Below the pieces are notes generated by a model. That model saw nothing but the letters and a program-made list of their open reading frames with translations. It did not search any database and was not told the DNA's origin. A DNA stretch of 64,000 bases from Wenzhouxiangella sp. XN201 (GTDB lineage Bacteria > Pseudomonadota > Gammaproteobacteria > Xanthomonadales > Wenzhouxiangellaceae), in NCBI RefSeq assembly GCF_011008905.1, contig NZ_JAAIVI010000017.1:1279750-1343749 (forward strand), given 5' to 3'. Positions 1 to 64,000 of this stretch are shown here, piece by piece. Numbering within the stretch: the first letter of the stretch is position 1; every line of letters starts with the position of its first letter. A program made the position numbers and the translations under genes.

Positions 1-56
1 GATTTCGTATGAACTCGAACGATGCCCGTCGCCCCTCCCGCAACTTGACACAATCC

Positions 57-2801
57 TCAGGCTGCCTTGGCCATATCCCGCAGCACGTAGTGCAGGATGC
101 CGCCGTGCTTGTAGTACTCGATTTCCTTCGGCGTATCCAGGCGCACACGGGCCTTGAAGGTGGTTTCCTTGCCTTCGGGGTGTGTGGCCTTCACCTCGAC
201 TTCCTTTTCGGAGCCGTCCTCGAGCCCGGTGATATCGAAAGTCTCGGTGCCGTCGAGGCCCAGGCTGTCGGCATCCTCGCCTTCGGCAAAGGTCAACGGC
301 AACACGCCCATGCCGATCAGGTTGGAACGGTGAATCCGTTCGAAACTTGCGGCGATCACGGCCTTGACGCCGAGCAGGCGCGTGCCCTTGGCTGCCCAGT
401 CACGCGACGAGCCCGAACCGTATTCCTTCCCGGCGATGACGACCAGCGGGGTGCCATCTTCCTGGTACTTCACGGCCGCATCGTAAATCGGCATCACTTC
501 GCTGTCGGGGAAGTAGGTGGTGAAACCGCCCTCGGTGCCTTCGGCAATCTGGTTTTTGATGCGCACATTGGCAAACGTGCCCCGCATCATGACTTCGTGG
601 TTGCCGCGGCGTGAGCCGTAGGAGTTGAAATCGACGGGCTTGATGCCCTGCTCCTGCAGATAGCGGCCCGCCGGGGAGTCCGGCTTGATGGCGCCGGCCG
701 GGGAAATGTGGTCGGTAGTAACCGAGTCGCCCAGCTTGGCCAGGACCCGAGCGCCCTTGATGTCGCCGATGGCGTCGGGGTCCATGGTCATGCCCTCGAA
801 GTAGGGCGGGTTGCGCACATAGGTGGAGTCGTCGTCCCACTCGAACATCTCGCCGGTGGGCGTGTCCATGCTGTTCCAGAGCTCGTCGCCTTCGAACACG
901 CTCTTGTAGTTGCTCGAGAACATTTCTGAAGTGACGTTGGACTGGATGAAGTCCTGGATCTCGCGCGCGTCCGGCCAGACGTCCTTGAGGTAGACCGGGT
1001 TGCCGTCGGGATCCTCGCCCAGCGGTTCCTCGACCAGGTCGAGATCCATCCGGCCGGCGATGGCATAGGCCACGACCAGGGGCGGGGAAGCCAGGTAGTT
1101 CATCTTGACTTCCGGATGAATGCGGCCCTCGAAATTGCGGTTGCCGGAGAGCACCGAACAGACCACCATCTCGTGTTCACGCACGGCCTGGTCGATCGGT
1201 TCGGGCAACGGTCCGGAGTTGCCGATGCAGGTCGTGCAGCCATAGCCGACGGTATAGAAACCGAGCGCTTCCAGGTCGTCGTCCAGGCCTGATTTTTCCA
1301 GGTAATCGGTGACCACTTTCGAGCCCGGCGCCAGCGAGGTCTTGACCCAGGGCTTGACTGTCAGCCCCTTCTCGCGGGCATTGCGCGCCAGGATCCCTGC
1401 GCCGAGCATGACCGCCGGATTGGACGTGTTGGTACAGGAGGTGATGGCGGCGATTACCACCGCGCCGTCCTTGAGAATGAAGGTCTGATCCTTGTAATCG
1501 ACTTCGGCAGCGCCCGGGATCTCGGTCGCACCCACCGCGGTACGACCGCCTTCATCATTGAAGCGTCCTACTTCGGAACCGTTGTTGGAATCGCGGCTTT
1601 TGGTCATTTCGGAGAGTTGGGCCAGGAAGGCGTTCTTGGCCTTGCTCAGCAAGACCCGATCCTGCGGCCGCTTGGGGCCGGCAAGGCTGGGGACGACGTC
1701 TCCCAGGTCGAGTTCGAGCACGTCACTGTATACCGGGTCGGGATCTTCATCGTCGCGCCAGAAATCCTGGGCCCGTGCATAGGTTTCTACCAGTTCCAGG
1801 CGTTCCTTGCTGCGACCGGAAAGCTCGAGGTAGCGAATGGTTTCCTGGTCGATCGGGAAGATGGCGCAGGTGGAGCCGAACTCCGGCGACATGTTGCCGA
1901 TCGTGGCCCGGTCGGCCAGCGGCAGGTGCGACAGGCCGTTGCCGAAGAACTCGACGAATTTGCCGACCACGCCCTTCTCGCGCAGCATCTCGGTGATGGT
2001 CAGCACCAGGTCGGTGGCTGTCGTGCCCTCCGGCAGCTTGCCGGTGAGCTTGAAGCCGATGACCTGCGGAATCAGCATGGAGATCGGCTGACCCAGCATG
2101 GCCGCCTCGGCTTCGATGCCGCCCACGCCCCAGCCAAGAATGCCGAGGCCATTGATCATGGTGGTATGCGAATCGGTACCGACCAGGGTATCGGGCCAGG
2201 CCATGGGCTGGCCATCGACTTCGCCATCGAAAACGACGCGCGAAAGATGTTCCAGGTTGACCTGGTGCACGATGCCGGTGTTGGGCGGGACGACCTTGAA
2301 GTTGTCGAAGGCACCCTGGCCCCAGCGCAGGAAGGCATAGCGTTCCTTGTTGCGCTTGAATTCGATCTCGTTGTTGAGGTCGAGTGAATTGGCCTGGCCG
2401 TAGCTGTCGACCTGGATCGAGTGATCGATGACGAGTTCGGCCGGGGAGAGCGGATTGATGCGGTCGGCCTTGCCGCCGAGTTCTTTCATGGCCTCGCGCA
2501 TGGCGGCCAGGTCGACAATCGCCGGCACACCAGTGAAGTCCTGCAGCACTACACGGGCGGGCGTGAAGGAAATTTCCCTGCTCGGGTCAGCTTTGGGATC
2601 CCAGTTGGCCAGGGCGGCGACATCGTCGGCAGTGATGTTCCTGCCGTCCTCGTGCCGCATCAGGTTTTCCAGCAGGATGCGAAGCGAGAAGGGCAGCTTC
2701 CTCACCTGCTCGTGTTGTTCGGCCAGCTTGGGCAGGCTGTAAAAGCCATATTCCTTGCCATTGGCCTTGAAGCGATCGAGACAGCCGAGCTCGTCACGCA
2801 T
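57..2801 (-). CDS. acnA: Aconitate hydratase A
   Basis: Interconverts citrate and isocitrate in the TCA cycle and feeds the glyoxylate shunt encoded nearby at 6286-9246. The 914-residue product has the length of the AcnA/IRP1 family. The three [4Fe-4S] cluster cysteines are visible at about C456 (motif SCTNTSNP) and C522/C525 (motif GCTTCIGN). The substrate-binding motif GTDSHTTM lies near residue 208, and the swivelling C-terminal domain contains the [10 protein letters not shown] motif. The start codon follows a GGAG (GGAGAGTCCC then ATG). It is monocistronic on the minus strand, about 125 bp from hflD. Identification is secure. Confidence 0.97.
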
Positions 2802-2927
2802 GGGACTCTCCTCCAGTTTCTAAACGGGTAAGCCGGGGCATGTACCGCTTTGCTGCGGCCTCCCGGATGCCAAACGATGATTTTATCACGCGCTCGATGC
2901 CGGCACCGTGGCCGGCAAGGGCCGGAA

Positions 2928-3539
2928 TCAGGCCGTCAGCAAGGCCTGGGCCTGCTCGAGCATCTTGCGCCGCTGGAAAACGAGCCGCCACTGCCGGCCA
3001 CCGACCTGACGCCACAGAAAGGCCGAACGCAGCCCGGCAAGCAGCAGGGCGCGCACGAAAGCGACCTTTTCCTGTTGCTTGAGATATTCGGGCTTGCCGC
3101 TGACCGAGAGCCGGAAATCCAGAGTTGAGACCTGATGTTGGTAGATGTCGGCCAGTTGCGAGGTGACGCTGTCGTCGACGGTCTCGCCGGCGTCTTGCCA
3201 GGCTTTCGCGACCAGGTCGAGTTCCTTGCCGATGGCCTGCTGACGCTTGCGGTCGCGCGAGATGGCGCGGCCGAGCTTGGCCAGACCGAGTGCATAGTTG
3301 AGCGGCTGCAGGCTTTCGTGGTCAGTGCGTGCGCTGAATAGTTCGGTCAGAACGCGCAGCCCCATGCGTACGCCGCCGAGGCCGCCGTAGACGTCTTCGG
3401 TCGACTCGGGGTCGCGGCTGAAAACACTGGCGATGCTTGCCTGTGCCGCCTGGCCGGAGCAGTTTCCGGAGGTGGCAATCTGGCGGACCAGTTCGCTGGC
3501 CTGCAGCATGCCGGCAAAGGCGATGGTGGCGTCTCTCAT
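2928..3539 (-). CDS. hflD: High frequency lysogenization protein HflD homologue
   Basis: HflD in E. coli is a peripheral membrane protein that interacts with phage lambda CII; its cellular role is unclear. The 203-residue product begins [18 protein letters not shown] and has the helical family pattern ([27 protein letters not shown]). The longer reading frame extends to 3626, but the ATG at 3539 overlaps the mnmA stop as ATGA (3536-3539). That overlap and the conserved mnmA-hflD gene order of gammaproteobacteria support this start. Translational coupling to mnmA is likely. No purB lies downstream, unlike in E. coli. Confidence 0.9.
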
Positions 3540-4672
3540 GAGTGGATCGCTTCCTGTGTTTTCGCGTTCGTCAATTGATCGGGCAGCGGTGCGTTTCCAG
3601 TGGTTATCGTGCCGCCGCCCAGGCACTCATCGCCATGATATAGGACAACCGCCTGGCCGGGCGTGACCGCGCGCTGGGGTTTGTCAAACACCAGTTGAAG
3701 TCTTGCTTGATCGATCGCCTCGACGCGGCAGGCCTGATCGGGCTGGCGGTAGCGCACCTTGGCGTGCAGCCTTTCGCCCGCCTCGGGCTGGCGGCGGATC
3801 CAGTTCAGATCGCTTGCTTCCAGGCTTGTCGACATCAGGGTCGGGTGATCGGTCTGTTGCTCGGCGTAGAGCACGTTGTGCTCGATATCCTTGTAGGTCA
3901 CGTACCAGGGCGCTTCCGGGAAGTCCTTGAGCCCGCCGATGTTGAGCCCCTTGCGCTGGCCGAGCGTGTAATGGATCAGGCCTTGGTGGGTGCCGATCAC
4001 GGTACCGTCGGAGGTGCGGATCTCGCCCGGTTCGGCGTCCAGGTAATTGGCGATAAAGCGGTCGAAGTTGCGCTCGCCGATAAAGCAGATGCCGGTCGAG
4101 TCCTTTTTGGCGGCCACCGGCAGGTCGGCCTGGGCGGCCAGATCACGCACTTCGGGCTTGGTCAGTTCGCCGAGCGGGAAAAGTGCGTGCTGCAACTGTT
4201 CCTGGTCGAGGGCATAGAGAAAATAGCTCTGATCCTTGTTCGAATCGATACCCTTCAGCAGCGAAACCGTGCCATCGTCGTTATCTCGGCGACGGGCGTA
4301 GTGCCCGGTGGCGATGTGTGCCGCGCCCAGGTCCCGCGCATGCTCGACGAAGGTGCGAAACTTGATCTCGCGGTTGCACAGGATGTCGGGATTGGGGGTG
4401 CGGCCGGCCCTGAGTTCGGCCAGAAACTGCTCGAACACTTCGTCCCAGTACTCGGCGGCAAAGTTGCGGCCGTGGAAGTCGATGCCCAGTATTTCGGCGA
4501 CCCTGCGCGCATCGGCGGCATCGTCCTCGGCCGAACAGCCGCTGACGGTGTCTTCTTCTTCCCAGTTCTTCATGAACATGCCGGCGATGGGTTTGCCCTG
4601 CTGCTTCAACAGCCAGGCCACGGTGGACGAATCCACCCCGCCGGACATGGCCACCATGATCAGATCACTCAT
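3536..4672 (-). CDS. mnmA: tRNA-specific 2-thiouridylase MnmA
   Basis: Installs the 2-thio group on U34 of tRNA-Lys, -Glu and -Gln, using ATP and sulfur relayed from IscS/Tus. The 378-residue protein has the PP-loop ATP pyrophosphatase motif SGGVDSS near the N-terminus. The catalytic cysteine pair is in [12 protein letters not shown] (about C107) and [12 protein letters not shown] (about C207). The length is normal for the family. It is the first gene of the mnmA-hflD operon. Its upstream region is the repeat-rich non-coding stretch 4673-5245. Confidence 0.97.
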
Positions 4673-4749
4673 GCTTGTCGATATGGGGTTGCGGTTGATT
4701 TTTTGCGAGGGCGGGTTTGTGGGAGGAGTTTAAGGTGGCCGGGGCGGGA

Positions 4750-4945
4750 AGTGGTGGCTGCGATTCGGAAAATGCGGGGCGTGCGGCCTCGTGGGCTCGT
4801 CTTGCGTGGAGTCGTTTGGGTGCCAGCGAGATTGCGGTTGAGTCTTGTCGGCGGTGTGGCGGCTTCAACACCCGCACTTCAGGCTGATGGCTGGTGATTG
4901 CTGTGGCACACCCGCGCCCCGATTTTTCGAATCGCAGCCACCACT
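4750..4945. repeat. Inverted repeat pair A
   Basis: The 18-bp arm at 4750-4767 (AGTGGTGGCTGCGATTCG) is perfectly inverted at 4928-4945. Weaker complementarity extends outward on both sides, to about 4743-4785 and 4907-4951. The arms are separated by about 160 bp, so the transcript could form a long-range stem. Confidence 0.8.
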
Positions 4946-5003
4946 CCCCGCCTTGACAGGTTGGAGGAGACTGCACACAAGAAGGGCCACCAAGCCTGTC
5001 AGA

Positions 5004-5211
5004 GCGGGTGGTGTCCGGAGAAATGCGTTTCTGGATGGCGCGGAGGTCTTCTCCGAACTTCTCCGTCTTTGGGAAGCTCGGGCGCCGATTCTGGATGCTT
5101 GAAGTGAACAGCCAACCAACTTGGTCGTTCCGGCACATGAAGCCACCCGGACTCGACACACCATCGACGTCGTTCGCCATCCAGGGACGCATTTCTCCGG
5201 GCACCACCCGC
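5004..5211. repeat. Inverted repeat pair B
   Basis: Arm 5004-5040 and arm 5175-5211 are 37-bp inverted copies with three mismatches. The core of each reads CCGGAGAAATGCGT. They sit just beyond pair A, giving two neighbouring large stem-loops between mnmA and the LysR gene. Confidence 0.85.
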
Positions 5212-5245
5212 GGCAACTCCCAATCTCGCCCCGTCGAAGCCACAG

Positions 5246-6151
5246 TCACTCCCCGAACAAATCGGGGCTCATCAAATCGATAAACCGCTCCGCCTGCGGT
5301 GAAAGGTAGGCGCCCCGGCGCAGCACCACCCCGTAGGAGCGGCGGGGGAAGTAGCGGCTCAGGTCCCGCACTGCCAGCTGCTGGCGGTCGGTTTCGGTCA
5401 GGCAGATGCTGGTGACAATCGATATTCCCATGCCCAGGGCGACGTAGCGCTTGATCACCTCCCAGCCGCCGACTTCCAGGTTGACCCGGAAGGGCAGGCC
5501 GTGCTGCTGGAAGACCCGGTCGACCAGCTCGTAGGTACTCAGGCGCCGCGGTGGCAGGATCAGGCCGTGCGGGCTGATGTCGGTCAGCTCGATATTGCGC
5601 CGGCGTGCCAACGCGTGATCGCGGCTCATGATCAGCGCCGGATTGAAGTGCCAGATCGGGCGGTAGTCGATGTCATCGGGCACCTCGAGCATCGAGCCGA
5701 CGGCAAAGTCGACCTCATCGTCGCGGATCATGCCCAGGCCGTCCGCCCCGGTGACGTTGTGCAGGTGCACGAAAATGCCGGGGTGCTTGCGCCGGAAGCG
5801 CATCAACAGGGACGGCAGCAGGTGAAGAATGGTCGATTCGCCTGCGGCAATCCGGATTTCGCCGGTATCGAGCGAGCCGTAGCGGCGCTGGAACTCGTCG
5901 GGGAGGGCGTCGAGGCGGTCGACCAGGGGGCGTGCCATCTCCAGCAGGGCCTTGCCCGCCGGCGTGAGCTGCAAGCGGGGGCCGTGACGCTCGAACAGCG
6001 GGCGTTCCAGTTCGTCTTCCAGCGCGCGAATTTGCTGGCTAATCGAGGGCTGGCTCAGGAACAGCCGCTCGGCAGCGGCCGAAACGCTGCCGGTGCGGGC
6101 GGTCTGGATAAAAGCTCGCAGGTGCTTGAGCAGGTTGCCTTTATAGGGCAT
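5246..6151 (-). CDS. LysR-family transcriptional regulator, probable glyoxylate-shunt regulator
   Basis: A DNA-binding regulator of 301 residues. It has an N-terminal winged helix-turn-helix (about residues 8-65, with SVSAAAERLFLSQPSISQQI) and a periplasmic-binding-like effector domain of the CysB type from about residue 95. It is transcribed divergently from aceB across a 134-bp AT-rich spacer. That is the usual layout of a LysR protein controlling the neighbouring operon. The effector is unknown. Control of aceBA is inferred only from position. The gene end lies at the edge of the repeat-rich spacer. Confidence 0.88.
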   Translation of the reverse strand: MPYKGNLLKHLRAFIQTARTGSVSAAAERLFLSQPSISQQIRALEDELERPLFERHGPRLQLTPAGKALLEMARPLVDRLDALPDEFQRRYGSLDTGEIRIAAGESTILHLLPSLLMRFRRKHPGIFVHLHNVTGADGLGMIRDDEVDFAVGSMLEVPDDIDYRPIWHFNPALIMSRDHALARRRNIELTDISPHGLILPPRRLSTYELVDRVFQQHGLPFRVNLEVGGWEVIKRYVALGMGISIVTSICLTETDRQQLAVRDLSRYFPRRSYGVVLRRGAYLSPQAERFIDLMSPDLFGE

Positions 6152-6285
6152 TTGAAAGTGTGAAATGTTCAGTGTGAAGCGTTAAGTATTACAGAAACAA
6201 ATAAAGAAAATCAAAAGATTTAATTTGCTTAATGATGTTGGGCCACCTAGGCTCTTGGTGAACATACGTTACGGAATGGAGCGTC
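6152..6285. promoter_or_regulatory. Divergent promoter region lysR / aceB
   Basis: This 134-bp spacer is clearly AT-rich at 6175-6235, unlike the GC-rich genes on both sides. It must hold the promoters of both divergent genes and probably the LysR operator. I cannot assign exact -10/-35 boxes or a T-N11-A site with confidence. The aceB ribosome binding site GGAG lies at about 6277. Confidence 0.5.
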
Positions 6286-7923
6286 ATGAACCGGGAGTCA
6301 CAGCGTCATCCCACACCGGAACTGGCCGGCGACGGCGAGCTTGAATTCACGCAGGCCTTGCCCAAGGCGGCACGGCCGCTGTTTTCCAGCGGGCTTTCAC
6401 GCTTGCTGGTTCGCTTGTCCAAGCGTCATCGTGGCCGCGTCGACGAACTCCTGCAGCAGCGACGGGCCCGTCAGAAGGGGTTCGACGCAGGCCAGCTGCC
6501 CGATTTTCCGGAGGAGACGCGAAGTATCCGGGAATCCGACTGGAAGGTCGCGCCGATTCCGAAGGACCTGCGGGACCGCCGCGTGGAGATCACCGGGCCG
6601 GTCGATCGCAAGATGATCATCAATGCGCTCAACTCCGGCGCCAAGGTCTTCATGGCTGACTTCGAGGATTCCTCGACGCCGACCTGGGCCAACATGATCG
6701 ACGGCCAGGTCAACCTGTACGATGCCGTGCGACGCAGCATCGACTTCACCGCCGACAACGGTAAGCACTACCAGCTCGATCCGGATCCGGCCGTACTGAT
6801 CGTCCGGCCGCGCGGCTGGCATCTGGACGAAAAGCACGTGCAGGTCAGCGGTCAGGCCGTGCCCGGAGGGATCTTCGACGCGGCCGTCTACGTCTACAAC
6901 AATGCCCGCACCCTGATCGACCACGGCAGCGGACCTTACCTGTACCTGCCGAAGCTCGAGAGCCGCCACGAGGCCGAACTGTGGGAGCAGGTGCTGACCG
7001 ACATCGAGGGCGCGCTCGAACTCGAGCCCGGCACGATCAAGGTCACGGTGCTGATCGAGACCCTCCCGGCGGTGTTCGAGATGGACGAGATTCTGCATGC
7101 CCTGAAGAGCCGGATCGTCGGGCTTAATTGCGGACGCTGGGATTATATTTTCAGTTATATCAAATGTTTCCGGGCGCATTCTGACAAAGTACTTCCGGAC
7201 CGGGCGCAGGTCACCATGACCGTGCCGTTCCTCCGCGCCTACTCGCAGCTCCTGATCCGGACTTGCCACCGTCGTGGTGCCTTCGCCATGGGCGGCATGG
7301 CCGCCCAGATCCCGATCAAGGGCGATGAGGCCGCCAACGAGGCCGCCCTGCAGAAGGTGCGTGAGGACAAGGAGCGCGAGGCCGGTGACGGTCACGACGG
7401 CACCTGGGTAGCGCACCCGGGCTTGATTCAGCTCGCGCGGGAGGTTTTCGACCGGCAGCTCGGTGACAAGCCGAACCAACTCCACAGATTGCGTGAAGAC
7501 GTCTCGGTCAGCGCCGCAGATCTGGTGGCGCCGTGCAAGGGCACAATCACGGAGGCCGGCCTGCGCGGCAATATCAATGTGGCGATCCGCTACATGGCCG
7601 CCTGGCTGGACGGGCAGGGCTGCGTACCGATCAATCACCTGATGGAGGACGCGGCCACTGCCGAAATCGCCCGGGCGCAGTTATGGCAGTGGGCGCGGCA
7701 TGATCGCGGCGTGCTCGAGGACGGCCGCGACATCGATCTTGAGCTGATCCGCCGCTGGCAGGCCGAGGAACTGGAAAAGATCCGCGCCGACGTCGGCGAA
7801 AAGGCCTTCGACGACGGTCAGTACCTTGCGGCTGCCGAACTGATCGGCGAGGCCACCGCCAGCGACGATTTTGTCGAATTTCTCACCCTGCCGGGTTACG
7901 CGCGGCTTGTAGGGAATCCCTGA
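6286..7923 (+). CDS. aceB: Malate synthase A
   Basis: Condenses glyoxylate with acetyl-CoA to malate, the second step of the glyoxylate shunt. The 545-residue length fits malate synthase A rather than the ~720-residue G form. The family signature is visible as GLNCGRWDYIF around residue 283. The catalytic region with VRPRGWHLDE is near residue 175, and EDSSTPTWANM near residue 125. It is preceded by GGAG and followed 27 bp later by aceA, so it forms a two-gene aceBA operon. No aceK is visible. Confidence 0.97.
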   Translation: MNRESQRHPTPELAGDGELEFTQALPKAARPLFSSGLSRLLVRLSKRHRGRVDELLQQRRARQKGFDAGQLPDFPEETRSIRESDWKVAPIPKDLRDRRVEITGPVDRKMIINALNSGAKVFMADFEDSSTPTWANMIDGQVNLYDAVRRSIDFTADNGKHYQLDPDPAVLIVRPRGWHLDEKHVQVSGQAVPGGIFDAAVYVYNNARTLIDHGSGPYLYLPKLESRHEAELWEQVLTDIEGALELEPGTIKVTVLIETLPAVFEMDEILHALKSRIVGLNCGRWDYIFSYIKCFRAHSDKVLPDRAQVTMTVPFLRAYSQLLIRTCHRRGAFAMGGMAAQIPIKGDEAANEAALQKVREDKEREAGDGHDGTWVAHPGLIQLAREVFDRQLGDKPNQLHRLREDVSVSAADLVAPCKGTITEAGLRGNINVAIRYMAAWLDGQGCVPINHLMEDAATAEIARAQLWQWARHDRGVLEDGRDIDLELIRRWQAEELEKIRADVGEKAFDDGQYLAAAELIGEATASDDFVEFLTLPGYARLVGNP

Positions 7924-7950
7924 ACTGAAACCACACCGGAGCACGACCGC

Positions 7951-9246
7951 ATGAACAAGGATGTCCAACCGATCATCGAAATGGAACGCGACTGGCTGGA
8001 GAACCCGCGCTGGAAGGGCGTGAAGCGCCCCTACGACGCAAACGAAGTACTGCGACTTCGCGGCAGTGTCACCATCGAGCACACCCTGGCCCGCATGGGG
8101 GCCGAAAAGCTCTGGAAGCTGATGCACGAGGAGGACTTCGTCAATGCGCTCGGCGCCCTGACCGGCAACCAGGCCATGCAGCAGGTGCGTGCCGGCCTGA
8201 AGGCCATCTACCTTTCTGGCTGGCAGGTCGCGGCCGATGCCAATATCGCCGGCCAGATGTACCCCGACCAGTCCCTGTACCCGGCCAATTCGGTGCCGTC
8301 GGTGGTTCGTCGCATCAACAACACTTTCCTGCGCGCCGACCAGATCCAGTCGGCCGAGGGCAAGGGCGACATCGACTGGTTCGCACCGATCGTGGCCGAT
8401 GCCGAGGCCGGCTTCGGCGGCGTCCTCAATGCCCACGAGTTGATGAAGGACATGATCGATGCCGGTGCCGCCGGGGTGCATTTCGAGGATCAGCTCGCCT
8501 CGGCCAAGAAGTGCGGTCACATGGGCGGCAAGGTGCTGGTGCCCACCAAGGAGGCGGTGCAGAAACTCATAGCAGCGCGACTGGCTGCCGATATCGCCAA
8601 TGTTCCGACCATCATCATTGCGCGTACCGACGCCATGGGTGCCGGCCTGGTGACCTCCGACATCGATGAGGTCGACCACCGTTTCATTACCGGCGAGCGC
8701 ACGGCCGAGGGCTTCTACCGCACCGACGCCGGCATCGACCAGGCGATTGCCCGCGGTCTGGCCTACGCTCCTTATGCCGACCTGCTGTGGTGTGAAACCT
8801 CCAAGCCCGACCTGGGCGAGGCGAAGCAGTTCGCGGAAGCCATTCGGGCGGAGTATCCCGACAAGCTGCTGGCCTACAACTGCTCGCCCAGCTTTAACTG
8901 GCGCAAGAATCTGTCCGATACCGAAATCGCCAGCTTCCAGAAGGAACTGGGTGCGATGGGCTACAAGTTCCAGTTCATCACCCTGGCCGGTTTCCATGCA
9001 CTCAACCACGGCATGTTCCAGCTCGCCCGCGGCTACAAGGAACGCCAGATGTCAGCCTACGTCGAGCTGCAACAGGCCGAGTTCGCGGCCGAATCGCAGG
9101 GCTACACGGCCACCCGCCACCAGCGCGAGGTGGGGACCGGCTATTTCGACGAACTGACCCAGGCGATCAGCGGGGGTGATTCCTCGCTTGGCGCGCTGTC
9201 GGGTTCGACCGAGGAAGACCAGTTCGACAACGCCGCAGGCGCCTGA
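7951..9246 (+). CDS. aceA: Isocitrate lyase
   Basis: Cleaves isocitrate to succinate and glyoxylate. The 431-residue protein carries the active-site signature KKCGHM at residues 186-191, with catalytic C188. It also has the substrate and metal loop ending in the acidic [10 protein letters not shown] stretch (about 148-157). The start has a GGAG upstream. It is the second gene of aceBA and converges on the kaiB-like gene at 9305, with a GC-rich hairpin between them. Confidence 0.97.
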
Positions 9247-9250
9247 TCGA

Positions 9251-9287
9251 CGCCCGGCGGCTGCGCATCAACGGCAGTCGCCGGGCG
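9251..9287. terminator. GC-rich hairpin between convergent aceA and kaiB
   Basis: CGCCCGGCG at 9251-9259 is complementary to CGCCGGGCG at 9279-9287. An extra CTGC/GCAG pair (9261-9264 and 9274-9277) adds to the structure. Lying between convergent stop codons, it could act as a bidirectional transcription barrier. It lacks a clear T-tract. Confidence 0.45.
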
Positions 9288-9304
9288 CTGGCTGCGACAA
9301 GCGC

Positions 9305-9613
9305 CTATTCCTCACCGATGTCGCCCAGGAAGGCGAGCAGCTTGCGTTCGTTGGACAGGTCGCCGTAGAGCACCGAAACCTCCCCGTTATCGTGCATCAT
9401 CAACAGTGCGGGCGTTGCGAAGACCGAATAACTCACCGACTGCTCCGGATGGGCGAGCAGGTCGATCTCCAGCGGCTTGATGGATTCCTGATCCAGCGCT
9501 TTCAAGGCCCGGGTCAAATTTGCCCGCGCCCGGCGTGATCGCGGTGCGTTGCCGGTGACCAGCAGCGTCAGTGCGGGTACGGCCGATTCGCCTTGTCTGC
9601 TTTCGGCGTTCAC
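9305..9613 (-). CDS. KaiB-like thioredoxin-fold protein
   Basis: Product of 102 residues, the same length as cyanobacterial KaiB. It has the KaiB pattern: LLVTGNAPRSRRARANL near the N-terminus, a central ATPAL (the KaiB ATPTL position) and GDLSNERKLLAFL near the C-terminus (KaiB GDLSDRERVLIGL). KaiB binds the KaiC CI ring in circadian clocks, and family members elsewhere are linked to stress responses. The start overlaps the kaiC-like stop by 4 bp (9610-9613), so translation is coupled. It is the last gene of the four-gene operon. Whether it switches fold like clock KaiB cannot be judged here. Confidence 0.85.
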   Translation of the reverse strand: MNAESRQGESAVPALTLLVTGNAPRSRRARANLTRALKALDQESIKPLEIDLLAHPEQSVSYSVFATPALLMMHDNGEVSVLYGDLSNERKLLAFLGDIGEE

Positions 9614-11310
9614 TTGTCATCTCCTTTCTCGTCACGGCCACGATCGGGTTCCCGCCGCCGTTTCATCTGTTCGGTGTGAGTGCGATCCAACTGTTCAGCC
9701 TCATCGGATGCCTGCTCCTGCAGCTTGAGTTCGGCTTTCAGGCGATCCAGTTCGCTGCGGGTCTGTTCGATTCGGCGTTCCAGATCCTGGTGGTGCTGCA
9801 CTCGCTCTGTCGCGATCCGCCGTTTCTCCGCCCGGTCCTCGCTTTCCTTCTGCGCCCGAGCGGTGCCCATCAGCACCTGTGTGCCGTACTCGTACACGTC
9901 GGCCAGGCTGACGCCGTCATTCGAAAGCACCAGTTCGCGCTGCTGGTTGGAGTGGGCCGTCCCGCGTGATTTCACGATGGAGAGTGAGCGATTGCGTTCG
10001 CCGGCGCGCACGTTGTAGTCGAGCACGATCCAGGTATCGGCAATGGTCGAGACATGCACCAGGGTGGTTTCCCCCTCGGGGTCGCCCTCACCGCTAAGCG
10101 AAGTGAGGATTGTTGTGATTCCCCGGCCGCGTGCTACCGCAAGCAAGCGCTCAATCGCAGTTCGGTGGCCCTCGGAACCGGCGGACTTCAGCAGGGCCGA
10201 AACCGGGTCGATGACCAGGCAGTGCGGTTCGAATTCCTCGATCAGGCGCTGGATGCGAAGGAAGTGCTCGCTGATCAGGGCCGACCATGCCGAACGGGCG
10301 CAAAAGCGAATCCGGCCGGCGTCGATGTGCGGCTGCAGGTGGATGCCCACCGATGCCAGGTTGCGCACATAGGGTGCTTCGATCTCGTCGAAGCTCACAT
10401 ACAGGGTGCGTTCGTCGCGTTCGGCCGCCGCCGCCGCAAAACTGGCCGCCAGCGTGCTTTTTGCAGTGCCGGGGCGGCCTGAGATCAGCGTGCTCGAGCC
10501 CCGGTAGGGCCCGCCACCGAGTAACTGGTCGAGGCGGTCGATACCGGTGCTGACGCGTTCCGTTCCGGCAGTTGCCGGTTTTTCAGCGGGAGTCGCCTGG
10601 TAAGGCAACTGAATACCATCGTCATCCATGATCAGGGGAACAACATCGGTCACATGGGCCGATCCCCGATACTTGGCCACGCGCAGGTGGCGGTTCTGGC
10701 GACGATCGACGACCGTCGCTGTCAGCAGCAGCGTCGTCGGCAGCAGATACTCGATGCCTTCCAGATGGCGGGGAGACAAGCCCCGGTCTCCGACCTTGCC
10801 GCTGAGCAGCAGGGTCCAGCCGTGCTTTTCGCAGTACTCGTTGATCTGCCGCACCTGATTGGCGGCAACAATCGGATCGGGCTGGTGTTGCAGCAATTGA
10901 TCGATACCGTCGACCACGATCCAGGGGTTATCGAAGCGATCCGCCTGCGATGAAATCGCTGCCAGGAGGGCGTCGATATCGAAATCACCGGCGACTTCGG
11001 CGCCGATGGGCGTGCGTGCGTCGATGATCGACCATGCATCCGATTCGATCAGGGCGCTGCCCCAGCGAAACGAATCGGCACTGCGTTTCAGTTGCCCCAG
11101 CGACTCTTCGAAGGTGACGAATACACCGCCGTCGCCTTGCGCGACAGCAGTGGCCAGTATCTGCAGGCCGAGTACCGTCTTGCCGGAACCGGGCTGCCCG
11201 AGAACCAGGGTCGCTTGTCCCTCGGGCAAGCCGCCGTTCGTGAGCCGGTCCAGGCCGGGAATGCCGGTCTTCCGCTTTGTCAGGTGCCAGTCTTTCTTGC
11301 TCATCGCCAT
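9610..11310 (-). CDS. KaiC-like two-domain ATPase
   Basis: RecA-fold ATPase of 566 residues with tandem KaiC domains. The first has Walker A GQPGSGKT (38-45) and catalytic FEE (67-69). The second has Walker A GRPGTAKS (278-285) and FDE (307-309). The clock phosphosites Ser431/Thr432 of KaiC align with S421-T422 in HVSTIADT. The C-terminus (about 485-550) is a charged coiled coil, not the short KaiA-binding tail of cyanobacteria. The frame is open to 11451, but the ATG at 11310 has AGGA seven bases upstream and follows the preceding gene by 26 bp. No kaiA or sasA is nearby. A phosphorylation-dependent signalling role is inferred, not shown. Confidence 0.88.
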   Translation of the reverse strand: MAMSKKDWHLTKRKTGIPGLDRLTNGGLPEGQATLVLGQPGSGKTVLGLQILATAVAQGDGGVFVTFEESLGQLKRSADSFRWGSALIESDAWSIIDARTPIGAEVAGDFDIDALLAAISSQADRFDNPWIVVDGIDQLLQHQPDPIVAANQVRQINEYCEKHGWTLLLSGKVGDRGLSPRHLEGIEYLLPTTLLLTATVVDRRQNRHLRVAKYRGSAHVTDVVPLIMDDDGIQLPYQATPAEKPATAGTERVSTGIDRLDQLLGGGPYRGSSTLISGRPGTAKSTLAASFAAAAAERDERTLYVSFDEIEAPYVRNLASVGIHLQPHIDAGRIRFCARSAWSALISEHFLRIQRLIEEFEPHCLVIDPVSALLKSAGSEGHRTAIERLLAVARGRGITTILTSLSGEGDPEGETTLVHVSTIADTWIVLDYNVRAGERNRSLSIVKSRGTAHSNQQRELVLSNDGVSLADVYEYGTQVLMGTARAQKESEDRAEKRRIATERVQHHQDLERRIEQTRSELDRLKAELKLQEQASDEAEQLDRTHTEQMKRRREPDRGRDEKGDDK

Positions 11311-11336
11311 TATTCCTGTCGGTTGCTCGGCGCCAT

Positions 11337-14300
11337 TCAGTGGGCGCGCGAGTTCGAACTCAGAGGCAGGTTGCCGCCCCGCTGGAGCAGCCAGCGAAAG
11401 TCCTCGGCCGCCAGCGGCATGCTGAAGTAGTAACCCTGTCCGACCTGACAACCCATCTCGAGCAGAGCGTCGGCCACCTGCCTGGACTCGACACCCTCGG
11501 CCACCGGCTCGGCGTCCAGGGCGGCAGCCAGATTCATGACGGTCCGCACGACGTTGTGACTGTAGCGGTCATCGAGGACGTGGTGGACAAAGCCCCGGTC
11601 GATCTTGATCTCGTCGAAGGGATAGCGTTGCAGGTACAGCAGCGAGGAATAACCGGTGCCGAAGTCGTCCAGGGACATTCGCACACCCAGTTCTTTCAGC
11701 TCACGGATTTCGGTCAGCAATCGCTCTGACTGACGTTCGAACACCGACTCGGTGATCTCGAGCGTCAGGTGAGAGGGGTCGACACCGAATTCCTGCAGCG
11801 CCGCGTGAACCTTTTCAGGAAAGTCGCCGAGCATGAACTGGACTTGCGAGACGTTGACCGCCAGGCCCACTGCCGCGAGATCCGAAGTCTGCCATTCGCG
11901 CAGTTGCCTGCAGGCCGCCCGCAGGACCCAGTCGCCGATTGGCCCGATGAGCTGGCTCTGCTCGGCTACCGGAATGAACAAGCCGGGCGGCAACAGGCCG
12001 TGCTCCGGGTGTTGCCAGCGAATCAGGGCCTCGGCTGAAATCATACGGCCGTCTGCAAGGTTGACCTTGGGCTGAAAGTGCAGCTCGAATTCGTCCGCTT
12101 CGAGTGCACGTCGCAGTTCACTGGTCAATTGGATCCGCTCACGCGTCTGCTTGTTCAACTCGGGGGTGAATGCGACCCAGGGTTCCCGGGCCGTCGACGC
12201 CTCACGGTTTTCGTACAGCGCCAGCTCGGCCTCGTGCACCAGGTCTTCCGGTCGACGCTGTTCATCGCCAAGCACGGTGTAGCCCATGCGCAGACCCACG
12301 TCGATATCGATACCGCTGTCGCTGTCGTCCGGATGAAAGGGCTGGTTGACTGCCTTGATCAGACTGCCGAGCTGCGTTTCGAGGTCCATTTTCGTGCTGC
12401 GCGGGAGGTAAACGACAAACTCGTCACCGCCGATGCGAGCAACCAGACCGCGACGCCCCGCCTGACGCTTCAGGCGCCGACCGAGTTCGACCAGTATCCG
12501 GTCACCGGTGGTATAGCCGTGAGCTTCGTTGATGTCGTGTTGCTTCACGACGTCCAGCATGGCGACCACGGCGCCGGCGGGCCATGCACTTTGATTGAAT
12601 CGCTTGCCCAGGCGTTGTGCGAAGCCATTGCGCGAGAGCAATCCGGTCAGTGGATCCTGGTAGGCGAGCCGGCTGAGCTCCCGTTCGGCAAGTTTGCGTT
12701 CGGTGACGTCGATATGCATGGCGACGGCGCCCCCGGCAGCGGCTCCCTCCGATGACAAGCGACTGAACATCACACGGAACCAGCGTTTCTGATCGGGGGA
12801 ATGGCATGGATATTCAAGGGCGAAGGTTTCTCGCTTCCCCACGAGCACATCTCTCAGGCCGTCCGCCACGGTTGCCGCTTCTTCCGAACACTCGCCTCTG
12901 GCAGCTTCGCACAACCCGATGTAATTCGTGCCGATGCCAAAATCGGAGCCGTTGTCGAACTGGTTGTTTTCACCGAAGTGCCGCCACTGGTCGTTGACAT
13001 CGATGATCACACCATCAGCATCCAGCATCGCGATATGGGCGGGCAGGGAGTTGATCAGGATCTGACGCGTATTCAGCGCGGAATTCAGTTCGTCACGGGA
13101 TACGCGCAATGCCGCTTCCTGCGCCCGAAGCTGCTCGAGCATCTGGTGATGTTCGGTGACGTCGCGGAAGAACACGGCCACACCTTCCTCCCAGGGATAG
13201 GCATGCATGTCGAACCAGATGTCCAGGGGCTCGAAAAACTCTTCGGCCGAATTGGAGATGCGCTCTTCCATGGCAGTGACCAGGGCACGCTCCATACGGC
13301 TTCCGACCAGTTCCGGGAACTGATCCCAGATGCTCGTACCGATCAACTCTTCCCGCGACTTGCCCAGGATCCAGGCGGCGGTGGCATTGACGTAGGTGTA
13401 TCGCCATTGTTCGTCGACTGCTACAAAGCCGTCGGTAATGGCTTCGAGCATGGCCGCCAGCCGATCGGTCAGATTGCGGCTTTCGTGCTCGAGCGCCTTT
13501 CGCTCGGAGATATCCTGAAAGGCACCCTGGACCCGTATGATGTTCTGGTTTTCGTCGTAGTCCGGCTCGCCCACGGCCCGTACCCAGCGGCGTTCACCGT
13601 TTGCGTCAATGATCTGAAGTTCTTCGTCGTACGGCTCGCCGCGCTCGGCACAGGCTTTGAAAAGTTCGCTGACGCGCTCACGGAATTCGGGGGCATAAAA
13701 GCGGATACCCTCTTCCAGCGAGGGCGAAAATCCGTGAGGCATGCCGTGGATTTCGGCAACCATGTCGGACCATGCCACGACATGGGTTTCCAGATCGACC
13801 GACCAGGCGCCAAAGCGGGCTGCACGACCGGCCATATCGAGCAATCGTCCCTGTTTTTCGAGGTCAGCTTCTGCCTGTCGTATTTCGGTTACATCGGTGA
13901 TAACCGCGCCCACGCGGCGACTCGATTGCCCGGGAACATCGATCGGATACCAGCGGGCCAGCATGTTCCGTTTTCCAATTCCGGGAAAGTCGCGTATCGC
14001 TTCGTAGCGCAATGACTCCCCGGCCAGGACGCGGTCGAGACGCGGCCGGAGAGAACCTTCGAAAAGCCGCTGTCCGAGCACATCCACGATTGGACGATTC
14101 CGGATCGCTTGCGGACTGACACCATACCGGTCGGCATAAGCCTGATTGATCCACAGATAGCGATAATTGTCATCGACGATGGCACAGAGATCTTCGGTGC
14201 CTTCAAGGAGTTGCTGGAACTGCCGCAGGCGCTCGTCCATCTGTCGTTGGGCTGTAATGTCCTGGACTGTGCCGGTCGTCAAGGCCATTCGACCATCCTG

Positions 14301-15401
14301 ATCGGGGATAATGCGGGCCTGTTCCCGTACCCAGCGAACTTCGCCGTCGGGTCTTACGATGCGGTGTTCGGCATCGAACTCTCCACCCTTCTCCACCCAG
14401 GCGGCCAGGCTTCGGCGCAGCCAGCCCTGGTCCTCGGGATGAACGCCCCCAAAGAAGCTCTCCAGCGTGCCGTCGAAGTCCTCGCGGCGCAGGCCCGAGA
14501 TCTCGAACACCTCGTCGCTCCACTCGAGCTGTCCGGTTGCGAGATGGAGGTCCCAGCTGCCGATGCTGGCGATCGACTGGGCCCGGATCAGTCGATCGCG
14601 GGTGTCGGCGAGTTTGTCCAGCGCGGCTTGCAGCGTCTTCTGCCGTTCGAGCAGTTGGGTGTCGGCGGCATCGCGTTCGTCCAGCGCCTTATTGAGCATC
14701 TCGGCCAGTCGCCCCAGCTCGTCATTGCTGGTCACCGGTGCACGGGCGTCGGTTTCGCCCTCACGCAGCCGTTCGAGCGTGTTGGAGAGCGATCGTACGG
14801 GCTGGGCAACACGGCGGTGGATCAGACCGAAGGCGATAACGCACAAGGCGCCGAAGATCAATGCCGCGCCGGCCAGGGTGGCGCCGATCCATGCCGCCTC
14901 GCGTGCGATCACATCCTGGCGCTGGCTCAGTGCGCTGTCGAGTGCGGTGTCGAGTGCGATGCCCTGTCCGGCGACATGGTGCATGACGATTCGGCTGCGG
15001 ACGGGTACATCGAGCGCCTGGACATCGCGGTCGATCTGGGTTGGGTCACTGCCGGTATCGATGGCGCCCAGCGCCATATCGACGGAATGGATCAGTTGAC
15101 CCAGACGTTGTGCCGCCTTGCGCGCCTCGGAATGACCTTCACCCAGTTGTTCCAGTTCCTGCTGGATTGCCATGCCCTCGGCACGGTAGGCACGCCAAAG
15201 GCCCGGATCCGCACCGAAAAGGACCAGATTGTCGCTGGCGGCGGAAAATTCGTTGATGCGTTCGTGTAATTGCAGGAGTTCATCGATCGCGTCCTGCTTG
15301 TCGAGCATCTGGCGGCCGCTGTATACGCTCAGGGTCAGTAGCAACACCATGCCTGCCACACAGGCCACGATGCTCAATCGCGAGAGCCGGTACAGATTCA
15401 C
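11337..15401 (-). CDS. Membrane PAS/GGDEF/EAL cyclic-di-GMP sensor protein
   Basis: A 1354-residue inner-membrane protein. Layout: TM1 (8-28), a ~140-residue periplasmic loop, TM2 (172-194), HAMP (195-247), and five PAS-like domains (about 275-385, 395-508, 520-635, 645-750, 780-903). GGDEF (908-1070, motif at 991-995) and EAL (about 1090-1335) follow. GGDEF keeps the metal-binding Asp, the substrate Asn and the GD, but has no RxxD inhibitory site. EAL keeps EAL, the Asn of NVS, the Glu of EITES, DDFGTGYSS, KIDRGF, AEGVE and GQGY, so phosphodiesterase activity is likely. Its start overlaps the upstream binding-protein stop by 4 bp, which suggests that protein feeds a signal to the periplasmic loop. 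Confidence 0.92.
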   Translation of the reverse strand: MNLYRLSRLSIVACVAGMVLLLTLSVYSGRQMLDKQDAIDELLQLHERINEFSAASDNLVLFGADPGLWRAYRAEGMAIQQELEQLGEGHSEARKAAQRLGQLIHSVDMALGAIDTGSDPTQIDRDVQALDVPVRSRIVMHHVAGQGIALDTALDSALSQRQDVIAREAAWIGATLAGAALIFGALCVIAFGLIHRRVAQPVRSLSNTLERLREGETDARAPVTSNDELGRLAEMLNKALDERDAADTQLLERQKTLQAALDKLADTRDRLIRAQSIASIGSWDLHLATGQLEWSDEVFEISGLRREDFDGTLESFFGGVHPEDQGWLRRSLAAWVEKGGEFDAEHRIVRPDGEVRWVREQARIIPDQDGRMALTTGTVQDITAQRQMDERLRQFQQLLEGTEDLCAIVDDNYRYLWINQAYADRYGVSPQAIRNRPIVDVLGQRLFEGSLRPRLDRVLAGESLRYEAIRDFPGIGKRNMLARWYPIDVPGQSSRRVGAVITDVTEIRQAEADLEKQGRLLDMAGRAARFGAWSVDLETHVVAWSDMVAEIHGMPHGFSPSLEEGIRFYAPEFRERVSELFKACAERGEPYDEELQIIDANGERRWVRAVGEPDYDENQNIIRVQGAFQDISERKALEHESRNLTDRLAAMLEAITDGFVAVDEQWRYTYVNATAAWILGKSREELIGTSIWDQFPELVGSRMERALVTAMEERISNSAEEFFEPLDIWFDMHAYPWEEGVAVFFRDVTEHHQMLEQLRAQEAALRVSRDELNSALNTRQILINSLPAHIAMLDADGVIIDVNDQWRHFGENNQFDNGSDFGIGTNYIGLCEAARGECSEEAATVADGLRDVLVGKRETFALEYPCHSPDQKRWFRVMFSRLSSEGAAAGGAVAMHIDVTERKLAERELSRLAYQDPLTGLLSRNGFAQRLGKRFNQSAWPAGAVVAMLDVVKQHDINEAHGYTTGDRILVELGRRLKRQAGRRGLVARIGGDEFVVYLPRSTKMDLETQLGSLIKAVNQPFHPDDSDSGIDIDVGLRMGYTVLGDEQRRPEDLVHEAELALYENREASTAREPWVAFTPELNKQTRERIQLTSELRRALEADEFELHFQPKVNLADGRMISAEALIRWQHPEHGLLPPGLFIPVAEQSQLIGPIGDWVLRAACRQLREWQTSDLAAVGLAVNVSQVQFMLGDFPEKVHAALQEFGVDPSHLTLEITESVFERQSERLLTEIRELKELGVRMSLDDFGTGYSSLLYLQRYPFDEIKIDRGFVHHVLDDRYSHNVVRTVMNLAAALDAEPVAEGVESRQVADALLEMGCQVGQGYYFSMPLAAEDFRWLLQRGGNLPLSSNSRAH

Positions 15402-16438
15402 GGAGTCCGGTCCTGTGTATCGGTGCCGGGGATGCCCACTGCATCGGGTCGGACGTCCCGAAGCGGGCCGGCTTCGATCAGGTCGAGTATTCGCAATGGC
15501 CCGCCAGCGTTGTCGTAACCAACCGCCTGGGCCCAGAGAAACTGTTTTTGGAAATCGGCAATCAGCCCCCAGTCGAGGGTGAGGTTGTAGTCGAGTGCGT
15601 CCCAGTGGCCGGCCAGGAGACCTTCGGCCACACCCATTCGCCGGTTGAAGGCGGCAATGGCGTCATTCGGTTCTCGATCGACGAAATCGATCGCCGCCTG
15701 GTAGGCTGCGAGCATATTGCGGCTGAGATCAGGACGATTTTCCACGGTGTGGCGCGTGGTCACGAGGATCCATTTTCCGATATACAGGTTATTGACATGA
15801 AAATGGACCGCCTGGGGTCTTGAATCCTCTTTCAGCCGGGCATCGAGTGTCGATACCCGGGGTTCCACCAATACGGCCGCGTCGATGCGGCCGGCGATCA
15901 GTGCGTCGGACATGTCCGCAAATGACAGGTCGACCAGCTCGATCGAGGCACGGTCGATGCCGTGATACTGCTCGTAGAGCCACCACACGAATTCCGAGTT
16001 CGTCCCGCGGTCGACGGCGATTCTTCGTCCGCGGAAGTCGGCCGGTTGCCGAATGCCGGATTCGCTGGTGGTGACGATCTGTAGCAGGCCCATGGAGTGC
16101 ACCAGGCTGGCGAGAACGACCGGGTCGTCGGGGCCGCCGGGATTCTCGTCGGCCAAACGGTCGAGCACCAGGGGTGTGAGCGCCATCAGCGCGAAATCCG
16201 CCTCGCCGGCGCGCAGCTTCGCCATGCTCGTTACACCCGAGTCGTGATGCGTGACCTCGACCTGAATACCCTGATCGGCAAACAGGCCGTACTCATCGGC
16301 GACGATCGTCGGGACATCGCCCAGATAGACTGCGCTGGCGATGTGGGTCGCTTGCCGTGATTGCTGCGCATGCAAGGTGTTTACCAGCAGCAGAGCCAGT
16401 AAGGGGGCAATCGCCATAATCTTGATCCGAATTTGCAC
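15398..16438 (-). CDS. NMT1/SsuA-like periplasmic substrate-binding protein
   Basis: A 346-residue exported protein with a signal peptide (about residues 1-24, ending LHAQ) and the fold pattern of NMT1/THI5 and TauA/SsuA binding proteins (YLGDVPTIVADEYGLFADQGI; LRAGEADFALMA). No ABC permease or ATPase gene is adjacent. It instead overlaps by 4 bp the membrane PAS/GGDEF/EAL gene, so it probably serves as a ligand sensor. The start is GTG at 16438 with AAGGGG a few bases upstream; an internal ATG lies at 16417. First gene of the kai-like operon. The ligand is unknown. Confidence 0.85.
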   Translation of the reverse strand: MQIRIKIMAIAPLLALLLVNTLHAQQSRQATHIASAVYLGDVPTIVADEYGLFADQGIQVEVTHHDSGVTSMAKLRAGEADFALMALTPLVLDRLADENPGGPDDPVVLASLVHSMGLLQIVTTSESGIRQPADFRGRRIAVDRGTNSEFVWWLYEQYHGIDRASIELVDLSFADMSDALIAGRIDAAVLVEPRVSTLDARLKEDSRPQAVHFHVNNLYIGKWILVTTRHTVENRPDLSRNMLAAYQAAIDFVDREPNDAIAAFNRRMGVAEGLLAGHWDALDYNLTLDWGLIADFQKQFLWAQAVGYDNAGGPLRILDLIEAGPLRDVRPDAVGIPGTDTQDRTP

Positions 16439-16522
16439 AACAACCCCTTAATTTCACTCGGCTTTTGCCATGGTTGTTGTGCCGAGCGTGGCAGTTTCCG
16501 CCTACAATTGCAAAGTTATTAA

Positions 16523-16534
16523 TATTCTTGAATA
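16523..16534. promoter_or_regulatory. AT-rich dyad between kai-like operon and clpS
   Basis: TATTCTTGAATA (16523-16534) is a 5-bp inverted repeat with a 2-bp spacer. It sits in the only AT-rich part of the spacer shared by the divergent kai-like operon and clpS. It could be an operator or part of a promoter; nothing else supports it. Confidence 0.3.
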
Positions 16535-16652
16535 TACGCTGCTATTGGCGCACCTGTCTGTGTCCCCGGCAACATGCGCTCGGGCGCTTGAAAAGCCCAT
16601 ACGGCTGCCGCAGTATGATGAGAATGAACAAGGTCACCCACTCAGGCATTCG

Positions 16653-16988
16653 ATGAGCGAAAAGGAACAGCATTCCGACCCGGGCGGCGGCGAAGGCCTG
16701 GCATTACAGGAAGCGCGGCCGAAGGTACGAAAACCGCCGCTCTACAAGGTTGTCATCCTCAACGACGACTTTACGCCCATGGAGTTCGTGGTCGAGGTTC
16801 TGCAGCGTTTTTTCAGCCTGTCGCGCGACAAGGCCACGAGCGTCATGCTGCATGTGCATACCCGCGGGCGCGGAGTGGCCGGGGTTTATACCTACGAGAT
16901 TGCCGAGACCAAGGTCGTGATGGTCAACGATTACGCCCGCGAGCACGAGCACCCGCTGCAGTGTACGCTGGAGGAGACCGATGGCTGA
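16653..16988 (+). CDS. clpS: ATP-dependent Clp protease adaptor ClpS
   Basis: N-recognin adaptor that delivers N-degron substrates to ClpAP. The 111-residue product has the family core: [17 protein letters not shown] (substrate-pocket Asn-Asp-Asp), [21 protein letters not shown], and the C-terminal HPLQCTLEE. The frame is open from 16470, but ClpS-like sequence begins at the ATG at 16653. It lies 98 bp upstream of clpA in the same direction, the standard clpS-clpA order. Confidence 0.95.
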
Positions 16989-17086
16989 ACGGGCAGGAAT
17001 CATCCGCCCTGATTCTGGTCTTACTAGCGAATTTACCAGTATGTATTCGATGAACAATCATTTACCGCAAGCGCAGGGGTGCCGAA

Positions 17087-19363
17087 ATGTTCAGCAAGGA
17101 ACTTGAACTCTCGATCTCGCAGGCCTATCACACGGCCCGCAGCAAGCGCCACGAGTTCCTGACCGTCGAGCATCTGCTGCTGGCGCTGCTCGACAATGAC
17201 TCGGCGCGCGAGGTCCTGATGGCGTGCAGCGTCGACATCCAGTTGCTCGGCCACGAGCTGGTGCAGGTCCTCAGCGAGGCCGTGCCGGTGCTGTCGGAGG
17301 GTGATCAACGCGATACCCAGCCGACCATCGGTTTCCAGCGTGTACTTCAGCGCGCCCTCTACCACGTGCAGTCGGCCGAGAAAAAGGAAGTGCTTGGCGC
17401 GAACGTGCTCGTGGCCATCTTCAGCGAAAAGGACTCGCATGCCGTCTACCTGCTCGGAAAGCAGGACCTGGCGCGACTGGACGTGGTCAACTACCTCTCG
17501 CACGGCATTGCCCGGACCGACGATGCCGGAGCACAATCCGGCGTGGAAGCGGAGCAGGGTGCCGAGGCCGCCGCCGAGGAAGAAAAGTCGGCGCTGGCCA
17601 GCTATGCCACCAATCTCAACGAGCGGGCGAAGGCCGACCGGATCGATCCGCTGATCGGTCGGGCGCTGGAGGTCGAGCGCACCATCCAGATCCTGTGCCG
17701 CCGCCGCAAGAACAATCCACTCTACGTGGGCGAGTCCGGCGTCGGCAAGACCGCGCTGGCCGAAGGTCTGGCGCTGCGCATCGTGCGCGAGGAAGTGCCC
17801 GAGGTGCTCCATGATGCCGAGATCTGGGCGCTGGACCTGGGCGCGCTGCTGGCCGGCACCAAGTACCGCGGCGACTTCGAGAAGCGCCTCAAGGCGGTGC
17901 TCGGCGAATTGAAGAGCCGCGAGAAGGCGGTGCTGTTCATCGACGAGATTCACACAATCATCGGCGCCGGCGCCGCATCCGGCGGCGTGATGGACGCGTC
18001 CAACCTGATCAAGCCGGTGCTGGCCAACGGTGACCTGCGCTGTATTGGCTCGACCACTTTCGAGGAGTATCGGGGGGTGTTCGAGAAAGACCGCGCGCTG
18101 GCTCGGCGTTTTCAGAAGATCGATATCGTCGAGCCCTCGGTCGGCGAGACCATCGAGATCCTCAATGGCCTCAAGTACCGTTTCGAGGAACACCATGGCG
18201 TGAGCTACACCCCCGAGGCGCTGGAAGCGGCCGCTACCCTGTCGTCGCGGCATATCAATGACCGCCACCTGCCGGACAAGGCGATCGACGTGATCGACGA
18301 GGCCGGCGCACGCGAACGGCTCAAACCCGAAGACGAGCGTGTCGAGCAGATCGGTGTGACCGAGATCGAGGAAGTGATCGCCAGGATGGCGCGCATCCCG
18401 CCGCGACAGGTCTCGCGCTCGGATCGCGACGCCCTCAAGACACTCGAGCGTGATCTGCAGATGGTGGTCTTCGGCCAGGACGAGGCGATTTCGACCCTTT
18501 CATCGGCGATCAAGATGTCGCGCTCGGGCCTGGCCGAGGTCGAGCGGCCGATCGGCAATTTCCTGTTCGCCGGGCCCACCGGTGTCGGCAAGACCGAAGT
18601 CACGCGTCAGCTGGCCATGACCCTGGGTATCGAGCTGATCCGCTTCGACATGTCCGAGTACATGGAAGCGCACTCGGTCTCGCGCCTGGTCGGGGCGCCG
18701 CCGGGCTATGTCGGCTTTGATCGCGGTGGCCTGCTGACCGAGACGGTTACCCAGACCCCGCATTCGGTGCTGCTACTCGACGAGATCGAAAAGGCACACC
18801 CGGATGTCTACAACTTGCTGCTGCAGATCATGGATCACGGCAAGCTTACCGACGCCAACGGGCGTACGGCCGACTTCCGCAACGTCATCCTGGTGATGAC
18901 CACCAATGCCGGGGCGCAGCTGATGAGTCGTCGCGGAATCGGTTTCGTGCCGGCCGATCACAGCAGTGACGGCATGGAAGCCATCCGCAAGCAGTTCTCG
19001 CCGGAATTCCGCAACCGCCTCGATGCCATCATCCAGTTCCGTCCGCTACCGCTGGACGTGGTCATGAAGGTGGTCGACAAGTTCCTGATGGAACTCGAGA
19101 ATCAGCTGGCCGACAAGGGCGTCACGGTTGAGATCAGCCGCGACGCACGGGCCTGGCTGGCCGAGCACGGATTCGACGAGAAGATGGGCGCGCGGCCGAT
19201 GAAGCGCATCATCCAGGAGCACATCAAGCGGCCGCTGGCCGACGAGCTGCTGTTCGGCGAACTGTCCGAAGGTGGGGAAGTCGAGGTTATTGCGCGCGAG
19301 GACGGCAGTGGTCTGGAACTGTCCTGCCGCAGCCGGGCCGCGGCGGAGCCGGTCGCCGAATAG
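17087..19363 (+). CDS. clpA: ATP-dependent Clp protease ATP-binding subunit ClpA
   Basis: Class I Hsp100 unfoldase that feeds ClpP. The 758-residue length matches ClpA. It has an N-terminal repeat domain (about 1-140). AAA domain 1 has Walker A GESGVGKT at 215-222 and FIDEIHTIIGAG. AAA domain 2 has Walker A GPTGVGKT at 496-503 and LLDEIEKAHPDV. An acidic linker rich in Glu lies around 145-165. It converges on infA (stop codons 10 bp apart), as in E. coli. Confidence 0.97.
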   Translation: MFSKELELSISQAYHTARSKRHEFLTVEHLLLALLDNDSAREVLMACSVDIQLLGHELVQVLSEAVPVLSEGDQRDTQPTIGFQRVLQRALYHVQSAEKKEVLGANVLVAIFSEKDSHAVYLLGKQDLARLDVVNYLSHGIARTDDAGAQSGVEAEQGAEAAAEEEKSALASYATNLNERAKADRIDPLIGRALEVERTIQILCRRRKNNPLYVGESGVGKTALAEGLALRIVREEVPEVLHDAEIWALDLGALLAGTKYRGDFEKRLKAVLGELKSREKAVLFIDEIHTIIGAGAASGGVMDASNLIKPVLANGDLRCIGSTTFEEYRGVFEKDRALARRFQKIDIVEPSVGETIEILNGLKYRFEEHHGVSYTPEALEAAATLSSRHINDRHLPDKAIDVIDEAGARERLKPEDERVEQIGVTEIEEVIARMARIPPRQVSRSDRDALKTLERDLQMVVFGQDEAISTLSSAIKMSRSGLAEVERPIGNFLFAGPTGVGKTEVTRQLAMTLGIELIRFDMSEYMEAHSVSRLVGAPPGYVGFDRGGLLTETVTQTPHSVLLLDEIEKAHPDVYNLLLQIMDHGKLTDANGRTADFRNVILVMTTNAGAQLMSRRGIGFVPADHSSDGMEAIRKQFSPEFRNRLDAIIQFRPLPLDVVMKVVDKFLMELENQLADKGVTVEISRDARAWLAEHGFDEKMGARPMKRIIQEHIKRPLADELLFGELSEGGEVEVIAREDGSGLELSCRSRAAAEPVAE

Positions 19364-19372
19364 ACGGCCGGG

Positions 19373-19591
19373 TTACTTCATGCGGTAGGTGATGCGGCCC
19401 TTGCTCAGATCGTAGGGCGTCATCTCGACGCGCACGCGGTCGCCGGTCAGGATGCGGATGTAGTGCTTGCGCATGCGGCCCGAAATATGGGCGGTGATCA
19501 CGTGACCGTTGTCGAGTTCGACCCGGAACATCGTGTTGGGCAGGGTTTCGAGCACCTTGCCCTCCATCTCGATATGTTCGTCCTTTGCCAT
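19373..19591 (-). CDS. infA: Translation initiation factor IF-1
   Basis: S1/OB-fold initiation factor of 72 residues, beginning [20 protein letters not shown] and ending GRITYRMK, which fits IF-1 throughout. The frame continues upstream to 19774, but only the ATG at 19591 gives the canonical protein. Its leader contains an inverted repeat (19608-19638). Confidence 0.97.
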
Positions 19592-19607
19592 GCAATCCTC
19601 TGGAATT

Positions 19608-19638
19608 GTGAAAACCGCGTTATTTTGACAGTTTTCAC
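19608..19638. promoter_or_regulatory. Inverted repeat in the infA leader
   Basis: GTGAAAAC at 19608-19615 is perfectly inverted as GTTTTCAC at 19631-19638, with 15 bp between. It starts 17 bp upstream of the infA start codon, so it could be an operator or an mRNA hairpin affecting IF-1 translation. Confidence 0.45.
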
Positions 19639-19707
19639 GCCAGACGCAAGCCGAATCGGTAAAATACCGCCTGCCGCGATGTTCGCAGGCAAATCGGACG
19701 AAAGGGG

Positions 19708-19735
19708 TTGACTCTTCGCCCGGACTGACTAAAAT
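19708..19735 (+). promoter_or_regulatory. Promoter of tRNA-Gly
   Basis: TTGACT (19708-19713) and TAAAAT (19730-19735) are separated by 16 bp. The tRNA begins 12 bp further on. This is a near-consensus sigma-70 promoter. Confidence 0.75.
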
Positions 19736-19747
19736 GCTCAATCCTTC

Positions 19748-19823
19748 GCGGGAATAGCTCAGTTGGTAGAGCACAACCTTGCCAAGGTTGGGGTCGCCGG
19801 TTCGAGTCCGGTTTCCCGCTCCA
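19748..19823 (+). tRNA. tRNA-Gly (GCC)
   Basis: A 76-nt cloverleaf. The acceptor stem GCGGGAA pairs with TTCCCGC (19813-19819). The anticodon loop TTGCCAA gives anticodon GCC. The T-arm is GGTTCGAGTCC and CCA is encoded at 19821-19823. Confidence 0.97.
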
Positions 19824-19834
19824 GGATTCGACGC

Positions 19835-19859
19835 AAGGCCCGGGTTTCCCGGGCCTTTT
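19835..19859 (+). terminator. Rho-independent terminator after tRNA-Gly
   Basis: AAGGCCCGGG (19835-19844), a TTT loop and CCCGGGCCTT (19848-19857) form a perfect stem continuing into a short T-run. Confidence 0.75.
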
Positions 19860-19916
19860 GCGTTTTACCCCCGTTCCGTGATGGGGTCGGGATGGGGTAC
19901 AATCCAGTTCGCTTCC

Positions 19917-19990
19917 GGCCAGGTGGCAGAGTGGTTATGCAGCGGCCTGCAAAGCCGTTTACCTCGGTTCGATTCCGGGCCTGGCCTCCA
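19917..19990 (+). tRNA. tRNA-Cys (GCA)
   Basis: A 74-nt cloverleaf. The acceptor stem GGCCAGG pairs with CCTGGCC (19980-19986). The anticodon loop CTGCAAA gives anticodon GCA, and CCA is encoded at 19988-19990. A possible -10 TACAAT lies at 19898-19903 with a poor -35. Confidence 0.96.
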
Positions 19991-20052
19991 TCTTTGACGC
20001 GTCTCGAGCCGGCCTAGTGCCGGCTTGGTCGTATCTGCGGCCGCGCCTTCGG

Positions 20053-21201
20053 TCAGACCTTGGGTTTCATCGTGTCGGATCGACTTCCCCTGCGACCGGT
20101 GACCAGGGCAATATTGGCCGATCGCATGATCAGGGCCGTCAGGCCCAGCAGCAAGACGATCATCAAGGCGGCCAGCCAGCGGCGATAGGATTCGGCGCGG
20201 TAGACACCGCCGGTGCCAATGCTCTCCATCCGCTCGGGCGGATAGGGCAGGCCGTACTGGGTGGCCAGGTTGCGAATGCCGGAAAAATTGATCACCGGAA
20301 TTTCCTGCTGCAGGAAATGCCCCATCACCGAGGGCACCCGAAAAGCAGCGGAAGGCGCGGTGCGATTGAGGCCACTGCCGAAAAAGTGGTCGATGATGTT
20401 CGGGCCGGTGGTCGCGGTTCCCCCGCCAACGTTGATCAACGCAGCCAACGGTTTGTCGGAGCCGCCCTGGTTGTAAATGCGAATGCGCTCGGCGACGGCC
20501 TCCTCGTAGCTGTCGGGAACGATCAATTCGATACCCGCCTGCTGCGCGCTCTCGGTAATCATTTCGATGGCGCGTCGGTCGAGACCTACACCCCGATCCT
20601 CGATGCCGCCAAGGGTGACGGCATCGGCCTTGATGTCGATCAGTTGCGCGTCCCGAAGTTCGCGGGTGATGTCGAGCCAGGCGAAGCCGGGGATATTGGC
20701 CCCCCATTGCGAAGCCGAGCCGGAAACGACGGTGGTCGCTTCGACTCCCATCGACTGGAGGGCGGTATAGACGGCCAGATTCAGTGCCGGAAACGAACCC
20801 GAAACGGCCACGCCAACGCGGTCACCGGGTTCGACGCCGGCCTCGGCCAGCAGGCGAATGACCACCGCGGCCCAGTTCGGGTTGATCGTTGCCTGCTTTG
20901 ATTCCAGGTCGCCACTGTTGCTGGTCAGTGGTGACGAGGCGATGCCGATCAGGCCGGAGCGAAGCGGGTCGACATCGGGATTGATCGGTTCGACCCGCCC
21001 GCGAATCGGGCGCAGGACCTCGATACTTTGCTGCACCAGGCGCGAAGCATCGAGCATCTCGCTGTAGTAGTCGGAGGCTTCCTGGCGCGTGAAAGTCTCG
21101 ACCACCAAAAGGGCGGCCACTGCAGCCAGGGCCAGCAGCAACAACGCGGGTGTGGGGATCGACGACGGGCGCCAGTAGAGTTTTTGCGGCCGGGCTCTCA
21201 T
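20053..21201 (-). CDS. Poly-gamma-glutamate system protein, PgsW-like
   Basis: A 382-residue membrane protein. It has an N-terminal TM (about 18-36), a large extracytoplasmic domain (PNWAAVVIRLLAEAGVEPGD, VAVSGSFPALN, INVGGGTATTGPN) and a C-terminal TM (about 340-360). This matches my recollection of the poly-gamma-glutamate system family named PgsW, which accompanies pgsB and pgsC in organisms lacking a typical pgsA; its function there is not well defined. The start at 21201 overlaps the pgsC stop as ATGA, although the frame is open to 21822. Last gene of pgsB-pgsC-pgsW. Confidence 0.8.
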   Translation of the reverse strand: MRARPQKLYWRPSSIPTPALLLLALAAVAALLVVETFTRQEASDYYSEMLDASRLVQQSIEVLRPIRGRVEPINPDVDPLRSGLIGIASSPLTSNSGDLESKQATINPNWAAVVIRLLAEAGVEPGDRVGVAVSGSFPALNLAVYTALQSMGVEATTVVSGSASQWGANIPGFAWLDITRELRDAQLIDIKADAVTLGGIEDRGVGLDRRAIEMITESAQQAGIELIVPDSYEEAVAERIRIYNQGGSDKPLAALINVGGGTATTGPNIIDHFFGSGLNRTAPSAAFRVPSVMGHFLQQEIPVINFSGIRNLATQYGLPYPPERMESIGTGGVYRAESYRRWLAALMIVLLLGLTALIMRSANIALVTGRRGSRSDTMKPKV

Positions 21202-21764
21202 CGCAGCATCTCCTCGAGGACGGTTGCAAGATCGGCGCGATTGAACGATTGTTCGGCCTCCCAGCTCATCAGCACTTCGGGCATGATCAGAACCAGGATC
21301 AGCCGCACCAGAACGGCCGAGACGACCATGCCCACCAGGGTCCGGACGACACCCTGGCGCTCGAACCAGATGGCGATCAGGCCGGGAATGATGTAGCCGA
21401 TCACGCTCAGTTCGAAGAACCGGAATTGGGTGGAGCTGCCGGTTGCGGTCTCGCCGGTGGGAAAGCTGAGTACGCCGCCCATGCCCAGGTCGATCAGGCT
21501 GCCGGCAAGGTAGCCGAACAGGATCATCAGGGCGGTCTTCCGCCGCCCGTAGACCACCATGAAGCTCGACAGGGTGCGCACTGCGATATAGGCCAGGTAA
21601 GCGGCCAGGATCGTCATCGCCACGCTCCAGGGTTGCAGGAGTTTCAGGGCGATGTAGCCCGGCACGACCAGTCCGCCGGCGGCCAGGCCGAAGACCTCGA
21701 CCAGTAGCAGGGTGACGAGCAGGCCGATGCCGATCGACACGGCCAGCAGGTTGAGCACGATCAT
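21198..21764 (-). CDS. pgsC: Poly-gamma-glutamate biosynthesis protein PgsC/CapC
   Basis: A 188-residue polytopic membrane protein beginning MIVLNLLAVSIGIGLLVTLL. It contains the conserved GGLVVPGYIAL stretch (about 30-40) and several TM helices, typical of PgsC/CapC. With PgsB it forms the membrane poly-gamma-glutamate synthase. Both ends overlap the neighbouring genes by 4 bp (ATGA at 21761-21764 and 21198-21201), so the three proteins are translationally coupled. Confidence 0.88.
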   Translation of the reverse strand: MIVLNLLAVSIGIGLLVTLLLVEVFGLAAGGLVVPGYIALKLLQPWSVAMTILAAYLAYIAVRTLSSFMVVYGRRKTALMILFGYLAGSLIDLGMGGVLSFPTGETATGSSTQFRFFELSVIGYIIPGLIAIWFERQGVVRTLVGMVVSAVLVRLILVLIMPEVLMSWEAEQSFNRADLATVLEEMLR

Positions 21765-22999
21765 AGGGGTTGGCTCCGAATGGATCGGTTGTTGAACTGG
21801 CGCGCCAGCTCGGCGCCGCCACCGTGCACGTTGCACATGCCGACGATCAGGGCATTGCCCTCGGCGTGTTCGAGAACGGTTTCAAAGGTTTCGGCGGATT
21901 CGAGTCCTTCGGCCACGGTCATGCGACCGGGTTTGATGCCGGCCCGGACCGCCGCCCGGGCAAAAAGCAGGGTGCCGCTGCCGATCAGCACGTAGTGATC
22001 GGCCGGCGTCCAGCGAGCTGCCACCTCGGCCAGCTGCTGCGATCGTTGCGGACGATCGAAGCGGCAATTGACCACCGCCAGCTTGAAGCGATCCCGGCCA
22101 TGATGTTCGACTACCTTCTCCCAGATCATCTCGGTCGAATCGGGATCATTGGCGGCGAAGGCGTTGACGAAGACGATGTCGCGACCGAAAAATTCCAGCG
22201 TCTGTACGCGAGTTGCACCGACTTCGGGGCTGAGTTGCTGCATGCCGCGCAGTGCCACATCACGTTCGACGCCCAGGGCTTTGCACACGTTCAGGGCCAG
22301 GGCGACATTCTCGGCGTGCTCGGCATAGCGAAAGCCGGCCAGGTCGGCCTGGCTGATGGCCGCAGCATCTTCGCTGGTGGTTGCCAGCAACTCGCTGTTG
22401 CGGTCCTCGCAGGCCATGCGGAAGGTCTCGAGGTGGGTGTGTTCGGCCGTGAACAGGCGGGCGTTCCAGGGCACCGTTCCGGCCAGTGCCAGTGCCACAT
22501 CGGATGACGCCGGCCCCATGATGTCGAGGTGATCGGCGCGGGCATTGGTGATCACGCCGTGCGTGGACTGCACCATCTGGCGTTCCGACAGCTCCTGGTA
22601 GTGCGGCTGCAAAGCCATGCATTCAACGACCACAACCTCCGGCTCGAATGCGACCAGACGTCGCATCACCCGCATCTGTTCGATGATGTTGGGCTGATCG
22701 GGACGGTGGAGGGGAAAGTCATCGCCGTCGGGGTCAGTGACAGCGGCGAAGGAGCCGGTCGTTTTCGAGCATACACGCAAACCGCCAGCGCGCAGACCTG
22801 CGGCAATCAGCCGAACGACGCTGGTCTTGCCGCGGGTGCCGTTGACGTGTATCCGTACCGGCAGACGTTTCAGGACGCGGCCGTGCACAAACGACTCGAC
22901 CAGGCCGAGTCCAATTAGAGTCACCAGGACCACGGTCAGTACGATAATGGCGTGGGTGTTGGAAATGCTCGCTTCCTCCCGAAGCCGGACAGGCAACAT
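21761..22999 (-). CDS. pgsB: Poly-gamma-glutamate synthase PgsB/CapB
   Basis: Mur-ligase-like amide ligase that polymerises glutamate with ATP. The 412-residue protein has an N-terminal TM (about 17-36), the ATP-binding loop NGTRGKTS (53-60), VVECMALQP (about 125) and the Mur-type THGVITNARADHLD region near 150. The C-terminus GMCNVHGGG is typical of PgsB. I use the ATG at 22999; a TTG at 23008 is the frame limit. No clear ribosome binding site is visible, so a slightly shorter form is possible. First gene of the pgs operon, divergent from a secreted-protein gene. No pgsA or pgdS is seen. Confidence 0.9.
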   Translation of the reverse strand: MLPVRLREEASISNTHAIIVLTVVLVTLIGLGLVESFVHGRVLKRLPVRIHVNGTRGKTSVVRLIAAGLRAGGLRVCSKTTGSFAAVTDPDGDDFPLHRPDQPNIIEQMRVMRRLVAFEPEVVVVECMALQPHYQELSERQMVQSTHGVITNARADHLDIMGPASSDVALALAGTVPWNARLFTAEHTHLETFRMACEDRNSELLATTSEDAAAISQADLAGFRYAEHAENVALALNVCKALGVERDVALRGMQQLSPEVGATRVQTLEFFGRDIVFVNAFAANDPDSTEMIWEKVVEHHGRDRFKLAVVNCRFDRPQRSQQLAEVAARWTPADHYVLIGSGTLLFARAAVRAGIKPGRMTVAEGLESAETFETVLEHAEGNALIVGMCNVHGGGAELARQFNNRSIRSQPL

Positions 23000-23078
23000 G
23001 GTATGCAAGGTGGATCAGATATTCCATTCCCGCGGCGTGTATGCTTGCAGTTTCCTGCACCATTGGCCGATCAGCGCC

Positions 23079-24935
23079 ATGCCCAAGCACGCCCGAGCGC
23101 TTAGTGATCGCTACCTGCTCCGACCCATCGGGCTGCTGTTTGGCACCCTCTCGATGTTGTCTGCCCCGCTTCTGGCCGCCGATTTCGGGGAGTACCGGAG
23201 CGACGGTGGCCGAATCGCGCTTGAACTGCGCGCCGATTACCTGAAGGACTTCGGCGTCGAAGTTCGCGCCGGAATGCAGGTGCTCGGTGAACGCCACCTC
23301 CACCACTCAAGACTCCGCGGCGAGTTCCGGGCGCACCTTTCGAGCGCCCGCTTCGGTAGATTCTCCGGTGGCCGCCTGTACTTCACCTCCGACCTGTCGC
23401 TTGGGTATGACGGCGCCTGGTTGTCCCTCGAGGAATTGACGCTGTCGGCCGGAGCGGATACGCGCCGGCCGAGCATCGCAGCCGCCGTCGCCGGCGGCGA
23501 TGTACTGCTTGAGCTGACCCACCTGCATACCAACCTGGCGCCGGAGGGGCGCGAACTGGTCATCGACCATGCCGATGTCGTCGCCACGCCGGCCCTGGCG
23601 CGGCGAATCGGCTACCCGGCCCTGGCCGGCCAGGTGCTGGGCTCGGCACGGCTGGTGCTGGATGTTGCTGATTTTGAACCGGTCGAACAGGTGCTGACAT
23701 CGCGCGGTGCCGCGGCCTGCGAAGGGCGGCCATACTGGCCGCAGGACGGCCATCGCGCCGATATCGCCCTGACAGGCATCGACGGCGTGCAATACCAGGG
23801 ACGGGACTCCGGTCGGGTCAAGCTGGCGCCCTCGGCCTGGCTGAAGAACCTCGGCGAAGCCGACGTACCGTGGATCGCCAAGTTCGAAGAGAATGCGGTC
23901 TACCCCTATGCGCCCAATGACCAGCATCCCTACCTGGTGTGGAGCCTGTATCGCCTGCACGAAGGCCGGATCGAACAGCTCGGTGTTTCCGGCGCGAAGC
24001 ATGCTTTCAATACCGTCAATCTCAACTGCGATCTGATCTGTGACTATTTCGAGGTCAATAGCAACAACGGCGACGTGCTGGGGCCGGGTTGTGAAGACGT
24101 CTACGGCGCCTCGACCAATGACATGAACTCGGCGATGGGCCCGCGCGGAGAGATCGTGGCCAGCCAGGGTGGATTCTCCAGCACCAACTCCTTTTTTGAC
24201 CAAAACGGCGACGGCATGCAGGACCACGATTCCGGAGAATACGAAAACCGCTTGCTGGTCGACGAATCAGAGCTGTCGAACCAGGGGGCGCGCTACTTCA
24301 TCGACGCCTGGTATCTGGTGCAATGTGATGCCGACATTTCGAACAGTATGGGATACGTTGAAATCGACCCACAAATGGTAGGCGATGGCTGGACTTTCGA
24401 TCTTCTGAGCAGCTTCGAGCAAGGCTCGGCCATCAATCTCTGGGTTTACGAAGGAAGTGAGCAATCCCTCGAGCACCATGAACGCTTCGAAGTCGCTTCT
24501 TCCACGCCTGATGCCGGATGTCCGGAGGGAATGCCGCAAGGTCACGCCAGGCTTGCCGTTCGTGTCGAGCAATTGAGCGACGACCGTTACGTGTACCGAT
24601 ATGCACTTGTAAATCACGATATCGACCGGGGCATCAACCGTTTCGTTCTGCCCGGTGTGGATGGCTCGCGCATCGATGGTCTCGCTTCACCGGAAGGTGG
24701 TTGGAGCAGTTCGGTGGTTGATTCCTGCCGACTGCAATTCCAGACTTCCGATGAAGCACTGGATTGGGGGCAGGTGCGAAACTTCGAATTGATCAGCGAC
24801 TTTGCGCCGCGATCCGGCCATGCTCGCATCCATCTGGTCGGGCCCAGCCCACCCCAGTCAGTGGCGGTGGAAACCCTTGTTCCTGATGACCAAAGCCTGC
24901 TGTTCTGCGATCGCTTCGACAGCCCGGCGAACTGA
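23079..24935 (+). CDS. Secreted protein of unknown function with calcium-loop-like motif
   Basis: I do not recognise a family. The 618-residue product starts with an export signal (about 1-34, ending LSAPLLAAD). It contains an acidic Asp-rich loop FDQNGDGMQDHDSGE, similar to thrombospondin-type-3 or dockerin calcium loops, about two thirds along. It ends LLFCDRFDSPAN, which resembles the short FxDxFE-like C-terminal tails common in exported proteins of Xanthomonadales and Wenzhouxiangella (recollection). The frame is open upstream into pgsB antisense, but the ATG at 23079 gives a sensible signal peptide. It is divergent from pgsB and sits just upstream of tRNA-Leu. Confidence 0.75.
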   Translation: MPKHARALSDRYLLRPIGLLFGTLSMLSAPLLAADFGEYRSDGGRIALELRADYLKDFGVEVRAGMQVLGERHLHHSRLRGEFRAHLSSARFGRFSGGRLYFTSDLSLGYDGAWLSLEELTLSAGADTRRPSIAAAVAGGDVLLELTHLHTNLAPEGRELVIDHADVVATPALARRIGYPALAGQVLGSARLVLDVADFEPVEQVLTSRGAAACEGRPYWPQDGHRADIALTGIDGVQYQGRDSGRVKLAPSAWLKNLGEADVPWIAKFEENAVYPYAPNDQHPYLVWSLYRLHEGRIEQLGVSGAKHAFNTVNLNCDLICDYFEVNSNNGDVLGPGCEDVYGASTNDMNSAMGPRGEIVASQGGFSSTNSFFDQNGDGMQDHDSGEYENRLLVDESELSNQGARYFIDAWYLVQCDADISNSMGYVEIDPQMVGDGWTFDLLSSFEQGSAINLWVYEGSEQSLEHHERFEVASSTPDAGCPEGMPQGHARLAVRVEQLSDDRYVYRYALVNHDIDRGINRFVLPGVDGSRIDGLASPEGGWSSSVVDSCRLQFQTSDEALDWGQVRNFELISDFAPRSGHARIHLVGPSPPQSVAVETLVPDDQSLLFCDRFDSPAN

Positions 24936-24996
24936 TCGTCCGGGCGCGCCAAGCCTCTGATAGTATCCAATGATCAGTCGATTGCTGATCGCGTTT

Positions 24997-25083
24997 GCCC
25001 GGATGGCGAAATTGGTAGACGCAAGGGACTTAAAATCCCTCGACCGAAAGGTCGTGCCGGTTCGAGTCCGGCTCCGGGCACCA
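24997..25083 (+). tRNA. tRNA-Leu (UAA)
   Basis: An 87-nt class II tRNA. The acceptor stem starts GCCCGGA and closes with TCCGGGC (25073-25079), with encoded CCA at 25081-25083. The anticodon loop CTTAAAA gives anticodon TAA. The long variable arm has stem GACC, loop GAAA, stem GGTC. Its 3' 60 bp are repeated at 34601-34660, so it is the integration site of the island. Confidence 0.97.
25024..25083 (+). repeat. Left attachment repeat (inside intact tRNA-Leu)
   Basis: A 60-bp segment from the anticodon arm to CCA, repeated at 34601-34660. The two copies are identical except in the variable arm (GACC/GGTC here, GGAG/CTCC in the right copy). Confidence 0.9.
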
Positions 25084-25142
25084 ATAAGTGCAGGGTTTCT
25101 AGCGGTTTAGGGCCGCATGGAGATGGGGTAGGGCGTTCGGCA

Positions 25143-25198
25143 TGTAACCCTTGTGTAACCCATTTGAGGGTTTTCAGGCCGGGTTACATGGGTTACAC
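25143..25198. repeat. Left-end arm-type repeats TGTAACCC
   Basis: TGTAACCC at 25143-25150 and GTGTAACCC at 25153-25161 are followed by inverted copies GGGTTACA (25181-25188) and GGGTTACAC (25190-25198). The same motif recurs at the right end (34476-34583). These are likely integrase arm-binding sites. The rest of 25084-25340 holds no gene that I can see. Confidence 0.7.
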
Positions 25199-25340
25199 GG
25201 CAGCCAGGGCAGCCAAGATGGCGAATTTCCTACACGTCAGCAGGGTATCGTCTGATTGCCCCTGCGGGCCTCTGGCGGCACCATGTCAAATGGGGACATG
25301 ACTGTTCCCGCCATTTTCACGATCAAGAGAGGGACTAGCC

Positions 25341-25649
25341 ATGAAGGGAGTTACTGCAGTTCTAGCCGCTTCATTCGCGCTCGCAGCTTGCGCTACTAGC
25401 GGTCCGCCCCCGCTTAGCCCCGAAGAGCAGCAGGTCAGGAGCGTCACAGATGCGTCTGATTGCGAATACGTTACGGGCGCTCAGACTATGGCGTTTCATT
25501 CCGACATGACGCTCCAAGAAGCGGTAAAGCGAGAGACGCATGAGCAGGGCGGAGACTCTTTCAAGATCATTCACACTCAGGACAGGCACAGCGACATGTT
25601 CGGCCGCGTGACCGAAGTGGAGATTGAGGTTTATCGCTGTCGAACCTGA
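25341..25649 (+). CDS. Small lipoprotein, RcsF/DUF4156-like in style
   Basis: A 102-residue exported lipoprotein. Its signal peptide ends in the lipobox LAAC (Cys 17). The mature part begins ATSGPPPLSPEE and has DCEYV near residue 40 and a second Cys at the C-terminus (YRCRT). The middle stretch EAVKRETHEQGGDSFKI resembles small lipoproteins of the DUF4156/RcsF type; this is a resemblance only. The start follows an AGAGGGA. It stands alone at the left end of the island on the plus strand, opposite most island genes, and could be a cargo (moron) gene altering the cell surface. Confidence 0.7.
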   Translation: MKGVTAVLAASFALAACATSGPPPLSPEEQQVRSVTDASDCEYVTGAQTMAFHSDMTLQEAVKRETHEQGGDSFKIIHTQDRHSDMFGRVTEVEIEVYRCRT

Positions 25650-25835
25650 ATTGATCCGTAGCGGTAAGAAATTTCCTACAGGCAGCCGCTCCGCTGTCTG
25701 ATTGCTAGGGATCGGGCAAGGCGGCATCATGGGGTCGCGCTGGTTGGAATTGTCAGGCGGTAGCCGACCGCGCTAGCGCCAGCCCGATTAGTCCAGGCAC
25801 GGCAGCGGCCGGTAAGACCGACTCAGGCGGGCACC

Positions 25836-25860
25836 GGGGGCCGGCTTCGTGCCGGCCCCC
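25836..25860. terminator. Strong hairpin downstream of the lipoprotein gene
   Basis: GGGGGCCGGC (25836-25845), loop TTCGT and GCCGGCCCCC (25851-25860) form a perfect 10-bp stem. It may end transcription of the lipoprotein gene, though no T-run follows. The rest of 25650-25936 holds nothing recognisable. Confidence 0.5.
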
Positions 25861-25936
25861 TCAAGAGATTTTCATTCAGAGCAACAATCGCCTATGGTTT
25901 GCGGCACTAGTCTAGGTCGCAGATTGGAGGGCTGTC

Positions 25937-26590
25937 GTGAAAATCGTAAAAGTTTCACCAGAGATAGCCGCTACTATTCGGGGGCGCAAGAATCAGCTTG
26001 ATCGTGTCGAGCTTGAGCCCAAGGACTTGATATCTCCCCTTAGGGAGTGGGAAACAAGGCCAACTGTTGCCGCTAAGCGCATATTCTCAACGCTTGGCGT
26101 TCTATCCTCAACCGCCTTTATCGTGGGCGTCGATTACGCGGATATCCCGTTCCTTGGCGTCCCGCAGGGCCAGGGTGGAAAATGGCTTTCTCTAATCCTG
26201 TTCGCGGGCATTGTAGTATCAGGCTTCGCATATCTATGGAATCGATCAATCGATCTAAGAGTGCGCGAGTTTGAATTTCTGGCTCTTCGCGAGAAAATTA
26301 AGCGTGCCAGCTCATGTGTTGACACCATACTTGAATCATTGGAGCCGGCAGACGCTAGCGATTTTCCAGATATTCGAGTCGTCTTTGATGGTAGCGACCG
26401 CGCGAAAGGTCAGCGAGTCGACTTTGAGTGTCAGCAACTGGACGCGGTTCTGCTTTATAGGGAAAAGGTGAGTGGCGAAGAGTTTAAGCGATCGATCTTT
26501 GAACGAGTTGAAGTCTGGTTTCTCGTTGGCCTTGCTTCGCTGGGAACGATCGGGCTTTCTCTCTACTGGCTTAAGGCATTCTGCCCCTGA
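25937..26590 (+). CDS. Membrane protein of unknown function
   Basis: I do not recognise a family. The 217-residue product has predicted TM helices at about 48-66, 82-100 and 192-212. A cytoplasmic central region (about 105-190) contains helical charged sequence and two Cys. It starts with GTG behind a GGAGG. Its base composition is more AT-rich than the chromosome, consistent with recent acquisition. It lies near the left end of the island, a usual cargo position, so a defence or host-interaction role is possible but unsupported. Confidence 0.6.
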   Translation: MKIVKVSPEIAATIRGRKNQLDRVELEPKDLISPLREWETRPTVAAKRIFSTLGVLSSTAFIVGVDYADIPFLGVPQGQGGKWLSLILFAGIVVSGFAYLWNRSIDLRVREFEFLALREKIKRASSCVDTILESLEPADASDFPDIRVVFDGSDRAKGQRVDFECQQLDAVLLYREKVSGEEFKRSIFERVEVWFLVGLASLGTIGLSLYWLKAFCP

Positions 26591-26647
26591 ATAATTTGCG
26601 CCTTAGTTTTGGGGTAAGGCTTTCCACTACTCAGAACTGTCCGCATG

Positions 26648-26673
26648 AAAAAGCCCGGCGCTGTGGCCGGGCT
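26648..26673 (-). terminator. Terminator of the island's minus-strand late genes
   Basis: On the minus strand a GCCCGGC/GCCGGGC stem (26653-26659 with 26666-26672) is followed by TTTTT. It lies just downstream of the stop codon at 26701. Confidence 0.75.
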
Positions 26674-26700
26674 GTCTCGGGTGCGGGTTGTGCTGACCGG

Positions 26701-27030
26701 CTAGAACTCGATCCCCTTATCCAGTTCGGCAATGGCGGCTTCCAGCACATAGGCATCCGGCGATCTGTCTACTTCGCCGTGAGTGAAGGCAGTCACCATC
26801 ATTTCAAGGATGCTGTGAGCGCGCCAGTATGCGGTTTCATCCTTGACCGGGCCGGTTCCGGGTACTGCGGCTTTCAGTTCCTCGATGAGTTCGTCGAATC
26901 GCTGCCACTCCAGTTCCGGCGCTCGCTGGCGTTGTGTGTCTGCCCAAATGGACAAGGCAGCCGCCCTGCTGGTAATCGTGCGGCGCGGATCGGTGCGGTC
27001 GGGAATATCGGAAACGGTGTTATCGCTCAT
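26701..27030 (-). CDS. Small hypothetical island protein
   Basis: A 109-residue acidic, helix-rich protein of unknown function. I chose the ATG at 27030 because AGGAG precedes it; the open frame runs further, to 27243. It is the last gene before the terminator at 26648-26673 and is probably co-transcribed with the capsid and terminase-like genes. The 270 bp upstream (27031-27301) shows no gene. Confidence 0.6.
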   Translation of the reverse strand: MSDNTVSDIPDRTDPRRTITSRAAALSIWADTQRQRAPELEWQRFDELIEELKAAVPGTGPVKDETAYWRAHSILEMMVTAFTHGEVDRSPDAYVLEAAIAELDKGIEF

Positions 27031-27301
27031 GGTCTGTACTCCTATCGGTTCTAGGTGATCGCCACCATTAAGGGTGGCGGGACTCACTAAGCCCCGATAG
27101 AGGCCGTCCGGTATTTCCCGCAGGCGGGTGTTGTATTTCCGGCTCTCGTCCCGCCATTGAAACGAACACGCCACGCTGACGGGGTGGCGGCCGCTATCGG
27201 TCTTAGGGTTCCGAGAATACGCCAGGGCAGGCAGCGGGCGCAAGTGCGCCTGATTGCTCGAACGGCTGGCCGTCAGCGGCGTTTTAGCCGTCAGGCGGGG
27301 G

Positions 27302-27505
27302 TCAGGCCGGGTTTTGCGGTCTGTGGCGTTGTGGGCGGCGCAATAGGGGGATGAGGTCGGGCTTGTTGCGCTCTATCCAGCCGGGCAGCCACGGCCAATC
27401 GTCGGCACCTTCGACCCGGATCGTGAGGCCATCGGTCGTGAGGTGGACTCCGGCGGCCTCCAGGTCGGCCAGCAGACGGGAAACGCGGCGGCGATTGGTG
27501 TTCAC
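27302..27505 (-). CDS. Small protein with TubC-N-like fold
   Basis: A 67-residue protein with the pattern LLADLEAAGVHLTTDGLTIRV and a C-terminal RNKPDLIPLLRR. This resembles the TubC N-terminal docking domain that occurs as single-domain proteins in phages and islands. It starts with GTG only 1 bp after the preceding stop, so it is probably coupled. Function unknown. Confidence 0.55.
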   Translation of the reverse strand: MNTNRRRVSRLLADLEAAGVHLTTDGLTIRVEGADDWPWLPGWIERNKPDLIPLLRRPQRHRPQNPA

Positions 27506-27506
27506 C

Positions 27507-27731
27507 TCAGACAGTGACGCGCAGCTTGTCGGCTTCTCGGGTCAGCAGTGCCAGTTCTATTCCGTCAGCGGTTCCAACATCGCGCCGGTAGGCAAGTTTG
27601 GCGATGGTTGCGGCCTTGTCTACCTTCCAGCCGGGCAGGTTGTCGAGTTGCCGAATGATGCGCTTGTAAATCTGCATAGCGTTCGGATTTAGCGGGATTG
27701 GCGGCTGTGGGTAAAATCGTCGTTTCGCCAT
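27507..27731 (-). CDS. Small phage-type protein, possible terminase accessory
   Basis: A 74-residue basic protein (starts MAKRRFYPQPPIPLNPNAM). The helical segment IYKRIIRQLDNLPGW faintly recalls P27-type small terminase helices. The ATG at 27731 has GGGAG at 5 bp; an ATG at 27734 overlaps the upstream stop. It sits between the TerS-like gene and the TubC-like gene in one transcription unit. Confidence 0.55.
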   Translation of the reverse strand: MAKRRFYPQPPIPLNPNAMQIYKRIIRQLDNLPGWKVDKAATIAKLAYRRDVGTADGIELALLTREADKLRVTV

Positions 27732-27733
27732 CA

Positions 27734-28192
27734 TCACTCCCACGGCGGCGTTTGATCGCCGTTCCAGGTATCCGGTATATCGGGCCGGCTCCGGCGTTTG
27801 GTGGCCGCTGTCTCGGCTCGTAATTGCGCTTGGTGCGTGATCCGCATCGAACGGGCCAAGGCGAGACTGGCGCGGCTCTCGCGTTCAGCCATGCGGCAAA
27901 GCCGGTCGAAGTCCTCCAGGCTGAATCCATCATTCAGGGTTTCGCCGGTCGTGGCATTCGCCCAGCGATTGAACCGCTCCGCTCGAACCTGGTGCTGACA
28001 GTATCGGGCCAACAATTCGAGATGCTCCCGCTTGAACCAGCCCGAAGGCATGGCGGCCACGATTCGCCGCCAAATCTCAGCCTCCGGCTTGTCGAATCCT
28101 TTGGGTGGAACCGGGCGTGATCTGGCATTGTCCAGGGGTTCGGCGGGTGCTACGGCTAGCTCGTTGGCGCTCTTGGGGCCTCGCTGTCCCAT
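27734..28192 (-). CDS. P27-family small terminase subunit
   Basis: DNA-recognition subunit of phage packaging motors. The 152-residue product begins MGQRGPKSANEL, matching the GRRGPKP start of P27 small terminases. The helical core IWRRIVAAMPSGWFKREHLELLARYC follows the same family. The ATG at 28192 has GAGGAAT just upstream. In a satellite, a private small terminase could redirect a helper phage's large terminase to satellite DNA. No large terminase gene is in the island. Confidence 0.75.
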   Translation of the reverse strand: MGQRGPKSANELAVAPAEPLDNARSRPVPPKGFDKPEAEIWRRIVAAMPSGWFKREHLELLARYCQHQVRAERFNRWANATTGETLNDGFSLEDFDRLCRMAERESRASLALARSMRITHQAQLRAETAATKRRSRPDIPDTWNGDQTPPWE

Positions 28193-28294
28193 AATTCCTC
28201 CAGTTGAGCAAAAAATGTCCAGGTAACTCACAGCTGCTGGATGCGGACGTATCCCGCTGAAAAAAGGTGTCCAGAAATTGGGGTACCCATGGGG

Positions 28295-28585
28295 TCAGTC
28301 CCATCCTTCCGGCGCTCCGTCAGTCGAAACATGCCGCTTGGCTGTCTTGCCTTGCTCGCGTGCGGTCTTGATCGAATGACAAGGGGCGCACCTGGAAGCC
28401 AGGGCACCGCTCCAAAACAAATCAGGGTCGCCACGATGCGGCACGATATGGTCGGCATGCTCGGCAGGCACCACTAGACCGCGCTCCAGGCAGTCGCAGC
28501 ACAGCGGCTCTCGCTGTAACTGCGCTCTCGATTTCCGACGCCATGCCCGGCGCTTGTATAGCTTGCTGTACTCGGGTCGTGCCAT
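28295..28585 (-). CDS. HNH endonuclease
   Basis: A 96-residue HNH nuclease with a zinc-ribbon-like Cys pair (CCDC) before the HNH core (HADHIVPHRGDPDLFW) and a second CxxC-like pair (RCAPCHSIKTARE). This is the phage head-gene HNH type, normally needed for efficient terminase cutting of HK97-type phages. It lies between the small terminase and the capsid gene, matching phage packaging-module order. Confidence 0.85.
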   Translation of the reverse strand: MARPEYSKLYKRRAWRRKSRAQLQREPLCCDCLERGLVVPAEHADHIVPHRGDPDLFWSGALASRCAPCHSIKTAREQGKTAKRHVSTDGAPEGWD

Positions 28586-28760
28586 ACCTCACCCCAAATC
28601 AATCCGGTTTTGATAGTGCTGACCGGAAACAGCAGCGCAGTTTCAACCACCAGCCGCGCTCGCTGGCTTGTGCCCAAACGGGTCTACCGGATCTCAGGCC
28701 ACCGGCTCCGGCGGGCCGGCGAGAAGCGGACATGACTAATAACCGCTGGCCTTCTTGCTC

Positions 28761-29879
28761 TTAGACCAGTGACAGCACGCGGACGCCTGCCTGATCCATT
28801 ACCGCAAGACCGGCGCGAAGTTCTGCCCGAATGCTAATCAGGTTTTCTTCGACGTTCGTTCCATCTTGCTCGAACATCTCCACGGTCGGCGCTTGGCGAT
28901 CCAACAGCGCGTGTGCGCCATTGTTGGCCAAGACCACCGATCCGCTCGAAATGCTCGGAGACAGAATTGCCGGCACGTTCCAGAGTACGGGCGGGTTGGG
29001 CTGTGCCCAGCTACCCGACACATACAGATTGTCGGAGCTAGACCGCTCACGTCGCCACGTCTGGAAGTCCGAAGGATTCACGATCAGATAATCGACCGGG
29101 TATCCATCAGACTGCATATCGGCAATCGCATCACCGATCTGGTCCGGGTGTTCCAGTCCGCTTGAACCGCCGACCGCCTGGCCTTCCTGGGTGAAGCCGG
29201 AAATGTTGAAGCCGCTACCGTTACCGGCGATCAGCTCAGCTTCCAGTTTGGCGCGAAGGGTGTACTGGAACAGGTTGTTCAGCGCACCCTGGAGCCAGCC
29301 CACATCGTCCATAACCTGCCGGCTCACCTTCTGGATAACAGCGACGGTCGCGATCTGCGCTTCCTTGCTCTCAACATCCAGGGTTTGTTCGGCCTTCGTC
29401 GCGCCTTCACCAGCCTGAACGGCGGCGGCGTTGGAGAAGTTGTTGACGCGCGTATACCGGACAGCATTGCTTGCGGTTGCGACGCGCGGGATAACATCCA
29501 GCAGCGACAGGTTCCGGCGACCAATACCAAACAGGCCGGCAGCCTCGGACGGGATAACGTCGATCCCGGCCTCTGGGCTAGCCGTCGAGCCTTGCAGGCT
29601 GGTCAGGGTCTTGACGTTGAAGTCGTCCAGGGTAATGCGCCCGGTCGTCTTTTGGCCGTCCTTCAATTGCGCCAGTCGCTCGGACTTGCTGACAATATCG
29701 CCGGGGGTGCGGGGTGCGCCGTAGTGCTTGCCCGTTACCTTGGTCAGTGCATTCTGCTCGAACTCTTGGAACTTGGCATCAAGCCCGTCGAGCCGATCTT
29801 CATAGCGATTCACAGCATCATCAAGCGAAGTCTCGACAGCCTTGATGAGCTGTTCAGTCTGTACAGTGGTAGTACTCAT
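28761..29879 (-). CDS. HK97-family major capsid protein
   Basis: A 372-residue product with an N-terminal coiled-coil delta-like domain (about 1-75). An HK97-fold core follows, with IGRRNLSLLDVIPRVATASNAVRYTR, an E-loop-like region EGATKAEQTLDVESK, SRQVMDDVGWLQ and the C-terminal Pro-rich strand. The start at 29879 has GGAAAAGAAC upstream; the longer frame to 30287 runs into unrelated sequence. No prohead protease or portal gene lies upstream, which is unusual. It is the first gene of the morphogenesis-like unit ending at 26701. Confidence 0.88.
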   Translation of the reverse strand: MSTTTVQTEQLIKAVETSLDDAVNRYEDRLDGLDAKFQEFEQNALTKVTGKHYGAPRTPGDIVSKSERLAQLKDGQKTTGRITLDDFNVKTLTSLQGSTASPEAGIDVIPSEAAGLFGIGRRNLSLLDVIPRVATASNAVRYTRVNNFSNAAAVQAGEGATKAEQTLDVESKEAQIATVAVIQKVSRQVMDDVGWLQGALNNLFQYTLRAKLEAELIAGNGSGFNISGFTQEGQAVGGSSGLEHPDQIGDAIADMQSDGYPVDYLIVNPSDFQTWRRERSSSDNLYVSGSWAQPNPPVLWNVPAILSPSISSGSVVLANNGAHALLDRQAPTVEMFEQDGTNVEENLISIRAELRAGLAVMDQAGVRVLSLV

Positions 29880-29965
29880 GTTCTTTTCCTTTCGGTTTGA
29901 GTTGCAATTGCCGCAAACAAAAACCGGCCAGCATCGCGCGGGCGGCGTTAGCAGGGTTCGGGCCT

Positions 29966-29989
29966 GATCTTCTGATCTTCCGATCTTCC
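29966..29989. repeat. Three tandem 8-bp repeats upstream of the capsid gene
   Basis: GATCTTCT, GATCTTCC and GATCTTCC lie head to tail at 29966, 29974 and 29982, about 90 bp before the capsid start. Could be an activator-binding array or chance low complexity. Confidence 0.5.
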
Positions 29990-30098
29990 CGGCCAGCTTT
30001 GATACCAACATCACGCAGGCACCATCACCGGGGCGCTCGGGCTTCCACCAGTCAGCATCGCGCTGCCCGGCTTTGGCCGTCGCAGGAATCCGCGCACG

Positions 30099-30129
30099 AA
30101 AAAACCCGCCGGGCATCACGCGCGGCGGG
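30099..30129 (-). terminator. Rho-independent terminator of the island's early operon
   Basis: On the minus strand the stem CCCGCCG/CGGCGGG (30123-30129 with 30105-30111) is followed by six T (30104-30099). It separates the early genes (31689-30203) from the capsid unit. Confidence 0.85.
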
Positions 30130-30202
30130 CTGTTCGATTGCAGTTTTCCGATGGTATCTATTATCTCATACGGTATCGCTAAAACCGTAGACGCGTAACG
30201 CA

Positions 30203-30517
30203 TCACTTGGGTTTCCATAGCGTGTTCACCGTGACATTTTTTGGCGGCTTGTAACGCGGCGGGGCCATCGAGGCGGGGCCGTGCCATCCTTGCCAGAAGT
30301 GGGGCCTTGTGTCGCGCCCCTGTGCCTTGGCAAGCAATAGCTCGATGGCATCGCCTAACTCATCGGCCATACACTCCTGATCCTCTTTCGCGCGTTCGGT
30401 CAGCAGGCCGGCTTTTTCGAGTTGCTTTACCTGGTAGTCGTCTAAGGCCACGCGGTAGACCTTCAGCCCTAAAGCCTTACGCTGCCGATACCGGCGCTGT
30501 CGCTCGGCCCGGCTCAC
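30203..30517 (-). CDS. Small basic island protein
   Basis: A 104-residue protein of unknown function with a very basic N-terminus (SRAERQRRYRQRKALG) followed by a helical segment, similar in style to small phage regulatory proteins. I chose the GTG at 30517, which overlaps the upstream stop as GTGA; an alternative GTG is at 30532. Last gene of the early operon, before the terminator at 30099-30129. Confidence 0.55.
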   Translation of the reverse strand: MSRAERQRRYRQRKALGLKVYRVALDDYQVKQLEKAGLLTERAKEDQECMADELGDAIELLLAKAQGRDTRPHFWQGWHGPASMAPPRYKPPKNVTVNTLWKPK

Positions 30518-30780
30518 ATCAGTACCCGGCACCGTGCGTTGCTGTCTTTCAGAGACTCGGCAAACTGATCAGCCTGCCGTTCAGTGATCGGGCCTGCCGA
30601 TTCCCAGTAGCATGGCCGGCCTTCCGCAACATGGCAGGCGACTATGAAGCCAGTCTCAGGGCACCAGGCCGCCACGATGATGCTCTGCTCTTTCTCGATG
30701 GCCTCCTTGATCCCTTCGGCAAGTTGGGCCTGCACTCCGGGCGATTGCGGAAACGTCATACAGATTTCAGGTTCTCTCAT
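30514..30780 (-). CDS. Small hypothetical island protein
   Basis: An 88-residue protein beginning MREPEICMTFPQSPG, with GGAGGAAG upstream of the ATG. It has several Cys and Trp (AAWCPETGFIVACHV). Both ends overlap neighbours by 4 bp, so it is translationally coupled in the early operon. Function unknown. Confidence 0.6.
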   Translation of the reverse strand: MREPEICMTFPQSPGVQAQLAEGIKEAIEKEQSIIVAAWCPETGFIVACHVAEGRPCYWESAGPITERQADQFAESLKDSNARCRVLM

Positions 30781-31022
30781 GGGTTCTTCCTCCGGTTGGC
30801 TATCTGTCTCAGACTGGCGCGGGATACAGCCTTGTATCCGGCTTTGATCGTTTGGCCGCTTGGCGTGCGTAGTACCAGAGTGCTGGGCAGGTTCACTCCC
30901 ACCACTTCCAGGGCACCGGCTACACTTGGCAGCCGTACCAGGTCGCCAACACGGAAGCCGGCCAGCTCGTCGGGTTGCCATGCCTGATCGGCTGGCGCGT
31001 TCTGTTCTTTGCGGTTGCTCAT
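30777..31022 (-). CDS. Small hypothetical island protein
   Basis: An 81-residue protein with a beta-rich SH3-like central pattern (GFRVGDLVRLPSVAGALEVVGV). It overlaps the next gene by ATGA (30777-30780) and the preceding small frame by ATGA (31019-31022). A GAGG lies upstream of its start. Function unknown. Confidence 0.6.
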   Translation of the reverse strand: MSNRKEQNAPADQAWQPDELAGFRVGDLVRLPSVAGALEVVGVNLPSTLVLRTPSGQTIKAGYKAVSRASLRQIANRRKNP

Positions 31023-31228
31023 GATGGATTCCTCGTGCGATTGGATTGCTCGTTTGGGGCCGCGCGCTGTTTCGAGCCTTTTTTCGATGCGTAGATAAGC
31101 CCCCGCAGTACCGCCCCTATATGGCTAACTACATAGGTGCCCGTATTCCGAACTGGTGGGGGGTCAAAAAAGGCGGTTTCAGACCCGTATTGCGAACTGT
31201 CAGTTCTGTATGTGGGTCTGGTGGTCAT
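31019..31228 (-). CDS. Possible small protein spanning iterons
   Basis: A 69-residue frame with no family resemblance. It is listed because its start overlaps the HTH gene stop as ATGA (31225-31228) and its stop overlaps the next start as ATGA (31019-31022), which is unlikely to arise twice by chance. Against it, most of the frame lies over the iteron array, and the repeats give repeated SQYGS and VRNTG peptides. It may be a translated spacer rather than a working protein. Confidence 0.4.
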   Translation of the reverse strand: MTTRPTYRTDSSQYGSETAFFDPPPVRNTGTYVVSHIGAVLRGLIYASKKGSKQRAAPNEQSNRTRNPS

Positions 31229-31273
31229 GCTGCTGACCCGTATTGCGAACTGGCAGACCCAGATAGCGAACTG
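31138..31273. repeat. Four iteron-like direct repeats
   Basis: Copies of an 18-bp unit, consensus GACCCGTATTGCGAACTG, start at 31138 (two to three mismatches), 31182 (exact), 31235 (exact) and 31256 (three mismatches). The last pair is spaced 21 bp, two helical turns. The array sits at the 3' end of the HTH gene. It is a candidate replication origin or operator for the island. Confidence 0.8.
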
Positions 31274-31689
31274 CCTTCCTGTTTTTCGTCTCGGTAAAGG
31301 CGACTCGGAATCTGTGTGGGCTTAACGTCGATCTTGCTGCGACCAGCTTTGTCTGTGCATTCGTGGATCGGCTCCCAAGTGAGCGCCCACAGGTGCGGGC
31401 CGGCATTGCGTCCGCCTGTCCTGGTCTGCTCTATGAAGCCGGCTCTCTGAAGCTCTCTCGCGGCCTCTGACAGCGTTCCCTTGCTACGCCAGCCGTTGCC
31501 CTTCATGAGCGAGAAGGCGGCGCACAGGTCGCCGTTATTGAAGCCGTTGTATTGACGGGCCAGGTCAACTAGCAGCTTGACGGCATACGCACTCAGTGAG
31601 GCGTACTTCCGGGTACGCAGTACCTCTTCGGGAAGCCGAGTAAATCGGCCCGTCTTGCGCCGCCCCTTGTTGTTTGTGTTCTTACCCAT
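31225..31689 (-). CDS. HTH protein, possible replication initiator or regulator
   Basis: A 154-residue protein with a basic start and a winged-helix-like core (YAVKLLVDLARQYNGFNNGD, WRSKGTLSEAARELQRAGF). This type of small HTH protein is frequent beside alpA in integrative elements. The ATG at 31689 has AGGGGG upstream. Its last codons lie within the iteron array (31138-31273), so it may bind those repeats. Whether it starts replication or only represses is open. Confidence 0.65.
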   Translation of the reverse strand: MGKNTNNKGRRKTGRFTRLPEEVLRTRKYASLSAYAVKLLVDLARQYNGFNNGDLCAAFSLMKGNGWRSKGTLSEAARELQRAGFIEQTRTGGRNAGPHLWALTWEPIHECTDKAGRSKIDVKPTQIPSRLYRDEKQEGSSLSGSASSQYGSAA

Positions 31690-31768
31690 CAGCGCCCCCT
31701 CTGCCGCCACACAGCGAAGTGTGCAGGGCGGTATGGCGAGCAATGGCGCGGGGTGGTAGGATTAGCGC

Positions 31769-31834
31769 ATCGTCTGCCGAGACGTGAAAGCCCTTCGTTG
31801 CCCGGTCGCCTCCTACGCGCCGGGCTTCGTTTTT
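31769..31834 (+). ncRNA. Possible c4-like antisense RNA
   Basis: On the plus strand a hairpin CGTCTGCCGAGACG (31771-31784) is followed by two mutually exclusive stems: AAGCCC (31788-31793) or CCCGG-containing GCCCGG (31800-31805), each pairing with the same CCGGGCTT segment (31820-31827). A T-run (31830-31834) follows. Compact size, a terminator-like 3' end, and a place opposite the leader between alpA and the early operon recall c4-type phage antisense RNAs. No good promoter is visible. Confidence 0.35.
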
Positions 31835-31843
31835 CTGGATACT

Positions 31844-32047
31844 TCATGCCGCATCGCCGCCGATGGTGTTGTGACGGATGCGGCTTTCAATCCAGGCATC
31901 AAGATCGGGCCGGCGATACCGGACGGCTCGGCCCAGCTTTACAAACTGCGGGCCTTTGCCACGGCTGCGCCATGCTTCAAGGGTGGTCTTTTGTAGCCCG
32001 AGATAACGGGCGGCTTCGATGGTGTCGAGAAAGGTTGTGTTGGTCAT
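31844..32047 (-). CDS. AlpA-like excisionase/regulator
   Basis: A 67-residue MerR-type winged-helix protein. It has the pattern FLDTIEAARYLGLQKTTLEAWRSRG, then GPQFVKLGRAVRYRRPDLDAWIESR, typical of AlpA and phage excisionases. Such proteins control integrase and excision or activate early genes in satellites. It is encoded between the paralogue pair and the early operon. Confidence 0.88.
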   Translation of the reverse strand: MTNTTFLDTIEAARYLGLQKTTLEAWRSRGKGPQFVKLGRAVRYRRPDLDAWIESRIRHNTIGGDAA

Positions 32048-32122
32048 TTCCTGTCCTAGCGTGTTTGCTTAGGACAGGATTTCACCAAATATGACTAGTC
32101 AATACGAGGAATAAAAATGGCT

Positions 32123-32653
32123 TTATTTTTCCGGTTTCTGAGCTGTGCCAAATCCATTAAAGCCTCGGAGCATTCGCAAGACTGAATCAGCATCTATATC
32201 CAATTCGAGGTCATTAACAATCCTCTCCGCAGCCTCCTTTCGGGATATGCCGTTCTTCAGTAGACGCGAGAACTCCCAACTGATACGAAAATCGCGTAGT
32301 CTCTTGGCCTTGCGCTCCGCGTAGTTTCCACTTCGTTGTTTTGGCTTTCCAAAGAACAGCTCTTCAAGGTCGCCAGCTCCCCGCTTATAAGCCTCAAAGC
32401 AATCAAGCATCGTGAGCATATACTCCGGGGGCGGGTAAAAGCCCATCTCGATGAAAAACATAACCGCGCTTATTGGATTGTCGGACGGTTGATCGTCTCG
32501 CTTGTACCAGCCATCATCTATGTCTTGCTGATGACCATATCGCCACGAATGCTCCAGGCTTTCAAGGGTTGGATAATCTTCACGGTTTTCTAGTCGCTCA
32601 CGCCAGTACGTCAACCGATCCCAAAGTTTCTCATTGTGCTCTTCATTGGACAT
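32123..32653 (-). CDS. Tandem paralogue 1 of unknown function
   Basis: A 176-residue soluble, charged protein of no family that I recognise. It is a clear paralogue of the adjacent 32673-33203 gene: same length, similar start (EKLWxRxxxWRERL), a central TMLDC motif, LFFGxPKQ with GNYA, and the C-terminal DADSxLRxLRGFNGF. The ATG at 32653 has AGGA upstream. The gene is noticeably more AT-rich than its surroundings. Its place between integrase and alpA is a cargo slot in phage satellites that often carries anti-phage genes; such a role here is inference. Confidence 0.75.
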   Translation of the reverse strand: MSNEEHNEKLWDRLTYWRERLENREDYPTLESLEHSWRYGHQQDIDDGWYKRDDQPSDNPISAVMFFIEMGFYPPPEYMLTMLDCFEAYKRGAGDLEELFFGKPKQRSGNYAERKAKRLRDFRISWEFSRLLKNGISRKEAAERIVNDLELDIDADSVLRMLRGFNGFGTAQKPEK

Positions 32654-32672
32654 TTGAAAATCCTTGTCTCTA

Positions 32673-33203
32673 CTAGCCCTTCGGTTGGGTCGTTTGCATG
32701 AAGCCGTTAAAACCCCGGAGCTTTCTAAGAATTGAATCGGCATCAACGGTCAAGCCAAGTTCATTGACGACCCTCTCTGCCGCGTCTTTCCTGGGAAGCC
32801 CATCTTTGAGGTGCTTGTTAAATCTCGCCTTGATTACAATATCTAGGTTCTCTTTGGCTTCTTGTCTCGCATAGTTGCCGACCTTCTGTTTTGGGCGGCC
32901 AAAGAATAGTCGTTCCAAGTCGCCCTCTTCATTCATGTATTCTCGATAGCAATCAAGCATCGTAAGCAGTAGTTCTGGCGCTGGGTACTCCCCGGTTTCA
33001 ATACAAAACATTAGGGCAACAATGGGGTTGTGGGACATTCGGCCCCGGTGAATCTTCTTCATAAATTCGGGCTGGTCCTCCTGTAGAACTGCCCAAGATT
33101 CTTTCAGCGCAGAAAGGACAGGGTAGTTCTCACAGTCGGCTAGTCGCTCCCGCCATTCTTCGACGCGTTTCCACAGCTTTTCATCGTGTCTGTTGTCGCT
33201 CAT
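32673..33203 (-). CDS. Tandem paralogue 2 of unknown function
   Basis: A 176-residue protein, sister of 32123-32653. It shares the TMLDC, LFFGxPKQ, AAERxVNxL and DADSxLRxLRGFNGF motifs, with a divergent N-terminal third. Its start overlaps the integrase stop by 4 bp, so it is expressed with the integrase. The 19-bp gap to paralogue 1 indicates one transcript. Divergence between the two is substantial, so the duplication is old or the pair arrived together. Function unknown. Confidence 0.75.
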   Translation of the reverse strand: MSDNRHDEKLWKRVEEWRERLADCENYPVLSALKESWAVLQEDQPEFMKKIHRGRMSHNPIVALMFCIETGEYPAPELLLTMLDCYREYMNEEGDLERLFFGRPKQKVGNYARQEAKENLDIVIKARFNKHLKDGLPRKDAAERVVNELGLTVDADSILRKLRGFNGFMQTTQPKG

Positions 33204-34450
33204 GCCCGCTTGCCCTCCATGCTCACCACGTTATCGGCCTCGAACACGCGGCGCTGGTCCTCGAAGTATGCCGCTATCCGGTCGGCTTCGGGTTTCAGAT
33301 AGCGCACGTCCGAAAGGTCGGTGTAGTTCGCCAACGTCACGTCGTGGTTCTGCTTATGGTTCATCAGTGCTTTGGTGCGCCACAATTCGACGTTACAGGC
33401 GGCTGCGACAGCGCGGAAGGTGCGGCGTATGTCGTGGGCCGTGACCGTGATTCCGGTTTCCTCTGCCAGCCGCTCTAGCTGGCCGCGTACATCGTTGATA
33501 TGCCCCTTGCCCGACCGGGCCGGGAAAACATAGCCGGCGTCATTGCCGCGCTCTCGGATGATGGCGGCGGCGGGGCCGGATAGCGGCAAGGTGACGCTCT
33601 CCCGGTTCTTGGTGTCGGTCAGTTCCAGGCTTTCGCCGTCTAGGTCGATTTGCGACCATTTCAGGGATCGGGCCTCGCCAACTCTCAGACCTGTGAGGGC
33701 GAGTAGGGCAATCAGGTCGGCGGCGGATTTGCTCACGGTCGTGAGGGCGGGGTCATTTCGCATCGTTTGGACGGCAGACCACCAGCCGCCGACTTTCTCT
33801 AGCGGGACGGCATTCGTCCGGGCTTTCACGCCTCGCAGAATGGACGCATCCCGCAGCACCTTCACCGGGTTGTCGAGAATGATGGGGTTGCCTTCGGGAT
33901 CGCGGTACTTGGCGGCGGCGTAATTGATGAGGGCGCGTAGGACGCGCATCGCCTGATTCGCTTGCGCGACTGATCGCTTGCAGTGTTCCGAGTAGCGGCG
34001 CTGTACCAGCTCTCGGTTGATCTTGACGATGGGCCGCTTCTGCCAGTCCGAGAAAATGCCGCACAGGTGTTTCTCTATGTCGGCTTTGGTGGAGTCTTTC
34101 AGGGGCAGCCCCTTCGCCGTGCGGCGGTTTTCTTTGTAGTCCTCCGCCACCTCTCGCAGAGTGACGCTCAGTGCCTTCTGGTGCTGTTTCTCTGCGGACA
34201 GGTCTGTTCCATCAGCCATGCGGCCTAATTTGATCTTGGCCTTATTGCGGGCCTTGTCGGCAGTGATCGTGCCGTGCCTTCCTAGAGTGACCCGCCTGGT
34301 CTTGCCGTTCACCTTCGCCTGGGCAATGTAGGACTTCGCGCCGGCTGCCGTGACGCGGACTCCGAAGCCGCGTAAATCGCTATCCCATTCGAGCCTGTAC
34401 CCGGACTCGGGCGGGGTCAGTTTGTTGACTGTGGTGTTGGTGATCTTCAT
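33200..34450 (-). CDS. Tyrosine-family integrase
   Basis: Site-specific recombinase of 416 residues. It has an N-terminal arm-binding region (DUF4102-like, GYRLEWDSDLRGFGVRVTAAG), a core-binding domain and a catalytic domain. The catalytic residues are visible as TGLRVGEARSL (first Arg), HDIRRTF (His-x-x-Arg), a second His near NHKQNHD, and Tyr in LANYTD. I chose the ATG at 34450; a longer frame to 34486 would run into the arm sites. It lies 150 bp from the right attachment repeat and probably catalyses insertion into tRNA-Leu. Confidence 0.93.
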   Translation of the reverse strand: MKITNTTVNKLTPPESGYRLEWDSDLRGFGVRVTAAGAKSYIAQAKVNGKTRRVTLGRHGTITADKARNKAKIKLGRMADGTDLSAEKQHQKALSVTLREVAEDYKENRRTAKGLPLKDSTKADIEKHLCGIFSDWQKRPIVKINRELVQRRYSEHCKRSVAQANQAMRVLRALINYAAAKYRDPEGNPIILDNPVKVLRDASILRGVKARTNAVPLEKVGGWWSAVQTMRNDPALTTVSKSAADLIALLALTGLRVGEARSLKWSQIDLDGESLELTDTKNRESVTLPLSGPAAAIIRERGNDAGYVFPARSGKGHINDVRGQLERLAEETGITVTAHDIRRTFRAVAAACNVELWRTKALMNHKQNHDVTLANYTDLSDVRYLKPEADRIAAYFEDQRRVFEADNVVSMEGKRA

Positions 34451-34475
34451 CGGATTCCGCGTCCCTTGATTTGCC

Positions 34476-34583
34476 GTGTAACCCATATGTAACCCAACTC
34501 AGTCGAATTACATACAAACGCATGGGACGCAGAATAGCCCTAACTGCCTGCGTTTGCAAGCTCCATCGGGTTTCGTGTAACCC
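34476..34583. repeat. Right-end arm-type repeats GTGTAACCC
   Basis: GTGTAACCC at 34476-34484, TGTAACCC at 34488-34495 and GTGTAACCC at 34575-34583 match the motif at the left end (25143-25198). Likely integrase arm sites, overlapping the integrase promoter region. Confidence 0.7.
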
Positions 34584-34600
34584 GATAATAGGCCGAAAAT

Positions 34601-34660
34601 AGGGACTTAAAATCCCTCGGAGGAAACTCCGTGCCGGTTCGAGTCCGGCTCCGGGCACCA
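34601..34660 (+). repeat. Right attachment repeat: partial tRNA-Leu
   Basis: A 60-bp copy of the tRNA-Leu 3' part, including CCA, without the 5' half, so it cannot make a tRNA. The variable arm stem is GGAG/CTCC instead of GACC/GGTC, with all stem positions still paired. It marks the right end of the island. Confidence 0.92.
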
Positions 34661-34732
34661 TATTCATTCACGCATCCACCAGGATTCCTTGACCGTACTC
34701 CCCGAAGTTGGTGCAAGACGCAGGGGCCACGG

Positions 34733-35839
34733 TCACTCTGCCGGCTGACTGGCGTGATAGATTTCGCTCTGTTTGTAGTTGAGGTAGGCGTAGCGAACGA
34801 TCACCGTGCCGGCTGCGGCGACCGGCAGAGCCAGCAGGACACCGGCAAAACCGAACAGCTGTCCACCGGCCATGACCGCGAAGATGACGAGCACCGGGTG
34901 CAGTCCGATGCGGTCACCGACCAGCTTTGGCGTCAGCACGAAACTTTCGATCAGTTGCCCGACGACGAACACGATCGCCACCGATAGCAGGAACACCAGG
35001 CTGAAATCCTGGATGACGGCGGTGGTGCCGGCCAGCAGGATGCCGATAATCGCGCCAAGGTAGGGGACGAAGCTGACCAGGCCGGCGATCATGCCGATGG
35101 CGATGGCGTTATTCAGGCCGACGATCCACAGGCCCAGGGCATAGATGATGCCGAGGCTGACCATCACCATCAGTTGCCCGCGCAGGAAGCCGCCCAGGGC
35201 TTCGTCACAGTCGCCGACGAGTCGGACTACGACCGGTTCGATGTTGCGCGGCAGTATGTCGCGCAGCGTATCCATCAGCAGCCGCCAGTCGCGCAACAGG
35301 TAGAAGGTCACCAGGGGCACCAGCACCATCGAGCTGAGCCAGACCAGAAAGCGTCCGCCCGACTGGGTCATGACGCTGAGCACATTGCCGGCGGCACCAG
35401 CGATGTTGGAGAAATACTCCTGGATCAGGCCGCGGGCGCGCTCCACGTCCAGGCCTTGCAAGTTCAGTTCGATGCCGAGCTGAGCCTCGATCCACGGCAG
35501 TGCGGTCTGGCGGAAGGATTCGACGTAGCCCGGCAGGCGGGCGAAAAAGTCGGCGGACTCGCGCACGAGCACCGGGATGATCACCAGCAGCACCAGACCG
35601 AGCAGCAGCAAAGCCAGCAGGAACACGATGCTGACCGCAAGGTCGCGGCGCAGCTTGAATCCCTCGAGCCAGCCCACCAGGGGATTGACGATGTAGGCGA
35701 TCAGGATGCTGATGAAAAACGGTGTCAGCACTGGCCCCAACAGCCAGACAAGCCAGCCGGCCACCAGCAGGCTGCCGGCAATCCATAACAGTTGATTGCG
35801 GCTCAGTCCGGGAAAGGCCGCCAGCTCCTTGTCGGTCAT
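34733..35839 (-). CDS. AI-2E/PerM family transporter
   Basis: A 368-residue inner-membrane protein with about eight TM helices, of the AI-2E transporter (PerM/UPF0118) family. Visible family marks: LTPFFISILIAYIVNPLVGWLE near the N-terminus, LVPLVTFYLLRDW mid-protein, and GLVSFVPYLGAIIG plus VGDRIGLHPVLVIFAVMAGGQLFG near the C-terminus. Members export small molecules or act as Na+/H+ antiporters; the substrate here is unknown. The frame extends to 35992, but the ATG at 35839 gives the family N-terminus. First chromosomal gene right of the island, divergent from arcA. Confidence 0.9.
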   Translation of the reverse strand: MTDKELAAFPGLSRNQLLWIAGSLLVAGWLVWLLGPVLTPFFISILIAYIVNPLVGWLEGFKLRRDLAVSIVFLLALLLLGLVLLVIIPVLVRESADFFARLPGYVESFRQTALPWIEAQLGIELNLQGLDVERARGLIQEYFSNIAGAAGNVLSVMTQSGGRFLVWLSSMVLVPLVTFYLLRDWRLLMDTLRDILPRNIEPVVVRLVGDCDEALGGFLRGQLMVMVSLGIIYALGLWIVGLNNAIAIGMIAGLVSFVPYLGAIIGILLAGTTAVIQDFSLVFLLSVAIVFVVGQLIESFVLTPKLVGDRIGLHPVLVIFAVMAGGQLFGFAGVLLALPVAAAGTVIVRYAYLNYKQSEIYHASQPAE

Positions 35840-35925
35840 GCTGAAATGCTCAGTTGGGTCGGGTGGGGGAATACTCGCAGGCCCTGCTGGTGGATGCAAC
35901 TCTCTGCCCGGGCTTGCCGCGAAGG

Positions 35926-35931
35926 TATAAT
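35926..35931 (+). promoter_or_regulatory. -10 box of arginine deiminase gene
   Basis: A consensus TATAAT 64 bp upstream of the arcA start. No convincing -35 is visible at the right distance, suggesting an activator-dependent promoter. Confidence 0.4.
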
Positions 35932-35994
35932 TCGCCCTTCTTCCGGCCGACAGGTGAGCGGCCGCGCCAATCACCGAAATCAGGCAGAGCACTC

Positions 35995-37239
35995 ATGTCG
36001 ATCGATATCAACGTCAATTCTGAAATCGGCCCGCTCAAGACCGTGGTCGTGCATTCCCCGGGCCAGGAAATCGAGAACATGACGCCACAGACGGCGGCCG
36101 AGGTGCTCTACGATGACATTCTCAACCTCGAGTTGGCCACCGGCGAGCACCGCGAGCTCAAGGGCGTGCTCCAGAAAGTCAGTCGTACCATCGAGTTCAG
36201 GGATCTGCTGATCGAGGTGCTCGAAGACGGGCGCGTGTGTGAAGCACTGGTTCAAGCGCTGTGTGAACTGTTCGACTCGCCGGAAGTGCGCGACGAACTG
36301 CTCGATCTGTCAGCCAAGGATCTGGCCCGGCAACTCGTGGAGGGCACGCCCAAGAAGCCGACCAGCCTGGAGAAGTTTCTCAGCCCCTCGCGCTACGCTA
36401 TTCCGCCCCTGCCAAACACCTTCTTTACGCGTGACGCGACGATGTGCGTCAACGACCGCATCATCATCGGTTCGATGGCCTACCGGGCGCGCATGGCCGA
36501 GGCGCTTTTGCTCAAGGCGGTATTCAAATACCACCCCGAGATTCATTCCGGCGGCTTCTACTTTGACGGCACGGACAACCGCAATTCGGAAGTCACCATT
36601 GAGGGCGGTGACCTGCTGGTGATCCGCAAGGACCTGGCGGTTATCGGCTACAGCGAACGCACCTCGGTGGCCGGCGTCGACCAGCTGATGCGCTCGATCG
36701 CCTCGCAGGGGCCGATCAGCAACTTTATCGTGGTCGAGATTCCCAAGACCCGGGCGACGATTCACCTGGACATGATCTTCACCATGGTCGATCACGACAA
36801 GTGCGTGGTCTTTCCGCCCCTGATTACCGGGCCCAACCGTTCGCGAGCCTATCATTGCGCCTTCAACGGTGGACCGCAGGCGAACATTACAGAATACCGC
36901 GATGTACTGAGTGCGCTGTCGGCGCTCGGGGTCGAGCTGGCGCCGATCAATTGCGGCGGCGACGTGGAGTTTCAGCAGGAGCGCGAGCAGTGGTCGAGTG
37001 GCGCCAACTTCTTTGCCTTCGGCCCGGGGCAGATCCTCGGCTACCGCCACAATCGCTATACCGTCGAGGCGCTGTCGGCCGCCGGTTTCAATGTCATCGA
37101 CGCGCCGGAACTGATCGAGGGCGATCGCGCGATCGGCCCGGACGAACGGGTGGTCGTGACCATCGGCGGTGCCGAGCTCTCTCGCGGTGGCGGCGGTTGC
37201 CGCTGCATGACCATGCCTGTCGCGCGCAAGGATTTGTAG
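35995..37239 (+). CDS. arcA: Arginine deiminase
   Basis: Hydrolyses arginine to citrulline and ammonia, the first step of the ADI pathway. The 414-residue product has family length. It has the first motif FTRDATMCV, substrate Asp/Glu in IEGGDLL, the catalytic His in HLDMIF, and catalytic Cys 404 in GGGGCRCMTMP near the C-terminus. The ATG at 35995 matches the typical MSxxINVNSEIGPLKTVVVHSPG start. No arcB, arcC or arcD is adjacent, so ATP recovery from citrulline is not evident here. Confidence 0.95.
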   Translation: MSIDINVNSEIGPLKTVVVHSPGQEIENMTPQTAAEVLYDDILNLELATGEHRELKGVLQKVSRTIEFRDLLIEVLEDGRVCEALVQALCELFDSPEVRDELLDLSAKDLARQLVEGTPKKPTSLEKFLSPSRYAIPPLPNTFFTRDATMCVNDRIIIGSMAYRARMAEALLLKAVFKYHPEIHSGGFYFDGTDNRNSEVTIEGGDLLVIRKDLAVIGYSERTSVAGVDQLMRSIASQGPISNFIVVEIPKTRATIHLDMIFTMVDHDKCVVFPPLITGPNRSRAYHCAFNGGPQANITEYRDVLSALSALGVELAPINCGGDVEFQQEREQWSSGANFFAFGPGQILGYRHNRYTVEALSAAGFNVIDAPELIEGDRAIGPDERVVVTIGGAELSRGGGGCRCMTMPVARKDL

Positions 37240-37309
37240 CCACCCTCGAGTCCTCAACCGAAGGTAATTTGTCCGCTCACATCCCTTTCGGCGGTCAAAG
37301 CCTGGCTTA

Positions 37310-37323
37310 TTGACCTACGTCAA
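37310..37323. promoter_or_regulatory. FNR/Anr-type dyad upstream of the electron-conduit genes
   Basis: TTGACCTACGTCAA fits the FNR-family half-sites TTGA(T/C)-N4-(A/G)TCAA with perfect dyad symmetry. It lies about 140 bp before the NapC-like start and after arcA. Oxygen-responsive control of the cluster is plausible. Confidence 0.55.
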
Positions 37324-37465
37324 GTGAGGCCGGCTAAACACCATGCTATCGTGCTAACGAAGGCCGAAAAGCCTCGGTTTGAGTTGCCCGATCTTGCGGG
37401 CCAAGAAGACGGCCACGAGACCGATCACACAGCTCACCGAGGCGTGCCAAGCTGAGGAGGTGTGT

Positions 37466-38074
37466 ATGTCGAGCGATTCGAACGGGACCAAAGACCGGCC
37501 CGGCTTCCTGCGTCGATCCTGGCGCGCATTCAATCGACCCAGCTCCCGATTCGGCGTAGGCATTCTGCTGCTCGCCGGAGTTGTCGTTGGTGCGATTGCC
37601 TGGCAAGGATTTCACGTGGTCGTTGCCGAGACCAGCTCCCTCGAATTCTGCACTTCCTGTCACGAGATGGAAGCGTACGTCTATCCGGACTACGCAGAAA
37701 GCACTCACTACTCGAATTCCAGCGGAGTTCGCGCCATCTGCGCGGACTGTCACGTGCCCAAGAGCTTCGGCCCCAAGATGTACGCAAAGATCCGGGCAAC
37801 GATGGTGGAAGTGCCCAGGCACTTCATGGGCAAGCTCGATACTCAGGAAAAGTTCGACTCGCACAAGCTTGAACTGGCCGAGCGCGTCTGGGAGCGCATG
37901 CAGGCCAATAATTCTCGTGAATGCCGTGACTGTCACAGCTACACGGCCATGTCCGAAGAACTGCAGGATCGTACTGCCCGGCGCAGGCATTCAGTCGAGT
38001 ACCGCGAACAGACGGGCAAGACCTGCATCGACTGCCACAAAGGAATCGCTCACACATTACCCGAGACCATGTAG
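37466..38074 (+). CDS. NapC/NirT-family tetraheme cytochrome c
   Basis: Membrane-anchored quinol dehydrogenase of 202 residues. An N-terminal TM anchor (about 30-48) is followed by four CxxCH heme sites at C62, C91, C152 and C186. The first is CTSCHEM, the Met-containing form of NrfH/CymA-like proteins. By family it would take electrons from quinol and pass them to periplasmic cytochromes. The ATG at 37466 has GAGGAGG upstream; the frame begins earlier, at 37379. It opens the conduit cluster and is followed 41 bp later by the OmcA/MtrC-like gene. Confidence 0.92.
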   Translation: MSSDSNGTKDRPGFLRRSWRAFNRPSSRFGVGILLLAGVVVGAIAWQGFHVVVAETSSLEFCTSCHEMEAYVYPDYAESTHYSNSSGVRAICADCHVPKSFGPKMYAKIRATMVEVPRHFMGKLDTQEKFDSHKLELAERVWERMQANNSRECRDCHSYTAMSEELQDRTARRRHSVEYREQTGKTCIDCHKGIAHTLPETM

Positions 38075-38115
38075 AGGCAGTAAAAACACAATCGGTCCGA
38101 TAAAGGAGGTCCGAC

Positions 38116-40584
38116 ATGAGTTGCCATGCGAAATTGAGGACACTGTGCCTGATGGGCACGCTCTTTGCTGGAGTCGTATTGAGTGTTCTCCTGTTGCCTC
38201 AGTCTTTCGGCTCTGATAAGGATAAGGATAACGAGGATTATTCAAGGTTTTTCGAGCCCCTGCCGCCCGGGGTGTTGGCTGATTACGCCAAAACGCCGGT
38301 GGCCGTCGGTGGGGCTCTCCAGTCTCACGACATAAAAACACGACCGCCGCCGGAGAAACTGTTTCCGGTCATCACGGGAGCGGATCTCAACGACGCTCCC
38401 ATCATCGAGTTCCGGGTAGTTGATGAGTACGGCATCGGTATCGACGGGCTCGAGCAGGGTGAAAACGTCGCTTTCAGCTTCACGGTCAGCAAACTGATCC
38501 CGGGCAGCAATGGCAAGACCAGAAACTGGGGGACGTATATACGCGGAGAGGACGAAGGGGTGCCGGCGGTTCAAGGCACGACCTATTCTGACGGAACCCT
38601 GGAAGATACCGGCGACGGCAATTACAGATTTACCTTCGATCAGGATCTGGAGAGCATCTCCGATGTGTTGTTCGAGCCGACGCTGACCCATCGCGTCGGC
38701 ATGGAGATCCGCAATGCGGTCGTATTCGGAGCAAGCGTTGCCGGCAGCGACGCGACCTTCGACGTGCAACCCTCGACGGGCGAAACGACAGATATCGCAC
38801 AACGCCACATCATCACGCAGGAGGCCTGCGCAAGTTGTCACGGAACCGAGGAGTTCGCCTTTCACGGCGGTCCGCGACAGCATGTCAGCTATTGCGTGAC
38901 CTGTCACCAGCCTGACTCACTCGACGGTGGGACGGGTAATACCCTGGATTTCTCGGTCATGGTCCACAAGATCCACTTCGGTGAGAATCTCACCGAACCC
39001 TACGAAATCTGCGGGTTCGGCTGCGAGAGATTCGGTTCTCCGCCGCAGAACTTCAGCCATGTCGCGTTTCCCCAGGATGTTCGGAACTGCACCACCTGCC
39101 ACGATCCCGACAATCCCGAGACGCCGCAGGCTGACTGGGTCGACAATCGGGCGACCGCCGAAGTCTGTGCCTCGTGCCACGATAACCTGGCATTCGATGA
39201 AACCGGCCTGACTAATGCCAATCGCAATCATATCGGCCTGGCCCAGCCCAACGAGACCTGCGTGGCCTGCCATTCCGACAGCGGATTCCTTCAGGGTAAC
39301 CTTGCCTACCATGTGATCGATTCTCAGGTCGCGGCACGGCGCTTCCAGTACAACATCCTGGATGTCGCCAATACCGGGGAAGGGCAGTCACCGGTCGTGA
39401 CCTTCTCGATCACCGACCCGACCAACGACGACAGGCCCTACGACCTGGCCAGCGATCCGGAGTTCACGGGCAGCGGGACCAGCATCAACATGGATATCGC
39501 CTGGCCCAATTCGGACTACACCAACGTGGCTGACAATGCAGGCACATCGGTGACCGGTCGGCCGGTATCGACGCCGGCCAGCATTTCGCTGTCGAACGGC
39601 AGCGGCATCCTGCCCGCAGGGGTGACCGACAACGGTGACGGCACCTACACAGTCGATACTTTTGCGACTAACACACCGCTGATCATTCCGATGACGACCG
39701 AAGGGCTCGGCTCGGGAACGGTGGTGATGGAAGGCCACCCGGCCGCTGACTTCGATTTCGACGGCAGTTACGATGATCAGGTGCCGGTAACCGCGGCGAC
39801 CGCGGCCTTCGCCATCAACGATGCAGAAGCGCAGCCGCGCCGCATGGTGGTGGATATGGCAAAGTGCCAGAACTGTCACGGCGAGAATGACGGGCTGGCG
39901 TTCCATGGCAACAACCGCACGGACAATCCGCAGGCCTGCGCGGCTTGCCATAATCCCAATGCAACCGATCTGTTCAGGCGGCCGGTGGATCCGGACGGGG
40001 TGCTCAATGGTGAAAATCTCGAGGCCGCGGATTTTCTCGAGGATCGTACGATCGACTTCAAGTACATGATCCATGCGATTCACGGCAGTTCCAAACGCGA
40101 AATGCCGTACGTCGCATACGGTTTCGGTACGAGGCCGCACGACTTCAGCCAGGTCGGCTATCCGAGGTCGCCGTCCGACTGTCTCGCCTGCCACACCGAC
40201 GGCACCTACAATTTGCCGTTGGGCGAAAATGTGCTGGCGACCACGCTGAGTTCAAATGCCACGGTGATCGCCGGAAGTCGCTTCGGTGCATCTGCGTATG
40301 CCCCGGATGATTTCGCCGCTTCGGATCCGACCGACGACAACAACGCCAGTGCTACGGCCGCAGTTTGTTCGTCTTGCCATGATTCCGAGATTGCGATGAG
40401 TCACATGTCGGTGCGCAGCGACAGCCCGATCTCCTTCGGCAACGCGTTCCTGATGAACCCGGACCCGTTCTCGGATCCGGATACCCAGGCACGAATCGAT
40501 ATGGCCGGCCCGGAGAATTGCAGCTTCTGCCACGGCGTTGAGGGATTCGTGCCGGTTGCCGAAGCACACGGTCTGGACGATTAG
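38116..40584 (+). CDS. OmcA/MtrC-family decaheme cytochrome
   Basis: Surface decaheme cytochrome of 822 residues that would form the outer terminus of an extracellular electron conduit. Ten CxxCH sites are visible in two pentaheme groups (CASCH, CVTCH, CTTCH, CASCH, CVACH; then CQNCH, CAACH, CLACH, CSSCH, CSFCH), each preceded by a beta-rich domain, as in MtrC. The N-terminus has an export signal but no lipobox, whereas Shewanella MtrC/OmcA are lipoproteins, so the anchoring may differ. A strong AAGGAGGT precedes the start. Confidence 0.92.
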   Translation: MSCHAKLRTLCLMGTLFAGVVLSVLLLPQSFGSDKDKDNEDYSRFFEPLPPGVLADYAKTPVAVGGALQSHDIKTRPPPEKLFPVITGADLNDAPIIEFRVVDEYGIGIDGLEQGENVAFSFTVSKLIPGSNGKTRNWGTYIRGEDEGVPAVQGTTYSDGTLEDTGDGNYRFTFDQDLESISDVLFEPTLTHRVGMEIRNAVVFGASVAGSDATFDVQPSTGETTDIAQRHIITQEACASCHGTEEFAFHGGPRQHVSYCVTCHQPDSLDGGTGNTLDFSVMVHKIHFGENLTEPYEICGFGCERFGSPPQNFSHVAFPQDVRNCTTCHDPDNPETPQADWVDNRATAEVCASCHDNLAFDETGLTNANRNHIGLAQPNETCVACHSDSGFLQGNLAYHVIDSQVAARRFQYNILDVANTGEGQSPVVTFSITDPTNDDRPYDLASDPEFTGSGTSINMDIAWPNSDYTNVADNAGTSVTGRPVSTPASISLSNGSGILPAGVTDNGDGTYTVDTFATNTPLIIPMTTEGLGSGTVVMEGHPAADFDFDGSYDDQVPVTAATAAFAINDAEAQPRRMVVDMAKCQNCHGENDGLAFHGNNRTDNPQACAACHNPNATDLFRRPVDPDGVLNGENLEAADFLEDRTIDFKYMIHAIHGSSKREMPYVAYGFGTRPHDFSQVGYPRSPSDCLACHTDGTYNLPLGENVLATTLSSNATVIAGSRFGASAYAPDDFAASDPTDDNNASATAAVCSSCHDSEIAMSHMSVRSDSPISFGNAFLMNPDPFSDPDTQARIDMAGPENCSFCHGVEGFVPVAEAHGLDD

Positions 40585-40601
40585 CGCACGGATCGTGTCT
40601 G

Positions 40602-40632
40602 CCGACGTGCCGGCCCGGTGCCGGCACGTCGG
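40602..40632. other. Perfect 12-bp hairpin between the two decaheme genes
   Basis: CCGACGTGCCGG (40602-40613) and CCGGCACGTCGG (40621-40632) form a perfect stem with a 7-nt loop, 18 bp after the decaheme stop. There is no T-run, so it may set mRNA stability or partial attenuation between the surface and periplasmic subunits. Confidence 0.6.
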
Positions 40633-40674
40633 ATGCTGGAAAGGGGCATACGATCAAAATTCGGGAGACTGGGA

Positions 40675-41649
40675 TTGCTGAATCGCCGAAAAATTGTTGA
40701 GCTCGCCCTTGCCGGCGGCCTCGTGATGGCGGGTGTGGCCGGGCTGGCCATGTTCGGTCCGGTCGGGGCGGCAGATGAAGCAAGTGACGAAGGGGAGACG
40801 ATGCCCGCCTATACCAGTGAGGGCGCGGATAGCTGCCTGAGCTGCCACGGCGACGAGGAAAGCGCTCATCTGATGGTGATCTTCGAAGGCCCCCACGCTG
40901 TCAGGGCCGATGACCGGACGCCTTTTGGTGGCAATCAGTGCGAGGCCTGTCATGGTCCCGGCGGCGACCATGCCGGCCGTGTGCGCTTTGGTCAGGAACG
41001 GCCGCCGATGCCTGCCTTCGGGCCGAATTCCCCGTGGTCGCAAGGGCGCGAGAACGAGACGTGCCTGGGTTGCCACAGTGGGCAGCAGCACGATTGGGAA
41101 GGAGGCTTGCATGAGTCACAGGACGTCGCTTGTACCGACTGCCATACCGTGCATACGCGCCGCGATCCGGTAATGGTCACTTCGACTCAGCCTCAAGTCT
41201 GCCTCGACTGCCACGTCCAGCAGCGCGCCGAAGTCCATCGCGCCTATGGGCATCCCATCCGCTTTGGCGAGATGGGCTGCACAGACTGTCATGAGCCCCA
41301 CGGCGGGCTCAATGAGGCCATGCTGACCAGTCCGACGATCAACCAGAACTGCTTTCAGTGTCACGCGGAGCTGCGCGGGCCGTTCCTTTGGGAGCATGAT
41401 CCGGTCGCCGAGGACTGCACGCTTTGCCACCAGGCACACGGATCGAACAACCCGGCCATGTTGACGCGACGGGCGCCGCTGTTGTGTCAGCAATGCCACT
41501 CGCGGATGGGCCACCCGAGTATCGGGCGTACGGGCGACGACCTGCCGTCCGGGCGGCCGTCCACCTTTCTGCTGTCGGGCAGCTGCATGAGTTGTCATTC
41601 CCAGGTACACGGATCCAATCATCCCTCAGGGGCCATTCTGAACCGGTAG
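40675..41649 (+). CDS. MtrA/DmsE-family decaheme cytochrome
   Basis: Periplasmic decaheme cytochrome that sits inside the MtrB-type barrel. Ten CxxCH sites: CLSCH, CEACH, CLGCH, CTDCH, CLDCH, CTDCH, CFQCH, CTLCH, CQQCH, CMSCH. I prefer a TTG start at 40675, preceded by GGGAG at 7 bp. It gives a clean signal peptide (LLNRRKIVELALAGGLVMAG). The frame is open from a GTG at 40618, which lies inside the hairpin and lacks a ribosome binding site. Product 324 residues, matching MtrA length. It lies between the MtrC-like and MtrB-like genes. Confidence 0.92.
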   Translation: MLNRRKIVELALAGGLVMAGVAGLAMFGPVGAADEASDEGETMPAYTSEGADSCLSCHGDEESAHLMVIFEGPHAVRADDRTPFGGNQCEACHGPGGDHAGRVRFGQERPPMPAFGPNSPWSQGRENETCLGCHSGQQHDWEGGLHESQDVACTDCHTVHTRRDPVMVTSTQPQVCLDCHVQQRAEVHRAYGHPIRFGEMGCTDCHEPHGGLNEAMLTSPTINQNCFQCHAELRGPFLWEHDPVAEDCTLCHQAHGSNNPAMLTRRAPLLCQQCHSRMGHPSIGRTGDDLPSGRPSTFLLSGSCMSCHSQVHGSNHPSGAILNR

Positions 41650-41670
41650 ACAGAAAGTGGAGGCCGAGTC

Positions 41671-43809
41671 ATGACGAACAGTCGATGCTATCGGAGCCTT
41701 GATATCAGGGTCGGCGCTCTGCTCGCTCTGCTCACGCTGGGTGCGCCGGTTTGGGGCCAGGATCGGAACGGGTCTTCGGAAGAGGGTGCTGAGTCTACGG
41801 GCCCTGACACCAGCGCGTGGGTCTGTGAGGATTGCCCATTTTTCTATGGCCTGAGCGGCTCCGTGCTATTCGGTCTCGGCTATGTTTCCGATGAGCTGTT
41901 CGAATTCGGCAATTATCGTGGGCTGGAACAGGAGGGTTTGTTCGCGGCCGCAGGCGTCGACCTGCGCTATCGCAGTGAGGATGCACGCTACCTGGACATA
42001 TACGGCGAGCGGCTCGGTCTCGACAGCCGCACCCTGTCGGTCGAGGGTGGAAAGCAGGGCCGCTACAGTCTGAGTCTCGACTACGACGAAATCCAGTACT
42101 TGCGCGCGAACGATACCCGGACGATTTTTGAGGGGGCAGGTTCTGCACAGCAGACGCTGCCGATCGACTGGGTGCACGGCGGTACTACGGATGAAATGAC
42201 GGCGCTTGCCGGCAGTCTACGTGGCGTGGATATCGGGCACAAACGCAAGACCCTGAAACTGGGCCTGGAATTGAGCCGGAATAGTCCCTGGCGTTATCGC
42301 GTCGATGTGCAGCAGACTCGCAAAGACGGCAACCTGATCAAGGGCGCGAGCTTCATTTTTCGAGCAGCCGAATTGGCAATTCCGGTGGATTATGAAACCA
42401 CGCGGGTCGACGCGGCGATCGGTTTTGTGAAGGATCGCTGGCAGCTGGAAGCAGCTTATCAACTTTCGCGGTTCGACAACGGTAATCAGTCGGTCCGCTG
42501 GCAGAATCCCTTTACCGGAATCAACTTTGCCGACCAGGGCGAATTGGCACAGCCACCGGAAAACCAGTTTCACCAATTCATGCTGTCGGGATCCTGGCAC
42601 CAATCCAGGTGGTTGATGTTTGCGGGGCAAGTCGCCGTTGGGCGAAGCGAACAGAACGAACAGTTTCTGATGCCGACACTGAATACGCAACTGGCAAGCC
42701 CAGATATGCCAAGGACCAGCCTCGACGGGCGTGTCGATACACGCCTGGCGAATCTGCGGGTGACCAGTAACCTGACAGACAGGCTGCGCACCAAGGTGCA
42801 ATTCAAGTACGACGAGCGGGACAACGCTACACCGACCGACTCCTTCGTTCAGGTTGTTTCGGATACGTTTGTTGCAGACGAACGCGACTTTGAACCGTAC
42901 AGCTTTGAGCGCACCAGCATCAACGCAACGGTCGACTATCGCGTGCTGCGGGACTTCAAGTTGACTGCATCGGCAACACACAAGACGATGGACCGGACTC
43001 TGCAGGAGGTCGAGAGAACTGACACCGAACTCTATTCGCTCAAGCTTCGGGCAACGCCCTTTTCGCGCCTGAATGTGAATGCGGAAATCAGCCGCGAGGA
43101 GCGTGATAATGATCTCGATCCGGCGCGCCTTGGTCCACTGGTAAATCCCGATCTGCGCCGGTTTCACTTTGCCGAGAAGCAGCGGGATATGCTTCGCTTG
43201 GTGGCGGATTTCGCATTGCGCAGCAATCTGGCTGCCGGTGTTTTCGCCGAGTTCGCCGATGAGGAGTTTTCCGATACGCTGATCGGCCTCAGTGACGCGC
43301 GCGCCGAAAGTTACGGATTGGATGTGTCGGCGACTTTGGCCGAACACGTCGTTCTGCACGCGTTTGTTGCACGCGAATCGCTCGACGGGCGAATTCTAGG
43401 TGCGGACAATATTGAGGGGGCGCCCTGGCAGGCCGATCAAAGCGATCAGTCCCGTACTGCTGGCCTCGGAGTTAATTTTGGCGAGCTCCCGGGCAAGTGG
43501 ATCCGGGGTAGGCTCGATTTTTCCTACTCGTCGGCCGATGGTGATATCCAGGTCGACAAGCGCGGTTCGGCGCCAGAATTTCCAACTCTGAAGACCAACC
43601 GGATAACGCTGGAAGCTTCGGCAGAGCGTGAGCTTGGAGACAGTCTCAACCTGCGTCTGGGTTACCTGGTTGGCAAGCTGACAGAGGATGATTTCTTCCG
43701 CGACGAGGTCGCGCCGGACACGGTGCCAACCCTGCTGAGCCTGGGCGAACAGACTCCGGGCGGCACGATTCATGTCGTCAGTGTGCTGTTGCGATATCAG
43801 TTTAGATGA
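41671..43809 (+). CDS. MtrB/PioB-family outer-membrane beta-barrel
   Basis: A 712-residue porin-like barrel that would house the MtrA-like cytochrome. It has a signal peptide (about 1-29, ending VWGQ) and the N-terminal CxxC motif C52-E-D-C55 characteristic of MtrB proteins. Alternating beta-strand sequence runs to a C-terminal strand ending VSVLLRYQFR with a terminal aromatic. GGAG precedes the start. It follows the MtrA-like gene by 21 bp. Confidence 0.93.
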   Translation: MTNSRCYRSLDIRVGALLALLTLGAPVWGQDRNGSSEEGAESTGPDTSAWVCEDCPFFYGLSGSVLFGLGYVSDELFEFGNYRGLEQEGLFAAAGVDLRYRSEDARYLDIYGERLGLDSRTLSVEGGKQGRYSLSLDYDEIQYLRANDTRTIFEGAGSAQQTLPIDWVHGGTTDEMTALAGSLRGVDIGHKRKTLKLGLELSRNSPWRYRVDVQQTRKDGNLIKGASFIFRAAELAIPVDYETTRVDAAIGFVKDRWQLEAAYQLSRFDNGNQSVRWQNPFTGINFADQGELAQPPENQFHQFMLSGSWHQSRWLMFAGQVAVGRSEQNEQFLMPTLNTQLASPDMPRTSLDGRVDTRLANLRVTSNLTDRLRTKVQFKYDERDNATPTDSFVQVVSDTFVADERDFEPYSFERTSINATVDYRVLRDFKLTASATHKTMDRTLQEVERTDTELYSLKLRATPFSRLNVNAEISREERDNDLDPARLGPLVNPDLRRFHFAEKQRDMLRLVADFALRSNLAAGVFAEFADEEFSDTLIGLSDARAESYGLDVSATLAEHVVLHAFVARESLDGRILGADNIEGAPWQADQSDQSRTAGLGVNFGELPGKWIRGRLDFSYSSADGDIQVDKRGSAPEFPTLKTNRITLEASAERELGDSLNLRLGYLVGKLTEDDFFRDEVAPDTVPTLLSLGEQTPGGTIHVVSVLLRYQFR

Positions 43810-43886
43810 GCGGATTCTGGAACGGTCGGGACCTGGCACGTTCTAACCAGTACGAGTAGTGTTTTCTACCACATGCAGGAGGTCAC

Positions 43887-44516
43887 ATGAACAAGACAAC
43901 CAAGTATTCCGGAACGTTGGCCCTGGGGTTCCTTTTGCTTGCCGGAGCCCAGGGCGCAATGGCCGGTACGCCGGATGCAGCCAGTGATTGTGTCGTATGC
44001 CATAACGATAATGGCATCAGCGATGAGGCCGAGGTGCCGACGATTGCCGGTGCATCTGACTATTTCCTTGAAAACCAGCTGGCCGTGTTCGGCGGGGAGG
44101 CACGTCCGTGCGAGGCCGACTACTTCGAACAGGAAAGTGATGTCGACGCAGAGGATCACTGTGTCATCGCGTCTAATCTGTCGGAGGATGAACAGATCGA
44201 GGTGGCGGCCTATTTTGCGGCCAAGCCCTTCAAGCCAGCACAACAGGAAGTCGACGGGGAATTGGCCGCAAAGGGCGCTTCAATTCATGAAGCCAATTGC
44301 GAACGTTGCCACAGCGACGGTGGCAGTCTGGCGCTTGACGATGCCGGTATCCTGGCGGGCCAATGGAAGCACTACCTGATCGAGCAGTTCGAGTACTACA
44401 AAGCCGACAAGCGCTGGCAGCCGGAAAAGATGCAGCCGGAAATGGATCTCAGTGATGAGGAAATGAAGGCCCTGGCGGAGTTCTATGCCCAGGAAGGCCT
44501 GAAGCGCTTCAATTGA
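43887..44516 (+). CDS. Periplasmic diheme cytochrome c, c4-like
   Basis: A 209-residue exported protein with a signal peptide (about 1-26) and two CxxCH sites (CVVCH near 36, CERCH near 138). They lie in two cytochrome-c-like halves, as in cytochrome c4/c553 proteins. AGGAGGT precedes the start. It is the last plus-strand gene of the conduit and could carry electrons between the NapC-like or MtrA-like cytochromes and other periplasmic partners. Confidence 0.85.
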   Translation: MNKTTKYSGTLALGFLLLAGAQGAMAGTPDAASDCVVCHNDNGISDEAEVPTIAGASDYFLENQLAVFGGEARPCEADYFEQESDVDAEDHCVIASNLSEDEQIEVAAYFAAKPFKPAQQEVDGELAAKGASIHEANCERCHSDGGSLALDDAGILAGQWKHYLIEQFEYYKADKRWQPEKMQPEMDLSDEEMKALAEFYAQEGLKRFN

Positions 44517-44572
44517 CCGGTCGATCGCCGCCTTGGGCTGGCGGTCGCACGAATAGTTGTGTCGTAACCCGC

Positions 44573-44929
44573 TCAGTCGGCCAGTCTGCCGACGCGGTAG
44601 GCTTTGGCCATCTGCCAGGCCCGATCGGAGTGATCCCGACCGTAGCCCTTGGTGCGCATGCCTTCGGTGGCTTCCTTTCCGCACCAGGGTTCGAGCACGG
44701 CCGGTGGTGTCGGGTGTTGCTCGATATAGTCGCTGAAATCGTAGACCTGGCCTTCGATGGCCATCCAGCAGTCGTCGAGCGTGTCGTGTTCGGCCACTTC
44801 GGCCAGGGTGTAGGCGCTTTCGGCAGACTCAATATCGGCGCTGGCTTCGGGTGCCACGCCATTCAGGATGGCGATGGTCGTTACGCTGGCCCAGAAAGCG
44901 ATAAACACTGAATAGACGAATTTCTTCAT
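44573..44929 (-). CDS. Exported cytochrome b5-like heme protein
   Basis: A 118-residue protein with an N-terminal signal or anchor (about 1-31) and a cytochrome b5-like domain: YTLAEVAEHDTLDDCWMAIEGQVYDFSDYIEQHP, with a second His in GRDHSDRAW. The usual HPGG is HPTPP here, and the Cys pair (DDCW, PWCG) may form a disulfide. Its start overlaps the upstream flavocytochrome stop by 4 bp, so the two are coupled and probably exchange electrons. Confidence 0.82.
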   Translation of the reverse strand: MKKFVYSVFIAFWASVTTIAILNGVAPEASADIESAESAYTLAEVAEHDTLDDCWMAIEGQVYDFSDYIEQHPTPPAVLEPWCGKEATEGMRTKGYGRDHSDRAWQMAKAYRVGRLAD

Positions 44930-46245
44930 AGCAATTCGAACTCCTCGGTGTGGATACGTGATTCGGGAATGCCGGCCCTGTTGGCGTGGTCGCGAACCAG
45001 GCGGTTGAGCGGGCCCGGTCCGCAGATGTAGATCTCGCGCTCGGCCAGGTCGGGGCAGACTTGCTCGAGATACTCGTACGAAAGGGGTCCTTCCCGATAG
45101 AAGTAATGCAGGTTCAGTTCGAAGCCCTCGATCGCCTGCGCCAGATCCCGCAGCTCGCCGGCAAAAATTTCACGCGCTTCGTCCTGTACGCAGTAGATCA
45201 GGCAGGCGTCAGCGCCTTGCTCGGTCTGCCGCAGGTGTCGCATGCGCGCCAGGAAGGGCGTGATGCCGATCCCGCCGGCGACCCAGATCTCAGGACGCAC
45301 GACCCGGTCGGGCGAGACGAAGAAGCGACCGTAGGGGCCTTCGACGGTGGCGCGGCCGCCGAGCTTGAGCGACTGCACGGCCCGGCTGGCATCACCCAGA
45401 GCCTTGATGGCGATTCGCATTCGATCCTCACCTGGCGCCGAGGAGATGGTGTATGGATGTTCCTCACCGCGACCGATTGCCAGGGTCTGATCGTAGAGGG
45501 TCAGGTAGACGAAATTGCCCGCTTCGTGCTCGAGTCGCCGACCGAGTGGGGCCAGCGCCAGCTCGACGACGTTGTTGGTGACCGGCTCGACCGCCTGCAC
45601 CGTATATGCACGCCGACCGGCATGTCGCGAAAATGCGAAGCGCCAGGCCACGGCGCCTACGGCCAGCAGGGCCAGCAAACTCCACAGGGTGATATCCAGC
45701 CAGGGCGGGAAGGCGCGCGACAGCCAGAAATTGTGGGCCAGGGCCAGGACCACGGCAGGGCCGGACAGGCGATGCAACCTTTTCCAGCGCTCGTAGCGCG
45801 GCCGGCCGAAAAACGAAAAGCTCGGTGCCAGAAAGACCATCATCAGGATGAGGGCGATCCAGCCACTCCAGGTCGCGTGGTCGGACAGGGGCGGGAACAG
45901 CAACATCGCGGCCGAGGAAACGCCATCACCGGCGGCTGCAAAGGCCAGCAGCAACGGGTGGAGCAGCAGCAGGATCAGCGAGCAGGCGCCGAGCCGGTGG
46001 TGGGTGCGCCACAGTCGCGTCAGGCCGCCGAAGGGGCGGTCGAAGCCGGGCACCCGGGCGCTGAGAATGGCTGCAACCAGCAGAAGGGACAGACCGGCCA
46101 CACCGGTCAGCCGGCCGGCGGTTTGAAGGACCGCGCCAGTCGAATTCAGGTCGCCGGGGCTTACCGTGAACAGGAACAGCCCGGCCGGCAGCAGCGCGAT
46201 CAGCCAGACCAGACGGTGTGCCATGCGGGCCGAAATATTCTGCAT
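44926..46245 (-). CDS. Ferric-reductase-like transmembrane flavoprotein
   Basis: A 439-residue protein. An N-terminal ferric-reductase-like heme-binding membrane domain (about 1-200) has several TM and His pairs, as in THHRLGACSLILLLLHP. FAD-binding (EEHPYTISSAP) and NAD(P)-binding (GGIGITPFLARM; YICGPGPLNRLV) modules follow. No [2Fe-2S] domain is present. By family it moves electrons from cytosolic NAD(P)H across the membrane. The frame reaches 46776, but the ATG at 46245 starts the conserved region. It overlaps the b5-like gene and converges on the Mtr-like cluster. Confidence 0.85.
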   Translation of the reverse strand: MQNISARMAHRLVWLIALLPAGLFLFTVSPGDLNSTGAVLQTAGRLTGVAGLSLLLVAAILSARVPGFDRPFGGLTRLWRTHHRLGACSLILLLLHPLLLAFAAAGDGVSSAAMLLFPPLSDHATWSGWIALILMMVFLAPSFSFFGRPRYERWKRLHRLSGPAVVLALAHNFWLSRAFPPWLDITLWSLLALLAVGAVAWRFAFSRHAGRRAYTVQAVEPVTNNVVELALAPLGRRLEHEAGNFVYLTLYDQTLAIGRGEEHPYTISSAPGEDRMRIAIKALGDASRAVQSLKLGGRATVEGPYGRFFVSPDRVVRPEIWVAGGIGITPFLARMRHLRQTEQGADACLIYCVQDEAREIFAGELRDLAQAIEGFELNLHYFYREGPLSYEYLEQVCPDLAEREIYICGPGPLNRLVRDHANRAGIPESRIHTEEFELL

Positions 46246-46404
46246 TTTTGTTCTTTGTTGGGTGCTTGTGATCACCAATCTACCATCGCTGCAGCACACG
46301 GGCTTGCGCTTGGGTAATCCGCAGGCCATCCATGACCTTTGACCCTTGCCGCTTTTCTCAACCCCGTTTAGGGTAGGCGCTTTGTCTATCGGGGAGAATC
46401 CGTT

Positions 46405-48051
46405 TTGATCAGATTCCTGTTGTGCTCGGCATGCCTGCTGTGGGCGGCCTCGGGCCTGGCTGTGGAGCCGGATCTGCGCCAGCCGGTACCGGGCGTACAC
46501 GCCATTACCGGCGTCACCGCGGTGACTGCGCCGGGCGAGTCGGTGGAAAACGCCACGCTGGTCGTTCGCGACGGTGTGATCGAAGCGGTTGGTGCGGAGG
46601 TCGAGATCCCGCCCGATGCCCGTGTCCATGAATTCGACCCAGAAATCGCCGAAGTACGCATCTACCCGGGCTTGATTGACGCCTACGTACCGGTTCCGAT
46701 GGCGCGCGAGGACGACGGTGACGACGGAGAGGAAGGCGGCGAGGAAGAAACCCTCAGACCGGGGCAGTATCCCCACCCGCTAGTGACGCCGGAACGCAGG
46801 ATCAGCCATGACCTCTGGCCGGGTGAGCGCATCGAGGCGCTACGCCGCGCCGGTTTCACCACCGCGGTACTGGCGCCCGAAGATGGGTTGCTGCGGGGGC
46901 AGGGTGCCCTGGTCAATCTCGGCGACGGCGGCCTGGCAGCCAACATGCTCGACCCCGACCGCTTCCAGTTCGCCTCGCTTCAGGCAACCACCAATGGACG
47001 GAGTTTTCCCAACTCGCAGATGGGCGCCATGGCCCTGCTCAGGCAAACATTCCTGGATGCGCGCTGGCAGGCCCGGGCACGGGCTGCCTGGCAGCGAAAC
47101 CCCGAGCAGTCGCGGCCGGCGTTCCTCGAGGATCTGGACGCACTCGAACCACTCTTCACCGGTGATTCGCAGCTGATCGTCGAATCGGCCGACATGCTCG
47201 ACAGCCTGCGTGCGGCCAGCGTGGCGGCGGAGTTCGAGCTGCGGCCCTGGCTGGTGGGGCACGGTCGCGAGTATCAGCGCCTCGAGCGCCTGGCCGAGAC
47301 CGGTCTCGTGCAGATTCTGCCGCTGGATTTCCCTGATGCGCCGGATGTCGATGAACACGAACGCGACATCAGCCTGCCAGAGTTGCGGCACTGGCACCTG
47401 GCGCCGGAGAATCCCGGGCGGGTGATGGCTTCCGGCCTGGAGGTCGCTTTCACCAGCCACCCGCATTCCAGTCCGGAGGCCCTCCATGCCAACCTGTTCA
47501 AGGCCACCGAGCGCGGCCTCGATCCGGACCGGGCGCTGGCCGCTTTGACGACCGTTCCCGCCGAATTGCTCGGCATCGACGACCGGGCTGGCCGCCTGGC
47601 GCCGGGCTACATGGCCAATTTCCTGCTGGTCGAAGGGGAGCTGCTGGTGGAGTCACCGGCCCTGCGCGAGGTCTGGATCGACGGGCGACAGCATGTGCTC
47701 AGGGAACTCGAGCCGCCCGAGATTGAGCCGGCCGGAACCTGGGAGCTCATATTGGCCACGTCTGGTATGGGTAATCTTGATGCCGTGCTCGAGCTCAGCG
47801 GCAAGGCGCCGAGCCTGTCAGGGAATTTCGAAATAATGGGCAGCAAAGTGCCACTGGCCGAAGCGCGTGTGTCCGGCAGCCGCCTCGACGTGCGCATCGA
47901 CGGCGCGCGCCTGGGCATGCCCGGTGCGATCACCTTCTTCCTGGAGATCGAGGACGAGCGCGGCAAGGGCAGCGGATCCAGCCCCCAGGGTGAATTCGAT
48001 GTGCGCGGGCAACGGACGGGCGAACCCGACGAAACTGAGGAGACGGCATGA
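46405..48051 (+). CDS. Amidohydrolase-like exported protein 1, HxH motif lost
   Basis: A 548-residue exported protein of the imidazolonepropionase-like amidohydrolase superfamily, starting at TTG with GGGGAG upstream. The canonical PGLIDxHxH is replaced by YPGLIDAYVPVPM, so the first metal ligands are missing. A long acidic insert (DDGDDGEEGGEEE) follows. A C-terminal beta domain (about 440-540) has no counterpart in the two neighbours. The remaining barrel keeps TSHPH near 350. It overlaps the next gene by 4 bp. Probably catalytically altered or a subunit of a heteromeric enzyme. Confidence 0.85.
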   Translation: MIRFLLCSACLLWAASGLAVEPDLRQPVPGVHAITGVTAVTAPGESVENATLVVRDGVIEAVGAEVEIPPDARVHEFDPEIAEVRIYPGLIDAYVPVPMAREDDGDDGEEGGEEETLRPGQYPHPLVTPERRISHDLWPGERIEALRRAGFTTAVLAPEDGLLRGQGALVNLGDGGLAANMLDPDRFQFASLQATTNGRSFPNSQMGAMALLRQTFLDARWQARARAAWQRNPEQSRPAFLEDLDALEPLFTGDSQLIVESADMLDSLRAASVAAEFELRPWLVGHGREYQRLERLAETGLVQILPLDFPDAPDVDEHERDISLPELRHWHLAPENPGRVMASGLEVAFTSHPHSSPEALHANLFKATERGLDPDRALAALTTVPAELLGIDDRAGRLAPGYMANFLLVEGELLVESPALREVWIDGRQHVLRELEPPEIEPAGTWELILATSGMGNLDAVLELSGKAPSLSGNFEIMGSKVPLAEARVSGSRLDVRIDGARLGMPGAITFFLEIEDERGKGSGSSPQGEFDVRGQRTGEPDETEETA

Positions 48052-49514
48052 AACACATGATTAAGATCCTGACCCTCGCGGCGGTCCTGACCCTGGCGGG
48101 CCCGGCGGCCGCCTACGATATCGAAGCCTGGAACAGTGCCATCCCCGATCAGCCCGAGCATGTCTTGATCCGGAACGCCACGCTGTGGACTGCCGACGAG
48201 GCCGGAATCCTGGAGCAGGCCGACCTGCTGATCCACCGTGGCCGGATCGAGCGCATCGGCGAGGACCTCCGGGCGCCTCGCGCTGCGGTCGAGATCGATG
48301 CGAGCGGCCGGCACGTCACGCCGGGGCTGATCGATGCCCATTCTCACGCGGCCATTACCGGCGGGATCAACGAATCGTCCCTGATCAGCACCGCGATGGT
48401 GCATATCGGTGATGTGATCAACGCGGATTCGATCAACATTTACCGACAGATGGCCGGTGGCCTGACCACCATGCACCTGATGCACGGCTCGGCCAATGCC
48501 ATCGGCGGGCAGAACGTGATCGTCAAGCTGCGCTGGGGCGCCGACCCCGACGACATGATCATCGATGGCCAACCCGGGGTGATCAAGTTTGCCCTCGGCG
48601 AGAATCCCAAGCAGAGCAACTGGCAGCCGGATACGCCGCGCTATCCGAACTCCCGCCAGGGCGTCAACCAGATCATCGACGAGAAGTTCCAGACGGCGCG
48701 AGAGTATGCCGAACAGCATGCTGAACCGTCGGGACGTGACCGCGTACCGCCGCGGCCAAGCCTGGAGATGGATGTTCTGGTCGACATCCTGGAAGGTGAG
48801 ATCGATGTCCACTCGCACGGCTATCGGGCCGATGAGTTCATTGCCCTGCTCAGGACAGCCGAACGCCATGGCTTCCGGATCAAGGCCCTGCACCACGTGC
48901 TGGAAGGTTACAAGGTGGCCGACGAAATGGCCGAGCACGGTGCCGGCGGGTCGACGTTCTCGGACTGGTACGGCTTCAAGTACGAAGCGCGAGACGCGAT
49001 TCCCTACAATGCCGCGTTGATGCACGAGCGTGGCGTGCTCACCAGCCTCAATTCCGACAACCCCGAGCTGGCGCGGCGGATGAACGTGGAAGCTGCAAAG
49101 ACCGTCCGCTATGGCGGCATGGAAGAGCACGAGGCGCTCAAGCTGGTCACCGCCAATCCGGCCCGGCAACTCGGCCTGTCGGAGCGTATCGGACGCCTGG
49201 CCGAGGGTCTGGATGCCGATATCGTCATCTGGAACGGATCGCCGCTTTCGGTAACCAGTCGTGTCGATCAGACCTGGATCGACGGCCGGCGCTACTTCGA
49301 CCGCCAGCGCGACCTCGAGGCGCGCGAGCGCTGGGAAGACGAACGCCAGCGCCTGATCGCCCTGGTGCGTGCCGAATCAGAAGCAGACGAAGAGGACGAG
49401 GCCGAGGAAAAGCCGGAAAGTCCGGATGCGGACGTTCCGGAAGCGGAGTCGGATCCCGATCCAGATCCGGATCGTGGAATGAACGTGCTGCGTAAACTGC
49501 TGGGAGGCGCCTGA
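48048..49514 (+). CDS. Exported amidohydrolase 2, metal motif intact
   Basis: A 488-residue exported amidohydrolase with signal peptide (about 1-22). The intact metal motif TPGLIDAHSHAA is near residue 93. Further ligands are probable at VHSHGYRA and KALHHVL, and the Asp at LNSDNPE. The C-terminus is a very acidic tail rich in Asp, Glu and Pro (about 445-475). Family members hydrolyse cyclic amides or dipeptides; the substrate here is unknown. It is the middle of three coupled genes and the only one with a full metal site. Confidence 0.9.
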   Translation: MKHMIKILTLAAVLTLAGPAAAYDIEAWNSAIPDQPEHVLIRNATLWTADEAGILEQADLLIHRGRIERIGEDLRAPRAAVEIDASGRHVTPGLIDAHSHAAITGGINESSLISTAMVHIGDVINADSINIYRQMAGGLTTMHLMHGSANAIGGQNVIVKLRWGADPDDMIIDGQPGVIKFALGENPKQSNWQPDTPRYPNSRQGVNQIIDEKFQTAREYAEQHAEPSGRDRVPPRPSLEMDVLVDILEGEIDVHSHGYRADEFIALLRTAERHGFRIKALHHVLEGYKVADEMAEHGAGGSTFSDWYGFKYEARDAIPYNAALMHERGVLTSLNSDNPELARRMNVEAAKTVRYGGMEEHEALKLVTANPARQLGLSERIGRLAEGLDADIVIWNGSPLSVTSRVDQTWIDGRRYFDRQRDLEARERWEDERQRLIALVRAESEADEEDEAEEKPESPDADVPEAESDPDPDPDRGMNVLRKLLGGA

Positions 49515-49516
49515 TC

Positions 49517-50779
49517 ATGATGCCGACAAGAATCCTGCTTGCCACCTGTCTGCTGCTCGCAGCCCTCACGACCCGGGCCGAACCGGTGGCCTATATTGGT
49601 GCCACCGTGCATCCGGTCAGCGGCCCAACCATGGCGGACGCAGCCGTGTTGGTTGAAGATGGCCGAATCACGGCGATCGGCGACGACCTCCAACTGCCCG
49701 GGAACGCACGCATCATCGATCTGTCCGGCCTGCATCTCTACCCCGGGATGGTACATGCCGGTACCGTGCTTGGCCTGACCGAGATCGGCAGCGTGGCCGG
49801 AACCGACGACACCACCGAAACCGGGCAGATCAACGCCGCCATCCGTGCGGAAATCGGCATCAATCACGACTCCATGCTGTTTGCGCCGAATGTGACCGGC
49901 GGCTTGCTTACCGCGCATGTCGTGCCGCGCGGGGGCTTGATCCGCGGTTCCTCGGCGGTGATCGGACTGGCAGGGTGGAACTGGGAGGACATGACCTTGC
50001 ACGCACCGGCGGGCATGCATATCGCCTTTCCACGCGGCGCCGCCGATGATGAAGAAGACGAAGATCTGGCCTTGATCGACCAGACTCTCGACGCGGCCCG
50101 GGCCTGGGGTCGTGCCATGAGTGCGCATCGCGACGGGGGTGCGCCCGAGCCGGCACCCAACGATCAGCTTGCTGCTCTGTTGCCGTTGATCGAAGGTGAA
50201 GGCCGCCTGTTCCTGCACGCCGATCGCGAGCGCGACATGCACGCGGCGCTGGACTGGGCCGAGCATCAGGGCTTCGAGGATGTCGTACTGGTTGGCGGTC
50301 CGGATTTGCAGCACCTGGCCGAGCGTCTGGCGACAGCCGATGTGCCGGTCATTCTGACCGGCGCGCACGTCATGCCGCAGCGCGGCTGGGAGCCCTACGA
50401 TGCCGCCTACGTGGCCGCAGCGGCGCTCCACGAAGCCGGCGTGCGCTTTGCCATGACCGATGGCGGCTCGGGCTTTACCGCCGGTAATGCCCGCCACATT
50501 CCCTTTCAGGCCGGCATGGCGGTGGCTTTCGGACTGGATCGCGAGGCGGCGCTCAAGTCGGTGACGCAGTGGCCAGCGGAGATCATCGGCGTGGGCGATC
50601 AACTCGGCACGCTGGAGGCGGGCAAGCGCGCGACCTTCTTTGCCGCAAGCGGCTCGCCGCTGGAGGCGACCACGCAGATCACACGGGCCTGGATCGACGG
50701 CGAGGAGTATGACTTCTCACGCGACCGACAGCGCCGCCTCTATCAGCGCTACAAGTCGCGGCCGCAGCCGGGGGAGTAG
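49517..50779 (+). CDS. Amidohydrolase-like exported protein 3, HxH motif lost
   Basis: A 420-residue exported protein with signal peptide (about 1-20) and the amidohydrolase composite fold (VEDGRITAIGDDLQLPG; TLEAGKRATFFAASGSPLE). The HxH motif is replaced by YPGMVHAGTVLG, leaving one His. Like the first gene it keeps GGLLTAHVVPRGG and an acidic stretch (DDEEDEDL). The start lies 2 bp after the previous stop. It probably works with the central enzyme. Confidence 0.86.
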   Translation: MMPTRILLATCLLLAALTTRAEPVAYIGATVHPVSGPTMADAAVLVEDGRITAIGDDLQLPGNARIIDLSGLHLYPGMVHAGTVLGLTEIGSVAGTDDTTETGQINAAIRAEIGINHDSMLFAPNVTGGLLTAHVVPRGGLIRGSSAVIGLAGWNWEDMTLHAPAGMHIAFPRGAADDEEDEDLALIDQTLDAARAWGRAMSAHRDGGAPEPAPNDQLAALLPLIEGEGRLFLHADRERDMHAALDWAEHQGFEDVVLVGGPDLQHLAERLATADVPVILTGAHVMPQRGWEPYDAAYVAAAALHEAGVRFAMTDGGSGFTAGNARHIPFQAGMAVAFGLDREAALKSVTQWPAEIIGVGDQLGTLEAGKRATFFAASGSPLEATTQITRAWIDGEEYDFSRDRQRRLYQRYKSRPQPGE

Positions 50780-50804
50780 TCTGGCCTGGGGCTGCCGTTA
50801 GACA

Positions 50805-51437
50805 CTAGCTGCAAAAGGGCCAGATCTTCCACCAGGCAGCGCAGCGGAATTGATCTTCGCAGGCCGGCAACTGCCGTCCGTAACGCTCGGCCCGTTCGGA
50901 CACCTGGCGGGCGGTCTGCTGCACCTTGGGCTTGCCGCGCCAACTGCCGCGGCGATACCCGGTGTGTCCCTCGTGGTAGGCCAGGTAAAGGTTGTAGGGA
51001 TCGTCACGAGCGATACCCAGACGCTGGTGGCTGGTGTAGTTGTACCAACCGATAAAATCGAGCGCGTCGCTCATGTCCGCACGGCTGGCGAACAGGCGTG
51101 ATCGCCCGGTCGTGGCCAGGTAGTCCTGCCAGGCCGGATCCTGTGCCTGGGCATACCCGGCGGCCGAGGAAGGCCGTCGCCACGGGATGAAGCCCAGCAG
51201 CTTTGTGCGTGCAGGTCGCACGCGCGCCCGAAAGGAAGATTCGCGCTGGACGATGGCCATCTGGATATTGATGGGGATGCCCCAGCGACGCTCGCTTGTG
51301 TAGGCGTCGTCGTACCAGCCCGGTTCCTGCTCGAAGATTTCGCACAGGTTGTCCTGGCGCTCTGGCGGCGTGGCGGCACAGCCGAACAGGACCAGTGCTG
51401 ACGCGGCGACGAGAGGAATTTGGATCAACGAACGCAT
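50805..51437 (-). CDS. Lipoprotein with lytic-transglycosylase-like domain
   Basis: A 210-residue lipoprotein with lipobox LFGC (Cys 20). The domain resembles SLT lytic transglycosylases: IVQRESSFRA supplies the catalytic Glu with the ES motif, AAGYAQAQDPAW is in the position of GLMQ, and LAYHEGHTGYRRGSW follows. It would cleave peptidoglycan on the periplasmic side of the outer membrane. It is divergent from the UbiB-like gene and shares a 139-bp spacer with it. Confidence 0.8.
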   Translation of the reverse strand: MRSLIQIPLVAASALVLFGCAATPPERQDNLCEIFEQEPGWYDDAYTSERRWGIPINIQMAIVQRESSFRARVRPARTKLLGFIPWRRPSSAAGYAQAQDPAWQDYLATTGRSRLFASRADMSDALDFIGWYNYTSHQRLGIARDDPYNLYLAYHEGHTGYRRGSWRGKPKVQQTARQVSERAERYGRQLPACEDQFRCAAWWKIWPFCS

Positions 51438-51576
51438 TGGCTCGATTCTAACCCGCCGCGCGTTGGTGATTCAGGTTTTGCGGGGCACGCCTTGCACGGT
51501 CGACTCAGGCACGTGCTCAAGCTTGCAGAATGAGTGGCGGGGTACACTAGGTGCTGACTTCCAACGGAGGGAAAGA

Positions 51577-53256
51577 ATGCTCTGGCAGGCACTGAGTGCA
51601 GCTCGCGATATCGGTCGAATGCAGGACATCGCTTCGGTCCTGATCCGCTACGGTTTTGGCGACATCGTGCAGCGTGTTGGCATGGCGGGTGCCTTGCAGC
51701 GTGCCGGCAAGGTGCTGCACTGGAAGGAGGGCGAGGAACTGGCCCAGCTCAAGCCCCCCGAGCGCGTTCGCCGCGTACTCGAGGAACTGGGTCCGACCTT
51801 CATCAAGCTCGGGCAGGTGTTGGCCACGCGTGTCGACCTGTTCGGGCCGGAATGGCTGGACGAGTTCGGCAAGCTCCAGGATCATGCCCCGGCCGTCGAG
51901 TGGGAGAAGATCGAGGCGCAACTGACCGAGGAACTCGGGGCGCCACCCGGCGAAGTTTTCGAGCGCGTCGAGCGGGAGCCGCTGGCGGCAGCTTCACTTG
52001 CCCAGGTGCATCGTGCCTGGCTCGAGGACGGAACTTCTGTGGCGTTGAAGGTTCGCCGGCCCGGCATCAATTCGATCATCGACGCGGACTTGCGTCTGCT
52101 CCGACGCCTGGCGGAAATTCTCGAGTCGGAGGCGAGCGAACTGCGCCATTACCGACCTCGCTTGCTGGTCCGGCATTTCGCCCGGTCCCTGCGTCTGGAA
52201 CTGGACTTTGTCGCCGAGTGCCGTAATGCCGAACGCATTGCCGAAACGCTCGAGCCGGATTCCGGCATCGTGATCCCCGAGGTCTTCTGGGAATTCACCG
52301 GTGAGCGCCTGAACGTACAGGCCTGCCTGGAAGGGATCCCCGGCCGGGATCTGGAAGCGGTCGACGAGGCCGGTCTCGACCGGCATGAAATCGCCGTGCG
52401 CGGCACTCGGGCGATTTTGCTGATGATCCTCGAGGAAGGCTTTTTCCACGCCGATCCGCATCCCGGCAATATCCTGTATCTGTCCGACAATCGCATCGGT
52501 CTGCTCGACTTCGGCATGGTCGGGCGGCTCTCGGAGCAGCGCCGTCACGAGGTTGCCGAGTTGCTGCACGGCCTGGTTTCCCGCGATGCCGAGAGCGCGG
52601 CGGCTATCCTGCTCGAGTGGAGCGAGGACGACAAGGTTGACGAGGAGAAATTGCGCGAAGACGTTGAGGAATTTATCGACCATTATCACGGCGTGCCGCT
52701 GCAGCAGCTCGATCTGTCGGCGATGATCGGCGACATCACGGCCGTGCTGCGCCAGCATCACCTGGTTTTGCCGGCCGACCTGGTGCTGATGCTCAAGGCT
52801 TTCATTACGCTCGAGGGCATGGGACGTCGCCTGGATCCGGACTTCGACATGGCCGGCGAGGCTGCGCCCATCATCGAGGAAGTGTTGCGACGCCACTATT
52901 CGCCCGCCAACCTGGCGCGACGCATGCGCAAAAGCGTGGCGCAGACCCTGCGCCTCCTGGGCGACCTGCCGGCCGACCTTAGCCGACTGTTGCGCAATGC
53001 CAGTAAAGGTCGTATCGAGGTGCATGTCGATATCCGCTCGCTCAAGGAAGTCGGCAACCAGCTTGATGAGGCGGCCAGCCGGCTGACGCTGGGTATCGTG
53101 ACCGCGGCGCTCATCATCGGCTCGGCCATCGTCATGAACGTCCAGGGCGAGAAAGAGGCCTTCGGGCTACCGCTGTTCGGTTTTCTGGGCTTCGTTGGCG
53201 CGGCGCTCGGGGGTGTGTGGCTGTTGATTTCGATCTGGAGAAGCGGCCGCGACTGA
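51577..53256 (+). CDS. UbiB/ABC1/AarF-family atypical kinase
   Basis: A 559-residue protein of the UbiB family, needed in relatives for ubiquinone biosynthesis or its transport. The family KxGQ motif is in FIKLGQVLATR, the AxAS loop in PLAAASLAQVHRAW, the catalytic FFHADPHPGNILY is near 293, and LLDFGMVGRL near 312. Two C-terminal TM helices (about 505-555) are present. GGAGG precedes the ATG at 51577. No ubiE or ubiJ is adjacent, so it may be a second, stand-alone UbiB paralogue. Confidence 0.92.
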   Translation: MLWQALSAARDIGRMQDIASVLIRYGFGDIVQRVGMAGALQRAGKVLHWKEGEELAQLKPPERVRRVLEELGPTFIKLGQVLATRVDLFGPEWLDEFGKLQDHAPAVEWEKIEAQLTEELGAPPGEVFERVEREPLAAASLAQVHRAWLEDGTSVALKVRRPGINSIIDADLRLLRRLAEILESEASELRHYRPRLLVRHFARSLRLELDFVAECRNAERIAETLEPDSGIVIPEVFWEFTGERLNVQACLEGIPGRDLEAVDEAGLDRHEIAVRGTRAILLMILEEGFFHADPHPGNILYLSDNRIGLLDFGMVGRLSEQRRHEVAELLHGLVSRDAESAAAILLEWSEDDKVDEEKLREDVEEFIDHYHGVPLQQLDLSAMIGDITAVLRQHHLVLPADLVLMLKAFITLEGMGRRLDPDFDMAGEAAPIIEEVLRRHYSPANLARRMRKSVAQTLRLLGDLPADLSRLLRNASKGRIEVHVDIRSLKEVGNQLDEAASRLTLGIVTAALIIGSAIVMNVQGEKEAFGLPLFGFLGFVGAALGGVWLLISIWRSGRD

Positions 53257-53322
53257 ATTGACCCGCTTCGGAGGGTCAGCTAACGTGCGGGCTTTACGGG
53301 CCCGTTGGTCGGAGACAAGGAC

Positions 53323-53706
53323 ATGAATCCAGAAAAAGTCATTTTCGCATTCTTCATCCTGCTCGCCCTGACGTTGAACTTCGGTTTTTTCCTCGGCGAA
53401 ATGGACAATCCCGACCATCACAACGCCTATGAGCTGTTTGCCGCGATTGTCGTCAGCCTGATCGCTACCGTGATGAAGCTCGGCGAGCGCACGCACATCG
53501 GAGCCGTGCTGCTGGCGTCCAGCCTGGTTGCCGATCTCCAGCTGCTGGCCGCCGCGGTGGTCTGGGGTGTGGCCGTTCATGTCGCCGATGTCGGGCTGAC
53601 GCCGGCGGTGATGGCGAGCATCGTCTCGCTGTCGGGCGGCGCGTTGCTGGCCAACATCGTATCCACCGTGGTGGTGCTTATCGAGACCAGCCGCTTCCGG
53701 CGCTGA
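53323..53706 (+). CDS. Small membrane protein, DUF6394-like
   Basis: A 127-residue protein with four hydrophobic segments, starting MNPEKVIFAFFILLALTLNFGFFLGE and containing DNPDHHNAYELFAAIVVSLIATV. It matches my recollection of the DUF6394 family, found upstream of potassium-channel genes. GGAG and AAGG precede the ATG at 53323. The next gene starts 1 bp after its stop, so the two are coupled and the protein may be a channel partner. Confidence 0.75.
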   Translation: MNPEKVIFAFFILLALTLNFGFFLGEMDNPDHHNAYELFAAIVVSLIATVMKLGERTHIGAVLLASSLVADLQLLAAAVVWGVAVHVADVGLTPAVMASIVSLSGGALLANIVSTVVVLIETSRFRR

Positions 53707-53707
53707 C

Positions 53708-55399
53708 GTGAACACGCCGCTGTCGCTGTTGCTCGAACGCATGCGGGCGCCGCTGATCGTCCTGATCAGCGCCTATGCGATCGCCACTGTCGGCTTCACG
53801 CTTGTTCCCGGTTATGACGAGAGCGGTGAGCCGTGGACCATGAATTTCCTGCACGCTTTCTATGTCGTCAGCTATACCGGCAGCACCATCGGTTTCGGCG
53901 AGATCCCGGCCGAGTTCAGCGATGCCCAGCGAATGTGGACGATCGTCTGCATCTACATGACGGTCTTCGCCTGGCTGTATGCCATTGGTAGCCTGGTCAC
54001 CCTGGCCCGGGATGATGCCTTTGGTGCGGCCCTGTCCCGGCGCCGGCTCAGGCGGGCGATTGGCTCGATTGGCGAACCGTTCTATCTGATCTGCGGATAC
54101 GGTGGAAGCGGCCGAATCCTGACCGACAACCTGGTTCGCAATGGCCGCCGGGTGGTCGTTATCGACCAATCCAGGCTGGCCATCCGGGATCTGCAACTGC
54201 GCGATTACTGGGTCCAGGTGCCGGGCCTGCAGCTCGACGCATCCATTCCGGACAACCTGGTCGAGGCGGGGCTTCGAGATCGCTGGTGTTCTGGCCTCAT
54301 TGCACTGACCGACAGCGATGAAACCAACCTGCAGATCGCCCTGACCGGGCGACTATTCAATCCCCAGATGGATGTCGTGGCGCGTGCGCAAAGCGAGGAG
54401 ACCGCCAGCAACCTGGCGTCGTTCGACACGGATTTCGTGATCCGGCCGGCCGAGGAGTTCGTGCGTCGAATCAGTCTGGCGATCACGCGTCCCGAAGCCT
54501 ACCGTCTCTACGAACGATTGACCGAAGCCGGTGCTCCCAAGCGCTGGGATCCGGGCAGTGATGTCGCAGGCACCTGGCTGATTTGCGGCCAGGACGACTA
54601 TGCCCACTTACTCGCCGCGCAACTGCAGCAGTCCGGTATCGACTGCCGGCTGATCGCCGAACAAGCGTCGGAGGACAATTGGCCGGAAGGCAGCGTGGTT
54701 GGACGCAGTTCCGAGGGCGCCACACTCGAGGCGGCGGGCGTCGAAACGGCAGTCGGCCTGGTCGCCGCTCACGACAGCGACACGGAGAATCTGTCGACCA
54801 TCATGACCGCGCGCATGATCAATCCGGATTTGCTGGTCATTGCGCGTGAGAACCACCTGCACAACCGGACCCTGTTCGAGGAGGCTGGCACGCAACTGGC
54901 CAGCTCGGTCAGCCGCATGGTGTCCTCGGCCATTCGCCCGGCGCTGGAGGCGCCCCTGGTGCCAGAGTTCATGTCCGGCGCAATGCAACAGGATGATGGC
55001 TGGCTGCAAGAGTGTCTGCAGCGTATCGGCGATCGCATCGGCGAGGGACGACTGCAGTTCTGGAGCAGTCGTGTCAGTGACAAACGCACGCCCCCGATTG
55101 CCGCCGCGATCGAGACGGGCGAGGCAATAACGGTGGGCATGCTCACGCGCGATCCCCACAATCGCAGTGAGCAGCTGGATGCTCTGGTGCTGATGATTGG
55201 TCGTGACGAGGAGGCGATCCTGCTGCCGGACGAAGACTTGCCGCTGGCCATGGGCGATCGCATCCTGTTCTGCGGCACCCCGCGTTCGGCCGAGCTGATC
55301 TGGGCAGTGGCGGTCGATCCCGACGTTGTGCACTATCTTCGGACCGGCCAGCCGCGTCTGGCACGACAGCCATGGTGGCGTCGCGCCGCTGCATCGTAG
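53708..55399 (+). CDS. Potassium channel with two RCK domains
   Basis: A 563-residue membrane protein. TM1 (about 14-34), a pore helix and selectivity filter STIGFGEIP (GFG in place of GYG), and TM2 (about 76-98) come first. Two TrkA-N/RCK-type regions follow (GYGGSGRILTDNL near 120; GTWLICGQDDYAHL near 280) plus a TrkA-C-like tail. It would gate K+ flux in response to nucleotides or ions. It starts with GTG, coupled to the DUF6394-like gene. Confidence 0.88.
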   Translation: MNTPLSLLLERMRAPLIVLISAYAIATVGFTLVPGYDESGEPWTMNFLHAFYVVSYTGSTIGFGEIPAEFSDAQRMWTIVCIYMTVFAWLYAIGSLVTLARDDAFGAALSRRRLRRAIGSIGEPFYLICGYGGSGRILTDNLVRNGRRVVVIDQSRLAIRDLQLRDYWVQVPGLQLDASIPDNLVEAGLRDRWCSGLIALTDSDETNLQIALTGRLFNPQMDVVARAQSEETASNLASFDTDFVIRPAEEFVRRISLAITRPEAYRLYERLTEAGAPKRWDPGSDVAGTWLICGQDDYAHLLAAQLQQSGIDCRLIAEQASEDNWPEGSVVGRSSEGATLEAAGVETAVGLVAAHDSDTENLSTIMTARMINPDLLVIARENHLHNRTLFEEAGTQLASSVSRMVSSAIRPALEAPLVPEFMSGAMQQDDGWLQECLQRIGDRIGEGRLQFWSSRVSDKRTPPIAAAIETGEAITVGMLTRDPHNRSEQLDALVLMIGRDEEAILLPDEDLPLAMGDRILFCGTPRSAELIWAVAVDPDVVHYLRTGQPRLARQPWWRRAAAS

Positions 55400-55427
55400 C
55401 CGAAACCGCAATACGGACTCAGCCAAT

Positions 55428-56858
55428 ATGAATAGCAAGGAGTTTCGTCGTCAGGCTCATGCCCTGGTCGACTGGATGGCGGACTATGTCGAATCCATAG
55501 AAGACCGTCCGGTCAAGGCCAGCGTCGCACCCGGTGAAATCGCCGGGCGGCTGCCAGCCAGTGGCCCGGAAGCCGGTGAGAGCATGGACACCATTCTCGA
55601 AGACTTCCGCGAGATCATTCTGCCGGGCATGACGCATTGGCAGCATCCGATGTTCATGGCCTACTTCCCGGCCAACAGTTCGTATGCTTCCGTGCTGGCC
55701 GAAATGCTGACCGCCACACTGGGTGCACAATGCATGAGTTGGGAGACCTCGCCAGCGGCGGCCGAGCTGGAAGGCCGCGTGATGCGCTGGCTGCGCGAGT
55801 GGCTGGGATTGCCGGCGGAATTCGAGGGGGTGATCCAGGACACGGCCTCCACGGCGACCCTGTGCGCCCTGCTGAGTGCCCGCGAGCGTGCGACCGGATT
55901 TGCCGTCAACAATCGCGGCTTCGCCGGGCAGGGTGACCGGCGCTTCGCCATTTACTGTTCGACCGAGGCGCACTCGTCGATCGAGAAGGACGTCCGGATT
56001 GCCGGGTTTGGTTCGGCGGCGCTCAGGAAAATCGCGGTTGATGGCGACTTTGCCATGCGTGCCGATGCACTGGCCGAGCGGATAGCCGCCGACCGGGCCG
56101 AAGGCGTCACGCCGCTGTGTGTGATCGCCGCACTGGGCACGACCAGCTCCACTGCCATCGACCCGATCGAGGCGATCGGCGAGATCTGTGCCGATCAGGG
56201 CATCTGGCTGCACGTCGACGCGGCCTACGCCGGAACGGCACTGCTGCTGCCGGAATGTCGCTGGATGCTGGGTTCCGCCGAGCACGTCGATTCCTTTGTC
56301 GTCAACCCGCACAAGTGGATGGCCACCAATTTCGATTGCACGGCTTACTTCGTGCGCAACGTCGAGTCCCTGGTGCGGACCTTCGAGATTCAGCCCGAAT
56401 ATCTGAAGACCCGGGCCGACGAGCACGTGCGTAATTATCGCGATTGGGGCATCCAGCTCGGACGCCGTTTCCGTGCACTGAAGCTGTGGTTCGTGATGCG
56501 TTCATTCGGGCTGGAAGGTCTGCAGACGATGCTGCGCCGGCATATCGAGTACGGACGATGGCTGGCCGAAACCCTCGACGCCCACCCGGCTTTCGAACGC
56601 CTCGCGCCGGCACCGCTCAACTGCGTATGCTTCCGCTGGTTGCCGCCCGGCACTCACGACGAGGCGACGATCGAAAAAGCCAACCAGGCCCTGCTGGCCG
56701 AAATCCAGGACGGTGGTGAGCTGTATCTCACGCACACGCGCCTTGACGGTCGCTACGTCTTGCGTATCGTGCCCGGACAGACCCGGGTCGAGCGCCGCCA
56801 CGTCGAGTCGGCCTGGCAACTCGTGCTGAATGCGGCGGATACCGTTTCGAACAGGTAA
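55428..56858 (+). CDS. Pyridoxal-dependent aromatic L-amino-acid decarboxylase
   Basis: A 476-residue group II PLP decarboxylase. The PLP lysine is in VVNPHKWMAT, the PLP-stacking His in STEAHSSIEK and the ring-N Asp in HVDAAYAG. An N-terminal DDC-like domain (MADYVESIEDRPV; GMTHWQHPMFMAYFPANSS) precedes them. By family it decarboxylates Trp, Tyr, Phe or Dopa to amines; the substrate is not determined here. The ATG at 55428 gives the standard start, though no strong ribosome binding site is seen. It follows the channel gene by 28 bp. Confidence 0.9.
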   Translation: MNSKEFRRQAHALVDWMADYVESIEDRPVKASVAPGEIAGRLPASGPEAGESMDTILEDFREIILPGMTHWQHPMFMAYFPANSSYASVLAEMLTATLGAQCMSWETSPAAAELEGRVMRWLREWLGLPAEFEGVIQDTASTATLCALLSARERATGFAVNNRGFAGQGDRRFAIYCSTEAHSSIEKDVRIAGFGSAALRKIAVDGDFAMRADALAERIAADRAEGVTPLCVIAALGTTSSTAIDPIEAIGEICADQGIWLHVDAAYAGTALLLPECRWMLGSAEHVDSFVVNPHKWMATNFDCTAYFVRNVESLVRTFEIQPEYLKTRADEHVRNYRDWGIQLGRRFRALKLWFVMRSFGLEGLQTMLRRHIEYGRWLAETLDAHPAFERLAPAPLNCVCFRWLPPGTHDEATIEKANQALLAEIQDGGELYLTHTRLDGRYVLRIVPGQTRVERRHVESAWQLVLNAADTVSNR

Positions 56859-56889
56859 GGATTGGCGGCATTAATGACGGCCGGTCGCT

Positions 56890-58059
56890 TCAGTCCTTGC
56901 GAAGGGCGTCACTCGTGGCTACCGGCGTCGGTACGCGCATGACGATCCAGTAGCTGGACACCATGAAGGTGAAGACCGTAGCGGCCTGGATGATGTAGGA
57001 GGCTTCTTCGGTCATCAGCCCACTCTGCAAGCCGACGACAGCGACCAGCAGGGAGAACTCGCTGACCTGGCCCAGTCGCAGTCCGATTTCACGCGCCACT
57101 TTCGGCCGCTCGCGATGGCGAGAAAGCACCCAACCGAACACCAGGGGTTTGAGCAGCAACATGGCAGCTGCAAGCACCGCGGCCGGAAGTGCGACCTGCG
57201 GCAACATCCCCATGTCGAAGCCGGCACCGAGTGCGACGAAAAAGATGATCAGGAAAAAGTCACGCAAGGGCTTGAGGGTCTCGGCGATAAACCGCGAGAC
57301 CGGGTTGGTGGCAATGCTCACGCCGGCCAGAAATGCAGCGATCTCATAGGACAAGCCGAGCAGGTGCCCGATATAGGCAATTGCCAGACACCAGCCGATG
57401 GTCAGCAGGAAAATATATTCCTGGATGCGATCGAAGCGCCGCATCAGCGGCATGAGCGCGTAGCGTGCAATGCCAAATGACAGCAGGAACAGCAACGGCG
57501 CGCTGATCAGCAGCACGGCAACGTCGAACAAGGGGTCGGCGCTGCCCGCAAAGCCCTGGATGAACAGGATCAGCGCGATCGCAATGATATCTTGCAGCAG
57601 CAGCACGGCGATGATGATCTCGCCCATGCGCTGATGATGCAGGGTCGAGGTGGGTAGCAGTTTCAGCCCGATGATCGTGCTCGAAAACATCACCGCCAGA
57701 CCCACGAGTACTGCCTGCAGCCAGTCCAGGCCGAAAAGCAGTCCGATACCCGTGCCGGCAGCGGCAAAGGCCAGGCAGGTCACTGCGGTAACCGCAACGG
57801 CCTCGCGCAGCATACGCAGCAGTTCGCGCGGTTCAAGGTTGAGGCCGAGCAGGAACAGCAGGAAGATGATCCCGATCTCGGCCATGCCGTCGACGACGGC
57901 CGCGTCTGTGGCCAGCGCCAGACCCCAGGGCCCGATGATCATACCCAGAACGATGTAGGCCACCGGAAGGGCCTGGCGCAGGTATAGCGCCACGGTGGCG
58001 ATCAGTGCCGCTCCGGCAAAAATCAGAAACAGCGTTTCGATGAAGGCGTCGGCGTGCAT
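56890..58059 (-). CDS. CPA2-family cation:proton antiporter
   Basis: A 389-residue protein with about 12 TM helices of the KefB/RosB type (GMIIGPWGLAL; FLLFLLGLNLEPRELL; MFSSTIIGLKLLP; LLLQDIIAIALILF with the ion-site Asp; AGVSIATNP). It ends after the membrane domain with no RCK/TrkA-N domain, so it is a short form. It would exchange Na+ or K+ for protons at the inner membrane. A strong hairpin lies between it and the upstream M13 peptidase gene. Confidence 0.9.
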   Translation of the reverse strand: MHADAFIETLFLIFAGAALIATVALYLRQALPVAYIVLGMIIGPWGLALATDAAVVDGMAEIGIIFLLFLLGLNLEPRELLRMLREAVAVTAVTCLAFAAAGTGIGLLFGLDWLQAVLVGLAVMFSSTIIGLKLLPTSTLHHQRMGEIIIAVLLLQDIIAIALILFIQGFAGSADPLFDVAVLLISAPLLFLLSFGIARYALMPLMRRFDRIQEYIFLLTIGWCLAIAYIGHLLGLSYEIAAFLAGVSIATNPVSRFIAETLKPLRDFFLIIFFVALGAGFDMGMLPQVALPAAVLAAAMLLLKPLVFGWVLSRHRERPKVAREIGLRLGQVSEFSLLVAVVGLQSGLMTEEASYIIQAATVFTFMVSSYWIVMRVPTPVATSDALRKD

Positions 58060-58102
58060 GCGGGGCGCGTGTTGGGTTCCCGCATCGAGTATAGAGCATG
58101 AA

Positions 58103-58142
58103 CGGATCCGAGCCGGCGCCGAGGGGCGCCGGCTCGGATCCG
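58103..58142 (-). terminator. Perfect 18-bp hairpin after the M13 peptidase gene
   Basis: CGGATCCGAGCCGGCGCC (58103-58120), loop GAGG and the exact complement (58125-58142) form a perfect stem 3 bp beyond the peptidase stop codon. It is probably a transcription terminator or 3' protective structure, though no T-run follows. Confidence 0.65.
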
Positions 58143-58145
58143 GGG

Positions 58146-60203
58146 TTACCAGATGCTGACGCGGTTCTCGGGCGCCAGGTAGAGTTCGGCGTCCGCTCCG
58201 ACGTCGAAGGCTTCGTACCAGGCATCGAGATTGCGCACGATGCCGTTGACGCGGTACTCGGCCGGACTGTGTGAATCGTTGACCAGGCGATTACGCAGCG
58301 ATTCCTCGCTCGCCCAGAGATTGCGCCAGACCTGTGCCCAGGCCATGAAGAAGCGCTGGTCGCCGGTGAAGCCGTCGAGCACCGGTGCCTCGCCACCGGC
58401 GTGATCGTCGAGGTACATCTTGTAGGCGTGATGGGCGATCGATAGTCCACCCAGGTCGCCGATGTTCTCGCCCAGGGTCAGTTCGCCGTTGATGTTCATG
58501 CCCTCGATCGGCTCGAAGCCGTTGTACTGTTCGACCAGTTTGCCGGTGCGCTGCTCGAATTGCTCGCGCGAGTTGTCTGTCCACCAGTTGCGCAGCACAC
58601 CGTCGGCATCCGAGCGCGAGCCCTGATCGTCGAAGCCGTGACCCATTTCGTGACCGATCACGCCGCCGATGGCGCCGAAGTTGACGGCCGGGTCGGCGTT
58701 GGGATCGAAGAACGGCGGCTGCAGGATGGCGGCCGGAAAGACGATCTCGTTGCGGGTGGGGTGGTAATAGGCGTTGACCGTCTGCGGTGTCATGCCCCAT
58801 TCCCAGCTTCTGACCGGCTCGTCGAGCTTGGCCAGCTGATCGTTCCAGGACCACGCACTGATTCGGCGGGCGTTTCCGACCAGGTCATCGGCGGCGATGG
58901 CAACATCGGAGTAGTCGCGCCATTTTTCCGGGTAGCCAATCTTGGGCAGGAAGGCTTCGAGCTTGCGGTGGGCTTCCTTGCGCGTCTCGTCGTCCATCCA
59001 GGCCAGCGTATCGAGGCGCTCGGCGAATGCGCGGCGCAGGTACTCGACCAGTTCCATCATCTGCTCACGATAGTCGGGCGGAAAGTGGCGCTGGACGTAA
59101 ACCTGTCCGACCAGTTCGCCCAGGCGGCCACTGACGAAGTTGATGCCGCGCTTTTCGCGCTCACGCTGCTCCTCGATACCGTCGAGGCGCTGGTCGAACA
59201 GCTCGAAATGCGCCTGCCCGAACTCGGTCGATAGCAGTGGGGCGTGATTATTGATCCAGTGGAATGCATGCCAGGAGGCCCACTCTTCAGCCGGCGTCTC
59301 GCCGAACAGCTCGGAGTTGGCGTAGATGGCGGTGTTGGTGGCGACTACCATTTCCTCAATGCCGTCGAGCTCACGCTCGGCCAGGAAGGCCTGCCACGGG
59401 AATCCGGGGGCGTTCTCGGCAAGCTCGGCCGGGGTCATCAGGTTGTAGTTGGCCTGGCGGTCGCGCGCTTCGACCCGAGTCCAGTGGTTTTCGGCCAGTT
59501 TCATCTCCAGCGCAAGCACCGCATCGGCACGTTCTTCGGAATTCTCGACGCCGGCGCGCTCGAAAGTGGCGGCGATATAGTCGCGGTAGGCCTGACGGTG
59601 GCCCGGGAAGGGTTCGTCCTCGCGCGTGTAGTAGTCGCGGTCGGGCAGGCCCAGGCCGCTCTGGTACAAGTAGGTGAGATAGCGGTCGGGGTTGCCCTGG
59701 TCGAGGGTGACGAAGGCGGCCACGATGGAGGCCGTACCCTGGCGGCCCATCCAGCGGGCGGCCGCCTCGTGCGAGTCGATGGCCAGCAGCTGGTCCAGCG
59801 TCTCGCGGACCGGCGCCAGGCCAAGTTCCTCGATGCGGTCGGTGTTCATGTAGCTGGCGTAGAGATCGCCGACCTGCTGCGAGGGCGTGCCGGGTTGGGG
59901 GTCGTTCTCACCCAGGTCGCGGATGATGGCATCGACCCGTTCCTCGGACAGGATGCTCAACTCGTTGAAGGCACCCCAGCGCGAAAAGCCGGGCGGAATC
60001 TCGCTCGATTCCAGCCAGCCGGCATTGACCCAGGTGAAGAAGTCATCACCCGGTGCCACCGACTCGCTGATGTTCGATGTGGCAATACCCCACGCCCCGA
60101 GCTTGGCCTCGGGCGAGGCGGTGGCATGGTCGTCGGCGTGCGCCTGCGCACCGACCAGACCCAGCAGGGCAGCAGCCGTCAAACTCTGATGCAGTTTTCT
60201 CAT
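58146..60203 (-). CDS. M13-family zinc metalloendopeptidase
   Basis: A 685-residue exported neprilysin/PepO-type peptidase with signal peptide (about 1-23, ending QAHA). The zinc site GHEMGHGFDDQGS and the third ligand in GENIGDLGGLSIA are both present. NAYYHPTRNEIVFPAAILQPP is the expected NAY substrate-binding stretch. The frame reaches 60260, but the ATG at 60203 begins the signal peptide (MRKLHQSL). It cleaves oligopeptides outside the cytoplasm. Confidence 0.94.
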   Translation of the reverse strand: MRKLHQSLTAAALLGLVGAQAHADDHATASPEAKLGAWGIATSNISESVAPGDDFFTWVNAGWLESSEIPPGFSRWGAFNELSILSEERVDAIIRDLGENDPQPGTPSQQVGDLYASYMNTDRIEELGLAPVRETLDQLLAIDSHEAAARWMGRQGTASIVAAFVTLDQGNPDRYLTYLYQSGLGLPDRDYYTREDEPFPGHRQAYRDYIAATFERAGVENSEERADAVLALEMKLAENHWTRVEARDRQANYNLMTPAELAENAPGFPWQAFLAERELDGIEEMVVATNTAIYANSELFGETPAEEWASWHAFHWINNHAPLLSTEFGQAHFELFDQRLDGIEEQREREKRGINFVSGRLGELVGQVYVQRHFPPDYREQMMELVEYLRRAFAERLDTLAWMDDETRKEAHRKLEAFLPKIGYPEKWRDYSDVAIAADDLVGNARRISAWSWNDQLAKLDEPVRSWEWGMTPQTVNAYYHPTRNEIVFPAAILQPPFFDPNADPAVNFGAIGGVIGHEMGHGFDDQGSRSDADGVLRNWWTDNSREQFEQRTGKLVEQYNGFEPIEGMNINGELTLGENIGDLGGLSIAHHAYKMYLDDHAGGEAPVLDGFTGDQRFFMAWAQVWRNLWASEESLRNRLVNDSHSPAEYRVNGIVRNLDAWYEAFDVGADAELYLAPENRVSIW

Positions 60204-60291
60204 TCGGATTCCCCGATTATTGGATCGCAAAACGATGCTGCCGCTTTGGTGGCAGCTCAATCAATGAAAGACAGCGACCGAACGCCCGGGT

Positions 60292-61764
60292 TCAACCCGG
60301 AAAGAGGTCGGCGGCAAAAACCCGACCCAGCAGCAGGTACATCAGGCCAGTCACGACAACGATCATCGCGAGGTTGATGACCAGGCCGGCGCGCGCCATC
60401 TGCGGGATCGTCACCAGTCCGCTACCGTAGACGATGGCGTTCGGCGGTGTGGCTACCGGCAGCATGAAGGCACAGCTGGCGGCGACTGCCGCGGGTGCGG
60501 CCAGTACGATCGGGTCGAGTCCCATGCCGATGGCGACAGAGCCGAGGATCGGCAGGAAGGCTGCGGCCGTGGCGGTATTGCTGGTGACTTCGGTCAGAAA
60601 GATGATCGCGCTGACCGCCAACGCGATCAGCAAGACGACGGATAGGCCGTCAAGCCGCTGAAACGCTTGCCCGATCCATTCGGCCAGCCCCGAATCGCTG
60701 ATGCCGGACGCCAGGCTCAAGCCCCCGCCGAACAGAATCAGCACTTCCCAGGGCAGGCGAGCGGTGTCACGCCAGGACAGCACGAAGCGCCACTCGCGCC
60801 AGTCAGTTGGCACGATAAACAGCAGCAGGGCGCCGAAAATGGCGATGCCGGTATCCGACAGGCCAGGGAGCAGGGCTTGTAGAAGTGGGCGAGTGATCCA
60901 AAGACCAGCGGTGAGCACGAAGACTGCGGCGACCTGCTTCTCGGCGCGGTCCATCGGCCCGGATCGGGCCAGTTCGTTGCGGATCAATGCTTCGCCGCCT
61001 CGAAGGTGACCTATTCGCAGCGGAAAGAGCAGGCGGGTCAACAGCAAAAAGACCAGGGGCAGCGCGATGATCACCAGCGGAAGGCCGATCAGCATCCACT
61101 GAGCAAAGCCGATCTCGACACCGTGATTGTCGAGCAGGTAAGCGGCCAGCAAGGCATTGGGGGGCGTTCCGATCAGCGTGGCCAGGCCGCCGATATTGCA
61201 GGCGTACGCGAGCGAAAGCAGAAGGACCAGGGTGAAGCCGTTGGCCGAATATTCATGCTGTTCATCGCCTCCCACCAGGTAGGTCACAGAAAGCGCGATG
61301 GGCAGCATCATCATGGCCGTGGCCGTGTTGGATACCCACATACTCAGAAAGGCGGCAGCCAGCATGAAACCGGCGATGATCGCCTTTGGTTGCGTGCCCA
61401 CCCGACGGATGATGTTGAGAGCAATGCGTCGGTGCAGGCCCGAACGCTCCATGCCCAGTGCGATGATGAAGCCCCCCAGGAAGAGATAGATCAGGGGATT
61501 GGCAAAGGGTGTGGTCGCCCCGGCGATATCGGTCACGCCGAGTACCGGAAAGAGCACAATCGGCAGCAGGGCGGTAGCGGCGATCGGCAGCGCCTCACTG
61601 ATCCACCACACCACCATCAGCGCCGCAACGGCCGCAACCTGCCAGGCGGTAATGGACATGCCCTCTGGTGCCGGCAGGAACAGCATCGCCACGAATAGCA
61701 ACGGGCCGGCAAGCAGTCCGATGCGCGGTCTCAGGTTGTTCGCGTTGTCAGCTTTCGAATTCAA
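60292..61764 (-). CDS. SLC13/DASS-family sodium:dicarboxylate transporter
   Basis: A 490-residue transporter with about 11-12 TM helices. It carries both SNT substrate motifs, in SNTATAMMMLPIAL (about 145) and TSNTATAAAFLPILG (about 395). It would import succinate, malate or related acids with sodium, matching the aceBA and TCA genes in the window. The start overlaps the phospholipase-D-like gene stop by 4 bp. Confidence 0.92.
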   Translation of the reverse strand: MNSKADNANNLRPRIGLLAGPLLFVAMLFLPAPEGMSITAWQVAAVAALMVVWWISEALPIAATALLPIVLFPVLGVTDIAGATTPFANPLIYLFLGGFIIALGMERSGLHRRIALNIIRRVGTQPKAIIAGFMLAAAFLSMWVSNTATAMMMLPIALSVTYLVGGDEQHEYSANGFTLVLLLSLAYACNIGGLATLIGTPPNALLAAYLLDNHGVEIGFAQWMLIGLPLVIIALPLVFLLLTRLLFPLRIGHLRGGEALIRNELARSGPMDRAEKQVAAVFVLTAGLWITRPLLQALLPGLSDTGIAIFGALLLFIVPTDWREWRFVLSWRDTARLPWEVLILFGGGLSLASGISDSGLAEWIGQAFQRLDGLSVVLLIALAVSAIIFLTEVTSNTATAAAFLPILGSVAIGMGLDPIVLAAPAAVAASCAFMLPVATPPNAIVYGSGLVTIPQMARAGLVINLAMIVVVTGLMYLLLGRVFAADLFPG

Positions 61765-63230
61765 AACGTCGACAGGCCTGTTGCTTCCATGATGCGATAT
61801 TGCCAGTAACGTAGCCGGGAGTGGTCGGCATATCGGTCATAGGGCAGGCTGTGAATTCGGTCCGGGGTGTTCGACCAGCGCTCATCGAAAAAGCCCACGA
61901 TCGCCTGCATGGCTTCGGTGTCGGGGTCCATACGCAGCTCAACGTTGGTTTCGAGATTGAAGTTATCCAGGTTTCGCCGGGTGAAGTTGGCCGAGCCCCC
62001 CAGGACTCGATCGAGCCCGGTTTTGGGCCGCACGACGAGCATCTTTCCGTGGCACTGCTCTCCCCTTGTGTTGCACCAGCGCACCGGAATACCTGCCTCG
62101 TGCAACTCCCACGCAACCTGGCGATTGGGTATGCCATTCTTCTTGCGTCCGAAAGCGTCCTCATTGGGATCGAGCAGGACTCGGATGGCGGCGCCCCGCT
62201 CGTGGGCGTCGATCATCGATTCGATGATTTCACGGTGCGACAGATAAAACATCAGCAAGTCGAGCGAATCGCCGGCTCCCGTTGAATCGATCATGGCCAG
62301 CGCGGCATCGCGAATGGCCGCCTCGGTCAGGATACGAACCTCGGCCACTAGGGACCGGGGCGAATCGAGGGATAGCGCCGGCCAGTCGGGTTCGCGACCG
62401 GTCGAAAAATGGACAACGGCACGCTCGGTCGCCAGAAGATCGCTCACGGCGGGTCCGTCGAAAGCTATGGCGATATTGTCGTGCCGGCTGCTGGCATCGT
62501 GTGGATTAGCCGAGGTGACCAGCGCCTCGGGGCCGCGCTCACCGTCCACCACCAGGGTCTTGCGGTGATTGGCCTTGAAATTGAACATGGTCAGGTAGGT
62601 TCTCAGCGTGACCTTTCCCTCACCGACGGGATTGGGTAGCCAGCCGCCGCGATGACCGTTGCCGAACCACTGACAGCAGATACGCCAAGCCGAGGACCAA
62701 AGCGGATTGGGATCGCGCAGGCGCCTCAGCTCCGTTTCGATGACGTCGACGCCGGCCTGCTCCAGCTCGGCGAACAGCGGTTGCTGTACGCCGTCGTAGA
62801 GGTCGTTGAACGGGTCGGTGAGCAGCACCGCTTTCAGGGTGTCGTGAGTCCGCCGCTCGGTTGTCATGGCATTGACCAATTCGTCGGAGAGGGGGCGGTA
62901 GCCATCTCCGGCCTTGCCGGCAAATCGGTTGACCAGGAAAAAGTCACTCACCACAAGACTCTCGGCCCGTTCAATCATGTCGAAGGCCGCATCGAATATC
63001 TTGCGCTCGTTATGCTGCCGGCCTTCGGCATCCAGCCAGGTCGAATCCGCGTGGAAGCGCACGGCGGCGGCCGGGCGCCACGGACCCGCCACGTTGAGGC
63101 CTTCCGGCAGGGGCTTGATCTGGTGCCACGCAGCCGTTCCCAGATAGGCCACTAGCAGCACGACGAAACCGCGAAGAAACCACTGAGCCGGGCGTTTCGC
63201 TCTTGGAGGGTTTGGGCGCATGCCGAGCAT
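61761..63230 (-). CDS. Phospholipase D-like membrane-anchored protein
   Basis: A 489-residue protein with an N-terminal TM anchor (about 20-38) and two PLD-type motifs: a full HRKTLVVD and a second HGKMLVVR, where the Asp is replaced by Arg, followed by GGSANF. The first is also followed by SAN. The family includes cardiolipin synthase-like enzymes and phospholipases; the altered second motif makes activity uncertain. The start is unclear: ATGs at 63230 and 63221 lack good ribosome binding sites, and the frame goes to 63317. Coupled to the DASS transporter gene by a 4-bp overlap. Confidence 0.8.
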   Translation of the reverse strand: MLGMRPNPPRAKRPAQWFLRGFVVLLVAYLGTAAWHQIKPLPEGLNVAGPWRPAAAVRFHADSTWLDAEGRQHNERKIFDAAFDMIERAESLVVSDFFLVNRFAGKAGDGYRPLSDELVNAMTTERRTHDTLKAVLLTDPFNDLYDGVQQPLFAELEQAGVDVIETELRRLRDPNPLWSSAWRICCQWFGNGHRGGWLPNPVGEGKVTLRTYLTMFNFKANHRKTLVVDGERGPEALVTSANPHDASSRHDNIAIAFDGPAVSDLLATERAVVHFSTGREPDWPALSLDSPRSLVAEVRILTEAAIRDAALAMIDSTGAGDSLDLLMFYLSHREIIESMIDAHERGAAIRVLLDPNEDAFGRKKNGIPNRQVAWELHEAGIPVRWCNTRGEQCHGKMLVVRPKTGLDRVLGGSANFTRRNLDNFNLETNVELRMDPDTEAMQAIVGFFDERWSNTPDRIHSLPYDRYADHSRLRYWQYRIMEATGLSTF

Positions 63231-63367
63231 TATGACGGATCGGTTGGGACGAGTTGTGCCGGGATCGAGCAGTGATTTGCGGTAACCGCCAGCGATGTTC
63301 GCTTCACCCCGCCGCACTCGACCGGGTATCCTGAAGGAAGGGGTATCGCTGAGTGGAGCTTAATCAG

Positions 63368-63760
63368 ATGAATAATGAATTCAGTTTCGGCAAGACGGTC
63401 CAGTTGGAGTTCGACAAGGCAGTCGAGGCGGTGACCGATGCACTCGAAGATCAGGGGTTCGGTGTGTTGACCGAAATCGACGTCCAGGCCACTTTGAGGA
63501 AGAAGCTGGACAAAGAAACGCGTCCCTATCGGATTCTCGGTGCCTGCAACCCTGAACTGGCGCACCGCGCATTGTCGGCGGAGCCGCAGATCGGGGTCCT
63601 GCTACCGTGCAACGTTGTCGTGCGGGAAGGTGAGGATGGCCAGGTCCATGTTGAATTCATGGATCCGCAGGCGGTGCTGAATCTGGTCGACAACCCGGCC
63701 GTTCACGATGTGGCGGCTGAAGTGCGGGATCGTCTGACGCAGGTGTTCGAAGCGATCTGA
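63368..63760 (+). CDS. DUF302-family protein
   Basis: A 130-residue cytosolic protein of the DUF302 family. It has FDKAVEAVTDALEDQGFGVLTEIDV at the N-terminus, KKLDKETRPYRILGACNPELAHRAL in the middle and GVLLPCNVVVRE after that, matching the family pattern. The family binds small ligands in some members; its role is unclear. I chose the ATG at 63368, which has GGAG upstream; a GTG at 63353 is the alternative. Confidence 0.88.
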   Translation: MNNEFSFGKTVQLEFDKAVEAVTDALEDQGFGVLTEIDVQATLRKKLDKETRPYRILGACNPELAHRALSAEPQIGVLLPCNVVVREGEDGQVHVEFMDPQAVLNLVDNPAVHDVAAEVRDRLTQVFEAI

Positions 63761-64000
63761 TCCGGGCTCCCCTCTCTCGGGTGGCCCGCGCTATCCAGCA
63801 CATGTCGCAGACTGGATCGCCATGTGACAGGGTTTGTCTCCGCCGATAGTGGCCGCGGCGGCCGTCGCCGGCAATGATGTCGGCGCCGGGCCAGTCGTAC
63901 AGGCACCAGCTCGCCCTGAATGCTTCCAGCGCATGGGGGTCCTTCGTCTCCTCGCTCAGCCGGCGCAGGTAGGATTGCGGCGGGCAATGGGTGAAATGGG
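63657..64000 (-). CDS. Partial gene at window edge, ATC-hydrolase-like C-terminus
   Basis: A minus-strand frame (codons starting at 63998) reads from beyond the window to a stop at 63657-63659. The translation contains HFTHCPPQSYLRRL, CLYDWPGADIIAGDG and TLSHGDPVCDMCW. The TLxHGDxxCDF-like ending recalls the L-2-amino-thiazoline-4-carboxylate hydrolase family (PF14196); this is recollection only. The frame runs about 100 bp into the 3' end of the DUF302 gene, so its true end or a frameshift is uncertain. The alternative minus frame 63703-63987 looks like a shadow. Confidence 0.4.
   Translation of the reverse strand, partial: HFTHCPPQSYLRRLSEETKDPHALEAFRASWCLYDWPGADIIAGDGRRGHYRRRQTLSHGDPVCDMCWIARATRERGARIRSLRTPASDDPALQPPHRERPGCRPDSAPPADP

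Follow-up and report, generated by a model that had tools for sequence, protein, structure and literature searches.

Why would a kaiC-kaiB pair stand in one row with a cyclic-di-GMP (c-di-GMP) membrane enzyme and a periplasmic binding protein, and which of these proteins would act on which? The question arises from four minus-strand genes at positions 9305-16438 of the window, the whole stretch of 64,000 nucleotides of Wenzhouxiangella sp. XN201 that was analyzed, which encode an NMT1/SsuA-like binding protein, a PAS/GGDEF/EAL membrane protein (PGE), a KaiC-like double ATPase, and a KaiB-like protein (Table 1). The identities given in the original prediction were confirmed, with the window KaiB scoring slightly below the Pfam cut-off (PF07689, 25.8 against 27 bits), and its gene arrangement agreed in both coordinates and junctions: 4-bp overlaps (GTGA) join the binding protein to PGE (15398-15401) and kaiC to kaiB (9610-9613), and a 26-bp gap (11311-11336) lies between PGE and kaiC. 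Promoter and terminator scans returned no more hits than shuffled sequences (1 vs 1.7 and 3 vs 5.7, respectively), so that co-transcription of the four genes is presumed from the overlaps only.

Table 1. Features of the four-gene row (positions in the window)
Feature	Position	Strand	Remarks
NMT1/SsuA-like binding protein	16438-15398	-	GTG start, 346 aa
PAS/GGDEF/EAL membrane protein (PGE)	15401-11337	-	GTG start, 1354 aa
PGE periplasmic helical region, between two predicted membrane helices	14892..15317	-	approximate limits, by eye
PGE GGDEF domain	12195..12665	-	PF00990 88.7 bits; conserved set partly eroded (alignment with relatives)
PGE EAL domain	11415..12119	-	PF00563 249.3 bits; inspected catalytic motifs all kept
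PGE C-terminal tail EDFRWLL...LPL	11361..11405	-	in 11/11 KaiBC-linked members of the PGE lineage; absent from three unlinked
KaiC-like double ATPase	11310-9610	-	ATG start, 566 aa
KaiC Ser421-Thr422, phosphorylation-site position in CII	10045..10050	-	aligned to R. sphaeroides Ser-Ser pair
KaiB-like protein	9613-9305	-	GTG start, 102 aa

The binding protein matches PF09084 (NMT1, 80 bits) and PF13379 (54.5 bits) and has, as judged by eye, a signal-peptide-like N-terminus; Pfam identified no transporter genes among the six flanking genes examined. Homologues (E ≤ 1e-20) occur in nine other genomes of the genus, in addition to one fragment. Of the 10 homologues in 61 genomes, six are followed by a gene for a predicted sensor kinase and, beyond it, an EAL gene. 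These histidine kinases were recognized by two sequence patterns only, and Pfam, run on one of the six loci, identified a HAMP-PAS hybrid kinase, a second hybrid kinase, and a REC-EAL protein after the binding-protein homologue. The remaining homologues are located directly 5' of PGE (three) or before a PGE that runs off its contig (one). These neighborhoods support a putative link between the binding protein and c-di-GMP sensors, by which an NMT1-type protein would be added to those for which a role in c-di-GMP control has been proposed; our literature search found no paper joining NMT1 with GGDEF.

The domain order of PGE, as determined by Pfam, is a helical periplasmic domain, HAMP, PAS repeats, GGDEF, and EAL. 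An AlphaFold model of the periplasmic region, built from two sequences (mean pLDDT 76.3), has NarQ sensor fragments as its top PDB matches (best E 7.9e-4, TM-scores 0.36 to 0.53). The catalytic EAL motifs (EAL, N-S, E-TE, DDFGTG, K-D, AEG-E, and QG) are complete in 12 out of 12 aligned proteins. In its GGDEF substrate site, the window PGE retains the GGDEF motif and has lost the FK pair. The motif is altered to AGDEF, TGDEF, and GGDEC in three aligned proteins (L021, L022, and L105) and also in the unlinked L144. Since the EAL motifs are intact throughout while the GGDEF domain is eroded, the net activity of PGE is most likely that of a phosphodiesterase, although cyclase activity may persist as most members retain GGDEF.

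The neighborhood is conserved in other genomes, mainly in three of its genes. A PGE-lineage gene is located directly upstream of kaiC-kaiB at 11 of the 12 KaiC-orthologue loci, representing five families, and the GGDEF-EAL/kaiC/kaiB order recurs in four families besides the window's own; the twelfth locus (L101) has no adjacent GGDEF-EAL gene, the only GGDEF gene there being of another lineage and on the opposite strand. The binding protein is present at only three of the 12 loci (with damaged KaiC and KaiB at one of them), truncated at one, absent from six, and not visible at two because of contig ends. Moreover, the PGE proteins of L021, L105, and L129 have no periplasmic part. The KaiC tree (from which L106 was excluded) and the PGE tree agree on the main groups, and two lineages of the PGE, KaiC, and KaiB trio coexist in one genus; one of these lineages clusters with other families, as would be expected if all three genes had moved together. 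The agreement is not complete, as the PGE of L107 groups with the unlinked L143 and not with L103 in a larger sequence set. Within the genus, KaiC orthologues are patchy (6 of 30 genomes, several of which are incomplete). A KaiC scan of named genomes yielded one relative, Wenzhouxiangella limi, and no paper joining Wenzhouxiangella with KaiC was found in the literature. A phylum sample added one new KaiC orthologue in 397 genomes, and order-level searches around G189 and G204 covered only one and three genomes, respectively.

PGE-lineage genes without adjoining kaiBC occur in G003, G393, G378, and G407, which indicates that PGE can exist alone; the binding protein accompanies PGE in two of these, G003 and G407. 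To the extent that its cut contig and a KaiC search allow, G006 also has the pair without adjoining kaiBC. In G011, the binding protein is truncated and the KaiBC reading frames are open. The binding protein and PGE are open in G003, where KaiBC is apparently deleted, and in G013, where most of the first ATPase domain of KaiC is missing in frame and KaiB has an in-frame stop. KaiC is also interrupted in G307; the defects in G013 and G307 are perhaps assembly errors, and both loci are retained among the 12. Separate loss of the halves led us to drop the idea of a fixed four-gene cassette, and the neighborhood suggests two overlapping modules, namely a core of PGE-kaiC-kaiB and an optional binding-protein input. 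The original prediction, in which a ligand sensed in the periplasm alters c-di-GMP turnover and the state of the KaiC-like ATPase, is supported for the link between KaiBC and the enzyme and for that between the binding protein and c-di-GMP sensors, but not for a single chain from ligand to KaiC.

The association was also surveyed in a class sample containing 37 KaiB places; with the window's own left out, the other 36 form 31 loci, each centered on one place. At 13 of these 31 loci, an EAL gene lies no more than 1 kb from the kaiB/kaiC block, on the same strand in every case. Among the 31 loci, six have no KaiC at that distance, and some of the KaiB matches are weak. EAL genes have a density of 0.21 per kb at up to 1 kb from the block and of 0.009, 0.019, and 0 per kb at 1-3, 3-6, and 6-9 kb, respectively. 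Given this enrichment and the recurrence of the gene order in four other families, the neighborhood is more than chance. Four of the 13 KaiBC-side EAL genes belong to the PGE lineage, and nine belong to other lineages. The contrast in the C-terminal tail within the PGE lineage involves three unlinked proteins and may be a lineage signal, and the occurrence of a similar tail in only one of the nine other-lineage proteins (L100) counts against a general KaiBC dock. Two independent modules that have a common row and transfer history, with Kai proteins that do not physically interact with the enzyme, would account for the separate decay in G011, G003, and G013. This explanation is unlikely, as the adjacency of PGE and kaiC is tight and conserved in five families and the class-wide enrichment draws largely on other lineages.

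Alternatively, KaiBC could be the output, with ligand binding altering c-di-GMP, which would set the state of KaiC. Such a chain was the original prediction, and it would suit the position of the input gene at the head of the row as well as the effect of c-di-GMP on the S. elongatus clock, whose period and phase it changes according to passages of PMC13001216. It is nonetheless improbable, considering that six of the 12 loci lack the binding protein, that three enzymes have no periplasmic part, and that the pair of binding protein and PGE stands without adjoining kaiBC in G003 and G407.

PF06745 matches the window KaiC in two ATPase stretches with a combined score of 261.4 bits, and Walker A motifs occur in both CI and CII. 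Among solved relatives, R. sphaeroides KaiC (8dba) scores highest against it (285.9 bits). Its long C-terminal tail looks coiled-coil-like on visual inspection and when aligned with that of R. sphaeroides KaiC. The Ser-Thr pair, a putative phosphorylatable site, is kept in all 12 KaiC orthologues. Scores were below the cut-offs for the clock KaiC equivalog (TIGR02655, 208.5 vs 546.25 bits), NF006799 (405.8 vs 408), the clock KaiB equivalog (TIGR02654, 22 vs 145.3 bits), and NF006798 (23.6 vs 110). Five KaiB orthologues tested against PF07689 scored 27.0, 33.2, 31.1, 35.2, and 31.4 bits, all at or over the cut-off. The top Foldseek matches of a KaiB model include fold-switched KaiB, and they are weak (best E 8.5e-3, none ≤ 0.001) because the model derives from two sequences and has a mean pLDDT of 54.8. 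Two positions occupied by Gly and Asp, and by Ala and Arg in fold-switch-stabilized KaiB, are Phe and Gly here. From this weak model, KaiB may be of a thioredoxin-like, fold-switched, non-clock type. KaiA gave no match in the window's genome (97.88% complete), and among 14 control genomes only S. elongatus was positive; with KaiA not found and scores below the clock cut-offs, we discarded a circadian clock as the preferred interpretation. A genuine timer, in which a KaiBC hourglass as in R. sphaeroides gates c-di-GMP over hours, is very unlikely despite the hourglass described for that best-scoring relative (in passages of PMC10076222) and the retained tail and phosphosite pair, since the low-confidence KaiB model is nearest to fold-switched KaiB, the two stabilizing positions differ, KaiBC is patchy in the genus, and Legionella KaiB, stabilized in the fold-switched form, is implicated in stress and not rhythm (in the text drawn on from PMC10808063).

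Our tentative preference, held at somewhat short of an even chance, is that KaiBC adds a second level of control, from the cytoplasm, to a c-di-GMP phosphodiesterase that is also regulated by a ligand, and that it works as a switch and not as a clock. The operon would thus encode a phosphodiesterase under two controls. On the outside, the NMT1-type protein would dock on the helical periplasmic domain of PGE, and the ligand signal would pass via HAMP and PAS to the EAL domain, by analogy with NspS acting on MbaA. On the inside, KaiC, as a KaiA-independent ATPase/autokinase, and KaiB would act on the same PGE, which would occupy the place held by histidine kinases beside kaiBC in purple bacteria. 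KaiBC would report the energy or phosphorylation state as a slow switch. The sequences establish which genes are present and how they are joined, their conservation and motifs, and the separate loss of the two halves, from which we infer the contacts among these proteins and the direction of control. A more specific version, which we consider doubtful, is that KaiB remains in its thioredoxin-like, KaiC-binding form and, together with a KaiC that needs no KaiA, makes up a docking switch on the PGE tail, summing the energy state (KaiC) and the external ligand (binding protein) on one enzyme, so that Kai would act directly on a second-messenger enzyme and not on a histidine kinase. Little is known about what Kai homologues control outside cyanobacteria, and this conserved trio with its probable phosphodiesterase offers a concrete candidate output. 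It would also bear on the origin of KaiBC, which might have been a general switch on signaling enzymes before it became a clock.

Like the cyanobacterial KaiABC clock, the row encodes a double-ATPase KaiC with a Ser-Thr pair and a KaiB-like protein, but it differs in the absence of a detected KaiA and in its scores against the clock equivalogs. The adjoining genes for a binding protein and a GGDEF-EAL membrane protein form an NspS-MbaA-like layout, and KaiBC is not known to be part of the NspS-MbaA system. In that system of Vibrio cholerae, a periplasmic binding protein controls a c-di-GMP enzyme, MbaA, which can synthesize or degrade c-di-GMP; however, NspS senses polyamines (as described in parts of PMC8967002), whereas the binding protein here is NMT1/SsuA-like and the PGE periplasmic domain models like NarQ. 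The Legionella pneumophila kai operon is another case of KaiBC outside cyanobacteria, and its KaiB was crystallized in a thioredoxin-like form (from passages of PMC5520375, PMC10808063, and PMC11551320), although the Legionella chain 4kun (Lpp1115) matches the window KaiB only at E 0.13.

The R. sphaeroides KaiBC hourglass (PDB 8DBA) shares with the window the best KaiC match and the long C-terminal tail, and its KaiC works without KaiA (according to sections of PMC10076222). Its kaiBC neighbor is a histidine kinase (per excerpts of PMC5520375 and PMC4794148) in place of PGE, and its KaiB resides predominantly in the ground state (per an excerpt of PMC10808063), whereas the window KaiB may be fold-switched. 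The wiring of Kai to c-di-GMP, regarded as new in the original prediction, has a precedent from 2011: outside cyanobacteria, a histidine kinase or GGDEF/EAL gene was reported immediately downstream in almost all kaiC-kaiB clusters (PMC3164672, Ramlibacter genome paper 2011, in the portion relied on here). Those clusters resemble the present row in their clustered kaiC and kaiB, adjoining GGDEF/EAL protein, and phosphorylatable pair in KaiC, and the GGDEF lineage of PGE differs from that of 9 of the 13 KaiBC-side EAL genes in the class sample. KaiBC beside GGDEF/EAL is therefore already known; the difference here is that the enzyme, placed downstream of kaiC or kaiB in the clusters described in that portion of the paper, is membrane-bound, upstream, and preceded by a binding protein.

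Re-reading of the sequence confirmed the gene places, strand, overlaps and gap given in the original prediction for a row of four genes on contig 17 of the Wenzhouxiangella sp. XN201 genome (G000). The row comprises a binding protein, a membrane PAS/GGDEF/EAL protein (PGE), KaiC and a KaiB-like protein, all on the minus strand and joined by two 4-bp GTGA overlaps and one 26-bp gap. The Pfam threshold for KaiB is reached or exceeded by all five orthologous KaiB proteins tested. None of the six flanking genes examined encodes a transporter, and the binding protein therefore looks like an orphan here.

Coordinates and content of the gene row, its flanks and features read at related loci (L, locus; G, genome)
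Locus	Feature	Position	Strand	Content or remark
Window	Binding protein (first gene)	16438-15398	minus	NMT1 (Pfam)
Window	PGE (second gene)	15401-11337	minus	HAMP-PAS-GGDEF-EAL (Pfam)
Window	KaiC (third gene)	11310-9610	minus	Two KaiC ATPase stretches (Pfam)
Window	KaiB-like (fourth gene)	9613-9305	minus	KaiB, score slightly below threshold (Pfam)
Window	Flank, one side			LysR-type regulator, malate synthase, isocitrate lyase (examined genes)
Window	Flank, other side			clpS, Clp ATPase, translation initiation factor (examined genes)
Window	clpS ORF	16470-16988		Start probably called too early; matches in 12/12 relatives begin at residues 39-73
L019 (G011)	Single fused ORF	9688-13626		Binding-protein start joins PGE from about residue 139
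L022 (G013)	Kai genes	7745-9231		KaiC first ATPase domain mostly missing in frame; KaiB with in-frame stop; decay or assembly error
L103 (G204)	Second GGDEF-EAL gene	4866-7847		Same lineage and C-terminal tail; about 1.2 kb beyond kaiB
L109 (G003)	Two isocitrate-lyase-like fragments	about 9355-9785		At PGE end
L109 (G003)	Full isocitrate lyase copy	13719-15014

The original prediction treated this row as one operon, and the conservation of its neighbourhood in other genomes is real. Among the 12 loci with an orthologous KaiC (460 bits or more against the window KaiC), 11 have kaiC immediately preceded on its own strand by a GGDEF-EAL or EAL gene from one shared lineage; they represent five families and include two loci (L020 and L106) where this gene is cut by the contig end. 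At the exception, L101, the sole neighbour of this type is a GGDEF gene of a different lineage on the opposite strand. Six of the loci belong to the genus (the window and L018 to L022, with 72% KaiC identity in Wenzhouxiangella limi, G018), and six (L101, L103, L105, L106, L107, and L129) come from five other families of the class. Orthologous KaiC occurs in six of the 30 genomes of the genus, a lower bound because several are incomplete, and a seventh (G025) has a KaiC relative at 37% with a different neighbour. The complete four-gene row was found with open genes in the window and in G189, from another family, and with damaged KaiC and KaiB in G013. Three of the 12 loci (window, L022, and L107) carry the binding protein upstream; it is truncated and fused into PGE in L019 and absent from six (L018, L021, L101, L103, L105, and L129), and its position in L020 and L106 falls outside the visible sequence.

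The trees of KaiC (14 sequences) and PGE (12 sequences) have three groups in common: window, L018, L019, and L020; L103 and L107; and L021, L022, L105, and L129. The second group is supported at 0.56 by KaiC and at 0.995 by PGE. The third group has a support of 1.000 in the KaiC tree, and in the PGE tree it is split from the others at 0.934 while the node of the group itself, once the outgroup is separated, reaches only 0.24. With four more sequences in the PGE tree, L107 joins L143, a protein not linked to kaiBC (0.884), and L103 joins its neighbour copy. Members of the genus are split over two tree groups, one of them shared with other families, which fits, and does not prove, a movement of PGE-kaiC-kaiB between genomes as a unit.

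Two modules make up the four-gene row and combine variably, with the binding-protein/PGE pair separable from kaiBC. The G003 copy of the pair is next to clpS, matching the window, isocitrate lyase fragments occupy the expected place of kaiBC, no KaiC was found in the genome at E 1e-30, and the PGE nests inside the KaiBC-linked PGEs with L019 (support 0.913). These features fit a deletion of kaiBC from G003, with the lyase fragments resembling a deletion scar. The pair also occurs with no kaiBC alongside in G407, from another family, and G393 and G378 have PGE with neither the binding protein nor kaiBC. In G011, kaiC and kaiB are open and the binding protein is mostly lost, as is the periplasmic domain of its PGE. 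The gene clpS was searched in 12 relatives and the region was read in eight (G003 and L117-L123); at all seven loci L117-L123, isocitrate lyase and clpS adjoin with no Kai match between them, and three of these genomes (G018, G002, and G013) have a kaiBC locus elsewhere.

A search of 61 genomes recovered 10 long homologues of the binding protein and one fragment, all within the genus. Six of the 10 (G029, G009, G019, G008, G025, and G014; L111-L116) are upstream of a probable sensor kinase that is followed, later in the row, by a distinct EAL gene; the kinases were called by motif, and the one locus checked with Pfam (L112) has the order NMT1, HAMP-PAS hybrid kinase, PAS hybrid kinase, REC-EAL. 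The other four (window, G003, G013, and G006, where the contig stops before the EAL domain) are immediately upstream of PGE. The binding protein thus recurs beside sensors that probably signal through an EAL domain. In the predicted model, the periplasmic region of PGE forms a helical bundle (mean pLDDT 76.3, from two sequences), for which the best PDB matches are NarQ fragments (TM-scores 0.36 to 0.53; one match below E 0.001).

The inspected EAL motifs are retained in all 12 aligned proteins (11 of the PGE lineage and L100), while the GGDEF domain is eroded: the FK pair is lost across the lineage and the GGDEF motif itself is changed in three members. Judged by the roles of single residues in these domains, PGE is probably a phosphodiesterase whose GGDEF domain serves regulation. 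The window's own genome yielded only a single match to a PilZ-type c-di-GMP receptor (L142/L146, contig 20). The PGE tail, EDFRWLL...LP(L/I), is present in all 11 KaiBC-linked lineage members (L106 being an EAL fragment), in the second G204 copy beside kaiBC, and in G003, which has seemingly lost kaiBC.

We favour PGE as a phosphodiesterase under two controls, with contact and direction both predicted: a ligand would act on it from outside, and KaiBC would control it from inside, in the role that kinases hold elsewhere. A serious rival is that the binding protein/PGE and KaiBC are two independent modules. The tail is missing from three unlinked lineage proteins (L143, L144, and L145), and its distribution is a lead for a putative contact with KaiBC, although L100 is the only one with a similar end among the nine EAL proteins beside KaiBC that belong to other lineages, which counts against a general dock.

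The nearest solved chain to the window KaiC is R. sphaeroides KaiC (285.9 bits), described as an hourglass that autophosphorylates alone and has a coiled-coil tail (PMC10076222). The phosphosite is ST in all 12 orthologues and the C-terminal tail is long; a search for KaiA in this genome gave no match. The window KaiB has Phe and Gly where the T. elongatus 'foldswitch-stabilized' chain 5jwo has Ala and Arg and chain 5jwq has Gly and Asp. For its low-confidence model, the two best matches are fold-switched KaiB chains, with thioredoxins and SasA lower, and no ground-state KaiB was recognised among the 50 matches listed. Two sources describe KaiB proteins stabilised in the fold-switched form, and a Legionella KaiB of this type is implicated in stress (PMC10808063, PMC11551320).

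KaiB was detected at E 1e-4 in 29 of 370 genomes of the class. KaiC lies within 1 kb in 25 of the 31 kaiB loci read; 13 loci, four of them from the PGE lineage, carry an EAL gene no more than 1 kb from the block, and 12 show both. Inside that 1-kb distance, EAL genes reach a density of 0.21 per kb, compared with 0.009, 0.019, and 0 per kb in the successive bins farther out. The original prediction that a Kai system wired to c-di-GMP would be new is too strong. The S. elongatus clock is shifted by c-di-GMP (PMC13001216), and the class-wide EAL enrichment at kaiBC agrees with PMC3164672 (2011), which states that almost all kaiC-kaiB clusters outside cyanobacteria have a histidine kinase or GGDEF/EAL gene immediately downstream.
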